A stretch of 64,000 nucleotides of DNA. Origin: Bryum argenteum. Lineage: Eukaryota; Streptophyta; Bryopsida; Bryales; Bryaceae. Numbering within the stretch: position 1 is the first letter of the stretch; each line of letters opens with the position of its first letter. The notes beneath the pieces are model-generated. The model made no database searches. It was given only the letters and a program-made list of their open reading frames with translations, and was not told the origin of the DNA. Where the stretch lies: contig CM073330.1 in assembly GCA_037043015.1 (NCBI GenBank), positions 2,753,263 to 2,817,262 on the forward strand, in the 5' to 3' direction. A program made the translations under genes and the position numbers. Of this stretch, positions 1 through 64,000 are shown in pieces.

Positions 1-59
1 CACTCTTCAATCTAGATCACTCAAAAGTGCATTGATGAAAAATGCATCGTCATGTAAAC

Positions 60-780
60 AACACTAATAAGTACTAGTTTTAGTTTCTTTGAGTCTGAAA
101 ATTATGTATTAAGGTCACACACAATAGACCTCTATAACAAATCAAAATTCAAGCTTCAATGAAGTTGAAGTTTGTATCATGTTTTGTTGCATCAAGGTCA
201 TTATGAATGAACAAATTATATTATTTTTTTTGAGTTTGATCAATATGAATTAAGGTCACACAAAAACTCAAACAAAGTAACCATAGTAACAACAAATCAA
301 AATTCAAGCTTCAATGAAGTTGAAGTTTGTATCATGTTTTGTTACATCAAGGTCATTATGAATGAACAAATTATTTTATTTTCTTTGAGTTTGAACAATA
401 TGAATTAAGGTCACACAAAAACTCAAACAAAGTAACCATAGTAACAACAAATCAAAATTCAAGCTTCAATGAAGTTGAAGTTTGTATCATGTTTTGTTGC
501 TCCAAGGTCATTTTGAATGAACAAAGCATAATCTATTCAAGCTTCAATGAAGTTGAAGTTTGTATCATGTTTTGTTACATCAAGGTCATTTTGAATGAAC
601 AAATTATATTATTTTCTTTTGAGTTTAAACATCATGAATTAAGGTCACACAAAAACTCAAACAAAAAAACCATGGTAACAACAAATCACAATTCAAGCTT
701 CAATGAAGTTGAAGTTTGTATCATGTTTTGTTGCACCAAGGTCATTTTGAATGAACAAAGCATAATCTTTTCTACAAGAC
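60..780. repeat. 155-bp tandem array with a half-length unit
   Basis: The core beginning AAGCTTCAATGAAGTTGAAG recurs at about 151, 306, 461, 539 and 695. The spacing is 155, 155, 78 and 156 bp, so one unit is almost exactly half length. Each unit continues into TTTGTATCATGTTTTGTT and then GGTCACACAAAAACTCAAAC. The stretch 60-150 looks like a more diverged unit. Open frames here are by-products of the repeat. It resembles a short satellite or minisatellite; nothing suggests a gene. Confidence 0.85.
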
Positions 781-999
781 ATCTTCTTGCAACAATGAAA
801 AAATAACCACTTCTTCTAATCTTTTCCATAAGACACATCTCTCTCCAATTATTATTGGACTTTATATATGATTCAAAAAGTGAGGAAGCTTATTTGCAAG
901 AAAGTTGCTCTTGCAATTAGAGTACGTATGACGAGAAAGTAATTTTGATAAAATAACAAGAATGCTTGGGTTTATATACTCAATTAGAACGATTCATAT

Positions 1000-1094
1000 C
1001 AAAATCTCTAAAGGTTTAACCTTGAAGCGACGCACCCCAATACCTATTAATGTATTGATTGGTTATGTCTTGAAACACCTTGAAGCGACGCACC
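1000..1094. repeat. Short local duplication flanking the hAT-like element
   Basis: The sequence around CTTGAAGCGACGCACC occurs at about 1021-1040 and again at 1079-1094. The downstream partner ACCTATTAATGTATTGATTGG (1044-1063) is matched after the element at 6052-6071. The 4.9-kb element therefore appears to have landed in the second copy of a pre-existing roughly 60-70 bp duplication. Confidence 0.6.
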
Positions 1095-1294
1095 CAGGGT
1101 TGTCTTATTAGACACAATTTTCGGAATGTATGTCTGATTTGTCGTATTGGACATGTCTGTTAGACGTCGAGTCGACGAAAATGTCGACCGTACCAAAAAT
1201 TACATAGTAAAAAACTTGCTGAGATTTACCTTGAGGTAAAAAGCTATTTTCCTACGTGGCGTAGGGTTGATAATGACGTGGAAAATCAAAATAC

Positions 1295-1560
1295 ACGTCA
1301 CAGTGGGCGACCGCGGGTGGGCGACCTCGCTAGGCGACTGACGGTCGCACCGGGGCGAACGTCGGTCGCCTACTGGGATCGCCGATCGCCCTGGCTGCCG
1401 CGAGAAGGCGACCGGCGGTCGCCCTAGCAACCGCTTCTAGGCGACCTTAGGGGCAAGGACAAAGTGTCCGCGAGCCAATCTGGACCCCTTCTGTTGGGGC
1501 GACCGCCGATCCAGGTGATGGGCGAACGTAGCTCATAGGGCGACCGGCGGTCTACCCTCT
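1295..1560. repeat. GC-rich GGCGACC/GGTCGCC microrepeat block (left arm)
   Basis: Dense, imperfect repeats of the self-complementary pattern GCGACCGNCGGTCGC lie in otherwise AT-rich DNA. The same class of block recurs at about 2945-3125, 4185-4300, 4765-4925 and 5600-5840, always at the equivalent place in each module of the foldback element. The sequence is CpG-rich and should form local hairpins. The open frames running through it are low-complexity artefacts. Confidence 0.8.
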
Positions 1561-2944
1561 AGAAACAAAGGACATGAACTTTGAAGAGCCATAACTTTTT
1601 TATTCGGACTCTGTTTTTGACGAAATCACTTGGGTTGGGTCCCAAATTAATCCTAGTTTATGTGGTGAAAATTGCAGACCCATACAATTAAGTATGAAAA
1701 AATGGCATGCATTTTAGTGAAGGGAGTATTTGTTTTTGGGTTTTTAAACATTAGGCATGTTTTACCATTGCAAGCCTATTATGTGACATCAAAAAGGTTT
1801 TTGCATGATTTGTTTTAGACAAGTGTGATCTTTAGATGCATCCCACAATCTTTGTAGTTGGAAGTATTTTGATCCAGATAATTTTAGTATTGGCTTTGCA
1901 ATGATATTTCTACGATGAAAAAAGTGAAAAAGTGGATGATTTTTGAAGAGATAGATCTCCTTCAACCATCGTTAGATTTTGAATTTTCATTTTAGAATGG
2001 ATTCCAATTAGAGTGTTGTATTGGTGATAGAAACCTCGATTCATTCGAAGATATATTGAAGATAACGTATAATTTGAGTGCTAGGGATCTAGGTTTGGAC
2101 TATATTAATTACTTTATAGAATATTTGGCAGTTCTTATCATTGCAAGGCTACTATTTGAGCCATAGGGAAGTCCAAGATGTATAGGGAAATAGAGAGGGA
2201 GAGTAGTATTTATACTTTTCCTATGTATTTTATATGAAACATGATTAAAAGTTTTGGCCTATAAGATGAAGGTAAGTAGTTTCTATTAAATATCTAGGAT
2301 TAATTAAATTTGTTGAAATGGGGTGTGTGTATAAAAGGAGGGAAGAGATGATTCACTAATGATAAAAACCGCCAAATATTTTACAAAGTAATTAATATAG
2401 TCCAAACCTAGATCCCTAGCACTCAAATTATACGTTATCTTCAATATACCTTCGAATGAATCGAGGTTTCTATCACCAATACAACACTCTAATTGGAATC
2501 CATTCTAAAATGAAAATTCCAAATCTAACGATGGTTGGAGGAGATCTATCTCTTCAAAAATCATCCACTTTTTCACTTTTTTCATCTTAGAAATATCATT
2601 GCAAAGCCAATACTAAAACTATCTGGATCAAAATACTTCCAACTACAAAGATTGTGGGATGCATCTAAAGATCACACTTGTCTAAAACAAATCATGCAAA
2701 ATCCTTTTTGATGTCACATAATAGGCTTGCAATGGTAAAACATGCCAAATGTTTAAAAACCCAAATAACAAATACTCCCTTCACTAAAATGCATGCCATT
2801 TTTTCATACTTAATCGTATGAGTGTGCAATTTTTACCACCTAAACTAGACTTAATTTGGGACCCAACCCAAGTGATTTCGTCAAAAACAGAGTCCGAATG
2901 AAAACGTTATGGCTCTTCAAAGTTCATGTCCTTCGTTCGAAGAG

Positions 2945-3125
2945 GGTAGACCGCCGGTCGCCCTATGAGCTACGTTCGCCCATCACCTGGATCGGCGGTT
3001 GCCCTAGCGACCAACGTTCGCCCATCCGCTGTATCGGCGGTCGCCTAGGGGCGAACGTCGGTCGCTCATGGGCGATCGTCGGTCGCTCATGGGCGATCGT
3101 CGGTCGCTCATGGGCGATCGTCGGG
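2945..3125. repeat. GC-rich microrepeat block, internal module
   Basis: Three consecutive repeats of a unit close to GGTCGCTCATGGGCGATCGTC are visible at 3058-3123. They are preceded by the flank AGAGGGTAGACCGCCGGTCG shared with the other modules. This is the cleanest tandem stretch of the family in the element. Confidence 0.8.
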
Positions 3126-5599
3126 GGAGGCATTGGCGGGAGGCATTTGAAAATTTTGGCGGCTTAAGTATTAACGCCTTCTAATACAATTAAGAGAAAG
3201 GGGTTCGTGCATATATCCTAGTAACAAGTGAGGGAAAAAGTTGCTTGTCAAATTAAAGGGTGATATATAACATATTATAGATTTGGCAAAAAATTGAGTG
3301 ATCACCATATGAAGGTAAATATTATAAGTCGACAACAATAACCATTTACAAACATTCTAATGAACCAATTACTCATAGTAATATTTAACCCATTATTTGT
3401 GAATGACGTGCAAGTATTTGATATCACTTGCCCATATTATGATGAATAAATCAAACTTAAATATCATGACAGTCAAGATATTTTCAACACTTTGTATTTA
3501 CTACTAAGACATTATAGGAACTTGAAATAAGCGTACCTTTACTCTACTTGTCTTAGGCTCACTTTACATTGTGGACCCTCAAGATTGACCATTTGGCTTT
3601 ATAATACCTTGATGAAAGGAGAATGATCACTAACTTCAAAGTCCCCAAAGTATGCTAATTTATCCATAATGGATAATGTTTTTATGGTCTCCTTGATTGT
3701 AGTTGAGTGGAAGTAAATGCCTCAACTCAACTACTATCAAGGAGACCATGAGGCTCAAAAATCATTGATTGGCTAGAGTACAATTATTTAAAAAGAAAAT
3801 GAAGAAAAAGGGGAGGGTAAAAGAGAGAATGATGAGAATTTTATTTTAAAATTGAGATTAAACTTGTACATGTCTAAATCCATCTTGCACCAGAAGAGTG
3901 TCCAAGGCACTCAAAAATTCATTTTTCAGTTATCATGCTCCCAAGTCTTGGCCAAAAGCCATGACCATGACGATCATTTTCATTTCATTATGGAAAATGT
4001 GAAGAAGCGGAGAATATGAAATTTGAAGAAGATGGAGAATGAAAAATGAAGGGAGATTTAAGGGAAATGAGGGGGAACGGAGAAGATGCTTGAAGCGGTG
4101 AATTTGAAATTTGAATATGAGAGATTGAGGGATTGCGTAAAAGAGGATCCAAGAGCAAGAGCGGGAGCTCTTTTGCACTCGCCCCTCCAGACTGCCGGTC
4201 GCCCCAAACTGCAGTTGCAGCGGACCGGCCATCGCCATGCGGGACCGGCGGTCACCCATGCGGGACCCGCGGTCGCGCATGCGGAACCCGCGATCGCCCA
4301 TGAACGTTCTGTAATTGGAATCCATTTTAAAATAAAAATTCAAAATCTAACGATGGTTGAAGGAGATCTATCTCTTCAAAAATCATCCACTTTTTCACTT
4401 TTTTCATCGTAGAAATATCATTGCAAAGCCAATACTAAAATTATCTGGATCAAAATACTTCCAACTACAAAGATTGTGGGATGCATCTAAAGATCACACT
4501 TGTCTAAAAAACATCATGCAAAAACCTTTTTGATGTCACATAATAGGCTAACAATGGTAAAACATGCCTAATGTTTAAAAACCCAAGAAACAAGTATTCC
4601 CTTCACTAAAATGCATGCCATTTTTTCATACTTAATTGTATGGGTCTGCAATTTTCACCACATAAACTAGGATTAATTTGGGACCCAACCCAAGTGATTT
4701 CGTCAAAAACAGAGTCCGAATGAAAAAGATATGGCTCTTCAAAGTTCATGTCTTTCGTTTCTAGAGGGTAGACCGCCGGTCGCCCTATGAGCTACGTTCG
4801 CCCATCACCTGGATCGGCGGTCGCCCTACTGAGCGGCGATCGCCTTTCAGCTGTATCGGCGGTTGCCCAGGGGGCGAACGTCGGTCGCTCATGGGTGATC
4901 GTCGGTCGCTCAGGCGACCGCCGGTCCAGGCAAAGTATAAATACTACTCTCCCTCTCTATTTCCCTATACATCTTGGACTTCCCTATGGCTCAAATAGTA
5001 GCCTTGCAATGATAAGAACTGCCAAATATTCTATAAAGTAATTAATATAGTCCAAACCTAGATCCCTAGCACTCAAATTATACGTTATCTTCAATATATC
5101 TTCGAATGAATCGAGGTTTCTATCACCAATACAACACTCTAATTGGAATCCATTCTAAAATGAAAATTCAAAATCTAACGATGGTTGAAGGAGATCTATC
5201 TCTTCAAAAATCATCCACTTTTTCACTTTTTTCATCGTAGAAATATCATTGCAAAGCCAATACTAAAACTATTTGGATCAAAATACTTCCAACTACAAAG
5301 ATTGTGGGATGCATCTAAAGATCACACTTGTCTAAAACAAATCATGCAAAAACCTTTTTGATGTCACATAATAGGCTTGCAATGGTAAAACATGCCAAAT
5401 GTTTAAAAACCCAAAAAACAAATACTCCCTTCACTAAAATGCATGCCATTTTTTCATACTTAATTGTATGAGTGTGCAATTTTTACCACCTAAACTAGAC
5501 TTAATTTGGGACCCAACCCAAGTGATTTCGTCAAAAACAGAGTCCAAATGAAAAAGTTATGGCTCTTCAAAGTTCATGTCTTTCGTTTCTAGAGGGTAG

Positions 5600-5840
5600 A
5601 CCGCCGGTCGCCCTATGAGCTACGTTCGCCCATCACCTGGATCGGCGGTCGCCCTACTGAGCGGCGTTCGCCCATCGGCTGTATCGGCGGTCGCCTATGG
5701 GCGATCGTCGGTCGACCCTGGGCGATCGTCGGTCGAGCTGGGCGATCGTCGGTCGCTAAGGCGACCGCCGGTCCAGAGAAGGCAACCGCCGGTCCGGCCA
5801 AGGCGACCGCCGGTCTAGATGACGCGACCGCCGGTCCGAT
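5600..5840. repeat. GC-rich microrepeat block, right arm
   Basis: Successive GGGCGATCGTCGGTCG units are followed by AAGGCGACCGCCGGTCC units. This is the inverted partner of the 1295-1560 block in the left arm. Confidence 0.8.
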
Positions 5841-6155
5841 CCTCTACGTGCGCGATTCGCGAACCATATTCTTTGGTGTACACACTACGTGGCAGCCACG
5901 TAGGATGCAACGTGGACAGGGTAAATCCAGGGTAAAAAAAAGATTCTGTAAATTCTATTAGACATTCTGAGGCTCAATGTCTGTCTGACATGTCGTGTCT
6001 GTCTGACATCCGTCTGTGTCTAATAAGAGAACCCTGGACGCACTCCATTACCTATTAAAGTATTGATTGGTTATCTTGATACCACATATGATAGAGTTAG
6101 AGAATTAAAATATGTCAAAAGTAGGATTGTGTGTTATTATAAAATTTGACTTTGA

Positions 6156-6369
6156 CCCTCAAAGAACCGAGGATGTCAAAAATGGTTTTTGCGATTTCCT
6201 CGATGAAGGGGTTAAAAGTAATGTTTTTGCCTTATATTTTTACTAGGTGCTCCCTATACTACAAGGTGTGTGCAAAAATTTTCTAATCAAATTCCAAATT
6301 GAGAAAATTTTAACGCAAATCTTAGTTTTCAAGCCCAAAACGAGGAATTCGGGCAAATTTAGGTTAAGT

Positions 6370-6410
<41 letters not shown>

Positions 6411-6715
6411 CCTCGAAATAAGTTCATAATTACATCACTACTTGAATTCCAAAGTTACCGAAGTGAAAATGTTCTACCAAATTTACTAAGGCAACCTCCA
6501 TAAATTACAAGAGTAAGCTTCAAAATGTTGTAAAAAAGATTTTGCATCAACTTTGAATGTTATAATCTCAGAAATGGCACAGATCCAGCGGTTAAAATTC
6601 TACAAGGTGCCAATAAAAGTAAAATTTATCGAATTTTACCTCAACTTGTACAAAGTGGTCAAGAAATTGCATTTCTTGTTTTGAAATTTGAAAAACATGC
6701 ATGGTCCTTTAGGGG
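6156..6715. mobile_element. TTAA-target MITE with long poly-T
   Basis: The left end CCCTCAAAGAACC follows TTGA (6152-6155). The right end GGTCCTTTAGGGG precedes TTAA (6716-6719). The ends are inverted with about 11 of 13 positions matching. A 39-nt T tract lies at 6372-6410. The stretch around AGGTGCTCCCTATACTACAAG matches the complement of the 34.56-34.60 kb region, linking this element to the 33.47-34.69 kb element. No coding capacity. Confidence 0.5.
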
Positions 6716-7054
6716 TTAAAAATGTGTAAAATAATGGTTATTCAAGAAATATTTTATTCATCCGTAGGATATTAGAGTGAATCATGCTAACTTGTTATGT
6801 TTTAATAACCAATTGTAAAACTTTTTGATTCTCAAGTCATGATTTTTTAGTGGGTGAAAATATTTAAACTATCAAATTTTAAAAGGGTCCAAATCGATGA
6901 TTCCACCACATCTAATGTTTACTTACTTTTCCTATACACAAAATTCCTCAAAGGTTAACTCCACTATAGAATTGCCACACTAAAATTTGCACCATTAATG
7001 AGTGAGTCACCTTACTTCTTTGCATATAAGAATCCTAGTGAGGGCGGACACCTT

Positions 7055-7895
7055 GCACTAACGATTATCAACTTCATCAATTTTGCATCCGCTAGCTTAA
7101 TTATATGTGACAACAACACTTTATCAACCATCAATATTGCAGTTGAAATTTTTCACCATTCTCATTGTCTTCTTCCTTAAAACATCATGCTTCCCACTTG
7201 ACAATAAAATCAACACCATCTTCTCAAAAAGAGCATAGCGACCAGTTAAACTCAAAACAACACGAACCACAACTATTGCGGGTCTTCCTTTACAAAGAGC
7301 GCCACCATTTAAGCATTGAAACATTATTAGGTTTTTGGAAGACTAAATAGAAGTACTTCCTCGCCCTCTCATATGCGCATAATACCTCTCCGTAATTGTT
7401 TGAAAGCTTTTTTAGACGTCAAAATCTTGGTTTTGAAAATGCAAATGGAACACAAGCGCCTTCGAACTCATGCATTGCAATCATGAGTGGGTTGCAAATG
7501 TATTCGAGGCTTCACAAAGTGCACAACATCTTAATGATGTTTCTAGGGCAATGATTGCGAGCGTAGGTGATGGTATTCGAAGAGCTCTACAACAACAATT
7601 AATCATCAAAAACCTTTTTTTTTTGCCTAATGGATAATTTTATTTTGTCCAGGGCAAGATCTAGAAGGAGGAGTTCTATCTATGTATCTTTGAATAAATT
7701 TTTTACAATTAATATATCATCAATTGAGAAATATACCTCAACCAAAGCAAAACACGTGGCTGAAGAAACAAGCGCACTATGGAGGAAGAGTTGTCTATGG
7801 CGAACGCATCGTCTTTTCATCGTGTCTACTTCCACCATGTTGCTTGTTGAAAACCTTTGACGTCAAAAGGATGATGGATTTTTACAAGCATGTAC
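7055..7895 (+). pseudogene. Decayed copy of the glyoxalase/VOC gene 5' end
   Basis: Two blocks match the 5' part of the minus-strand glyoxalase gene at 14.6-16.3 kb. Block one (about 7055-7235) corresponds to its leader and candidate signal-peptide exon, sharing TTCACCATTCTCATTGTCTTC and CCCACTTGACAA. Block two (about 7780-7895) corresponds to exon 1, sharing GAGTTGTCTATGGCGAACGC and, after a disrupted stretch, GACGTCAAAAGGATGATGG; the peptide would begin MANASSFHRVYFHHVAC and then hit a stop where the intact gene has ARET. About 550 bp separates the blocks, against about 80 bp in the gene. I could not follow the later exons with confidence. It is a non-functional paralogous fragment in opposite orientation to its source. 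Confidence 0.7.
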
Positions 7896-8769
7896 TCAAT
7901 TATGCGCATCTTGCATTTGGGTTTGAACAGGAGATTTGCGTCTTACAATATATTAATTGCCAATGTACCAAGCTTGTGCAAAATGAAGTGTATGTTCCAA
8001 ATATGACCATTTTAATTCCTTTCCTTAGTGGAATCGTCAAGAAGACGTGTTGGGCATAGAGAATCAGTCTTTGTACAAAATTGCGGACTAGTTGCCAATC
8101 CTTGGTTCTTTTAAATTGGAATCTAACCCAACAAAATCTCTTAAAAGAACAAACTACAAAATAATGACTCCTTCAGAGTTCACATTGATGGTCCAAAATC
8201 TCAAACTTGAACATCCAACACATTCAGAAGTTTTAAAGCGATTGTGAAACCCCAAGATAATAAATAACAAAAGTTGGTAAAAGGTACACACTCTTTTACT
8301 TGGAATATTTCACCATTGATGACTTTGCAAACCAAAAGTGTCCCAATACAACAACAATTCATGTTTATCCACGTACAAACCAAAAGAAAGCATCTAAAGG
8401 ACACTCCCACATTCCAAGGGATAAAAAAGTCTTATATTATTCAAGCAATTATTTTGTTGGAATTTGGACCACATGAGAATGAAAACTACAATCTAATGCC
8501 CACCTACCATTTACGATTGTACAAATAGCCAACCAACACATGATCATGTGGCCCAGCTCCTACTGCTCCATCTGTCCACGACGAATGAAAATCAGTTCTC
8601 ATCCATTGTCCTGCTTCCTTAAATCTGCGCCGTCCATTCTGCATGGCATGGATATCGACGTCCGATCGTAACCAACGTCAACGCTATTTAATATAACTCC
8701 GTTGCCATACCCATCCCCTCATTTTGATCAATCATAAAATTGTCGATCGAAGCTCCTTAAATCCTTTTC

Positions 8770-9080
8770 ATCGATCCATAGACTGGTCTATCCATCTCCA
8801 CGTCGGTTGATTCCACTCGTGAGGTAGTTGTCATTGTATAAATCAGATCACTTTTTGGTCATTCTCCAATTACAGTGAGAGGTTGTCGATGCCTGTCGCT
8901 CATTGATCAGTATCAGTAAATCCATAGACTGGTCTATCTGCTTTAATCTTTCATTTTTCGACGAGGTAGTTGTCTTTACAGTGATCGAAGCTCTCAATTC
9001 CCGATGCCTGTGCTCGAGGCGTCGCTTAGATTGTTTATCGATCGAAACCTGCAGTAATTCAGAGACTGGTCGTCACAACC
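8770..9080. repeat. Degenerate 146-bp duplication in the invertase leader
   Basis: CATAGACTGGTCTATC occurs at 8777 and 8923, and GAGGTAGTTGTC follows each copy. A third, partial trace (AGAGACTGGTCGTCAC) lies at about 9061. The block is immediately upstream of the invertase start, so it is probably promoter or 5' leader. I see no decisive core promoter element. Confidence 0.6.
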
Positions 9081-9230
9081 AGTTTTTACATTGTATTGAT
9101 CAGGGGTTTAGCTGCGATCGTGAGGATGGACTGTCATGCATGCAAGGAATTGAATTAAACTTGATCAGGGATTGGTAGTGATTCGATCCTGGAGCTTTAT
9201 GTTTGTCGTCGAGGTAAGTCAGTGGTGGAT

Positions 9231-12200
9231 ATGGAAGCTGCCAGGAGGTTAGGGTTAGGGGTGCGTGCGGCGGCTGTGATTGCGGTGTTGATGTCTGTGC
9301 TGCCTGTGGGTCGGATGCTGCCGACGAAGGTGATTCCAGATGTGACTGTGAAGGTGGTGGATCCGGCAACTGTTGATCAACCGCACCGCACTCGGTTCCA
9401 TTTCCAACCTGAAAAAAACTGGATGAATGGTATGCACATGTATACATACACCACCTTGAATTATGTTTCCTTCAATTCCGCGTGATTCTTTCTGAGCTGA
9501 CTTTCTTTGCAATGGAGATTCATGAGCATTTTGGCACTTCAACTTCGATAACTGAATGGCTATGTCTATCAATGTATGGCTGTGCACGATGAATTTTTAT
9601 CATTAAATTGAGTCCTACAGTTTCAAATTAGCCCACTTGATCTAACACAGGGAGTGGTGGGAATGATGGCTATGGCATGGCAACACAACTTTATACTATG
9701 CTGGACAGATCCTACTGGTAAGTATTGTCCATAATTTTAGTATTTCTATTGAGAAAGACCATGAAGATGCGTGGTTCAAGAACTTTTTGTTTCATGTTTC
9801 TGCAATATTCAATAAATTGGGAAAGTTGCTTAAGAGCTGCGGATCTTGATTGACCTAAAAAAGGATTCATTTGCCAAAGAAGTTGTTAATATTTTCTTAA
9901 GTTTTGTTGTATTTGTCTTTAGTTAAGAGTAGGATTTATGTCATCTGATGGGATACTTGAATTGTGTAGGATTGATGTATTACAAGGGCTACTACCACTT
10001 GTTTTACCAATACAACCCGAAAGCACCGATATGGGGCAACATTGTGTGGGGACATGCGGTGTCAACGGACCTCTTGCGTTGGCATTACTTAGAGCCTGCT
10101 ATGAAAGGAGATCACTGGTACGATGAGCGTGGTGTGTGGTCGGGATCTGCCACTTTCATGGCAGATGGGTCACCGGTTTTATTGTACACGGGAGAATCCA
10201 TAAACATGACCCAAGTGCAAAACATGGCCGTCCCTGCAAACAAGTCGGATCCCTTGTTACTTGAATGGGTCAAGGTAAGTCAAACATCAAACTTCTTACA
10301 TTCATATTAAAAAAGCATAGCCACATGTTGCCATAATCAGATGTAGAGGTGGAAGAAAATAGAATTTCAAGTAAAATAATGAAGTAGTTTATTATATATT
10401 GTTCTTTGGTAATTTCAAACAAAAGCAGGTTTCAAATAAAGCAAGTAAAGATACTCATTAAATTTAGTAACACCAATAGAATATGATCTCCTTTGCGACT
10501 TGTCTACTAAGATGCTAATGATTCTACTAGTTTTAGTTGAGTCTTAAAAAAAGTTCAATGTTTCTAATTCAACCTACATTTGTAGATGACATAATCGGCT
10601 AAATTAACTATAGAAAATTTCATTAATGTTGCGCAAAGACCAAATCCAGTTCTTGTATGTTGATAGCCTTTAATTCAATTTTGTCAAATCAACAATCTTA
10701 GAATTACCTTCTTAACATGAAATTATACAAAACATCACGTTCTTACATTGCAAAATGGCAGAATTGAGATTTCAAAATGACACAATTGAAAAGAAGGAAA
10801 GATGGATTGTTCCAAAGTAGGAAACCCCACTCCAAAGTAAGTAGCTTATGGTAAGACAAAAAACTCAGATGATTGAGATTTGACACCAAAAATGCACAAT
10901 CTCTTGCACTCTTTACAACTTCATGCAAAGCAACACATGAAAAAATAGGCATTTTCAAAGAACCAAGGTCTAAATGCAATGGTTGTGCTAATCTATACCA
11001 AATCTCAACCATTTCCGCTCACTCTTACCATAAACTACATGCAGAAGTTGTGAAATCTATCTTTTCTCTTCTCACTTCCTACTCTAAGACCCACCATCTT
11101 TGCTTCCTCTGTCAGTGTCTGTAACTACCAATCTACAACACAAGAACGAAACTTCAAACCTCAATAACTTTTGCACATATTGTCCAAACAGTGCAATCTT
11201 TGTTGCACTAGAATTCTATCTAAAAGGATGTCCATGTGCTGCTGTGAAGGTACCACACAATCCAGTACTAGTAGCCCCCCCAGGCTACAACGCCTCCGAG
11301 TTTCGAGACCCAACAACAGCATGGCAAGGCGCCGACGGGCTATGGCGTCTCCTCGTGGGCGCCAACAGCGGCACCAGGGGAGTAGTAGGCACCGCCCTCT
11401 TGTTCAAGAGCAAGGACTTTCTGCACTGGCAATTCGCCGATCGCCCTCTCCACTCCGTACCCGGGACCGGCATGTGGGAGTGCCCGGATTTTTACCCCGT
11501 CCGCTCCGAAGGCATGCAGGGCCTCGACTCCCAGGGCGACGACCTTCATTCTCCTGTCAAGCATGTGCTCAAGATCAGCTCCGATGATCTGAAACATGAC
11601 TATTACAGTGTGGGTGTTTATGACTCGAAAAGTGATACTTATGAACCTGCTGTGCATCGACTTGATACCGGGATTGGATTGCGTTATGATTATGGGAAAT
11701 TCTATGCTTCCAAGAGTTTCTTTGATCCGAGTACTAACAGAAGGATTCTGCTTGGGTGGAGTAATGAGAGTGATAGTATTCAAGATGATTTTGCCAAAGG
11801 ATGGTCCTCCATTCAGGTTCGTGGCTTCCTATCATCTGATGTCTGCTCGACCTCATTTTTGTTGAGCTGGCTATAATATCACCTGTGCCATTTTGACATG
11901 GAGTATGAATGATTGTGGTTTCTTATTCTAATTCTTACCGTTCGGATTGTTTATTCAAACCATAAGTTACAAAAATGTGGAGTATACTGCCTTCGTAACA
12001 ATCATTCCTCACAACACTCATACTTATGCCCCACGTAGTATCAATTTTCTACTCCAGCTACAATTCACCATTTTTTTCATATGTTGTTTTGGTAAAGATT
12101 TGTGTGATGAGCTGATTGCAGGCGATTCCGAGAAAGCTATGGTTGGATAGTGTGACCACAACGGACCTGGTCCAATGGCCTGTGGAAGAGGTTGAGAGTC

Positions 12201-14022
12201 TCCGCCAGAGCCGACTTGTGAAGGAGCATATCGTTCTTCCACCAGGATCTACGTATCATCTCTCTGAGGTCGCGGGCGCCCAGGTTCGCCTTCCTCCACC
12301 TCAATCTTTATACAAATTATATAATGCTAAATTTGATACTCTGCATTTATGTAAATAAAGTTGTTGCCACTACTAGAAAAGAGGTGGAGTTACAAATGTT
12401 GCTTTTGTGTAAACGTTACTCAAGCAAGTTCCAAAACGTTGCTAAACTTGAGCAACATTTGAGAAGAAAACGTTGCAAACCCAACCCCCAGCAAATTGTA
12501 GCAGTGTGAAAGGGAAGCTTATGAACACGTGAAGCATTGCATATTCATTCTTGAGCTGAGGATGATTGACAACTAGCCTTGCCTCATGATGAGATTCCAC
12601 AAAGTGTAGAAGATTACTGTAACCTCATTCTTGTTCATAAATGAGTGTAATTGTTGTAAGGTTGGCATGCTTCTATTCTATTTTTCCAGTAGAATTACAA
12701 AACTGGGCTAAGATGAATCGTAATGATCGTCGCGCAGCTTGACATCGAGTTGCTGTTCCTGAAGCCAAATTTGACGCAAGACCCTCTGCCACCGGAGCTT
12801 CTAGCCAAGAACGGAGCATGCAGCACCTCAGGAGCAGACATGAGAGGCATCTTCGGGCCATTCGGAATCTCTGTGCTCGCAACTCCCGATCTCGAAGAGC
12901 AAACCGCCGTCTTCTTCTCCTTCGTTCATTCCAGACTAACTGGCTGGAAGACCATTGTTTGCAGTGATCAAAGCAGGTACACTACTCTCACTTCATAACC
13001 TCTCAACACTCAATTTCTTGTTTCAACACTGTGTATGTTCATAACAAGGGAAATCAATAAATAATTATGCATGATTGTAGATCATCGTTGGACAACGATA
13101 TCGACATGACAAGTTACGGGAGCTTCGTCCGTGTTTATGACAATGAAGATAAACTCTCGCTGCGAATACTGGTTCGGTTTCTTCTTACCACCAAACATTC
13201 ATTATCATGATTCTAGAGAACTCATTGTCGAGGAAGAAAAACTCCAAACGTGTTTGAAGAATGATCTACTTGAACATGTATTGAAGTTAGAGAAAAGTTC
13301 AAGAGTGTAACAATATTGCTAGAACTTACTTTACCACATTGTTCACATTGTAAGTGAGGTTCAAACATTGCTACCAGAAGTTGTAAACTTGGTTTAAGGT
13401 CTACTAGTTTTCATTCCATCTATCCTTGATCAAGGTAACAACCAAGGGTACTAGAGAATCACAAATATCTACCAACTTAAAACAATTTATTAATTTTCAC
13501 CTAATTACTGATGCCTAAGAGACTAACAACAAAACATATGAATCCCTACATAATTGGATGGACCAACGGTGTCTTATCAGACAATTTTCCTATCATTCGT
13601 TTAACACAATTTAGATGAGATGTACATTTGATACATTGATGACTTGTTTAACACAATTTAGATGAAATTTACATTTGATACATTGATGACGTCTTAGATG
13701 TACATCTCATCTAAATTGTGTCTTGACAAATGAATAGGATTTTGTCTGTGATAAGACAACCACCTGGTGGACTCTGCCATGCTCTGATAGCATGAACCCA
13801 CAACTACTTCATGAAATCATTGAATGTGTGTTTGTGCAGGTGGATCACTCGGTTGTGGAAACATTTGCTCAAGGTGGAAGGACAGTCATCACATCCAGGG
13901 TTTACCCACAACGAGCAGTAAACAATTTTGCAACAATCCATTTATTCAACAACAGCACAAGGCTGCATGTGGTGGCCCAGAGCATCACTGTGTGGAACAT
14001 GGAGAGTGTGCAACTAAGCTGA
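9231..14022 (+). CDS. Acid invertase, cell-wall type (GH32 beta-fructofuranosidase)
   Basis: Hydrolyses sucrose to glucose and fructose, most likely in the apoplast. Exons: 9231-9429, 9709-9717, 9970-10274, 11250-11816, 12122-12283, 12738-12976, 13081-13171 and 13840-14022, giving 584 aa in frame. The first ATG (9231) gives a hydrophobic signal peptide, residues about 10-30. GH32 landmarks are [12 protein letters not shown] then DPTG (nucleophile D67), WSGSAT, FRDP (D191) and WECPDFYP (acid/base E248). Proline after WEC is typical of cell-wall rather than vacuolar invertases. Exon 2 is the 9-nt mini-exon known from plant invertases; it encodes D-P-T instead of the usual D-P-N. The C-terminal beta-sandwich ends with [15 protein letters not shown]. 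MITEs sit in introns 5 and 7. Transport or defence roles are family knowledge, not visible here. Confidence 0.93.
9709..9717 (+). other. Invertase 9-nt mini-exon encoding D-P-T
   Basis: ATCCTACTG lies between a clean acceptor (GGACAG) and donor (GTAAGT). It joins G from exon 1 and GA from exon 3 to give N-D-P-T-G. Phase is kept exactly. No alternative ATCCTAAT or ATCCCAAC mini-exon flanked by splice sites was seen between 9430 and 9969. Confidence 0.85.
12368..12506. mobile_element. CACTA-like miniature element in invertase intron 5
   Basis: It starts CACTACTAGAAAAG, the terminal motif common to plant CACTA (En/Spm) elements, and ends TTGTAGCAGTG. Inside, short AACGTTGC/AAATGTTGC motifs repeat in a subterminal-repeat style. 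The flanks do not show a clear 3-bp duplication, so the call is tentative. Confidence 0.4.
13566..13758. mobile_element. Palindromic MITE in invertase intron 7
   Basis: The left arm GTGTCTTATCAGACAATTTT is inverted near the right end as AAAATCCTATTC-type sequence and GATAAGACAAC. Within it, a 60-bp segment ending GATACATTGATGAC is tandemly repeated. The terminal TGTCTTATCAGACA resembles the TIR of the 1095-6036 hAT-like element (TTGTCTTATTAGACACA), suggesting a related family. I could not settle its target duplication. Confidence 0.5.
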
Positions 14023-14555
14023 TAAAACATGGAGTTCCCCCAAAAAAGAAAAAGTATAATAGAGCATTTCTATGTGGAACATGGAAAGTATCAAGTTAGC
14101 TAAACAATTTAAGTTGTCAAAAAGTAAAGAGGCAAAGAAGGCCAAGGTTGATTAGAGCGGCCAATTTCACCTTATACACTATGGCCAAAGAGTTGTTATA
14201 ATTTAGGGTTTGAAACTTTTATGTAAGTGTTGATAGTATAGAGTTGGCTTGCTTTCTATCACTATAGATCCTGCTTTCATTTGTGATAGATGTTGTATTT
14301 GATTTAATGTTGTTGATAATGATATTGTGATTTTGAGATAGACACAGAGCTTCATGCACAATTGTGAGAAATTATCATTTGGAATGAGTTATAAATATTA
14401 CATAATGCTCTCTACATTTACAATAGTTTTAATATCCACAAGTAGGGATTTGGAGCCTGTAAAAACCAAAAGATTGTTTACCTGAAGTAATATATCAACC
14501 TCGAGGTGGTTTCTATGTAGGGATAGGCAAGTTGCCAATCTCCAAACCATGGTTT
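14023..14555. other. 3' flank between convergent invertase and glyoxalase genes
   Basis: AT-rich, no gene seen. The two genes converge, so this holds both 3' UTRs. The end nearest the glyoxalase gene carries the 43-bp duplication described separately. Confidence 0.6.
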
Positions 14556-14593
14556 CTATGTAGGGATAGGCCAGTTGCCAATCTCCAAACCAT
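14508..14593. repeat. 43-bp tandem duplication of the glyoxalase terminal exon
   Basis: GGTTTCTATGTAGGGATAGG begins at 14508 and again at 14551, each copy running on to ATCTCCAAACCAT. The right-hand copy is the functional last exon (13 codons and stop). The left-hand copy lies just after the stop and would be in the 3' UTR. Confidence 0.85.
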
Positions 14594-16086
14594 TACCTGT
14601 AAAACCCAAGGTCATTCCATCGTTAGAGCTCAAAACAAACAGTAAGTAAAAATTCTTTGTAGTTCAAATGATGTACTTCTTACTATCAGAATCAAAGAAG
14701 AAGCATTGCTTACCATCAGGATCAAAGAAGAAGCACTGCTTGACTTTCCCTTCTTGTTGTGTCTTCTCGAAATATTTGATGTCTTTCATCTAGCATATAA
14801 AGATGTAAAGAATTATGTCAATGTGAGGTAGAGGAGCACCAAAACTAAAGTGAAAATGCGCTAGATTCCTCAAATCGAACCAGACCTGTAACAAAAATTT
14901 AAGTGTACTTAAAACAATACTGCAATAACATCGACTCTTGATGTGCCGATATAACTAATTTAGATAAAATAATGCCCATATCTTAATCCTTCGATCTCGG
15001 TCGTCCTAAAGAAAGATCATGTGTGCCTTGGTTTCTTCGGACAAATAGAAAACGACTACTTCACAACATGTTACGCTTATCGTTACAAAGCATTCACTCA
15101 TCTGATATACCAGTGAATAATTACCTTCAAAGTATTGATAGCAGCATCGTAATCAGACACTCGGAACGACAAATGAGGACCTCGCCACAAAGCACTCACA
15201 TCCGCACTGCGAATGAAAAACAAACAATTGTGAGACTCATACCACAACTTTAAACTGAAACATGAGTTTCACGCAAATCACCCACATTCTAAAAAACTCA
15301 CTCCATCAAAAATCTGTCTCAACCTTTGCATTTAAAGGAATCCCAGTTTCAGCTGGAATCTTACTTTTACACCCTCCTGCCCAAAATTCTGCGAATTCCT
15401 ACTGTAAACCATCTCTACAGATCCCCATTCACTCAACAGATCAATCAATTCCCGGAATCTTTGTCAAAACTAGGCAAGAAAGGATTATAGATTTCTCATT
15501 CGAAGATTCTTTTTTTTCAGATCCTTGCCGAATAACTATTGATAGAAATCGATTTTGTGCAGAAAAGTGCTTACTTGGCGTCACTGGGCACCACAAAAGG
15601 GCTCTCGGGCAAGCGCGAGTTGGGGTCTCGCTCCACCACATGCAACGAGTAGCTGGGCGGCAAGTGCAGCCAAGTGACATTGAAATCACCGAACGATTGT
15701 GGGGTCTCCATCTTCTTAAACCCAAAAACCTAATTCACACAAACCAAGGTTACTTGAAGTGAGAAATCATTCAAGAACGTTCCAAAACAGAACCAGGTTC
15801 GGGGTATGTCAGAGATTTATAGGATTCAAAATCTGTTCCGAATTGTGGTCAAAGATCATTTCAAGTGCAAACACCTAAACCTCATTTTGGAACTCAGCAC
15901 CAAAACTCATCATAGAAACGTTTTCCAGTGTCTGATTGTGGCAAGGGTACGTTCACAATCGATCAAATGCCCCATTGATCAAGAATGAAGGACCTGCTGG
16001 TAAAACTCCACCATTCGATTCACGTCGGAGGTTTCGCGAGCAATATGGTGCAAGTGCACGCCTTGAAAAGGCGATGCGTCCGCCAT
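14556..16086 (-). CDS. Glyoxalase I / VOC superfamily protein
   Basis: A small vicinal-oxygen-chelate protein of the plant lactoylglutathione-lyase-like group; the exact substrate is not known from sequence. Minus-strand exons: 16086-15994, 15729-15575, 15206-15125, 14789-14714 and 14596-14556, giving 148 aa in frame. It begins MADASPFQGVHLHHIARET. VOC landmarks are the HHIAR beta-strand with a likely metal-binding His, GPHLSFRVSD with the second His, FFFDPDGNGLEIGNWPIPT with the metal-ligand Glu, and VERDPNSRLP in the middle. A longer form with an upstream exon is possible (next entry). A decayed paralogue lies at 7.06-7.9 kb. It converges on the invertase. Confidence 0.85.
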
Positions 16087-16182
16087 AGCCAACTCCTCCT
16101 CCCTGTCCCAAAAAGCAAAGTTAATCCAATACGAATGGGGAAATGAAGGCTCTGGAAATCGAATGTGGGGGTAAGCTCGTAC

Positions 16183-16283
16183 GGGAGAATGGTGTTGATC
16201 TTGTTGTCAAGTGGGAAACACGATGATGATGCCTCGAGGAAGAAGAAGACGATGAGAATGGTGAACAATCGCAACCACGCCAT
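16183..16283 (-). CDS. Possible alternative first exon of the glyoxalase gene: signal peptide
   Basis: On the minus strand an ATG at 16283 opens MAWLRLFTILIVFFFLEASS, which reads as an ER signal peptide. A GT at 16182-16181 and an AG at 16104-16103 bound an 80-nt potential intron. Using them joins the exon in frame (residues P-E-E-E-L-A) to the MADASPF start. The donor CCC|gtacga is weak. The same segment is recognisable in the pseudogene at 7.14-7.23 kb. Whether it is coding or just 5' leader needs transcript data. Confidence 0.4.
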
Positions 16284-16872
16284 TGATGATCGATCGATGA
16301 TTGAGAGGTGAGAATTGCGTATGGGGAAATTGATGAAGGTGTGAAATGTTACAAGTGTCCCACCACGTGGAAGATGCCGGCCTTCGCATGTTGGTGCCAA
16401 GTGGAACCTTGCCACTAGGCTTCTCACAAGCAAGCATTTTACAAATGGTGAGTAGCCTCAAAACAGCCAAAAACCTTCAAAACTGTCCTTTTCTCATGCA
16501 AAATGTATATTTTTTTATTTTGATAATCTTTAAGATATTAATTGTAGGATTTAGTATCTATTTTGTATATGTATACCAAAACATGAGATGATTTTGGGAA
16601 AGGTATGGGAAAACTATACAACGTGTAAATGGTTTCAACTTCATGCAAATTTAAGTAGTTAGTCAGAGGTTGCTGACCAAAGTGAGATCAACCCAATTTG
16701 GGCTTCACTCACCTTTAGAGGTTAAGTTTATGTCGGGTAGAGTGTTTGAAAATGGAGCATTATCAATAATGGTTCACTAGGCTTCTTGACTAAAAAATAC
16801 ATCATAGCTTCGTAATCCAATTTACATGTAGGCATGTACTCATATTTGACATCGTGGGAGCATCATATTAGA

Positions 16873-16969
<97 letters not shown>

Positions 16970-17105
16970 TTATTTATATATATATATACAAAAGTTTATA
17001 AGTCCAACTTCAAAAAGTCATAGAAAATTGTAGAAAGTCCGAAACTAATTAGTTCACTTGGTTCATCCTTCCACTTACTTTACCCATGCACAATACTTGC
17101 TTACA
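16284..17105. other. Intergenic, with a long (TA)n tract
   Basis: The first ~100 bp is the glyoxalase promoter side. An almost pure TA run spans about 16876-16988, interrupted once by TTTATTTATT. No gene seen. Confidence 0.7.
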
Positions 17106-17109
17106 CTAA

Positions 17110-17287
17110 AGGACGCTTCACATGGGGAATCAAGCTGTACATGGTGCGGAAAGAGGGCAAAATTTTGCACTATGATTAGTCTTTCTTTTTTGAACTACAA
17201 AAAATGAACCAATCCCGGTGGAAGGATTTTTGCAATTCTTCAATCCCACATACAGCTCTAGCTCAACTCCCCTTGTAAAGCATCCCC
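17110..17287. mobile_element. Harbinger-like MITE
   Basis: The ends AGGACGCTTCACATGGGGA and TCCCCTTGTAAAGCATCCC are inverted. They match the termini of the larger 25.84-26.34 kb element. TAA lies just outside the left end; the right boundary is slightly ambiguous. Confidence 0.5.
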
Positions 17288-17401
17288 AATAACCCCTACA
17301 AGTCCTTATGTTGTTGTAGAGTTCTAAAAACTGAAACCGCGATGTTTATCACTTTGAATGTGTCTGAAGGCCATGGGTAATACTAAATGACCAAGCTTTA
17401 A

Positions 17402-17768
17402 CCCTTAAACGCCCATGGGGTACAAAACGGGCAGCCCAAAATTGGATCACAACATCTTTTGGACTTGGGCATCATGAATAGTGCACTTTTCGAACTTGGG
17501 CACCATGAATGCACCAATCAATGATGAGCTTGCAACCTCCTACAAGGTTATGTACAACCCCAACCTCGCTACCACAATCCTTTCAAAACACAAAATCACT
17601 CATACAAATTGTGGTTTGAATTGTAAAATTTCACTTTTTGAATGCATCACAAGAAGGTGACCGGTTTGACATCAAAACATAAGTGAAAAGTTGAGTACAG
17701 TGAGAACTACAGAGAAGATTATGTTGCAAGGTGACCCCTCGGGTCACCTTGGGCGTTGTGTTTAAGAG
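17402..17768. mobile_element. TTAA-target MITE, CCCTTAAACG family
   Basis: TTAA (17398-17401 and 17769-17772) flanks it. The left terminus is CCCTTAAACGCCCATGGGG; the right is a slightly altered GGGCGTTGTGTTTAAGAG. It is nearly the same element as 34792-35153, sharing GGGCAGCCCAAAATTGGATC and the whole interior. TTAA duplication with CCY termini is the piggyBac pattern, so it is best called piggyBac-like and non-autonomous. Confidence 0.7.
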
Positions 17769-17772
17769 TTAA

Positions 17773-18374
17773 TCATGATGCCGTATTAAAATTGTTGACA
17801 ATGTACTTATTTCATGATGTGCGACAGTTTAAAATTTACTGAAGATTATACCATAGAATATGAAATATGTCTCTTCAATTGATCCATGGCTTCTTGACGA
17901 TCCATGAGAAGCAGTTTCAGGTAGTCTATTCTTCACAGCTTGGATCCTAAATAGAGGAACATAATCAAGCATACGGTAATATTACTGAAGGTCTCGAGAA
18001 TTGCTACAGCAAGAACAAAGATATGCACACATCACTCGGCCGCGAACTCTACAATTTCAAGGCTGAGATGTCATAAACGATTCAGCAAACAAGAAATCTA
18101 ATCTTACAGTTGAGGTAAACAATATGAATCAAGAATGGGGATACTGTACACTGCAGATTTCTACGCTTGATCTGTTACAATCAATCAAAGAGTCGAAGGT
18201 GACAGGAACCTTGACATGTTAAGCTTATTGATCAGAATGTGGACTCCAAGGTCATAGAGCGGAGAATCTCTCTTACTATGGGAGCTGCAATATCGAGATA
18301 TAGAATAGAACCCTACGAAACCCTAATTTTGTAATGAATGCAATTGCAATTATCGTGAGAAATTTGCTTGCGAG
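17773..18374. other. Intergenic, no gene seen
   Basis: AT-rich, no convincing coding exon on either strand. The right end is the 3' side of the COA3-like gene. Confidence 0.5.
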
Positions 18375-18581
18375 CTAAGAAGTGGCCGTGGAAGGAGAAG
18401 ACGCGGCTTGCTTCTCCTGCTCCAAGATTTGAACGGCCTCTTGAAGGTCGTCGCCAGAGCCCACGGCCTTCATGGTGTAGAAGTAGACGGCCCCCACGAA
18501 GGCAGTCAGACCTCCTGCCACGAGCAGATTCTGCGCTTTCAGCTTGTCCATCCCCAGGAGCTTGCCTGCTTGACCCGCCAT
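18375..18581 (-). CDS. Small COA3/CCDC56-like mitochondrial membrane protein
   Basis: A single-exon 68-aa protein. The segment around QNLLVAGGLTAFVGAVYFYT forms one transmembrane helix (about residues 19-41), preceded by K-A-Q-N and followed by M-K-A-V, an acidic DDLQ and a Glu/Lys-rich tail. This layout, with aromatic V-Y-x-Y-T after the helix, is that of cytochrome c oxidase assembly factor 3 family proteins. The role in COX1 maturation at the inner mitochondrial membrane is family knowledge. It diverges from ALKBH6 with 226 bp between start codons. The identity is a pattern match, not a search result. Confidence 0.6.
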   Translation of the reverse strand: MAGQAGKLLGMDKLKAQNLLVAGGLTAFVGAVYFYTMKAVGSGDDLQEAVQILEQEKQAASSPSTATS

Positions 18582-18807
18582 CGATCGCCACCGCTCTCTG
18601 CAAATGCTTCCGAAATTGCTCTGTAGGGCAACCTCTCAAGAGTCTCATATCTAGCCTCTTCGTAGATCTTCATTGTGTATGAAAAGCGAAAATCATGAGA
18701 TTTCCTAGATTTGAGGTACTCTTTGGAGAGTTGCAATTCTTCTGAGAGCCACCTTTTGGCAGATGGTAATGAGGCAGAGTGCTGTGAGACGAAGCTAAAA
18801 AACGATC
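18582..18807. promoter_or_regulatory. Shared divergent promoter, COA3-like and ALKBH6
   Basis: Only 226 bp separate the two opposing start codons, so both 5' UTRs and promoters must lie here or overlap. No TATA box stands out, as is usual for housekeeping divergent promoters. Confidence 0.55.
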
Positions 18808-21180
18808 ATGGTAGAATCCTCGACGTCGTCGTGGTTGGAGCCCTTTCGCGTTGGCTCCTTGCCCACCATTTACTACGTTCCCGATTTCGTTTCCAAAGCC
18901 CAGGAATTGTCTCTTCTTCAGCAGGTGCGTTGATCGATAAGAAAGCGGTCTGATCGATTGCGATCTACGCGGAGTTGAATTGCTTTCTCGCGAGAAGCTG
19001 CATTTAGTTCGACATCGCTTTTTTGTCTGTTGTACTCATGACCATTCCCTCTTCGCAATTGAAACTCATCCTGGATTAGAAACTGGTAGAATTGATCACA
19101 AATCAGCTGATCGATTGGAATTGTGGAGAATTGAGCTGCTTTTTAGGAAATTGTGAGAAGCTGCATTCACTTCGATTTCTTTTGTGTCTCTTGCGTTGAA
19201 TTTTATTGCTGGTGAGTGGGATAATTCATGGTGTGATGATCGAAGCAAGTGGGGATGCTCTACCTCATCTTTACAATTCCGGGTTGAGACAGAAACGAAT
19301 GTGATCTCAATCGTGGTTATGCACAAATTAGGTTTTTTGTTGGAACATCCTATGACTGATTCGAATCTGGTAGTCGTGATCATAAACCAGCTGATCGATT
19401 GCAATTTTGGAGAATTGAGTTACTTTTCAGTAGATTTACAGTGGAAGCTGCATTCACTTGGATTTCTTTTATGTCTCTTACGTTGAATGGATTCTATTGC
19501 CGGTGAGTTTCTTATCGTGACAATTTTCGAAGCAAGTGGGAATGCTCAATCTCATCTTTACTATCCCGGTTGAGACACAAATGAATGTGGTTGTGCACAA
19601 ATTAGGTTGTTGTTCCACAGTTTTTGTTGATTTCATTTCGTCTTCAAGCCAATGCGTGCGATATTTTTCATGAATTGGCCACTTATGTTCACAAGAGGGT
19701 CATGAATTTAGGGTTACACGATCATGTATGTGCAGGTGCAGGGCGCCCCTGTTGCGAAGTGGAAGACTCTTAAGAATCGTCGACTCCAGAACTGGGGTTA
19801 GCCTTCACACACTTGCATCGCAATTCAAAGACTGATGATTGAATTCTCTTTTAGATTATCACCTTCGTTGTTAGCAGTTTTTGCGAGGAACTTTGCGTCT
19901 TGCAGTTGGCTAGGGTTTAAAACTTCAGGGGTTTATGTTGAGCAGGAGGCGTCGTCCACGAAAAAGGCCTCATCTCACAGCCCAGTATGTACCCCTTTTT
20001 TCACTATCATCCTTCCTTGGTTGTTCAGTGTAAATTTCTGCTTTAACAGAGGGGCATGTATGATATTGCAGTTCCGGCGTGGCTGAGCTCTATAACGGAC
20101 AAGATAACGAAGGAGACGAATCTATTTCCAGCTCCCATCAATCACGTCCTCGTGAATGAGTATCTGCCTGGCCAAGGAATCACGGTATGTACATTACCAT
20201 AGCATAGTCAAAATGAGGAATATCCTTTCTGAATCTGGTGACATCGAATGGATCATGTTTGACGTAGTGGAAATCATGGATGCCAATGCAGTCGCATCAG
20301 GATGGTCCAGTATATCATCCTGTGGTGGCAATTCTTTCACTTGGAGCTCCCACCATGATGCACTTCAGGCCTCACACACGCTTGACCGAAAGTGGTTAGT
20401 GCTATTCGCAGCTCTGATTATTTAAGCTAGTTTCTACATGGACTTCGCTTCATTGTGATTGAGCTGCTGTTTGTCAAAAAGCTAGATGACGAAGCTCATG
20501 GCGAGAGAGAGCAGAAGGGCGAAGCAACGTGCTCGTTGGTGTTGATGCCCGGCAGCTTGCTTGTCTTCAAGGACTCCGCTTACGCTGGTTAGAGCATCCA
20601 CGATAACATTCACTGATTTTCTATTGTTGCGGGAAAGTCAGGACATTCGGTGGAACTCATACCTGATTTTGCTGCGTGTGAAGATTATCTGCACGGGATT
20701 GACGAGGCGCACGAGGATTTTCTTAATGACAGAGTATGGCTTAATTCTATGTACAACTGATTCATGCTCTAAGAGACCTATTCAGTAATGTTTTTGTATG
20801 TGTGTAGTGTTTGGTGCAGGTCCTATGTTTATGTATCTAACTTGGCCCTAGATCTATCTATTGCTAAGACTGACTAATCCAGATTCGTCCCAGGGACAGT
20901 ACAACTGCACCCAAAATAAAAGCATCTCAAATTGTGTTGCTTGCACTGTTGTTTGAGCCTCCTTTCACCTCTTCTCCACCAGGTCGTGAATATGGACGCT
21001 ATTCGGACACATGAGAGAGGGAAAGCATTAGCGGATGCGCCTGACGGGAGAACGGTCTCGCAATCGATCCTGGGAAAAGGCACCGTATCTGATAAGGGAT
21101 ATCTGCAAAGGACAGGGACTCGGATATCGCTCACATGCCGGCATGTGCCCAAAGTGTACAAGAATTTCCTTCGACTTTAG
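18808..21180 (+). CDS. ALKBH6: AlkB homologue 6, Fe(II)/2-oxoglutarate dioxygenase
   Basis: Exons: 18808-18924, 19736-19796, 19929-19984, 20050-20184, 20292-20394, 20486-20587, 20684-20733 and 20983-21180, giving 273 aa in frame. The start MVESSTSSWLEPFRV and IYYVPDF are the ALKBH6 N-terminus. RLQNWGG and PRGM follow, then INHVLVNEYLPGQGI. The iron triad is H125-Q-D127 with distal H195 (DYLHGI). R255 and R261 in RISLTCR are the 2-oxoglutarate and substrate arginines. It belongs to the AlkB family of nucleic-acid demethylases; the ALKBH6 substrate is less certain than for other members. Intron 1 (811 bp) contains a ~283-bp tandem duplication. The exon 5/6 junction (AGTG|gttagt to ctag|AT) is the least certain but keeps frame. 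Confidence 0.92.
18960..19620. repeat. Tandem duplication in ALKBH6 intron 1
   Basis: Segments with CAGCTGATCGATTG, GAAGCTGCATTCACTT, CGAAGCAAGTGGG and CCGGGTTGAGACA/CCCGGTTGAGACA recur about 283 bp apart (for example 19106 and 19389). A more diverged first trace is near 18990 (GAGAAGCTGCATTTAGTTCG). Open frames here are not coding. Confidence 0.7.
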
Positions 21181-21493
21181 GAGCCAAGTCTTGAATCGAT
21201 GATTGGGAGCATATGAATGACTACGATATTGGAGTCTAAGACGGGGCGTAGTATCGATTCAGCGCTTTCAGACGAATGTTTTGAAAATCAGTGACGTCGT
21301 GCTGGTATCACTTCATCATTCTTCTTCGGCTGGTGATCTGGAGAAATATCAATTTAAGGATTGTTTAATGATAGCCGTTGCCATGTTCGAACCTTCAAGT
21401 GAAGTCAAGTATATATATTGAACGTGATCGTGGATCACGCTTATCATAATTTATGCAAATTAAGCGATTCTTCAGTCAGATTTTACAAGCACT
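21181..21493. other. 3' flank between two convergent genes
   Basis: The ALKBH6 stop (21180) and the stop of the minus-strand gene (21494) face each other across 313 bp. Both 3' UTRs and polyadenylation signals must lie here. Nothing else seen. Confidence 0.6.
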
Positions 21494-22949
21494 TTATGAT
21501 CTGATTACGTACCCAAACTGTTTCTTTTTCCTCCCTCGACGACTCCTTGGCTGGCTGGCTGGCGGCTTGTTGGTCCGTGTGGTTGTTGCTACCGACATGG
21601 TTTTCCTCGTTCTTTTCGTTTTACCGTTGGAAAGTATTTTCTCAGTCTCCACTGCATTTGCAGTCATCTGAATGTTTTGATCATCCTCTAGACGATCCTT
21701 TTCGGTATCAGATAGCCAATTCAACTTACGCACCAGGTTAGGTTGATCTCGCCGTTTAGGTGTGGACCTCTTCTGCTTCGTGAAGTCTTTGGGGAAGTCA
21801 CTAGCGTTAGAAGACTTCCGCTTTGTTGACAGCTTTTCGAGCTCTGAAAGTACTTCAGTCTTCAAGTGCTTAGTAACCTCCGAATGCTGTTCAATCTTCA
21901 GATGTACTCCAATAACTGGATGCGTTTCAGCTTCCAGGTGTTTTTCATTCTCCGAATGCCTTTCATTCTTTGAATGCTTTTCAACGCCCGGATGCTTTCC
22001 AGTTCCGAGACTATCTGACGCCTCGCTTGTGCCGGAGGTTTTGGAATTATCAGCCGTCTCATCAGCATCTATAGGTTCGTAATGTGCGGGTCCCTTCGCC
22101 ATGTCTTCATCTGGAGTCATCAGATAGCTATCGATCTCATTTATATCGGTTTCGACATCCAAGGGATGTAGTTGACTTCCGATATCTACTACAGCATCAC
22201 ATCCCACTTCAGCATGCGCACTCGGAACATCGTCACTACCGGGGAGATCATCAAGACTGAAATCTTTCTCAACGAAGAGGATGGATGTGTGTGGTGAGAA
22301 GGCTTGAACACGTCGTAGGTTATCTCTTACACCACTTTTGATCACTTCAGTGACGCTGCCTTTATCATTAGACTCGAGGTTCACGTGATTCTGCTCACCA
22401 GATCCGCTGTTAATAGCTTCCCTTGCGTGCATACCGGTGAGAAGCCAATGTTCTGCGTCTTCGTGTTGTGAAGCAAGAGATATCACATCAGTTGCACTCG
22501 ATTCCCAAAGCTTATATGTCGAGCAATCGCTGACAAAGTAAGTCACGTCAGGATCTTGAGACTCGGTTTGTGATTTGAAAATATACGGCAAGAGATCTGG
22601 GAGACTATCAAACGTCTCAGCTGAACTGTCTTGGTCTGGCACCTCATTCAGCAAATCTGCTACCGCACTCGCATCGAGCATGGACTTATCTCGAAATCTG
22701 AGAGTCAGCTTCTGCGACAGTTTGATCTTACGTGTGCTCATTTCTATCAGCACGATACTCAAATTCTCTTTGTCGTATTTAAATTCATCGGATATGTTCC
22801 AAACTGCATCTAGATCTCTAGCAGTACATCTCCAAGTCACAGACTGAGTCAAGTCGATTTGTGATCTCTTGGCAGCTCCTAATTGACGCCTTTCTGTCCA
22901 GTATCCTACTAGTGTCTTCGGCTGTATTTGATGTGCTCTAAATTCCTTT
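21494..22949 (-). CDS. Unrecognised lysine-rich, probably nuclear protein (large 3' exon)
   Basis: I do not recognise this gene. The open frame runs from a likely splice acceptor (TTGCAG, exon first base 22949) through about 485 codons. It has no ATG in its first part, so one or more 5' exons lie upstream. The N-terminal part reads KEFRAHQIQPKTLVGYW, then SVTWRCTARDLDAVW and KLTLRFRDKSM, which looks like a compact mixed alpha/beta domain. The middle is acidic and low complexity. A tract about 22.0 kb repeats GVEKHSKNERHSENEKHLE-like octads. The C-terminus is basic (KRTRKTMS, RSRRGRKKKQF), a strong nuclear localisation pattern. The beta-rich start followed by an acidic tail is faintly like the plant meiotic protein PHS1, but that is speculation. 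Confidence 0.6.
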
Positions 22950-23377
22950 CTGCAATCAGAAGTATTTTCTTACAATTGCTTCTTCCTAAATTTCAGAGAG
23001 TGCTACCACAACCCCTGCTCAAGTGCTCATAATAACAAGAAGCCGTATCGTTAACATGGACTTGATACTTCATTTTCATCATAATTATGATATCCCTAGC
23101 CAAAACTACGTATGGAGCTGTCGCCTAGACCAATTAAAATTCGACATGCAGGACAATCACTTCAAGAGGTAAATTCTGACACGTCTTCTTCGAATTTGTG
23201 CACATCATACAATTTGTGCGCATCATACAAGCAAAAGCTAGAGTAGTTTACAGCCAACTCCTTGAAGACTGGTAAACAATGTTCAAAGAACACCACAATC
23301 AAATGCCGCACAACATTCAAGTTGCGAATCTTGTCATAACGAAGTTAACAATTGCTGGAGTGCAGGAAGTTCAGTAC

Positions 23378-23524
23378 CTTCGCAATAGAGGCAGCAACGC
23401 ATTTAAAAACCGTCTCTTCGGAAAAAAACGCAGCTCTCCACTGCGAGATACGCTCTGTATCCTCCCCCGCCGTAATTTCTATACAAATCCAGATATGTGA
23501 ACGTTGACGCTTGTTAGACAACAT
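23378..23524 (-). CDS. Possible 5' exon of the unrecognised minus-strand gene
   Basis: An ATG at 23524 opens MLSNKRQRSHIWIC, and the frame continues through ISQWRAAFFSEETVFKC to a possible donor (GCGAAG|gtactg). It looks protein-like and has the right strand and position to precede the 22949-21494 exon. The phases do not join directly, so either a further small exon lies between them or the donor differs. Low confidence. Confidence 0.3.
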
Positions 23525-23544
23525 GCAGCTCGTTGCCAACTAAT

Positions 23545-24100
23545 GCACTAGCTCGGAAATTTGCGACACATAATCGATGAAGCGTAGAAACTACACACAA
23601 AAAATAATCTTCCACAGCTAATTTTCTTAGAGATTCTGATGCCACTAAGATCAAGACTCACACCAGCTCACAAGTTCGAGAAGCGGAGTTGTTCATTAAT
23701 CAACTGTACCTTACGCTCCGATCGACATTACGTTCTCGTTTCCAAGATCGCCGAGTATCTCGTCGATAACCATCGGGTACCATCAACTGAGATCAGATCG
23801 CGGATCGGATAATGACCGCCAGCGCTCGTAGAGCTGCAGTCAAAGCTTTTATCAGTCTATGAACTTCTAGAGGAGGGGCAAGCTTCCAAGCTGACGATTT
23901 TCATCCATATCGACATCTGCAATCGAAATATCTTCCAATATCATCTAAGTTTGGATGAATTTAGGGGATTTCATCATCCATTCGACATCTTTTAGCGCCA
24001 ATCGAATTTGAAATTGGTGCTGGCAGCCATGGCTGGCGCGCGCTTGCTTGAATTTTTGAGCAGGAGTCAGGGCTTATAGTAAGGTGCTCAATAACTGCTC
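23545..24100. other. Promoter-side flank of the minus-strand gene
   Basis: Moderately GC-rich up to about 24050, consistent with a 5' region. No exon recognised. Confidence 0.4.
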
Positions 24101-25030
24101 AATTTTTAACACCAGAAATCTATAGGAATGTTAGCAGTAAAAGCAATTTTCATGCACGTGGAAAATTAGTTGAAAGTTAGAGCGAGTGGAATCAGCAATT
24201 TTAGACTCTTCTACAATGAGTTATGAATTTTTGAAGTTGATGTTGATTTGCGATGTTATAAAATTCTATAAAAAAGACGATGTCAAAAATTTTTCCATAT
24301 CTTTCCAACAAGACCATTCAGGCTTTAACTCTTAAAAGTTAAAAGTGCTTTTATGACATTCTAAAATTTCCAGAATTCCAGTTGGTTCTCAATATATACC
24401 CAAGTATAATATAGATTAGAGAAAGATCAAAAATCACGAAGATTTGATTATATATAGATTATATATTTTTGTACAGTCATGTAAAAGAGGTATAAAGGCA
24501 CAACCTCACACTTTGAATTTTTTATCCTTAAATTACATGTCTTTTTTATCATTCACACCGACCTATGTATTTGAAGTCCAAGATACATCCGTGTGAAACA
24601 CTGAAACTTCAAGATGTTCTTTAGGATTTGTAAGTTCCATGAAGTTATATGGAAATTTGAAACAAGAATTTGAACAGACTCAAGTCACATCTACTTTTGA
24701 CCCCAAGAACATTACATTTCCATTTTATAACATGAATTCTTCATTTTATATTTTCATTCAACTTTGCACATCATGAATTTACAAATGGCCAAGAATTTGA
24801 AATTTAGAATTGGCATACATGTATGTATGTGTATAAGCTAGCTACTAGATCCTATGGTTATAGACTTCAAAATATATCTAAAGTAAAAAATTGCACATCG
24901 CGTTGGAATATGGCAACTTTGAGGGTAACGAGCGATTTTTAGGCAATCCTCTTTTGCAATTCAAAACATTTGGCATTATAAAAGTAGGCATAAAGTTGGG
25001 AAATGTATATGTATATCAATGTATTAATTA
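24100..25030. repeat. Decayed member of the ~850-bp TTAA MITE family
   Basis: Blocks such as AGAGCGAGTGGAATCAGCAA and ATGAGTTATGAATTTTTGAAG match 31.41-31.48 kb. CACACCGACCTATGTATTTG resembles 55.09 kb. Clean termini are no longer visible, so I give approximate limits. No gene. Confidence 0.4.
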
Positions 25031-25596
25031 AATTATTGTGGAGAGTACAATTTCGTTAACAGATATTGTGAGTTATTGTTAAGAGGTGTAACATTTATTG
25101 AGGGTGGATTGTATTCGCTATATAGGGAACCAACCGACATTCTTTTTTGGAAATCAACCTTTTACATGCTACGTGCAAAAAATTCTACTATTTGTCCGAA
25201 AAACATTTTAGTACGAGGCACACCCTTAGTAAGATTTGGGTGTCTTAGAACATTCTTAAAGGTCAAATACACCTCAAAGTGTTAATGTATGCTTTAGCAG
25301 GAGCTGTAGAGAGTAGAGACATGCAACATGGAGAGATCGAACAAAAAAGAGCAAAAAAAATCTAAAGTTGAAGGATAAAGAAATAGAGTAGGACTTGACA
25401 ACAGGAGCACAAAATGCAACATTGAATATTCAAGTTAGACTGCCAATTGGTGTAGATTTTCTTTCCATTTTGAAGCAATGCGTACATACTTTACTTCCCT
25501 GTTTCAACCTACTTCACTGTTTTAGGAGGTTGTTATAAGAGGGTTGGAATAAGTTGTAGAAGAAGAAAGCCAAGTGTCTATTGCCATAATTCTTAA

Positions 25597-25830
25597 CCCT
25601 TAAACGTCATATGTTGTCCTGATACCACACCTAAAATCTCTTTTAGAACTCCACTTTTAGCATTATTCTATTTTTAATTTGCGTGAGCTCTATTCTAAGA
25701 AAGTATAGATCTCTTTAAGGTGCTCACTTTGGAATTTTAAAAATTCCATTTGGTATAATGGAGTGTAAGTTATGAGCAAGATTCTCTCAAAAAAAACCCA
25801 ACCCCTCGGGCTGGGTCTGACGTTTAAGGG
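25597..25830. mobile_element. TTAA-target MITE, 234 bp
   Basis: The termini CCCTTAAACGTCA and TGACGTTTAAGGG are perfect inverted repeats. They are flanked by TTAA on both sides (25593-25596, 25831-25834). The near-terminal CCCCTCGGGCTGGG resembles the tail of the 34.79-35.15 kb element, so it is the same superfamily with a different interior. Confidence 0.8.
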
Positions 25831-25838
25831 TTAACTTA

Positions 25839-26336
25839 GGGATGCTTTACATGGGGAGTCAAGACCAACTAATCTCCAAGCCAATTCACTCACATTTTGA
25901 GCCCAGTTGGCTCCATGGGCCACTCGGGGAACACATTAAACAATCAATAATGTGTAGGCCAATTCCCCCATGTGTAAAGCCCTTGGGGCTGATTTCTAGA
26001 AGGACAAACAAGGCCATGGGGCCAATTCGTATTATTCCATGCTTTCGATTTGTTCACATTGAAGTATTTTAGTGAGATAATATTTTTTTAATTGAAATCA
26101 AGAGACGTCCTCTAGGCCATGAATTGGCCTTCCATTCTTGTATCTCCCAACTTTTGGAGCTCGGGCCGTGTCATAACTTGTCCCCCACCCATTATAATAT
26201 AATTTCAGAAAATTGGCCTTGTCGACTCCCCATGTAAAGCCCTTTGGGCCAATTTCAAGAATTGGACCAATCACAAGAGAGGATTTGACCATGAATTGGC
26301 CCCATCAATGGCTTGGCCCCTCGTGTAAAGCGACCC
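25839..26336. mobile_element. PIF/Harbinger-like MITE, 498 bp
   Basis: The ends GGGATGCTTTACATGGGG and CCCCTCGTGTAAAGCGACCC are inverted. TTA flanks both sides (25836-25838, 26337-26339), the Harbinger target duplication. The interior also contains repeated copies of the terminal motif (CCCCATGTGTAAAGCCC, CCCCATGTAAAGCCC), so the stem is long and repetitive. Its left end is four bases from the right TTAA of the 25.6-kb element. Confidence 0.7.
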
Positions 26337-26550
26337 TTAGATGAATTCACCATGGTGAATGCTGTGATTGGCACCATAATAACTTCACCCTGCTTCCAAA
26401 ATTGTACTTGACCAGTTCAATATAACGTATCTGCTAGACACTAAATTTCCTCAAACGAAAAAACTTGATAACTCTGTCTACTATGGAAATTGAGATCCCC
26501 TTGCAACTTAAATTCATCTCATAGCATCCCGTAGAGTACTTGCAACTTAA

Positions 26551-27391
26551 CCCCTAAAGTCGAAAGCCCCCAAAACTGTCAGAACTCCTCAAAACCACCC
26601 TCTTTCAATACAAGATAAAAAATTTCAACGTCTGATGGAATCTCAAGTATATAACCGTGAGATCTTATACCTAACTTGTCCATGTATGTGTGTACCAAAA
26701 CTTTGATTCAAATTCCTTACCAATTGTGAGATCATAACATTCAAAGTTGAAAAAAAGTTTTTTTTCCTTGTTGCAAAATGGGTTGGAAGTTTTTTGTGAG
26801 CCCAAAAAACCAATTTTAAGAGTAAAGTTGAAATGAGGCTCTTCAAATTCTTGTTTCTAAGTGAGTTGGAACATGCCTAAGTAATTTTTACCCTCATGCG
26901 ACCTATAAAACTTAATGAATTGCTTAAACTTTCACATGGAGGTATGCTGAAATTCAACTCCAAAGGCCCCTCTTTGGTAATAAAAATGGCATGTGAATAA
27001 TTGTTCGATGAAAGATCCAAACGGTGAAATCATGCCTTACAACCTTATTTCCAAGTGCAAAAAACAAAAATTGAAAAAAAGTAAAACCTCAATTTTTGGT
27101 GAATTTTTGAAGTTCCTGCGATTTTATTTATTTTGGGCAGATTTTGAGAATAAACGAGCATATACCACAGTTTGGGCAGTTTTGGGCAGATTTCAAATAG
27201 TGTTTTCAGACTTTGACCGTAAATATCTCATAAAGTATGAGGAATTTAGTACCATGAAATGACTTTTCGGAAAGCTGTGGAAAAACTCTTCAACCTGCAA
27301 AAAGTTCCAATTCTGTACGAGCTAAATATAGTAAGTACGGGGCTGACCAGACCCCAAACGACCCGATTCGGGCTCTTTTCGACTTTAGGGG
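26551..27391. mobile_element. TTAA-target MITE, 841 bp
   Basis: The termini CCCCTAAAGTCGAAA and TTTCGACTTTAGGGG are perfect 15-bp inverted repeats, flanked by TTAA (26547-26550, 27392-27395). The interior is AT-rich, non-coding, and related in inverted orientation to 54.6-55.5 kb. This is the best-preserved long member of the family in the window. Confidence 0.85.
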
Positions 27392-27472
27392 TTAACTGTA
27401 AATAGAAAATATTGTCATGTTGAGTGTAGTATTATGACCTAAATGTGCAAATGGTACGACATCCATTGATTA

Positions 27473-27900
27473 AGGTACGTTCCCACTTGGCCTTAGAGGT
27501 GGTGTTAGAAGGTGGTCTTATCTCCTTAAAAGAGTGTGTGTCCACACCTATATTCTTTAGTAATTACCAATCCTACATGGATGCCCACATGGCACACTCT
27601 AAAACTTGGAGGACAAAAAAATATTAGCTAGTATTTGGGAGGACAAAAGATAGTTGAGCATTAGTAGGCAAGTGTTAAGGAAGCACCACAATTAGAAATA
27701 TTCTCAAGTTTTGAAGACTTAAGAGTGGTCTTAGTTAATGGGGCCTTTGAGGAGCCATTATGTAATTGAGGCTACTTTTCAAGACACTTTTCCAAGCCTC
27801 ATTGATGAGGCCTTCCCTAAGAATAAGGAATTTCCCCAAAATTGTGGAGGTCTTAAGTTTTAATGTATGCTCTTATCAAAGGCCAGGTGGGAAGGGGCCT
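27473..27900. mobile_element. MITE, 428 bp, TTA target duplication
   Basis: The left AGGTACGTTCCCACTTGGCC and right GGCCAGGTGGGAAGGGGCCT are imperfect inverted repeats. TTA flanks both ends (27470-27472, 27901-27903). Likely Harbinger-type by target site, with unrelated interior. Non-coding. Confidence 0.6.
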
Positions 27901-27903
27901 TTA

Positions 27904-28481
27904 GTCACATAAATTTGGAAGTCTCCTTATGCCCATAGGTTTTTATTCATATCTACATAGTGCTCTAGTTAACGGATATTTGACAAATTATCTACAAATG
28001 GATAGTCCAAATGTAAGTCTGTGGGCATCCGAAAAATGCCAAAAATACAAGGTATGAAAAAAAATAAACCAAGAATATATAAATACAAGGAAATCAATAT
28101 TTTTCAATCTTGATTTGAATATTGAATTGAGTGGTCAAATACTAGTCGTTGATATGGGGCATAATAGAGTGGGTTTAGGGTGGTAACTATATGGAACTGA
28201 GGAATACAAGAATATTCTCTATTAGTTTGAATCTTGTACACGAAGGTATGTGGAAGTTCGTAGAGCCGGCCCACACCCGATAATTATACAAAGAGGAGTA
28301 ATAATAGTCATACTCTATATCAGCTTGAATTCCATACATCCCTTTCAATTGCAACTTTGCAGTGTCGGCAGGCAGCCAAGAGTGCATCAGTGCAAAAGAA
28401 TACTAGAAATACTCTCTACGAGCTTAATCCCATACTTCACGCTCATGTGCAATATCATAGTGTCGACTTGCCGTCGATAAC

Positions 28482-28520
<39 letters not shown>

Positions 28521-28630
28521 TTTTAACTACTAGAAAACTAGGAAAATAGTCAAAATATGATAAGAACAATTCAATAGGACTTGTCCAATATGATTGGATA
28601 TTATCAAAAAAATTGAGTAATTTTAGTAGC
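27904..28630. other. Intergenic with a 34-nt poly-A
   Basis: A run of A spans 28483-28516. The preceding ~290 bp contains two loosely related stretches (28.20 and 28.40 kb), and might be a retroposed fragment ending in the A tail. I could not define a target duplication. No gene seen. Confidence 0.4.
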
Positions 28631-28636
28631 ATGTTA

Positions 28637-28744
28637 GATAGATAGATAGAAACTCCGTTCCTTTCTCAGGGGCTTGCGTGAATGAAGTGTCCGTTCGTAA
28701 TGCTAATATCCCGATGGCCACCGGACAAGGGGAAATTAGAAAAA
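28637..28744 (-). mobile_element. 5'-truncated tRNA-derived SINE copy
   Basis: It contains the SINE 3' end (AAACTCCGTTCCTTTCTCAG, CACCGGACAAGGGGAAATT) with a GATA/TATC tail at its left side. The flanks TAGCATGTTA (28627-28636 and 28745-28754) are exact 10-bp target duplications. It lacks the tRNA-like head seen in the 33.87-34.22 kb copy. Confidence 0.85.
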
Positions 28745-28975
28745 TAGCATGTTACTTATATTAGTCAACCTTGACTAAAATCACTCGTACATTTTACGAA
28801 CAAGTCATATTGAAGAGTTCCAATCAAATTTAGGTTCTTTTCCTGATAGTGTTCATTGTCAATGAATATAAGTCAGCCTTCTTTTGCATACAGTGATATC
28901 CTATACGCTACCAATCTATGATGACACATACATCCACACCAACATCTAGGAAAATTGTTGAATTCTACTAGCTAA

Positions 28976-29165
28976 TATCCTTTTTTGTTCCAATATCCAA
29001 TAGGTTGTTTACTTATTTTACAAACCATGGTAAGGCTGTTTCTTCATTTATACCATGAATATCAAAATTTTCCACAAATCCTTTTTTGTTCCAATATTCA
29101 ATAGGTTATTTTACAAACCATCGTAAGGCTATTTCTTCATGTATACCAAGATATCAAATTTTTCA
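28976..29165. repeat. ~102-bp tandem duplication
   Basis: CCTTTTTTGTTCCAATAT recurs at about 28979 and 29081, each followed by CAATAGGTT, ACAAACCAT and TAAGGCT. Non-coding. Confidence 0.7.
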
Positions 29166-29199
29166 TGGATTTTCTCATACATATCTAAAATCTAATAGG

Positions 29200-30280
29200 A
29201 AGCTATTTGGCTATTTTCGTAAGGTGTATATGTATGAGCCTACGGTCCTTCGGTCCCTCCCTTAATCAATTGAACCAACACAACATGAACCATAAGGAAT
29301 GGTGCTTGACTGCTTGGCGTATAGATTTCTACACCGTCCTCCGAAAAATCTCTGTATTCCTCTCAGACACGTAGTGGGTCGTACGTGCTTGGTAAAGTTG
29401 AGCATTATTGCAGCCGAATCATAGCCGAGATCTCATCATTCATGGAAAATGAGATCATGGAAGTTCCATAAAGGTTGGGAGCGTGATGGACCGCTTAGTA
29501 AATACTGCAGCCATGAGAACCTCCATACTGAGCGGCCGCAGAATTTGAATCAAAGCTCTAACTTTCAGAATCTGTGATTGCTTCAACACAAAACAGGAAC
29601 CCTCATTCGCATAATCGAAAATCAAACGACCTACCTTGATAGGAATGGTAGGGCCGGGGGAATGCACTTTCTTTCCTATTTGAGCAGCCCTCCTCAGGAA
29701 ACGATTCTTGCATAGTACTCGAGAAACTATGTCGATCTCCTTGTACTGTACTGTACATGCTTCCATCAGAAACATTCGAATTAGAACACCTGAATCTGGA
29801 TATAGCCCCTCTGATGCAATGCACCCTTCTTTGTGAAGAAAACGAATGTTCTGACAAGTTTTGACGTGTGTAAATGGGAATGTCAGGTCTTTCTGGGGGG
29901 GGGGAGGGAGATAAATATTATTTCGGAGTTATAATGGTCACTCGAGAGCCATAACTGGGTAAGCTGACAAGGCGAGTCATGATTTTTTCCATCAAAGCAC
30001 GTCGTGGATAATGACCTCGAGTGATGTTTGGCCTGCCCGACAGGATGACGCCACGAAGGCGCACACGACTCTTGTCTCTCCCTCCCCCGGTTTGAGATCT
30101 AGGTTTTCGGAAGATTGCGGCATTTAGTACTCATTCGTTCTTGCCAAGTGTCGGGAAGGGGGTTTTGGTCTTTGAATGTTTGAAAAGGAGGTTTCACCCA
30201 TTAACCAACTTCTGTCACATGTTCGGCTCAGTCACATGGCATTATCCTTTGTTGTTTTGCACTTTCACTTTTTGTGTGTA
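29200..30280. other. Intergenic, unrecognised open frames
   Basis: Open frames on the minus strand at 29.45-29.86 kb (for example IPIKVGRLIFDYANEG) look faintly protein-like but overlap in two frames. I recognise no domain. A G-run lies near 29895-29905. I do not call a gene. Confidence 0.3.
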
Positions 30281-30289
30281 TACTGTAAG

Positions 30290-30595
30290 AGCATGCCCAG
30301 CCCGCACTGGGGCGCGTGTATTTCAGTGCTACTAGCGTTTCTCGGAGCCCCCATCCGGAATTTTTCTTCAAAATCCGTAGGATTTTCCATGGACCCCTAA
30401 CAGCTGTTTTTTATAATTTTGAATTCAAATTTGAGGCCTGCGACCCAGGAGGTACCCTCGGGCACATACTTCTTGGCATTTTAAGCCTGTACATCAAAAA
30501 ATTAGGGGCTCTTTACTCATCCCCTCCCTGGCCCCCGAAAAATGCTCGTAGCAATGAAATACGGTGATCCCTGCACTGTGGGCCGGAGAGCGGAG
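30290..30595. mobile_element. Possible MITE
   Basis: AGAGCATGCCCAGCCCGCAC on the left and CTGCACTGTGGGCCGGAGAG on the right form a weak inverted pair in an otherwise non-coding GC-richer block. GAGCAT-CCAGC starts are common in plant MITEs. Tentative. Confidence 0.3.
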
Positions 30596-30951
30596 CCAAA
30601 TTTGAAGTGTGAGGACCCCATCCCACACACTATCCCTATAACCCGGTCAAGCGGGTTGAGGTCCCCTTAATTCAAGTACACCATTGATAAAAATGGAAAA
30701 AAAATGATGAACTTTGGATGTTTCAACCTAAAATCACCTAATTAGTCTTGACAAAAAGTGATACCCAAACCTTGGTTATGCCCTATAATCTGCTGACAAG
30801 CAAATATGATTGGTTGAAGGCTTTCTCCTATGGCCGGTTTTGTGGCTTGGGGTGGGGTTGTTGCGCTCGGCCGAGCGGCGGCTGCAACGTCTTCATGCAG
30901 CCGAGCGGCCCATCCTCACACACATAGCTGGCCATGCTATAACCAAAGCAG

Positions 30952-31056
30952 AGAGATAGATAGATAGAAACTCCGGTCCCTTTCTAAGGGGCCGGCGTGA
31001 ATGAAGTGTCCGTTTGTAATGCTAATATTCCGATGGCCACCGGACAAGGGGAAATT
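30952..31056 (-). mobile_element. 5'-truncated SINE copy
   Basis: The same 3' portion as the 28.64-kb copy, beginning with the AGATAGATAG tail. It is flanked by an exact 15-bp duplication, CTATAACCAAAGCAG (30937-30951 and 31057-31071). It is truncated almost at the same internal position as the 28.64-kb copy (at GGGGAAATT). Confidence 0.9.
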
Positions 31057-31779
31057 CTATAACCAAAGCAGTATGGACATGGTCCTATTTTCAGCACGGG
31101 AAATGTACATGATTGTTACCAGTTGGAGCAATTTGTGTGTATGCTTGAGACAAACCATATTCGTAATCTAGAGACAGAATGATCATTTTGAGACTTTTGC
31201 GCCAAAATTTTGGCGACTAAGTTGAGACAATCCATACTTTCTACTTTTAGGTTATTGTGGGGTTGACAATAACCTTCCCATGGATAGTAAAAAAATCAAT
31301 TATAAATATAGGATTTGTGAAGAAATCAATAAAAAAAACCTACGTTCAAGCATTAAATTGAGTTTGTAAAAATTCTCAGTTTAATGAATATGGCCTTGGA
31401 AAAATTAGTAGAAAGCTAGAGCAAGTGGAATCAACATTCTTGGACTCTTCTCCAATGAGTTATGAATTTTTGAAGTTGGAGTTATAGGTATTCCTATAGT
31501 GGGGCCCGAAAGTGCCCTATAATGTTTGCAATGAGTATATGGTTTTGTTGTAAAGAGAAGTTATTATGTACGTGTGAGTGAAGATTACTATAGCTTCATT
31601 GTGGGACATAATTCATTTTAGACAACTCTACTATATTAACAGTCATTTTCGAGAATGTATTCTGGGTGGATTAGCTACAATGTATATCTTAATAAGCGAC
31701 AATGGATGACATCACAATTACAACACTTGGAAGTTTTTGAGTCTTTTATTTGGATGATTTGAATTTAGAACAAAATTAA

Positions 31780-32038
31780 CCCCTAAAGGTCCTTAATACA
31801 AAATTGTTTAAATTATCAAAAAGAACCTTCTTCTACTTCAGGTGCAAAGAAAATCAATCTAAGCATTGATTAGAAGATACAACCGTAGGATCTTGAAGTT
31901 AACTTGACCCTTTTCTCGAATTCAAATTTGAACCGTTAATTTTTCTCCAATTTAGAGATTATAATGGTTAAAGTTGGCTGAATTTTCTCCCTGCGGAAAT
32001 TCCAGAAAGCGATTTCCGCTTTATTGGACCTTTAGGGG
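31780..32038. mobile_element. TTAA-target MITE, 259 bp
   Basis: The termini CCCCTAAAGGTCC and GGACCTTTAGGGG are perfect inverted repeats, with TTAA on both sides (31776-31779, 32039-32042). The interior is AT-rich and non-coding. Confidence 0.8.
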
Positions 32039-32087
32039 TTAAGAGTGTGAGAGAGTTAGTAATCAACTATTACTGATAAACAAGCTA

Positions 32088-32956
32088 ATCTATAACCTAT
32101 CGTTGATGGAAATTCTATTCAATTCAATTCCCTTTTGTATTTAAATTTCACGAGTGATAGAAATTAACCAATGTAATTTTGGTATTTGAGTAGTAAATGA
32201 AGTTCATTCTAAGATATAGCGTCGTACTCGTCATGGCCAATATTCACGTGTCATCTCACTTTAATGTCCCGGTCGGTCAACTTCAAGAGGAGATGGTATA
32301 ATCGGTAGATGTCTCTTCTGAATTTCGAGTGCACAACTTCCTCCTCATCGTATGCTTCTACAATCTCTACAACTCCATCGTGCGGGCAAAACGATTCAGC
32401 ACCAAAACATATTCAACATTCCTTGTGACTGAGTTCAATACAACGAACAATGGATTCAATGTTTTGAAAAGTTATGACAAATGAAACCATTTTCCAACTT
32501 CCGTGCTCAAAATTCTCCTGCTTACGTATGAATGACTCTCTCGACGTAAAGCATCTCGAATTTCTATACTCTCTACCCTGAACTCGCGTAAGTGCGGTGA
32601 AGAGGAGCAAAGCATATGTGAAGCATGCAAAGCGTTCTTGTTTTGAGTGATGGTAATTTTGAGTGAGGATGTTTGGTAGTGATGGCACTTCGATAATGTC
32701 TTTTATGATTTTCAATTTTAGGCTCTTGACATTGTTAGTGTCAGCGCTTATCAATGCTGAACATTCTAGCTTTTGCATCAGCAAGCTAAAACTCCATAAG
32801 CTTTCTCCAATTTCATCTCGACTGACTACTCAAGACGTTCCAGTTGCTTTTCTGCCTCTCACCGAAAGAACATGTATATATGATTGACATATGCAGCTAT
32901 CACCGGGCTTATCCGTGGTATCACCGGCAAAGGATCGCCATAGACCGGATCTTGTT

Positions 32957-32998
<42 letters not shown>

Positions 32999-33155
32999 CT
33001 AAACCATCGTAATTTTGGTATTGTAATCTATAATCTATCGTTGATGGAAATTCTATACAATTCAATTCCCTTTTGTATCTAAATTTCACGAGTGATAGAA
33101 ATTAACCAATGTAATCTTCGTATTTGAGTAGTAAATAAAGTTCATTCTAAGATCT
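32088..33155. repeat. ~133-bp direct repeats enclosing a degenerate segment
   Basis: The blocks 32088-32220 and 33021-33155 are near identical (ATCGTTGATGGAAATTCTAT, CACGAGTGATAGAAATTAAC, AGTTCATTCTAAGAT). Between them lie about 800 bp with a broken minus-strand reading frame and a (TA)n tract at 32958-32994. The repeats lack TG...CA ends, so an LTR-type interpretation is not supported; a segmental duplication is as likely. Boundaries are approximate. Confidence 0.6.
32270..32790 (-). pseudogene. Degenerate unidentified coding fragment
   Basis: The minus strand reads protein-like over about 170 codons (SLKLKIIKDIIEVPSLPN near the start; FCPHDGVVEIVEAYDEEE and KFRRDIYRLYHLLLKL near the end). 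It is interrupted and lacks a recognisable domain. It could be a gene fragment or a remnant carried between the direct repeats. Function not assigned. Confidence 0.35.
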
Positions 33156-33357
33156 AGTGCTCAAGTTACAAGAATATTTCTTGAAATGAAGCTTATCACG
33201 CCCAAAGCCGCAAGGAGTTTCTTCAACAATCTTTCACTTTTAGAATAAGAAACTTTAAATGTTGAAACCTATAAAAAATGATATGTAAGATTCTCGACCA
33301 TTGTGAACAATCCTATAACTAAGCACTCACTTCATTCCAATAAAATGTGCATGTTAT

Positions 33358-33442
33358 TGATTCTTCTATTTTTACTATATATGAGTCTCCTTGACATGTA
33401 GTCATGTTATTGATTCTTCTATTTTTACTCTTGACATGTAGT
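33358..33442. repeat. Small tandem duplication
   Basis: TTGATTCTTCTATTTTTACT and CTTGACATGTAGTC each occur twice within 85 bp. Non-coding. Confidence 0.7.
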
Positions 33443-33472
33443 CAATTTTATGAAGGATTTTGAGTTTATTAA

Positions 33473-34688
33473 CCCCTAAAAATTCAAGCGTTTCCTCGAC
33501 CTCTAGAACCAACAACTATCATTTTCACCTTCGTTGGGAAATGGGGAAATGGAGTTTTTTTTTTTTTTTTTTTTTTTTTTTGCCATTGCCTGAGAGGCAT
33601 TGTCTAAATGGTGCCAAGGGCAACTTGATGATTGTTACTCCAATCATTTTCCCCTTGTTTTTTTCCATGTAGGTAATCAAGTTGGGTACGCGCATGCAAA
33701 ATTTTAGAGACTCATTCCACGTTTTTGACCTTCATGTGCATTATTTTAACAAAGAAGGTCTAAAACCAACAATATAGTAAAACAAGCACCACATATGATA
33801 TATTTAGTTTGAGAAAACTTCGGAAGGTAAGTAGGTGCCTTTATGAGTATGTGAATTTTGAAAAGGCACCACAAGCCTTGGCTTGGTGGTAAGGGCTTAG
33901 GCCCCCAATGAGGAGGTTGTGGGTCCTATTCCCCATGCCGGCGTGGTGCTCACCACTATAGTCCACCCAACTATTGTGGGGGGTCTTTGGACCTTGTTGT
34001 ATGGGTACCTCAAAGCCCTTTGGGGGGATACTATGTCAAGTATCTTCAAGGCATTAGTAACTAGGCTAGAAACTAGCGTAGTTATAGTGTCCACCCTCGA
34101 GAGGGGGAAGTAGTATTGTTCCAATTTCCCCTTGTCCGGTGGCCATCGGGATATTAGCATTACGAACGGACACTTCATTCACGCCGGCCCCTTAGAAAGG
34201 GACCGGAGTTTCTATCTATCTATCTGAATTTTGAAAAAACAAAAAATCTTGGAAAAAATCCAAAATCTCAAATTTTGGCAATTTTTGAAAGAAAAAATTG
34301 TAAAATTACTAGAAATTGTGAAGATTTTTTGAAAGTTTTGGAGGTTGCCCTTGTAAAATTGGTACCCTTTCTGACTTCTGATACTTTGGAATTTGAATAG
34401 TAATTTGGTAATGAACATATTTTCAAAAAAAAAAAAAAAAATAAATTAAATAAATAAATAAAAATAAATAAATAAATAAAAGAGCTAAATTTAAACTGCC
34501 CATTTTGGACTTGAAACCTAAAATTTCTACAAAAAGACTTTAAAATTAAAATTTGGCTTTGCACATACACATTACACTATGAGGAGCACCCAATAAAAAT
34601 CTTAGGCAAAAATATCAATTTAACTCCTTAAAATGAGCTGCCCGAAATCTTCAAAAAACCCAAATTGGTTTTCCTGGATTCTTAGGGG
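33473..34688. mobile_element. TTAA-target MITE interrupted by a SINE
   Basis: The left end TTAA|CCCCTAAAAATTC and the right end GGATTCTTAGGGG|TGAA are inverted, with one flank mutated from TTAA. Removing the inserted SINE and one copy of its target duplication (373 bp) leaves 843 bp, close to the 841-bp element at 26.55 kb. It contains a 27-nt poly-T (33555-33581) and a TAAA/AAAT microsatellite (about 34437-34482). Confidence 0.6.
33865..34224 (+). mobile_element. Full-length tRNA-derived SINE, 360 bp
   Basis: The head has a pol III A-box-like TGGCTTGGTGGTAAGG and a B-box-like GTTGTGGGTCCTATTCCC spaced as in tRNA. The body carries CTCGAGAGGGGGAAGTAGTA. The 3' end is a TCTA repeat. The flanks TGAATTTTGAAAA (33852-33864 and 34225-34237) are exact 13-bp target duplications. 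It inserted into the TTAA-target MITE, so it is younger than that element. Three truncated copies exist in the window. Confidence 0.9.
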
Positions 34689-34791
34689 TGAACATATATC
34701 ACTTTCGATCATATTGAACATAAGTAGATAAATGCACAAGCAAAACAATTCAATAGCTTGACTATTATGGTTCATTGAACATTCCGCTTAA

Positions 34792-35153
34792 CCCTTAAAC
34801 GCCCATGGGGTCTAAAACGGGCAGCCCAAAATTGGATCACAACATCTTTGGGACTTGGGCATCATGAATAGTGCACTTTTTGAACTTGGGCACCATGAAT
34901 GAACCAATCAATGATGAGCTTGCAACCTCCTACAAGGTTATGTACAACCCCAACCTACCTACCACAATCCTTTCAAACCATAAAATCATACATACAAATT
35001 GTGATTTGAATTGTAAAATTTCACTTTTTGAATGCATCACAAGATGGTGACCAGTTTGACATCAAAATATAAGTGAAAAGTTGTTTACAGTGGGAGCTAC
35101 AGGAAAGATTCTATTGGAATCAAGCCCCTCGGGCTTGCTTGGGCGTTTAAGGG
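34792..35153. mobile_element. TTAA-target MITE, 362 bp, CCCTTAAACG family
   Basis: The termini CCCTTAAACGCCCA and TGGGCGTTTAAGGG-like ends are inverted, flanked by TTAA (34788-34791, 35154-35157). Nearly identical over its length to 17402-17768. The ends are better preserved here. Confidence 0.85.
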
Positions 35154-35489
35154 TTAAACACGGAAAAGCGTAAAGTAAGCAGAAGGGTACTTCCAGTTAC
35201 CAATTAGTAAGAAGAGGAAATATCCAAATCAAGAGCGGAATTGGAAACTTGCCAGACTTCCGAGTTCCGACATGTCTCCCATTCATAGATTTTCGAATCT
35301 ATGAACATCCTAGATAACCAGTTGCATGCCTCATGCATAAGAAACCGGGCTGCACCTCTGCAGAACTCCACCCTCTCACGTCTCCTCCTCATCGCAATCC
35401 CTGAGCTTCAATTTCCTATAGAAAAATCGGAGTAGGGAAGCGACCGATTCTTGCAGGATCAAACAACTGCTGGGGAAATTACAAGTCCA

Positions 35490-35690
35490 GCAAGTGCCTT
35501 TGAGGCGTCGTGCGAGATCTAAGTGTACCGCCCGCATTTGAACTCTCTCTGTTAGTATTTGTTTTTGAAGGTCAAATGCAGCATTGATCGTTGCAATCGG
35601 CGGTGATTCACTACTGTACCCGTGTTTTGTTTGTTGCAATCAGAAAGCTGTATGTGGACTGTGAAAACGGCGGGGATGTTAATTAGTGCA
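35490..35690 (+). pseudogene. Decayed tandem copy of the DRM1 5' leader and start
   Basis: This block is a duplicate of about 35690-35875. Shared landmarks are TGCGAGATCTAAGTGTA (35511 and 35711), GTTGCA(A/T)TCAG, and GGACTGTG.AAA.GGCGGGGATGTT (about 35657 and 35847). Where the real gene has ATGGCGGGGATGTTG, this copy has ACG for the first ATG and the frame closes soon after. It is part of the leader or promoter region of the functional gene. Confidence 0.7.
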
Positions 35691-35856
35691 CTGATATCTT
35701 TGTGGCGTTGTGCGAGATCTAAGTGTATAGCTCTCATTTTGAACTTTCTTTCTATCAGAATTTGTTTGTGAAGTCTGAATGCAACTCGAATGTCGTCAGT
35801 AATAACTGTGTACTGGTGTCTTTCTTGTTGCATTCAGTAAGCTGTGGACTGTGGAA

Positions 35857-36644
35857 ATGGCGGGGATGTTGAGCAAGCTCTGGGACGATGTAGCTGGTGG
35901 CTCGACGCCTGACAAAGGCATGAAGCAACTGCGGAAGTCGAGTTCGGCGAATAATGCGAACTTTCCAGCTGGTATGGAGTCTTTTAGTGCGTGGTCCTTG
36001 AGGTTTCTTTTAGCAGCTATGGAGTTTAGAAAGTTTGCGTTTTAATTTCTGTGTGATGTGATGTGTTGTTTTGTAGTGCCAGGCGATATGCGACCACAAG
36101 GCAAATCGAAGAATGTGGATATCAAGAAGAAACCTCAGAGGTTGGACGTTGATACTCATGAAGGAACGCCGAGTAGTCTTGGATCCACACCACCTGCTTC
36201 GCCTTCCATGGCGCCGTCTTCATGTAAATGCTGATTCTTGAACTTTTGAACTGATTGGAGGTTGTCAATTGCTTTGTCCTTTTCATGTGGAATTTGTGAG
36301 CACCTGCATTAAGCGAGGTCCTTGCAGATCCTGCGGAGAAGGACAACATTTGGCGTAGCGTGTTCCACCCTGGTCAGAATAAGGTGATGCGTAAAGTCGG
36401 ATCGGAGAAATTTGATAAGGCGCAGCCAAATTCGCCATCTGTGTATGACTGGTAAGTTAGTCGGAAGATTGTGTGCTTCTCTCTTGAAACAAGAGAGTTT
36501 CATAACTAACAGAGATAAACTCTTGTACTTTTGTATCGTTTCTTCGAGTATTTCTCAACAAGCCGCAAGTGCTGAAAGTTCAGGCGGGTACCTGTGCTTT
36601 GGTTGTTGACTTGCAGGGTAGTGATCACTGCCCTGGAGGGATGA
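35857..36644 (+). CDS. Dormancy/auxin-associated (DRM1/ARP) family protein
   Basis: Exons: 35857-35971, 36077-36223, 36328-36451 and 36617-36644, giving 137 aa in frame. The start MAGMLSKLWDDVAGG is the conserved N-terminus. A Ser/Pro/Thr-rich middle (GTPSSLGSTPPASPS) follows, then NIWRSVFHPGQN and the conserved PNSPSVYDW near the C-terminus. These small disordered plant proteins mark dormancy, low auxin and sugar status; molecular activity is unknown. The tail after YDW (VVITALEG) is encoded by a 28-nt last exon and differs from the usual short tail. A decayed duplicate of the leader lies just upstream. Confidence 0.93.
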
Positions 36645-38690
36645 GAAGCAACCAAGCCGGTGAAGACTCGTTGGTTTTGGATTTCAAATGCAGCTGTCAA
36701 ATAGTTGTCAACTAGTTCTTCTCAGATCCTGTCACTGCATGCATTGCATTGCATTACTAAAGCCCAGATGATATGCATGCAAGATCAATCCCCTGTATTT
36801 CCCATATTTTGTCGGCTACTAGTCCTTGCACAGCTGTCGATTGACTCATGTGAATTCTTTTCACAGATTCTTTCGGCATCTTTTCCTTTTCTTCTCCAAG
36901 CGCAACCTTTAGAGCCAAGTTGCGTACTGATGATGTACATTACAGGCAGTAGGTCGTAAGGCAAGCTCATATGTCAAGTCATATACGCTATTTGATTACC
37001 TATCTTCAGGACCTTCATTAGTAATATTGGTTATCCACTTTCTGCTCGACTATACCTGGTGCAGGCTTTACAGCACTGAGACGAAGTCGGAGTACCGGTA
37101 ATTGACACATTCTCAGGTTTGACAAAGCCATTGAGAATACCGTTATGACAGAAGGATGGGAGAGCCTTTCGAAGGTGAGAAGCAGCGACAAGTTCAAACA
37201 GTAGTGCAAAGAGTATCAGTGACTGAGTCTAAAGAAAGATCACCAGTAAGCTACTAAGCTATCTGGTTATGCATGCATTGCATCAGGGTTTGTAGTGGTT
37301 GTGCATGGTAGTACAAGGATTTTGTAGTGCTTGTGCATGCAATGCATCAGAATAGTGTATTGCACAGCTCTAAGTAGATGCAGCCCGACTGCCGGAGAGC
37401 AACTTGAGGCGATATGTCAGTTTCAAGTACACAATGTGGCAACTTTTGCTATATGTTGGATGTAAATATTTGAACGTATATAACATATGATGTATATTTT
37501 TTAACAGGAATGTCTTCTTCTTGCATCATCTTGATTTTCTCTAATCTTTAATCTTGAAGTCAGATTTATCTTCGATGAAATGCTCAAACTTGCAACGAGT
37601 TGCATTGTGAGAGAAACCTCTATGTTCTGTTGTCGAGAGCACAAAAGTAGAAGTTCACAGAAGCTGAAGCTCGCTGGTTGTTCTTAGATAGGAGAGCTTG
37701 AATATTTTGATGTCGCAAAGAAAAATTGCATTCTAGAAAAATTATTTTGATGTTGTGTAGAAATATAGCATTCTTATGTAGATAGTATCAACAAAGTTGC
37801 AAGTTTTCAAACCGGAAAGTAATGTGGAATTTCAGATAGTCCCGGAAATACTTGCACTTGCGTGAATAATTTCGAGAGTGTGCATCACAACATTCGAGAA
37901 ACTTCACACCATAGAAATGCTCTGTGGGTTGCTAATAAGACTTGATAGTGAAATTTATGACTAACTTCCAGTTGAAATATCATGAGAACACACAAGATGT
38001 ATATCCTATTGTTGTATGTTGTATTATGGTATATGGACTGAATATAGTGGCCACTATTATTTTTACTAAATTCTTGAGTAAGCTTTGATATGCAAATTTT
38101 CAATAGAGAGATTTACAGTGGAAAGAAAGTATACCTCAACAACGTAGTCATGCTTATGAAAAATCAATTATGTTGTTATTCATGTGAATGTGAATTTTTT
38201 TTAACATTGTAGCTATTATAGAAGTTGAAACACTACGTCTTTACTTATTTTCATAATTTCAATCAAGCTTCCTCATTGAGTAGGTAGTAACAAATCAATT
38301 TGAACAAAGTTTTGAGGATAATATCAATAACTATGATACACATAATAAATTTTGTGTTTGAGTACACATATATTCTAATAAATAATAAACATGTGCTCAT
38401 ATTGAGTGTTTTAAGAGAAGAATTGGTTCCTATGTATTGCCTAAACAAGACTTTCTCATCGAGTCTATATCTCCTATTTTTGAGACAATTTCTATATTAT
38501 ACATTTTGAAGCACTTATAACTTGCAATAACTTGCTCGCAAATGAACTCCATATGAATATTCATTATATGTAGTACATCGTAATACACCTAATGAACTAG
38601 TGATAATTATTTTCTGATTGGGTCCAAGATTGTGGCCCCGAGGTCATTCACTAGGGTGCCAAAAAGGATTCAAGCTGATCGGGACTTTGG
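36645..38690. other. Intergenic, no gene seen
   Basis: Contains the DRM1 3' UTR. TGCATGCATTGCAT-like motifs recur at 36.74, 37.27 and 37.33 kb. The rest is AT-rich with only short chance frames. Confidence 0.5.
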
Positions 38691-38800
38691 GCAGATACGA
38701 AATTTAGATACTCAGCTGCCTGAGCTTGAGCCACAAAAAACATCGTATTTGGGCACTCGGGAGGTTTGAGCAAGGCCCGCTCTCTCGTTGCAACAAAGAA

Positions 38801-39007
38801 ATGGCTATGGCGGCGGTAGTGTCGGACGCTATCAGTCTACAACGTCTTGGCGCGTCTCGACTAGTATTGGAAAGCCGCCAATTATCCAAGGAATATTCTG
38901 CAAAAGTCAAGCTTCCGCTACAGAGCTTTGTACTAACAAGCCTTAAGCTTCGCCGTTCCGCCCCAAGGTACTTTCCATTTCGTGCCGCAAGTGCTGAAAT
39001 CATATGA
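38801..39007 (+). CDS. Possible first exon: transit-peptide-like
   Basis: ATG at 38801 opens MAMAAVVSDAISLQRLGASR, rich in Ala, Ser and Arg, continuing to PRYFPFRAASAE before a stop. This resembles a plastid transit peptide without its mature protein. A small gene could continue through the candidate exons near 39.41-39.73 kb, but I could not build a joined model. Low confidence. Confidence 0.3.
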   Translation: MAMAAVVSDAISLQRLGASRLVLESRQLSKEYSAKVKLPLQSFVLTSLKLRRSAPRYFPFRAASAEII

Positions 39008-39419
39008 TTTTGAAAAGAATGTGGACTTCTTGGTCGGGTTGGAGGATTAAATTGGACCAGAATTGTATCGCTAGGGACAACTTGATTATAGCTTAATTTT
39101 CACTCGCGATTAGCCAAGCGTTTTTCGTTTTTAAGAAAGTATCATACTTTTAGTCATAGTCTGAGATGGAAAAGTTTATTCTACTTATTTTGCCATGGCG
39201 TTTTTGCACATTTTGTAATGCACCGGAGTAATGAGGTTTTTGAAATCTTGCAATTTCAACTTACCAAAATCCTTATGCGTTGTAGTTTGGCACACAAACT
39301 GTCTTCGACATGGTCATGTTCTGCAGACCTATATAACAGAACTAACAATAAATAATGAGGTAGTTGAAAATGATATAAAATGAAATGCATTTAGGAAATA
39401 TGATATTTACTTACATATT

Positions 39420-39727
39420 TATATCATCCGTAACCTTGTACGCACTCCAATCCGAGTCCTTGCTATGAAGGTGTCGAATTATGTGGACGATATGCACGTT
39501 GACACCAGGGTTGTTATAAGGCGCGTCTCGAGGTGATCACACATAAAAACGAGACGGACGAGTTGCTCCGTGCAGGCAGATGAGAACATTGAACGAATTT
39601 CCTTGGAACTGGAGAAGTTGAATGAAGACCTGAGGGATCAGTTGTACCGCATCCCGGCAGTGGAAGAAGGCGATGATGAGGACCGGTCGGAAGGCACCAC
39701 CTCCAGCATAGAGGCACCAACTCTATG
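39420..39727 (+). CDS. Possible 3' exons of an unidentified small gene
   Basis: An open stretch containing VRTPIRVLAMKVSNYVDD (about 39438-39491) is followed, after a good acceptor (CTCCGTGCAG), by ADENIERISLELEKLNEDL and an acidic tail ending SIEAPTL-stop at about 39727. The second part is a short coiled coil with a Glu/Asp-rich end. Splice phases between the parts are unresolved. It may form one gene with 38801-39007. Confidence 0.3.
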
Positions 39728-39729
39728 AC

Positions 39730-42480
39730 GTTCCAAAAGTCGAACGAGTTCCATTGCTGAGAGGGTGAATCACGAGGAGTAGAGGCTTTAAGATTTCTAC
39801 GTAGACTGTAAATACCAAGTTTCGTATGTAATACACTTTCCAGTGATGAGAACTGAAGTTCCGTAGCAATGTGTATACGGCGATGCATAGTCAGTGTCGT
39901 GTGTACCTCCATGTGTCGATTCCATAGCCATATCGTCCTTACTTCTGCAATACTATCTGATCGATGACGACATTAGTGTCTTGCACTCTGCTGATTTGTG
40001 TCGCAATGTCATAGTTGACAATGAAGTCCCTTACACCGTCCTTATTCAGCCCCAATAACTGCAGCAACCGCCTCAAGAACTCGCATATTCCGGCCATCTC
40101 GAATTGCCGGCGTACTGAAGGTTTAAGATACAATTCTCGGTGAATCGGCTGCATTGTAGTGCGCTTCTCTCTCCCTGTACTTATTATTTCAGCAAACGAT
40201 CATTGGTTGCATTGTAGAGTTTCTACGGTATACGGTCCCTCTGCGCTCGATTGGGAGATTCCATAGCAAGGGATTGTTCAATACAGTCTTTGGAAGTGTA
40301 AAACAATCCCCACTGCTTCACGGAAAAAAGTCATGAGAAATCTCATGCCTGAACCCTTAACGCACCTATTCCAGCCTAACAACTATTCAAATCATGACGT
40401 ATAGCACTTTATCATTTGGTCATCATGATACAGACAGCTTACTCCCATTCTAGTCTCATTAGACGGCTTCATCAAACAACTAGTATCGATTGGTCTTTAA
40501 TCCACGCCATTACTCGAGCTTTCAGCATCCTACTCCCTTCGTCAGTAGCATACCAAACATCCTAACACATAACTTGTTCTTAGAAGTTAGGAAACTAATT
40601 ACCAATAGGACCATGGGAAGATCTATAGTAAAATAATTATAAGCTTCGTTAATGTAAAGTACCTCATTACCGAAACAAATTATGTTCCAAAAAGTTCTCA
40701 AAATAACTTTTACGATGTCACATACGATAAGAAATCCAAGAACAATGGATGGCAGACGGAGCAATAGGGACCATGTCATCCAAAATAAAATATTATATTG
40801 CGGGATGAAACTTCATTTCATAGTGTTTATCATCGACAGTACATATGTGCGATATTGCATAAGTGTAATATCATGGAGGGAAGACGGTCTGCATGTATAC
40901 AATTATACGTGTGCATATCCATTATGCCTGCTTATTCCATAATATTATATTCCAAAATATTACCTCAATTCACATTGTCTATGATCAACATTACATATAT
41001 GTGATATTGCAGAAGTATGATATTACAGGAGAAAAGAGATCGTACATAAGTACGTGTGTACATGCATTATACACGAGGCCCTTGCAGCAACTGTGACTTG
41101 AGAAGGAAACACTCCATCCTTGTCTTTCTATAATTCATGAAGAATACTAAATAAATAGTTATTTTGTCAAGACAACGGGTACCTTACTTGTTATATATAG
41201 CAGACTATAAAATCTAAATTGTATATAGTAGATTTTAAATGGCAGATTGCGTATTGCAAGCCCTATATATCACATTGCCTACAAAAATTATATATAATAT
41301 TATGACAACTCAACTTGTATGTTTATGTCATATTTAAGAGACCATATACTGTGAATTGTACATCAAAGACTGTTACATAAGTGATATATGAAATATGAAA
41401 TATTACTATATACATAAATAATGTATCACAATTTATATGATATTATACTAGTATTGTATGTATTATGTATCTACAAGATAGCATACTCCACTAATATGTA
41501 TATTATGTAAAAAAATTGTTGGAAAAAAAATTTGAATATCGAAACAATATGCCAAACCTATATATTTATACACTTTACCAACATTGTATAGCAAACCCAT
41601 ATATTAAACGCATACAATAAACAATCCCCGTTCGTATGAACAATCTACCACTCATTGCTTTTGAGAAAAACTCATAATCATAGTTATTACAATGGTCTTT
41701 TAACTTATGGCACAAAAGACTAAAACTGATGAAATTTTGTAGTCTGTTCTCATTACTAACACGTTACCATCTCACAATCGGTGAGGCTTCATGACTCAAA
41801 TTTTGCTTTCTATGAACTACTACAAGTATACTACAAATTGAACACCTGAGAAGTAATTAGCTCACCTTCATCTTCATATATGACACTTTATATTGAGAAG
41901 TGTGTTTTTTTTTGGCTTAAGATAGGTTGGGATATTTAAAAGTTAATAATTATCGAAATGGTAAAATAATTTAATAGAGCAACAATTTCCGTACTGAAAT
42001 AGAATAAATCTTGAAAATCAATAAAATCTATACTTTCTATCACCAATAGTTAAGAATTGATTTAGATTATATTTTTTCATAATTAACCTCATAAGAATAC
42101 CACGAGTTTCCCAAAATGACAAGTTTTAGGCAATATGCAAACCTTGGGTTGGGCGTGTTATAAAATCCAAACGTGGCATGAACAATCTATGAATCCAAAC
42201 GTGGTTGTAAAATTTGGATGTAAATTCCATTTCATCAAATTTTGTGAAAAAAGTAACAAATTTAAAAAAAATTACTTCTTAAAGCTCCATACAACTCAAA
42301 AGACATAAATGTACCATAAAAATGGTTAACTGGGTTTTTAAGTGATTCTTAAAATTTAGAGAAAATAGGGCACATCAGCAATTGTCACCATTTTAGGTGT
42401 GTTTACTACCAAATTGTGAAACTTTCCACTCGTTAAAGCTGCAAACTCGAACTCGTGAATTGGTGCGGCCTTCGGAGTAA
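39730..42480. other. AT-rich intergenic, one local duplication
   Basis: Two related segments at about 40.84-40.93 and 41.00-41.08 kb share GTGATATTGCA-AGT-TGATAT-like sequence. A minus-strand frame at 39.94-40.10 kb (MAGICEFLRRLLQLLGLNKD) is too short to call. No supported gene. Confidence 0.45.
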
Positions 42481-42534
42481 TCAGGGTTCCAGGGCTCGTA
42501 AGCGCATCGATCTTTTCCTTCACGGAGGTTCAAG

Positions 42535-42556
42535 GTTTAGGGTTTTAGGGTTTTCA
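42535..42556 (+). promoter_or_regulatory. Telo-box-like motif in the helicase 5' region
   Basis: TTTAGGGTTTTAGGGTTTT is a double plant telo-box, common in leaders and promoters of housekeeping genes. It lies about 0.95 kb upstream of the SWI2/SNF2 start, so the transcription start and 5' UTR exons probably begin near here. Confidence 0.5.
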
Positions 42557-43359
42557 ACGGTTCCTTGAAGAAGGGGATATATGCACGTCTTGAAAAGGGG
42601 GGTTTATGAATTTTGAAGTTGCAGATTCTGGACGGGATGCAGAACCTGAAAAATTCATGTAAGACAGCAACCCTTTCATACAAAAAAATTTCTTTCAAGC
42701 ATGCCATAAATAATCTAGTTTCTGAAGCATTCCTCACATTGCACATGTTGGGTTATGGCTCAAGCCAATAATTATTGCAATGTTCGAAGAGAACTAAAAT
42801 TTTCTACTGCTCATTGATAGGAATGAAGAGAATATCGAATGAACTTGACAGTGATCGGGATGCTAGCAGTGTCGAAGAGTTTGGAGGTGCTTGGCTTTTC
42901 TTTCTTACTTACATGAAATTGAGAGTGGCTGATTGTGATACGTTGCTGCTTGATGGCAAGAAGGTGTTACTTTCTAATTGCGTCTGAACAAAGGATTTCG
43001 TACATGATGAAATTCAGAACGAGAATAGACTGTATATCTGAGTCTATAGACTTCAGAATCTCATGTTCATATTTACAGGTCCATAAGTAACCGCTATTTG
43101 CTTTTAAACAGGAATGAGCTATATTGTGCTTGTTCGAAACCTGTGTTAGAACTCGCCCCACAATTTATCAAAACTGAGTAGCAGCATCAACGTCTGAACC
43201 AATTTGAGCAAAAGCCGCTAGTTCACGATATTGCGCGAGTTTCAGTTTTAAGCTACCGCATACGTGTTCTAAGGCTTTAAGTGAGCCGCAGAACCTCGAG
43301 AAGTAGGGTTTGCTAACTTAATTTCCTCTTGTGAATGCAGAGCGCAGTTTGTTGCAAAC

Positions 43360-43482
43360 ATGGCGAATCTAAACTTCGGGCATCATCCTCATTATGATTT
43401 TGGTACTGCTGATGGATTCAAAAGCAAAACTGTAAGTCAATTTGCAGGCCAACAGGTGGTTTTTCCAATCAGCCATATGTGA
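43360..43482 (+). promoter_or_regulatory. Upstream ORF, 40 codons, before the SWI2/SNF2 helicase
   Basis: ATG at 43360 opens MANLNFGHHPHYDFGTADGF and ends at TGA 43480-43482, 20 bases before the main start and in another frame. A strong donor-like GTAAGT (43433) followed at once by TTTGCAG lies inside, so splicing may alter it. Confidence 0.45.
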
Positions 43483-43501
43483 TGCTTCAGAGTCCAACAC
43501 C

Positions 43502-46500
43502 ATGTCATTGCAAGCCTTCAAAGAGTCACTCCAGACATCCAGAGCTCGCGAGAAAACTCATACAGTAACATCGAAGCCCATTGAATCTTCGCCTGCTCGA
43601 GAGCCTCCAAAATCAAGCCTCCAAGATCAATTTGCAGCCTTTAATCGTTTCCTGAAACCAAGCTATCAATCCTCACAAGATGGTGATCAGGAAGGTTCCC
43701 GAACAAAAGAAGGTTCCCGAACAAAGAGGTCGTTCTCGGTGGACTTGGGGTTGCAGAAGTGCACCGAGGATGCAGCAAACCTCGAGGATGAAGAGCGAAT
43801 GCGGAAACGCAGGAAGGTGGATGATTCTCTTGAGCCCGTAAAGGAGGAGGATGATTACGAGCCTGTGAAGGAGGAGGGTGATGTACCGCTCCAGGATAGT
43901 GAAGCTGGATTGTTCATACATTCGGAGAGAGAAGGTCCTTATGAGCCTTTGGTGCTCTCTTCCGCCTCCTCCTCCTCTAGCGATGGCCGGGTTGTGCAGG
44001 TGCCTGCTTCTATCAATTCTCGCCTTCTCCCTCACCAGCGTGATGGCGTGCAGTTTCTCTACAGTCTCTACAGAGAGAACAGGGGTGGAATCCTCGGAGA
44101 CGACATGTAAGTACCGGTGTACTAGCCTTTTATTAAATTTGATGATTGTTCTCCCATTGAAGGCCACTACAGTAGCTATGGAGAATTCACTTCACGATTT
44201 CAAACTTTATCGAAGTAAGGGTTAGTATGAAGGGAATCTCAGAACAAGTTGAATTGTTTGTGAGTCAGTTGATAACTTTAGGTTAGGAATCTCCTATGCA
44301 ACCATGCGAAGTGAGAAACCACTACTGACGGTATCATAGTGCCGTTCCTTTGCACTAGATTGCTACTTTCAACGCCTTACCGAGTATTTGAGACCGGATT
44401 ATGTCCCTTATGGTTTGATATCGTGTAATGTTGACAGGGGCTTGGGCAAAACAATTCAGACTATTGCCTTCATCGCTGCGCTATTGGACCGAGAGTGTGA
44501 GGTTGGGGCTTTGAGTTCTGTGCGAAGTGGTGCTGCTGCTAACAAAGGGACAGTTGTTCTTCCTTCGAAGGTGTTTCTCATATTGTGCCCCACCTCCGTG
44601 CTACAAAATTGGGAACAGGAGTTTCAAGCATGGGGATCGTTCCGGGTGGGTATATATCATGGAGTTAACAGGGACGCCATTTTGGATAAAGTCCACGCCC
44701 ATGAATTGGAGGTCCGTGAATCACTCTCCCAAGCTTTCCAAGTACTTTAGGAGTGTGAATATTGAAGTTTGTGTGATTATTTTAGGCACAAGAGTCTCAC
44801 CGGTTTTTTGCATAGTGTAATATTATTCTGATTCTATATTACAATGTTTTCAAAACTTATGGGCAATGGTCATTTTGGCTTGTTTTTTGTCTGCAAGGAT
44901 TTTGAGTCGATGTGCATGGGTGCAGGTGGTATTGACAAGCCATGATATGTTTCGCCTCAATTTGACAGCCCTCTGCAACATCAAGTGGGACTGTGTGATA
45001 GTAGACGAAGCTCACCGGCTGAAGAACGATAAGTCTCAGCTCTACAAGGCGTGCATTCAAATGAAGACAAAGCGGCGCTATGGACTAACCGGAACGATCA
45101 TGCAAAACAACTACAATGAAATGTTTAACGTTTTCGATTGGGCAGCTCCTGGTAGTCTGGGTCCGCGTGAGCATTTTAAGGAGTATTACGGAGAGCCTCT
45201 GAAACAAGGTCAACGTATAAGCGCACCAGAACGGTTTGTAAAAATTGCTGAGGAGCGAAAGCAACATTTGGTAAGAGCTTAAGTCCGTTTCTTTAAGGTT
45301 ATTGGTCTCTGCATTTTAAACAAATTCACCCTCTATTTAAACTACTCATTATTGTTTTCTCTTTCTTGTTTGCCTTCTTGTTGTTTCCTGGTCGTTCAAG
45401 GAATCCATTTCCTTTCATGGAAGTTGCAGTTGTAACATACTTGTAATTCATAATTCACCTAAGCACATGTAACATTCCATAACTGCAAGTATGTTGTAAC
45501 ACTAGATTTATGCCTGGTCGGCCAGTTATCGCATTTCCTTCTATGAAAGTTGCAGTTGTAACGTACTTTCAATTACACTGTTGCATTATTGAAACTCTAG
45601 ACTGATACTTGGTCGGCCAGTTGATTCACTTCCTTTCATGAAAGGTGCAGTTTTGGCATACTTTCATTTACACTGTTTCAAAGTTGTTTAGCCGATTTGT
45701 TATTGTTATGTCCTCTTTTGCAGGTGAAGGTTCTCAGTCGGCATCTACTTCGTCGAACGAAAGAAGGAACTATAGGGCATCTGATGCGAGGCAAAGCCGA
45801 CAACGTAGTGTTTTGTAAGATGAGTGATGTGCAGACTCGAGTGTACAGACGTCTACTTCGAAGTCCCGATTTCCAGCTTCTTATAAGCAAAGATTTACCC
45901 TGTTCCTGCGGCAGTCACTTAACTCGTGTGGAGTGTTGCCATCGGACAGCTCCGGATGGTGTCATTTGGTCCTACTTGCATCAGGATGACCCTGATGGCT
46001 GTGATTGGTGCCCTTTTTGCATCGTTCTCCCATGCTTGACTAAGCTGCAACAGGTATGCTATAAATCTCCAATGTATGAGCCTCTATGGTGGAATTTTAC
46101 AATGATTTCATTCTCAATCTTAAATGTATCCAGTAGCTTATGTTCTGTATTCAAAGCACTGAAAATTGAACTGAAAATTGAACTTCGTGTTCGTGATAAT
46201 TTTTTTTTTCTGGTTTTCGTAAGAAGTTCTTAATTCAGCTTTTGTTATATAAAGTGTGCCAACGTTTTACTTTCGACCCTTAAGGCTCCTGTGTATATTA
46301 TCATTAAACATAGAAACCATTGAAGGAACAAGTAATATGGTACCTGGGTAACTTTCAAGGTTCTTTATCATCCCTTAATACTTGATGATTTGATGTCCTA
46401 CTCATTGGAACATTAGAATGTGGCGGTGTGCTAATATTGACTACTGCTGTAGTCTACTCTTTAATAGTCCTGTATTCTCAGTTGATGTATCTATTTTAAC

Positions 46501-48293
46501 ATTCTGAATTTAGGCTCATGAGAGTTGCCTGTATTAAAGTTCGGTATGTGTGACTGCTGTGAAGGTGAGTAATCATTTGGAGTTGATGAAACCAAGTTCA
46601 AAGGATGACCCAGAAAAGCAGAAAAGGGATGAACAATTTGCTACAGCTGCACTTGGCGAGGATGCAGTATTGGTAGGCGGGGTACAGCAGGATGAGAGCT
46701 TCATGGGATTGAGTGATGCTCAACATTGTGGCAAAATGCGAGCACTGGAAAAATTATTGGCAACCTGGCTTGCAAAAGGAGACAAAGTTCTCCTCTTCAG
46801 CTACTCCGTGAAGTGAGCTCATTTTCCATTTTTCATTGCTTCCCCTGTAGTGAAAGTGTATAGATTGACATTAATGCTCTTTTTGCAGGATGTTGGATAT
46901 TCTGGATAGGTTTATGGTACGAAAAGCTTATAGCTTCTGTCGCCTCGATGGATCCACTCCAATGGGTTTGCGTCAGACCCTTGTGGATGAATTCAACAAC
47001 AGCCCCAGTAAGCAGGTAAAATATCGTGCTCTTTCTTGGTTTCTTCGTTCAATAATTCTTCGAGTTTATCGTTGGTAACAGTCTTATTGTTTGGATCCAG
47101 GTGTTTTTGATCTCTACCCGGGCAGGTGGCTTAGGACTCAACCTTGTGAGTGCCAACAGGGTGGTGATTTTCGACCCCAATTGGAACCCTGCTCAGGATC
47201 TGCAAGCGCAGGATCGAACCTTCCGATATGGGCAACGAAGGCACGTTACAGTCTACAGACTACTAGCTGCAGGATCAATCGAGGAGCTTGTTTACTCTCG
47301 TCAGATTTATAAGCAGCAGCTTTTTAACATCGGTGTGAATGGTACTTTTGAGAAGCGGTATTTCGAAGGCGTCCAGGTAAGCAAAAATCTCTTTCTTTCT
47401 CATGCAGATACTAAATTATCATCCTCTTCTTATCTGTAGAGTGCACTATCTCATGATTACACTACTTGATTGCACAATGTGACTGGCTTCTGTGTGTGCA
47501 GGACTCAAAAATCCATAAGGGTGAGCTTTTCGGTATCAGTAATCTGTTTCGGGATCTCTCGAAAACTGTTTTTACAAGCGACATAATCGAGAAGCACGAT
47601 GAGAGAATTACAGGCATCCACCGAAGTAGCTCAGAGTCCGGCAGCAAACCCATTGTACGAATAGAAGAAGCTGATTTTGAAGATATTAGTAAGAGTTCAA
47701 GAGAGGAACTCGAAGACGACATTGAGGATAGTGCGGCAACGGAAGTGATGAGTGACAGTGGAGATGAGATCGAGAACTCCGAAAGCGAGTATGACCATCT
47801 GCTGAAAGATGCGGGTAAGCAGCTCGGACTATCATCTACTAATCTCAGCATCTGCATGCTTTCAGTTCTCAAACTCCTTCGGCATCTTCAATCAAATCCT
47901 GTTTCTGACCGGGCTCTGATGATTTCATTGAATGGGTTGTTGTTTCAATTCTCTCTTGCAGGTGTGCTGTATACTCATCGGAATGAGGAAGTGGTAGGAG
48001 TGCCGAAGACTCAGAAGGTTTCGAAGACGAAAGTGCAGCAGAGTTCAGACAAGGCTTCGAGCTCTCAAGTTGTTAATCAGCAACAGAAACGGAAAGTGGC
48101 CTCAAGCTCTCGAGATACTAATCAGCAACAGAACGATGAAGTGCACAGAATGGGAGTGGAGCCGAGTAGCAAACAACAGGAAGCAGAGGCGTCAGAAGAT
48201 CACAAGTATGGGGAGATGGATGCCATGTCCAAATGGCTTTTGGCTGCAAGCGGTTTCTCCTCTGAACTTATTGACAGTTTGAGTCACATGTAA
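43502..48293 (+). CDS. SWI2/SNF2 helicase, plant SWITCH2 / ERCC6L2 group
   Basis: ATP-dependent DNA translocase of the Rad54/CSB-related Snf2 group, probably nuclear, in DNA repair or chromatin work. Exons: 43502-44106, 44438-44711, 44926-45270, 45724-46053, 46565-46812, 46889-47015, 47101-47376, 47502-47814 and 47962-48293, giving 949 aa in frame. The start MSLQAFKESL matches the family N-terminus. Motifs: LLPHQRDGVQFLY, Walker A GDDMGLGKT (about 198-206), DEAH (320-323), GLTGTIMQN, STRAGGLGLN and QAQDRTFRYGQ. A Cys cluster (PCSCG, ECC, CDWCPFC) between the helicase lobes, about residues 467-510, is characteristic of this subgroup. The N-terminus has a KRSFSVDL/RKRRKVDD basic stretch. The C-terminal tail ends KWLLAASGFSSELIDSL. 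Confidence 0.95.
45400..45690. repeat. Intronic imperfect tandem repeat, helicase intron 3
   Basis: TTTCCTTTCATGGAAGTTGCA, TTTCCTTCTATGAAAGTTGCA and TTCCTTTCATGAAAGGTGCA recur at about 45410, 45535 and 45632. GGTCGGCCAGTT repeats between them. Non-coding. Confidence 0.65.
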
Positions 48294-49596
48294 ATTTATG
48301 GTGTCGGAGCAAAATAGAGCATGACATCTGAAGTGTTGAAAGTTTGAGTTGATGTAATTTTTGCTGTAAATTATACCTTCAAAATGTCCTTTTTTGTGCA
48401 ATCTTGAGTATGTTTCCCAAAGTGGCCATATATGGGTGCCATAGGATGGTAGTCTTATATTTAGGATATGAAAATGTGGGTGTATCACAAATTAAAATGT
48501 AGCTGTTATTTGACCCGTAAATTTGTCGGGCCCCAAAAATCCTCGAAACTCACTCTTAAAATGCTAAGTGAGTTATATATTTCAATTCACTCAAGTATGT
48601 AAGATGGGATGTAGGACCCAACTTAAGCATGTATTTGTACGTCCAAAGTTTGAAATTTTTTTTCCCTTGTGGGATGGGATAGTAATGGTTTGAGATCCAA
48701 ACAATCCAAAGTTTGAAATTTGTTTTTTCCCTTGTAGGGTGAGAAAGTAATGTCTTGAGACCCAAACAAACCAACTCTAGAAGCGAATCTGACTTGTGGT
48801 TCTTCAAGATGTAATGTAGATGTGAAATTTCAGATTTTAAGGAATTTTTGAAGTTTTAAAAAAACCCCATCCAAATGAGTGTGAAGACAAAAAGTAAATA
48901 GGTCATTGGACCTTGCCATATTGTTAATGAGGGCACACATTACAAATACCTTGTCTAAAGGAAAAAGTCATCCAATTCACGCTTAGCACTTGCATAGATC
49001 TCAAAACTAATATCAGACACTACTTAAGTCATGAATTATTGTACTTCGTGACCAAAAACAAATACACTATTGAGTTTGAGTTAAGTTCAATCAGAAACGT
49101 CTTGTCTTTTTACAAAGAGTTCAATATTAAAATATACATAGTGCAATTATAACCTCATTATAGAACATTCTCCTAATATAAAATTCAAAGAACAAATAAA
49201 TGTACATCATTCAGTCAATGTGTATCTCCACTTTGCACTGCTCTTTTACCAAATACCATAGATACCAACCGTTCACATAATTAGTGTCTAATTAAAATTA
49301 GTCTCACCCTAATCACCGCTAAACCCGTAGTTGGTGTACGAGTACCGATTTCACCGCAATTCGAGGATCCTATTATCGTCACAAATCACCGGAATTCTTC
49401 AATTCCAAGTTTCGTTTTTCGAATCGCGTGCACAGATTCCTCGTCGGCACAGGATCCTGAATCTCCTTTCTCTTTGAAAAAGAAGAATTTCCGATTCCCG
49501 ATTCTTTGAAGAAATTTTTGCGGTTTCTCAACCCTAGCCAGCTTCATGTTGATTAGATAATACTCGTGGAATCGATTGTTAGTTAGGTTTTAGAAA
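48294..49596. other. Intergenic between helicase and CNNM genes
   Basis: Helicase 3' UTR at the left, CNNM promoter and leader at the right (from about 49.35 kb, less AT-rich). A ~75-bp tandem duplication around CCAAAGTTTGAAATTTGTTT lies at about 48.64-48.78 kb. No gene seen. Confidence 0.6.
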
Positions 49597-52500
49597 ATGG
49601 AGAAATTTACAGCGGCGTTGGTGACGGTGATGGCCGTCTTGCATTCTTGGTTGAAATCCGACGAGCAGCCTGTGGAGGTTGGATCGTTGTGGTGGTGTAT
49701 CTATGGCGGCATTTCGATTTTCCTTGTCTGCTTTGCCGGAATTATGTCTGGATTGACTCTTGGCTTGATGTCGCTTGGACTTATGGACTTGGAAGTCTTG
49801 CAACGGAGTGGCACTCCTATTGAGCAGAAACGAGCAGGTACTTATTCTGGTTCAAATTCATGTTTCTAAAAAAGAAAGAAAAAATTACTTCATTCGGGGG
49901 CCAGAATTGTACTCTCTCTTCAATCGGGGTCTCTCTACTTGCGGCAGGAAACATTCCAATCTTTATTCTTGAATTGTGACAAATTTCGGCTTATGAAGAT
50001 TGAATTTTCGATCTGCGATTGTAGGAAATTAGTTTTCTAGCTAGTAAATTATGGTACGCTCTTAACATTCTACAATGCTAGAGTTCGATTTACAATCAGG
50101 TTCTCATTTTCATAAGCTAGATGTGTCAATGGTGAGTAGGTTGTACCGACAGCAAACTCTTTCCTGTGATATGTAGAGGAAGATTCTATCTTGTGTGTGT
50201 GATATCATTAATAGAGATTGCTTGAGAGGCTAGAAGAAATTATATAATTTTGGCTGAAGCTTCAAGTTTCATGGCATAGAAGATCATTATTTTTACTTCT
50301 GTGGTCGAGTGTTGGGGGTGTCGTTCTGTATACTGTGTCGCGTTGAGGATGCTCTTCGAAGTGTCTTCAAACAGGACACAAGAAACGCGGAATGAAATGT
50401 TTCTGTCGACTACCCTGGAGTTAGGAAGATGTTTGATGGTGTGCCTGTTCTCAGCTGAGAGCTTTAATGTTCTATGTTGCATTGATTGAAAACAGCGGCT
50501 ATAGTACCGGTGGTGACAAAGCAACACCAGCTCCTGGTCACACTACTTCTCTGCAACGCCGTGGCCATGGAGGTATGCGATTTCAAACCTTGTGATTTTA
50601 CATGGCATGATGTTTGGCTTTAGGTCGAAGGAAGTGCTGAAAATGACTTTTTTGTCTGAGTACATTTCTTGTGCTTCAGGAGGATTTTGTATGGGTCGCG
50701 AATGTTATAAAGCTAGGAAGAGGTTAAAGTTGCAACATGTGATTGAACTGGAAAGAATGATGCAGGCGCTTCCGATATTTCTAGACAAGATGTTCAACGA
50801 GGTGGTGGCTGTGCTGCTTTCAGTCACATTCGTACTTGCATTCGGTGAGGTAAGTTCTTGTAGAAGCTTGAATTTCTGTTGTAGTTGCGGTATGTCAGTA
50901 ACTCGAGGTTCATGGTGGTAGTTTTACAACTATTTAGTGTAAATTTAACTAAGGTTTGTTTGTTGTTGTTTTTTTTTTTTTTCTTCTTCATTCAGGTCAT
51001 TCCTCAAGCCATATGCTCTCGATACGGGCTTGCTGTGGGCGCAAACATGGTTTGGCTGGTGAATATACTGATGGTCGTTTGCTGGCCGATTGCATATCCA
51101 ATTAGTCGGGTGAGATTTATTACAAATTTCTTGATTGATTCCTGAAAGTAGCGCTGCATTAGTGTGCATTTTGTGTTCGTGAAGATTCAGATCATTCAGA
51201 AATTCCTGCTGCTAAATTTTCTTACTTACTTGAAGACATTTCTGGATCATCTTGTGCTCATATCGTTTCTTGATTTTGTCTAGTTATTGGACTACCTACT
51301 TGGACATGACGATTCAGCTTTGTTCAGGCGTGCACAACTGAAGGCACTTGTTTCAATTCATGGAAAAGATGTATGACTTCTAACTTCTATGAAGATTGCC
51401 CTTGTTAACATGGATGGCGCAAGATTTGTGTTCTATACTAGAATTTCAGGAGGTTTTGCTGTTATTAGATCACTCAATCTAATTCTTGGAGCCAGTGGCC
51501 ATGTCAGTAGCTTTAAATCTAGTGTGTCTTAATTGACCTCAGCATGCGAACTGGTGCAGTTGTAGGGGCCCTTCCTTGATGTCTACATGGGGTCTACAGT
51601 TTCTCACAATTACCGTCTTTCTTAGTTTGTACTGTACTGTGTATATCTAGGCTGGAGGTTATCTAACCCTTGACGAGACAACAATCATTGCTGGAGCTTT
51701 GGATTTAACTGAGAAGGTAAGCTACATGGAGAATCTGAAAACTTTGTTACACATTATATGAGGTGATGTGCAACTTTTGTAGCTTGTATTGTTGTTATTG
51801 ACACTATTTTGTTCACTTCATCTTCTGTAACTAAAGAGTTGTCTCAAATGTGAGTATGCTGCAGACTGCAGCTGAAGCTATGACTCCAATTCAGTCGACG
51901 TTTTTGTTGGACGTTGACACCAAGTTAGATTGGTTAGGGCTTCATACTGTACTCTTAAGCTTCTGGAATGCATTTCTTGGCCCAACTTGTTTTTCACAAC
52001 TACTAACGTCGGGGCTGCTGACAGGGACGTATTGGGGAGAATCATGGCACGGGGGCACAGCCGTGTACCAGTTTATTCTGGTAGTCCTCAGAACATTGTT
52101 GGGTTGTTGCTGGTGAGTTCTTCTTCACTTTGCAAAGCATCTGAGAGCTGCCTCGTATGTGCAAGCACTTGAAAGTGTAGTCACTGGAGGTGATTGTAGT
52201 CAGTGTAGTCACTGAGGTGATTGTGCAGTCTCGGAGTTGGAGATTGTAAAATCTTTGTAATCCGAAATCGAAGAATGAGTATGGTGCTTCCCATATCCTT
52301 AAAGTATACAATTTGTTTCTTTGTTTTTTATCTAATCTATCCAGTAAATAGACTTGCAGAGTAGTTAATTATTTCGCGCGTGCAGGTGAAGAACCTGCTG
52401 CAAGTTCGTGCCGAGGAGAACACTCCTATCAGTTCTGTTCCCATTCGAAGAATACCCAAGTAAGTTGAGGAGAGGATTTTGTCTTGACCGGTAATGTGGT

Positions 52501-53921
52501 TAGATGTATCAATATGTAGTAAATAAATCTGACGATTCTAATTATATCAAAGAGTATCCGATTATGTTACTATGGCAACAAGAATGACTAGATAATCTCC
52601 TGCTCACATTTAGATCGGTCCAAGTCTTTTTTTTCCAAAGAAGAGGAGAATGCTGAATAGTCTGGAATGATGCTGGAACCAGGGTGCCGGAGAACTTGCC
52701 ACTCTACGACATCTTGAACGAATTCCAAAAAGGAGGTAGCCACATGGCTGCCGTTGTGGCGGTCTCGTCATGGAAGAAGGATTTTTGCAAGCATCATGAT
52801 TCTCCACGAATAGAGGTCAAAAACGAGTACCAAGTGATTGAAGCGGAAGTTGACGAAAGTGATAATCGCGGAGGGGAGCCTAGTAGCAATACAGAGCACG
52901 AGCCCCTGAAAGGCGAAGTTCATCGTGATCGTGTAGATGTCGAGGAAGGCGATGTAATTGGCATCATCACCATGGAGGATGTGATAGAAGAGCTGTTACA
53001 GGTGCCACTTTACTAATACTTCTATATCAAAACATCCTGCATCATTCATCGTTCTGATCTGAATGTTGGTTCTTCAGGAGGAAATTGTGGATGAGACCGA
53101 CGAGTATATAGACGTCCATAAGAGGTGAGGCTCATCATCCGTATCTTGCACACCTGGTATTAGAGACATATAATTTAGATACATTGTTGTTAAGGTCTGT
53201 TTGCACAGAGTAATATATGTGGTGATAGCAAAAGTGCCAGTCATATATTCACTTAAATTCATTCCCAACACTCTCATTACCACCAGTGATACCTCAATGT
53301 GCAAATAGACCCTTGTCTATACAGTACTAGCTGGAACGTACCTTTATTCTTGTTGTAGATCACCCGTTTTCTGCGTCTTATATTCCTTCCATAGCATGAA
53401 GTTACCAAGCACGAGAATAACGTGGGACTGAATATAGGTCTTAGTCTACTGTAGCCAGTCGTTTCCTACAGAATGATGACGTCTTAACATACGACGTACT
53501 ACACTCCTATATGGAATGTGCAAAAGTTTCGTATTAGTCCCTAGTCATGTCTGAGTCATAGTGTCTTCAGTCAAAGATATGCAGCTGATTCTCCTCGTGT
53601 TTTTCTATTCAGGATTCGAGTCGCAGCAGCAGCAGCACAGATGAGCAAAAGTGCTTCACTTAGTCGCCGGGCGTCTGTACCTACTCTTGTAAGTTGAAAT
53701 CACTAAACCCGTTTATCTATCCTTTCTACTGAACATTCATGATCTAAGATTTCCGGTGGGATGCACAGAATTTGGGGCTTTCAAAACAAGCACAGGAGGC
53801 AGTGCAGAAAGGTAGAGTAGATGCCAAAGCGCATACGATTTCAGAGAGACATCACAACAAGAAAAAGGGCCTCAATGAACCATTACTAGGATCTAGTCCT
53901 AAGTCCCCACAAACCTCATAA
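49597..53921 (+). CDS. CNNM-type DUF21/CBS-domain membrane protein
   Basis: Exons: 49597-49837, 50496-50572, 50766-50849, 50996-51109, 51284-51370, 51651-51716, 51865-51932, 52025-52112, 52386-52459, 52683-53001, 53078-53124, 53613-53688 and 53769-53921, giving 497 aa in frame. Residues about 30-175 form the DUF21 domain with four hydrophobic segments and the signature GIMSGLTLGLMSLGLMDLE and VIPQAICSRYGLAVGA. The CBS pair follows (TAAEAMTPIQSTF, LGRIMARGHSRVPVYSG, GIITMEDVIEELLQEEI). A long acidic loop interrupts the second CBS repeat. The C-terminus is basic and disordered. Animal and bacterial relatives are Mg2+ transporters or their regulators; in plants the ion is inferred. Located in a membrane; which one is not shown. 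Confidence 0.94.
53194..53311. mobile_element. Harbinger-like MITE in CNNM intron 11
   Basis: GGTCTGTTTGCACA at the left and TGTGCAAATAGACC at the right are inverted with one mismatch, typical of PIF/Harbinger termini. A clean TTA duplication is not obvious. 118 bp. Confidence 0.55.
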
Positions 53922-54600
53922 GCTTACTACTCCTGTAAGCATGCCAGTTTAGGATGTTCAGATTCTTACATTATTCATGTCGTGGTCCGTGTGAGTTTAT
54001 TTTTCAGTGAGAACTTTACCTTGTCGGGTATAGTTCTACTTCCACTGTTCAGTGTGGAGGAATTTCGGGGTTCAGAATTAGCCCACCCAATCCGGATAAG
54101 CCTAGAATATTATTACAACCCTTGGGTTCTGTCAGGGCCTACCTACTGTTATTGAGAAAAGCGCTTTAGTAGTGATGGATAATACATCACATCCATCAAC
54201 AGCAAAAGGTTCGTGTACTTCCTTGAATCATCGCACGTTTGATTATTCGAGAATAAGAAGTAGCTACTGAAATTTGTACAGCTTCAGTTGAGCAGATTTT
54301 GGCAAGTAAACTAGAAGTTGGTAGGGAAAAGCCCATGTCTGAAGGGTTACAGGCCTTGATAGTTTCATTTTGATTGTCATAGTTAATTGTGATATGTGTG
54401 GTCCTGTAGCCTTTTATGCCTTTTGATGATTCTTCCTACAAAACTTTAATGTGCTACAGTGATGGAATTTAGTAGGCTTGAGTCTTATTCCAGCTCAAAA
54501 GTATTACTATCCACATCTTCTTGAAAATTGTGCTCTTGGCCTTTAGATGAACCTTCAATGTAGGAATGATGAATATTCCATCTGGGAGCCTTTAATAGTG
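53922..54600. other. 3' flank of the CNNM gene
   Basis: 3' UTR and intergenic sequence, no gene seen. Confidence 0.5.
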
Positions 54601-55515
54601 TAATGCCCCCTTTCAGTGCATTTATGATCATTATCTTGGGCGCATTGTTACATGAGCAATTATGTACATGAACAAGGTAGTGTGCTCAATAACCATTCAA
54701 ATTTCAAATTGGTGAGCTCATTGAGGGGTGGCAAAGGCATCGATTTTAGTACATGTGCAAAGTATATTTGGATTTGGACCAATCAAAATCAAACATTTTG
54801 GATTTATCTTGAATCAGTCATGAGTTTTGGAAGTAGAAGTTGTAGGGTATCAGGTATCAAACGTAGTTTAGTCTGAAGTGTGCACCTTGAATACATTGAA
54901 AATTGGAATGGGAAGCTAGAATGTGTCTCTACCTTTGATTGGGTTACTAGACGATTTTTGATGCTTAGCAAACTTCTTATGCCTAACTATGTCACTCACA
55001 ACATCCATGAATCTAAATAAGGCATGACCTCACAGTTTGGATCTTTAATCCTATTATTCTTCACATGCCATTATTGTCAAAGATTGGCCTTTGTATTTGA
55101 ATTTTGGTGTACCTCCATGTGGATAATGAAGCATTTCTCTAGGTTTTACAGGTTACATAAGAATAAAATTGCTTAGACATGTCCCTAGCTCACCCAGGAA
55201 CAAAAAGTTAAAGAGCCTCATATCAAATTTTCTACCAAAAATGGTTTCTTTTGGCTCATGAAACACTTTAAACCCATCTTGCAACTAGGAATACAAATTT
55301 TTTCTCATTTTAAATGTTAAGATCTCACTATGAGTAGGACACTGAACCCAAAATCTGAGGAACTTATATGAAGACAAGTTAGGTACTTGGTCCGACGGTA
55401 ACATACTTAAAAGTAACTCAAAACCTAAACGTTTCCACCTTGCAATGAAAGAGGGTAGTTTGAGGGTTTTTGGGATATTTGAAGCCTTAGAGTATAAGGG
55501 GTCAGGTTGGGAGGA
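54600..55515. repeat. Decayed inverted relative of the 841-bp TTAA MITE
   Basis: AAGAGCCTCATATCAAATTTT, TTTTGGCTCATGAAACAC and TTGCAACTAGGAATACAAA match the complement of 26.70-26.83 kb. ACCTCCATGTGGATAATGAA relates to 26.93 kb. Terminal repeats are eroded, so limits are approximate. Confidence 0.45.
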
Positions 55516-55767
55516 TCAAAAGCGCACATCCCACCATTTGCTAGTGAGGCAGGAATAACTAGTCTCCCCGATGATTATCTAAACTATGACAAGATGCAAA
55601 GCACCTCGGAATGGCTAACAAAGTGCATCAATCAAATCCTAAATCGTGGTTCTTATCACAACCCACCTTCTATTACTTGCCTTATTGAAACCTTATTTGC
55701 AAAAAATCTTAATTATAAACAAGGATAGAAACACAATGTAGGAAAAAAAGTTCAACAAACTTCATCA

Positions 55768-55981
55768 ACTACACTAAATTTGATAATTAGTGTTAGATAT
55801 ACTAATTTACATAAACATGTTATAAGTTTTTACTGTTGTTCAATAATTTTACCCACTATATTGGCCAAGATGGGGTCCTTATATAGTATCAAAATCAATG
55901 CTCTTGGTAATCAAAAGTAAAAACTTATAGCATTTTCAAATCTTATAATAATCTAACACTAATTATCGAATTTAGTGTAGT
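55768..55981. mobile_element. Short foldback element
   Basis: CTACACTAAATTTGATAATT at the left and AATTATCGAATTTAGTGTAG at the right are inverted arms about 30 bp long with an AT-rich centre. The adjacent CAACAAACTTCATCAAC is inverted again at 56.35 kb, tying it to the next foldback. Confidence 0.6.
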
Positions 55982-56369
55982 CTTATAGTAAAACTCAGTG
56001 AGATAAATCCAAGAAAAGTATCTAAAGTTATCGGTAAACATTTTGTTGTATAACATTCAAATAATGGATGCCAATGCCATAAACAAGTCCACGATGAACA
56101 AACACTAGAGGCGCCTTTGTAAACTAATCTGCAAGATTTTCTCGTGATTTAATCTTCTTGGTTTCAAGTACTTCAGCTGTTATGAAAGCATAAGTAAAAC
56201 TTAAACATTTTTGATTAGTATGTTTAGTTCGAACGTTGACTTTTTTATAGCATTGGCATGCGTCAATTGAATCTCATACAACAAGAGGTTAACTACTACA
56301 TTTTGATACCCTTCTCTCAAATTTTCTCGTTGAGTTTTATAATGATAACGAGTTGATGAAGTTTGTTGT

Positions 56370-57650
56370 ACTATTTTTGATTCACTTGTAGTCTTTAGAG
56401 GGAGCTTTGTTCTAAGAACAAAATTTTAGATCAAGTTCTTTATTTTTTAATCTTCTCTTGTGACTCCAAACTTCCATTCACTCACTCTAAACTTCCATAC
56501 ATCTGTTTCATAGCTTCCATTGACAATTTCACAAGTAGGTTTTGTTGTTTTCAAGCTTAGTACTAGTTCATTTCTTCACTTTTTGTTCATGTTTTGTTTC
56601 ATTTTTTTGCTCTTACTTGTTTAGTTGTTTATTAAAAGCTTTCTCTTCACAAAAGCTTCTTCTACATACCACAATTTCTTCTCTAATTTTTTTTCTCCAA
56701 ACCCTTGTTCTATAATATCACTCTAATATCACAACTCCAAAACTCCTTGGACTATCTTCTCCATCTCTCCCATTCTCACAATGTTATAATATTTTTACAT
56801 TTTCCTTTATTCTTTTACTTTCATATTAATTATTGTATCACTCACTTATTATAATATTAGATACTTAGTAAGAAGATAAATGTACAAGGTAAAAATTATA
56901 AAATTATAGAAATGTTAGGTAAAAAGTAAATTTCAACAGGAGCGAAAATAGTAATATTAGGAAAGAGCACAAGCAAAAAGTTGAAAGTAAAAAAGTGAAA
57001 GAAAAAGTTAAAAGAAAAGAGGGAAAAAGTTAAAAGTTAAAAGAAAAAATTAGAAGCTAAAAGAACAAAAAAAAAGAAAAAGTGACAATGTAAAAATTAA
57101 AAGTGAAAAATAAAAGATAAAAGGTAAAACGAGATGTAGTAAATAGTAAATGTTCAGTAGATAGTAAAGATAAAATGGTAAGACAGTGTGAAAATAAAAG
57201 AATAAAAGAAAATGTATAAATATCATAATATCGAGAGAATGGGAGAGATGGAGAAGAGAGTCCATGAGTTTTGGGGTTGTGATATTAGAGGTGATATTAT
57301 AGAACACGGGTTTGGAGAAAAAAAATTAGAGAAGAAATTGAGGTACTTAAAGGAAGCTTTTGTGAAGAGAAAACTTCTAAAGAACAACTAAACAAGTAAG
57401 AGCAAAAAAATGAAACAAAACATGAACAAAAAGTGAAGAAATGAACTAATACTAAGCTTGAAAACAACAAAACCTACTTGTGAAATTGTCAATAGAAGCT
57501 ATGAAAGAGATGTATGGAAGTTTAGAGTGAGCGAATAGAAGTTTGGAGTCACAAGAGAAGATTAGAAAATAAAGAACTTAATCTAAAATTTTGTTCTTAA
57601 AACAAAGCTCCTTCTAAAGACTACAAGTAAATCAAAAAGTAGTAGAGATA
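56370..57650. mobile_element. Large foldback (palindromic) element, ~1.28 kb
   Basis: The left arm (about 56370-56790) and right arm (about 57225-57650) are long inverted repeats. Matching pairs include CTTGTAGTCTTTAGAGGGAG with CTTCTAAAGACTACAAG, and CACAAGTAGGTTTTGTTGTTT with its complement near 57.46 kb. The loop (about 56790-57225) is purine-rich AAAAGT repeats. No coding capacity. The superfamily is unknown because the outer ends lack a familiar terminal motif. Confidence 0.7.
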
Positions 57651-57659
57651 ACTAAGATA

Positions 57660-58425
57660 CAATATCGAGAGATGAAGACTAAGAACTAAGAACTAAGATA
57701 GAGCGTGCTGATAACAAGTTGAAGATGCAAATGAAAACAAGGAGAGTACAGAGTAAGCACCACAAAGATAGACACAAAAGAGAGGGAGTCTGAGATTGAA
57801 AGAAAGAATATATGGAGGTAGAAGGAGAGAGAAGATGAATAGTACTTCTCTCTCATAGGTCCAAACTTGGTGGTATCTTACACTAGTGACTCAACTAACT
57901 ACTAGACAAAACAGAGACTATATATGAATATTAATTCTTAACACTAACAAGACCCATTGATTCTTCTGTACATGCCAACAGTGCACTAAGCCATGATTTT
58001 TTCCTTAAAGCATTTTTCCTCCATATTAGCACCTGAAAAAAACAAGAGGTATCTTTGTCACTAAGCATAAGTGGAAGTTGTTGGTCAATAGAGATGGGCT
58101 TTTAATTTTAATTTTTTAAATTCCAAGAATACTTTAAGGAAAAAAAAAAAATTCATGAATTCATAGCTTACTCGAAGTGAACAAAAATAGATATGAAGCA
58201 TTTCAAAACTTTATGAGAATCGCATAACCTTTCTCATAAACTATGGAAACCTCCCTCAAATAAAATGAATGGTAATTCAAAGTTTTACAAATGTTAAATG
58301 CTCTAGAAGATCACTCCAAAATTGCAATGATTAGTGATGTTTCTCGTATACTTTAATTTGCATTCACATTATGTATGTTTACCACTTTACCTCATACATT
58401 ATTTTGTATCCACCGTATCTCTTGA
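57660..58425. other. Intergenic, no gene seen
   Basis: AT-rich with purine-rich patches. Only short chance frames. Confidence 0.5.
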
Positions 58426-58428
58426 CAT

Positions 58429-58526
58429 CACTAGTAAAAATGTGCAAAAAAGGTGAGTGGCAAATTTGGCTTAAGTGACAAAATGTCAAAGTTGACATTT
58501 TAGGTGACGAGCCTCTTTTTTGAGTG
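58429..58526. mobile_element. Possible CACTA-like MITE
   Basis: It begins CACTAGTAAAAATGTGC and ends GCCTCTTTTTTGAGTG, with an inner palindrome AAAATGTCAAAGTTGACATTTT-like at its centre. No convincing 3-bp duplication. Tentative. Confidence 0.3.
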
Positions 58527-58993
58527 AGATAAATGAAATGCAAATCGTTGTCACACTTTTGCATTTTCCTTCTACTGCAGAAACAATCGTTCATTGTACT
58601 CAACATTGCTATTTCCAACACGTGTTTGAAATGCATGCAAAGTGCGATATTGATGTGTTAGTACAGTGCGAAGACCAAATGATTTGTTGGATTAGGTTCA
58701 AGCATTTTGCTTGCTTATGTTGAAGTACTCATTGGTAGCTTCAAGTACCACATCAAAGACTTTAAGGTCCGAGGTTTCACACAATATACAAAGATGCCCT
58801 AGCAAATAGATGAACGTGGTTGATGGGGTGGTTGATGGGTGCCATTGGTATACAAAGCAACCTACTCAATACTCCTGCCACCCGTACAAGATGCACATAA
58901 AACTCTCCCACATAGGAATAAACAATCGTTCATAAATGACAAATTGTAATAACACATGAAAGTTTGCACCTTCTCATATGTCCCTTGTACAAA

Positions 58994-59183
58994 GTCAAGT
59001 ATCTTCAAGGCACTAGTAACTAGACTAGAAACTAGCGTAATTATAGTGTCCACCCTCGAGAGGGGGAAGTAGTATTGTTCTAATTTCCCCTTGTCCGGTT
59101 CCCATAGGAATATTAGCATTACGAACGGACACTTCATTCACGCCGGCGCCTTAGAAAGGGACCGGAGTTTCTATCTATCTATC
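58994..59183 (+). mobile_element. 5'-truncated SINE copy, 190 bp
   Basis: Contains the SINE body and TCTA tail. The flanks TCCCTTGTACAAA (58981-58993 and 59184-59196) are exact 13-bp target duplications. The tRNA-like head is absent. Confidence 0.9.
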
Positions 59184-59514
59184 TCCCTTGTACAAACTTA
59201 TACTTCCTTGTACTACCTTCATGAAAAGATAATGCGAACGATTCGCAAAAGTAACATTTCCCCTTCTTTATGACCAAGACACCCACGAAAAATGCTTGAA
59301 AGAAAAAAACACTTTATTATTTGCAATTACTACATGATAAAAATCCATCAAGCTCAATAATGGAGTAACTATGACAAAAACAATCAAAAATTATATAGTA
59401 AGGATGACACTCTTATGTACCGAAAAGTCAGTCCCGCTACAGAAACCGAACCATTCCTCACCTCTTGAATGTTCGGAAAAATACAATCATCAACAAAAAG
59501 GCTACTTTTCTAGT

Positions 59515-62104
59515 TTAGTTAAGAAGAGGCTCCTTGAGATCCTGGTCTAAGCGCCGGATGTCCACTTTGTAGACATCGTGGTGCGGCTCCAGAATCATAG
59601 CCAGAATGGTTCGCTTCCGGCGTCGCTCTAATCCTTGGCCCCAGACCACCAAGTAGAAGCCTGCCACTGTCAACAGTCCTCCCAAAACTCTGCAGAAAGC
59701 CCAGAAATCGCATAATCAGTACTTTAAGACAGTGCATCAGCACTTTTATGACAGAGAACATGCCTGTCAAAGTACGAATGGGGCAGATTCCACACTAGAA
59801 AGTGAGCAAAAATTTACTAAAGATTCTGTAACGTACACACTTGAGACAGGAGTAAGAATCTATCTGGTCTAAATAGCACTTAAGACCAGAGTGTCATGGA
59901 GCTGGGGTAAATATGTAGCTTAAGAAAAGAGTGAGCATATGGTAAAGAAACTGCTGTGACGAAGACTCGGCAACTATCGGGTAAGTTGACACACATGAGC
60001 GCAACCAGCTGATTCAATTAGCTGGCCGAGTAAAATACTGCCATTTTGAGTTTGAAAGGTATGATGTATGCAAACGGCAAACTGGAAGATGAGAGGTCTT
60101 ACATTCCCATGTAAAGTGTGTCGTGCAGAAGCAAAACGGACAAGATGGCCACCATCACCATCTGCATTGGAACGTAGAGTGATACAATAAACGGACCACC
60201 TTTCTGCACGCACCACGACTGGAGCAGCAGATTCAACGTCGATGCAATCAAAGCCTGCAGGTACCAGCCAGATTCACACTTGTAAGAACTGCAAGGACCG
60301 ATCGAAGTCCACAACGTCGCTCGATTTGAACTTACTGCATCCAGAACGCCAACAGTCTACCCAAGAATGCACGATATCGATAAGGAGCGATCAAACTACA
60401 ACATGGTAATAGCTAATTTGCAACTTAGTGCAAACAAATTGCCGACGATGAAACCAATAGTGATCGACTCTTTAACAACCGTGGTGAGAATTAGCAACTT
60501 ACTGCATACAAGACGCCGACGATCTGCGCCATGGAAGTGAGCCGAAACTCAGCGAAATGGAGCTTGCCAGCACTGATAACCCCAAGTACACCGACTTGAA
60601 TGAACCCAAAGAAGTAAGTTCCAGCAGTCATACTCAAAAGCGCCGGGTACATGCGCATAACCGGAGCCTGGCAAGTCAAATAGACTCCCCAAGAGAAGCA
60701 GTTCATAACGAGGAAGAAGATGCCGAGGTGGAATCTGTTAACAGCAAACTCAACAATATGGGGGTGCAGAAACGCCGCCAGGTGAGCAAACGGCCGCATC
60801 GTGACGCCGGCGTCCGGTGCTGCGTCTTTGCCGAAGAGCGCCATGCCTTTGTACACGGACATGGTGACGGCCCCACCTATGCAGATGCACGTCCCCACCA
60901 CTTTGGCCAACCCCTCGCGCCGCCTCATGTTCACTTCCTCAAATCTGGATCACCGCTTGCTTGCATCAACACAGGCTGCTGCAACCAAGAGCCACCACCA
61001 CCCCCCATTCCAATCAATGCTACGCTAGTTGCTTTGCTTACCCGAGTAAAGCCGCTAAGAGAAATGTGACCACAGGAATCATGTTCTGTGACACTGCAGC
61101 CATCAGAGGAGATGTAAGTTGTAGACCTGCCAGAAATAATTGTTGAGAACCCACTACTCTGGATCACCCACCACAATTTTGCAAATGCGCAACGTCAGAT
61201 GCAATCCCAAAACCATTCCGGACCTTTTCCCTTTCTAGCCTCGCTCCATCTTCGAGACTAGAAAACGAAACCCTCACAAGACTCATGAGTTCTCAAATTT
61301 TACTGCAACGTGCAAGTTACTGTCTACGAACACATTACCGAACTGATTTTCTATTGTAACTGGCAACTTACCGTTTGTGAGCACAGCTTTTGTCACTGTC
61401 AAGTTAGCGTTTACGAACACGATACTGGGATTCTAATGCAACTCGCAAGTTGAGATCTACAAGCACAACACTAGAAAGCAGTTGCACCTGGCGAGTCACC
61501 GTGTATGAGCACATTATTGAAATTCTATAGAGTAACTGTCAACTTACAGTTTGATTGCAACTTACTGGGAAGCTATTGCAACTGGCAAGTTAGCGTTAAG
61601 GAGCGCATTATTGGAAGTCTAAAGCAACTGGCAAGTTAGCGACTGTGAACACATGCAGAAGGGTGAAGAGATTGGTGTCGTACCCTGTCAATGCGAGGAG
61701 GTTGAGGCCGCCGAAGATCTTGAGGGTCATGGGCGGTCGGACTCCACTGCAAGAAGGTGGCAACCAACGGTGAGATTCGAGGAGAATAACGCGTGATTGA
61801 GCAGTGAAATTGACCAGGCTCGGGGTACGCACCGTTCGAAGTAGTAGGCGACGGGGCCGAGAATGGCGAACGCGATCATGTTACGGTACATGGAGAGCAG
61901 GAACTGGTTCAAGCCGGCGTCGAGGGCGACACGAGAAAACATCTGCAGACCGGCGTACCCGAGCTGCACGATGACAAGCGCGACGTGCACGATTCGAATA
62001 CTGTGCGTCTTCGGCGGCACCATGCTGGTCGGAATCAACGGCTGCTCGCCTTCCTTCCATTCCAACTCCGGCCCCGCTCCCGCTCCATCAATACCACCCG
62101 CCAT
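59515..62104 (-). CDS. WAT1-related (EamA/DMT) membrane transporter
   Basis: Minus-strand exons: 62104-61833, 61746-61684, 61158-61042, 60944-60503, 60254-60103 and 59689-59515, giving 406 aa in frame. The start is the ATG MAGGIDGAG; the frame is open a little further upstream but only from a non-ATG codon. Landmarks: GYAGLQMFSRVALDAGLNQF (helix 1, conserved for WAT1 proteins), YRNMIAFAILGPVAYYFER, GLQLTSPLMAAVSQN, TFLLAALLGFEEVNMRRREG, MNCFSWGVYLTCQAP, KGGPFIVSLYVPMQMVMVA and FYLVVWGQG. About ten membrane helices are expected. Members export auxin or amino acids, on the vacuole or plasma membrane; this substrate is not shown. The C-terminus ends KEPLLN. Intron 2 holds a minisatellite. Confidence 0.93.
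61305..61655. repeat. Degenerate minisatellite in WAT1-like intron 2
   Basis: GCAACTGGCAAGTTAGCG-like units recur at about 61350, 61398, 61440, 61485, 61530, 61578 and 61624 with varying quality, separated by ACGAACAC and ATTGGAATTCTA-like spacers. The period is mostly about 45-48 bp. Every copy shows a CAACTxGCAAGTTA core. Confidence 0.65.
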
Positions 62105-63287
62105 CGAAATCTCCAACACCTCCAATCACAGAAAGCTGCAAAACCTCCCAAATCCAGACCCCAGTATCGTAGATCCACCGCCGAATGAGGAGGCTTCGAC
62201 AGACAGAGCAACTTGCACTTCCGAAAGCCCGAAAGCAAGCTTTATACTGCACCGATCTAGCACTTTTCATAAGCAAACGTCGATGAATGTGTGTAGCATT
62301 TTTTCACACAAACAGTGATCGGACAACTTGCAGCCACCACCACCCTGCTGACAATATTGGGTTTTTGCATTCGTGGTTTGTAATCTAGGGTGTTCGTGGA
62401 TTGTGAGGTCCAGGGGTAATCAGGTTGTGTCAGTGAGTTTTTACTTACTGACCGCGTGAGCACATGCCTTTGGCATTCAAAAGCATATCCTTGGTTAGTT
62501 TAATTATACAGTATAATATTATTGTACTAGTTAATTGGAAAATTGTTGATGTTTTTACTGTGACTGATTGTCTGTCTTGGTGCAGGAAGATAAGGTGCCA
62601 CCTTAGGTGCAGCTCATGCTGTCCTTCCACATCACTGAATAAGTCCCCTCTGCCACCTCGATTTTCTTTCTCACCAACTTTAGTAGTCTGTTCGCCACAT
62701 CACCCTCGCCACGTAGATCGTCTTTGAAGCAATTTTTTAGCAACGTCCTTACATTCATAATCTTTGAAAGTGCCACACACAATCGATACAATGTACGCTT
62801 TCTTGCCTTGAAAAAGTCAAATCACTACACTATTGACACTTTTTGAGAATAAATGTGGAAGAAACTTAGAATTGGGAAACTAAGATAAGTTGGATGATGA
62901 GAATATAAAAAAAATTTGATCTTCATTGAAATTTATTATATGTAACCCAAAACTTTTCATCAAGTCATGAATGTGCCTCGCTGATCTCCTCACCTCTGTA
63001 TCCACACTTACATCGTTCTTATATCAAATATCAATCAAAATGAACAAATAGGCTTCTTTGTTTGGTTTTAGGCTAGTTCAGTTGTTTTCTTCTCTTAGGG
63101 TTTTGTAACACAAATCGTGACAATCCTATAAACCATGTTTACAATACAAGACTATCGTCTTGTTTGTAGTATGTATTTTTTAGGAAAACAACTACAGTGT
63201 ATGGTTGCCGACTACATCTAGATATAGGTCGAAAAAACACTATAATCACACCATGCTTAAGTTATCCTCCTACAATTCTTTGAGTTA
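62105..63287. other. Promoter side of the WAT1-like gene and intergenic
   Basis: The first ~250 bp would be the 5' UTR and promoter. The rest shows no convincing exon on either strand. Confidence 0.5.
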
Positions 63288-63389
63288 CTCCCTCCGTCCA
63301 TTTATAATTGTCCAGTAGGTTCTCTCAATTCTACCTTACGAGGTAGATTTGAGAGAACCTACTCGACAATTGTAATGGGACGGAGGGAG
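63288..63389. mobile_element. Stowaway-like MITE, 102 bp
   Basis: CTCCCTCCGTCC and GGACGGAGGGAG are perfect terminal inverted repeats, and the whole element is one hairpin (AGGTTCTCTCAATTCTACCT against AGGTAGATTTGAGAGAACCT). TA flanks both ends (63286-63287, 63390-63391). This is the Tc1/mariner-derived Stowaway pattern. Confidence 0.9.
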
Positions 63390-63838
63390 TATAATTTTTG
63401 AAATGTAGGTGCGAACATTAGCGCATGGACTCTAAATGTAGCAATGTGCTCGATGCCGTCCAAAATTGAACATTGAGGTGTGAGGAGCTAGCCGCCCAGG
63501 AGGCGAGCTAGATTTTGGGCATGAATAACAATTAATTAAACTAATTTTGAGAGAAAAAAAATCAGCGGTGCATGATGAGTCAATTGCAACGCCACCTAAG
63601 GTGGCAGGATCAGAAACCAGATGGGCTTTCAACGGTCAACGCCCGTTTGCAGGAACACCCACCTGCTATTGCTGTTTTCTATATTTATCCCACCATGAAA
63701 GGAATTTTATTGATTGGGGAGTACGAGACAAACAAAATTTGATGCTTTCACACAAAATGTGTGATCCCAAACCTTGCTTTTCAGTAATTTTGTTGCGTTC
63801 AATTAGTGTACACTTGCAAATAAAAGTGTAACTTTATA

Positions 63839-63919
63839 CTCCCCAAAGATTCTCTCAAATCTACCTTGGGAGGGAGATTTCATTGAACCTACTGGACAAT
63901 CATAATGGGACAGGGGGAG
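63839..63919. mobile_element. Deleted Stowaway-like MITE, 81 bp
   Basis: The same family as 63288-63389: CTCCCC at the left, CTCTCAAATCTACCTT in the stem and GGGACAGGGGGAG at the right, flanked by TA. About 20 bp of the left arm is missing. Confidence 0.8.
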
Positions 63920-64000
63920 TATTAGACTAATCTCACATAACTAAAGCTTTTGTGTTATTCATTTTTTGAATCTTGGTCCTTGAGCTTGGGTTAAAGTATA

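Follow-up and report, generated by a model that had tools for sequence, protein, structure and literature searches.

The element at positions 1095-6036 of the window (the whole 64,000-nt stretch of Bryum argenteum DNA that was analysed) is probably a non-autonomous hAT transposon carrying the ends of a large transposase-encoding parent, and its GC-rich arrays are putative targets of a DNA-binding protein that the element family itself encodes, most likely its transposase. The ends, the target duplications of copies up to 15.9 kb, the common termini, the array positions, an array at the transposase promoter and the co-location of two genes were observed directly. The features of the window element are listed in Table 1.

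The element is complete, running from CAGGG to CCCTG, and is flanked by a target duplication matching at seven of eight positions (GACGCACC on the left, GACGCACT on the right). These ends, the duplication and the coordinates had been given exactly by an earlier sequence-only reading. A CAGGG tip is typical of hAT elements, and the terminal repeats of Ac/Ds begin with it. Counting left and right ends alike, a genome search found the exact 22-bp end 179 times and the control not at all. The duplication was read on both flanks of 13 copies of up to 15.9 kb; it was 8/8 in 11 copies and 7/8 in two, the window copy being one of the latter. The sequence-only reading would have been refuted had no second locus shown CAGGG ends and an 8-bp duplication; the 11 copies with 8/8 are such loci. 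The 8-bp duplication and the short terminal inverted repeat point to hAT, as the sequence-only reading had proposed from the ends and duplication; so does the transposase of copies that share these ends, which has a C-terminal hAT dimerisation domain. The family is large and recently active.

Table 1. Features of the window element and its flanks (positions in the window).
Feature	Positions	Strand	Remarks
Left target-site duplication GACGCACC	1087-1094	.	7/8 letters equal 6037-6044
Left 22-bp terminal inverted repeat CAGGGTTGTCTTATTAGACACA	1095-1116	+	exact genome search
Left subterminal unique region	1117-1306	+	element nt 1-326 compared with transposase-bearing left ends
GC array A1	1307-1554	.	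7 palindromes, <=3 mismatches
AT-rich module M1	1560-2222	-	inverted relative to M2-M4; self-comparison
AT-rich module M2	2358-2946	+	direct and inverted repeat pairs
GC array A2	2947-3128	.	palindrome and tandem-repeat scans
Core common to the family	3129-4187	.	family comparison of 3200-4150
Hairpin within the core	3684-3749	.	28-bp stem, 10-nt spacer; z -8.3; conserved
GC array A3	4188-4297	.	palindrome scan
AT-rich module M3	4309-4768	+	direct and inverted repeat pairs
GC array A4	4769-4928	.	palindrome scan
AT-rich module M4 (pairs with M1 in inverted orientation)	4929-5596	+	inverted repeat pairs
TATA-like TATAAAT	4936-4942	+	7 bp past last A4 palindrome; layout resembles transposase promoter
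GC array A5	5597-5838	.	from 5680, a run of eight palindromes (<=4 mismatches) in 19-21 bp steps
Right subterminal unique region	5839-6014	+	last 319-357 nt matched to kinase-side right ends
Right 22-bp terminal inverted repeat	6015-6036	-	one mismatch vs left repeat
Right target-site duplication GACGCACT	6037-6044	.	

A 1052-aa hAT transposase frame starts in the family sequence L086 and runs into L028, where it stops 0.8 kb inward from a left end of the family. Pfam analysis identified DUF659 (PF04937; E = 7.8e-40, 136.5 bits) and Dimer_Tnp_hAT (PF05699; E = 1.7e-6, 28.1 bits, cut-off 21.4). No Pfam zf-BED match was obtained at E <= 0.1, and a Cys/His spacing is visible by eye only. The first 695 residues gave only chance matches to solved structures (best E 0.53), and the comparison with NCBIfam gave one chance match (E 0.16). 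L028 has the longest open transposase frame among the copies listed. The pooled pN/pS of the transposase tail was 0.35, a value from four copies with few changes. A KDZ/Zisupton element, a group that likewise makes 8-bp duplications, was rejected because the transposase scores as hAT, and a CACTA element was rejected because it would have CACTA ends and a 3-bp duplication.

In some family copies the transposase is encoded close to the left end and a protein-kinase-like protein close to the right, and this pair, about 17 kb apart, recurs in dozens of copies. As the two genes lie at opposite family ends, a parent element of 18-20 kb would be implied; candidate large copies include C1:24530523-24549905, C1:37014955-37034435, C1:26022983-26042522 and C1:446463-464218. 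The kinase-like gene showed mixed dN/dS values (0.33-1.12 in 13 comparisons of six partial copies) and, of three kinase-side right ends examined, L061 and L073 carried it in frame-shifted form.

The window element has the termini of these copies. Its nt 1-326, which include part of the array, matched transposase-bearing left ends at 97-98% (L031, L049), 91% (L028) and 89% (L046), and its last 319-357 nt matched the kinase-side right ends L061, L070 and L073 at 87-89%. Its interior is mostly unrelated to the small part of the parent interior that was read. No protein-coding content was seen in the window element; within 1095-6036 just two stop-to-stop frames reached 120 aa (137 and 122 aa), and these covered core, array and end DNA, so that the window copy does not encode the transposase expected of an autonomous hAT element. 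A structured RNA of a known family was also excluded, as Rfam at the gathering threshold gave no match in 1000-6100. Because the termini are common with transposase-bearing copies and no coding content was seen, the window element appears to be a Ds2-like non-autonomous derivative, its filler consisting of inverted modules that repeat the array.

The interior comprises four AT modules and five GC-rich blocks. Positions 1733-2222 pair with 4928-5417 (490 nt, 99%), and this pairing extends through 1497-1748 with 5403-5654 (95%). Inverted arms of about 1.1 kb had been described in the sequence-only reading; about 0.73 kb of each pairs well, and the outermost ~200 bp showed no long pairing among the 25 longest of 45 inverted pairs. 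The label "foldback" is only partly apt: tandem repeats (21- and 42-bp arrays) lie within the arms, and the long inverted arms are internal, beginning about 400 bp inside the ends, with only the 22-bp repeats reaching the termini. The core (3200-4150) was 97-100% identical at each of the 40 places scored, a set that counts the window copy and came from 1204 first-look candidates. Internal expansion had also been suggested, and the modules are indeed repeated and inverted; however, in the eight of 13 copy pairs having both arms, a copy's own arm ranked 2, 4, 7, 17, 4, 1, 1 and 19 of 20. Own arms are thus not consistently closest to each other, and recent intra-element duplication was rejected as the usual origin of the arms.

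A 15-bp palindrome, GCGACCG-N-CGGTCGC, is the repeated site in the arrays that form the GC-rich blocks; its 21-bp pitch is seen mainly at right ends. At up to three mismatches, GCGACCGNCGGTCGC was present 29 times in the element and was absent from the remaining 59 kb of the window, which bears out the self-complementary microrepeats reported earlier in CpG-rich blocks. Each block held three to eight palindromes, where 200 dinucleotide shuffles gave means of only 0.06-0.22. Across the genome, a palindrome pair at 21-bp pitch (<=2 mismatches) occurred at 673 places, overlapping within arrays, and the reversed control pattern at none. Such satellite-like blocks inside a foldback had seemed unusual; the blocks are present, but they are the subterminal arrays of the whole family and not peculiar to the window copy.

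In 57 of the 59 ends examined, all collected with queries that excluded the arrays, a subterminal array starts about 200 bp inside the end. All 30 right ends carried the array, 28 of them with a start at 197-200 bp, and 27 of 29 orientable left ends had at least five sites within 600 bp. The array was absent from one left end (L025), and in L028 it was riddled with indels, with only two sites at <=3 mismatches. Such a near-constant position relative to the termini is expected of a transposition signal.

A third array, of quasi-palindromes, lies directly upstream of the TATA box of the transposase gene, 9 bp from TATATAAGG. The transposase followed downstream on the same strand at 38 of the 39 promoter places used. 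In the promoter sites the GCGACCG half is intact and the other half partial (2-4 mismatches). Among the five window arrays, only A4 is followed by a TATA-like motif. The left-end, right-end and promoter arrays have partly different units with the same site in all.

A rival reading takes the arrays for functionless, selfish tandem repeats, an emerging satellite that slippage and gene conversion have amplified within the element. In Tetris of Drosophila virilis, TIR-220 repeats turned into satellite arrays (PMC4079207), and the arrays here are modular and repeated internally. Promoter length changes fell on whole 21-bp steps, to within 1 bp, in 22 of the 39 regions (a count that takes in the query; 5.6 expected), as such amplification would give; the other 17 did not. 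Palindrome arms were more conserved than spacers at right ends (1.56 vs 0.50 bits) and left ends (1.54 vs 0.80), a difference that selecting by motif produces in part. When the next unit was taken without such selection, the difference persisted at right ends (0.60 vs 0.45) and vanished at left ends (0.32 vs 0.32), the latter in keeping with a satellite. Against a functionless repeat, however, the same site recurs in partly different units at both ends and the promoter, symmetric 15-mers were about 4x (right) and 6x (left) commoner than in letter shuffles, and the right-end spacing, where alone a 21-bp autocorrelation peak was seen, holds at about two helical turns. We regard this origin as unlikely.

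Similarly unlikely is a role for the arrays as sites of a host protein, or as CpG-rich methylation targets, that regulate the element with no element-encoded binder. They are CpG-dense (observed/expected 0.88-1.62 per 100-bp window) amid AT-rich DNA, and the excerpted CACTA literature proposes the GC-rich part of subterminal motifs as a methylation-sensitive site (PMC2613891). Yet CpG in the arrays is undepleted, the arrays keep a fixed place with respect to the termini at nearly every end examined, and the terminal arrays of the large element lie beyond the 3' ends of both known genes and so, in that element, form no part of either gene's promoter. Less probable still, though partly compatible with transposase binding, is that the inverted modules and array-TATA promoters would yield hairpin RNA silencing the family, the arrays being by-products. 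The modules are inverted, the core hairpin is strong and conserved, and a TATA motif 7 bp past an array also occurs in L083, L084 and L085; but this layout was not found in L081-L082, and a search for the AT module in one orientation found none close to the end at 18 of 59 ends, while arrays were present at nearly all ends. Of the three roles put forward by the sequence-only reading, transposase binding fits best with arrays that lie some 200 bp in from the termini and reappear before the TATA box of the transposase gene.

From these observations we infer protein binding to the arrays, the identity of that protein and an effect on mobility and expression. The window element would have retained about 330 bp from each parent end, the rest being swapped for inverted modules. 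The candidate binder is most likely the transposase, acting through its N-terminal zinc-finger-like region. Against this reading count the missing Pfam BED match, the array absent from L025 and riddled with indels in L028, the half-preserved promoter sites and the promoter lengths that fall off the 21-bp step. Arrays bound at both ends may assist in assembling the transposition complex; through the same site array before its TATA box, the protein could control its own expression, and the extra internal arrays of short copies might compete for that protein. A broader scheme is more tentative and rather doubtful: a giant hAT in which one palindromic 21-bp array module would double as transposition signal and as control of the transposase promoter, a kinase-like accessory gene carried along would perhaps modify the array-binding protein, and short derivatives would be inverted array-plus-TATA cassettes titrating or silencing the system.

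Known systems, compared here from excerpts of the papers cited, share parts of this arrangement. Maize Ac/Ds elements also have 8-bp duplications, terminal repeats that are short (11 bp) and subterminal repeats to which the transposase binds; class Ds2 consists of non-autonomous copies that keep a few hundred bp from either end of the parent around unrelated filler (PMC3260210). In contrast, Ac is 4.6 kb with AAACGG hexamers (PMC3260210), whereas here the parent would be ~18-20 kb with 15-bp GC-rich palindromes in arrays, the filler itself consists of inverted array modules, and an array also stands at the transposase promoter. The Hermes left end likewise has a quasi-palindromic subterminal repeat pair, bound cooperatively by two BED domains; its sites are AAGT-type, AT-rich and near the tips, and the excerpt makes no mention of GC-rich palindrome arrays (PMC10368747). 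CACTA elements resemble the family in their long putative autonomous element (Tgmt*, 20.5 kb) and many palindrome-forming subterminal repeats, and TnpA of En/Spm binds such repeats and can block transcription (PMC2613891); with CACTA ends, a 3-bp duplication and another transposase, the resemblance is one of layout, not descent. Tetris and other foldback elements are also modular, rearranged and non-autonomous with tandem repeats inside inverted arms, but the 220-bp repeats of Tetris lie within terminal inverted repeats (PMC4079207), whereas the window element has 22-bp terminal repeats and internal arms. Among the open-licence matches listed for foldback hAT, hAT with kinase cargo and moss hAT, no title or abstract opening described this arrangement.

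Plant hAT elements are usually a few kb long with short, scattered transposase sites. If the proposed reading is true, an 18-20 kb parent with a kinase-like gene about 17 kb from the transposase and an array used three times over would represent a hAT element arriving at a CACTA-type layout. Feedback control of transposition would then be directly testable, and, with dozens of young copies differing in array length, array number could be related to copy success.

The window carries a complete element with CAGGG...CCCTG ends and 22-bp terminal repeats that differ from each other by one mismatch. The ends and the 7/8-bp target duplication described in the sequence-only reading were both found, the flanks being GACGCACC and GACGCACT. 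The interior is comprised of five GC-rich arrays (A1-A5), four AT-rich modules (M1-M4) and a core, with M1 inverted relative to M2-M4. The previously described inverted arms of ~1.1 kb held as a span, of which only ~0.73 kb pairs (at 95-99%). The insertion site adjoins a short tandem duplication (GACGCACC..ATTGATTGGTTAT), and the segments bordering the element are 92% identical across it. Among the products of genes in the window are a GH32 (invertase-type) protein and one of SNF2 type.

Coordinates of the features in the window and in the host genome assembly (G000, 258.8 Mb)
Feature	Position	Remarks
Window element	1095-6036	C10:2754357-2759298 in the genome
Tandem repeats	136-772	periods 78, 155 and 234 bp; just left of the element
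Bordering segments	1029-1066; 6037-6074	
Core hairpin	3684-3749	28-bp stem; RNA energy -50.5 kcal/mol; z -8.3
Core piece matching the parent	3729-3807	inverted; 76% over 80 nt, E 1.6e-9
Inverted core pairs, ~5-6 kb apart	C1:25350824/25356029; C3:25501790/25507453; C6:18172815/18178121	larger composite foldbacks
15.9-kb copy	C6:11804229-11820088	ends L081-L082
End pairs enclosing both parent genes	C1:446463; C1:24530523; C1:26022983; C1:37014955	span 17.8-19.5 kb
Protein-kinase-like gene	C8:2354399-2355208	
Promoter palindromes, C7 copy	L086:1290-1460	six sites, 2-4 mismatches

The genome was searched with left-end and right-end queries from which the arrays were excluded. The best 40 of 262 left-end candidates showed 98-100% identity, and the best 40 of 263 right-end candidates 94-100%; the core (3200-4150) was 97-100% identical in 40/40 scored places. 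The family is young. A genome search for the terminal repeat, as proposed earlier, gave 90 + 89 occurrences of the exact 22-bp end, with both kinds of end pooled, against 0 for the control. For 20 of the 40 scored left ends, the listed right ends include a partner no more than 30 kb away, giving pairs of 2.3-19.4 kb, and among the 13 pairs with both flanks read (4.5-15.9 kb) the target duplication was 8/8 in 11 and 7/8 in two. From our reading of its translations, the 15.9-kb copy harbours a retrotransposon of Ty3/gypsy-like type whose open frames are long.

The unit of the GC-rich blocks is a 15-bp palindrome, GCGACCG-N-CGGTCGC, present 29 times in the window element at up to 3 mismatches and 0 times in the remaining 59 kb of the window. 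All 30 right ends examined had at least six palindromes in the first ~560 bp, starting 197-200 bp inside in 28. At least five lay inside 600 bp in 27/29 orientable left ends (L047, which gave no orientation, was left out); of the two exceptions, L025 had none inside 600 bp and L028 had two. Flanks were palindrome-free at 24/29 left and 26/30 right ends, and we read several of the palindrome-bearing flanks as adjoining another family copy. An AT-module stretch (at least 480 nt) started within 700 bp of 41/59 ends, mirror orientation searched, and both inverted arms were present in 8/13 flanked pairs. By these counts the foldback structure is common, not universal, and the arrays are nearly universal.

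At the right ends, the palindromes follow a 21-bp pitch (autocorrelation 0.61, 0.50 and 0.38 at lags 21, 42 and 63; median 0.28 over lags 5-69). The 21-bp peak was absent at left ends, where the commonest steps were 20, 21, 33, 41 and 27. Palindrome pairs at 21-bp pitch gave 673 genome matches, overlapping within arrays, versus 0 for the reversed pattern. A conservation test was partly circular, as the palindromes were chosen by motif, and its unselected version showed no difference at left ends.

Four left ends (L028, L031, L046, L049) lack the AT module and share a frame. Followed 4 kb further in the L028 copy, it has a length of 1073 codons (1052 when counted from the initial ATG), reads outward and ends ~0.8 kb from the left end, with Pfam matches to DUF659 (7.8e-40) and hAT dimerisation (1.7e-6) and no BED domain by Pfam. 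SDGWS, TDNASS and CERNWS, at 257, 318 and 639, resemble hAT catalytic blocks. The pooled pN/pS of the transposase tail was 0.35 (four copies; few changes). The L028 left-end array, beside the longest open transposase frame among those listed, has many small deletions inside palindromes, either because it has decayed or because such GC-rich palindromes were misassembled.

Right ends L061, L070 and L073 contain outward-reading protein-kinase-like sequence (PF00069, 2.1e-8 for L070), frame-shifted in L061 and L073; eight of the listed kinase matches have a 530-residue frame, three without internal stops. The transposase tail gave 143 genome matches and the kinase 146, merging to 137 and 133 loci. 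A diverging kinase was located at a distance of 8-26 kb from 62/137 transposase loci (median distance 17.1 kb; 46 at 15-19 kb); 300 randomised runs, which used guessed lengths for contigs C9 and C11, averaged 2.1 such loci and never exceeded 7. The other orientations occurred at 2 and 6 loci. This spacing and the ends indicate a parent element of about 18-20 kb, its extent taken from end lists and gene positions, with duplications read for flanked pairs of 4.5-15.9 kb. The tabulated kinase-like gene on C8 and about 130 other loci travel with the hAT transposase. Contig C1 (44.1 of 258.8 Mb) holds 100/137 transposase and 98/133 kinase loci, and lower-identity transposase copies look, by eye, still more concentrated there; one speculation is that C1 is a sex chromosome or one with little recombination.

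The first 326 nt of the window element match L031 (97.9%), L049 (97.2%), L028 (91%) and L046 (89%), and the last 319-357 nt match L061, L070 and L073 (87-89%). Because its termini match the parent ends, the window element is a Ds2-like derivative, in a comparison covering the ends and the stretches near the two genes, a small share of the parent interior. One core piece matches DNA upstream of the transposase gene. The core hairpin is preserved almost intact, at 97-99% over 111 nt, across 13 examined loci, representing 11 places as two pairs overlap. Upstream of the transposase gene stands a weak counterpart whose folding was not clearly better than that of shuffled sequences (z -0.9).

A third array lies at the transposase promoter, which was examined letter by letter in one copy, on C7. 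GCGACCG is intact in 6/6 sites there and the second half partial; the last three are at 21-bp pitch, and 9 bp past the last is TATATAAGG, followed by the transposase start. The best 40 of 169 genome candidates for this region were scored, and in 38 of the 39 places used the region had the transposase downstream of it, in the same orientation, with the tail a median of 2.9 kb away. In 22/39, the query counted among them, the length difference relative to the query was a multiple of 21 bp, give or take 1, versus 5.6 expected; in 17/39 it was not. In the window element, TATAAATA stands 7 bp after array A4, a layout shared by L083, L084 and L085 and absent from the L081-L082 copy.

A single palindrome that recurs at both ends and at the promoter of the transposase has the look expected of a site bound by an element-encoded regulator. 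Its length of 15 bp and its spacing of two helical turns would suit a dimer on one helix face. The transposase would be the first candidate for the array-binding protein, since the hAT transposases of Hermes (PMC10368747) and Ac (PMC3260210) are described as binding subterminal repeats. CACTA elements are described as having a TnpA-like binding partner (PMC2613891), and the likeness would lie in a possible partner of this kind encoded in the parent element, which could be the kinase-side protein or another gene of the parent interior. The extra arrays in short copies may raise these copies' share of the binding protein, or may titrate it.
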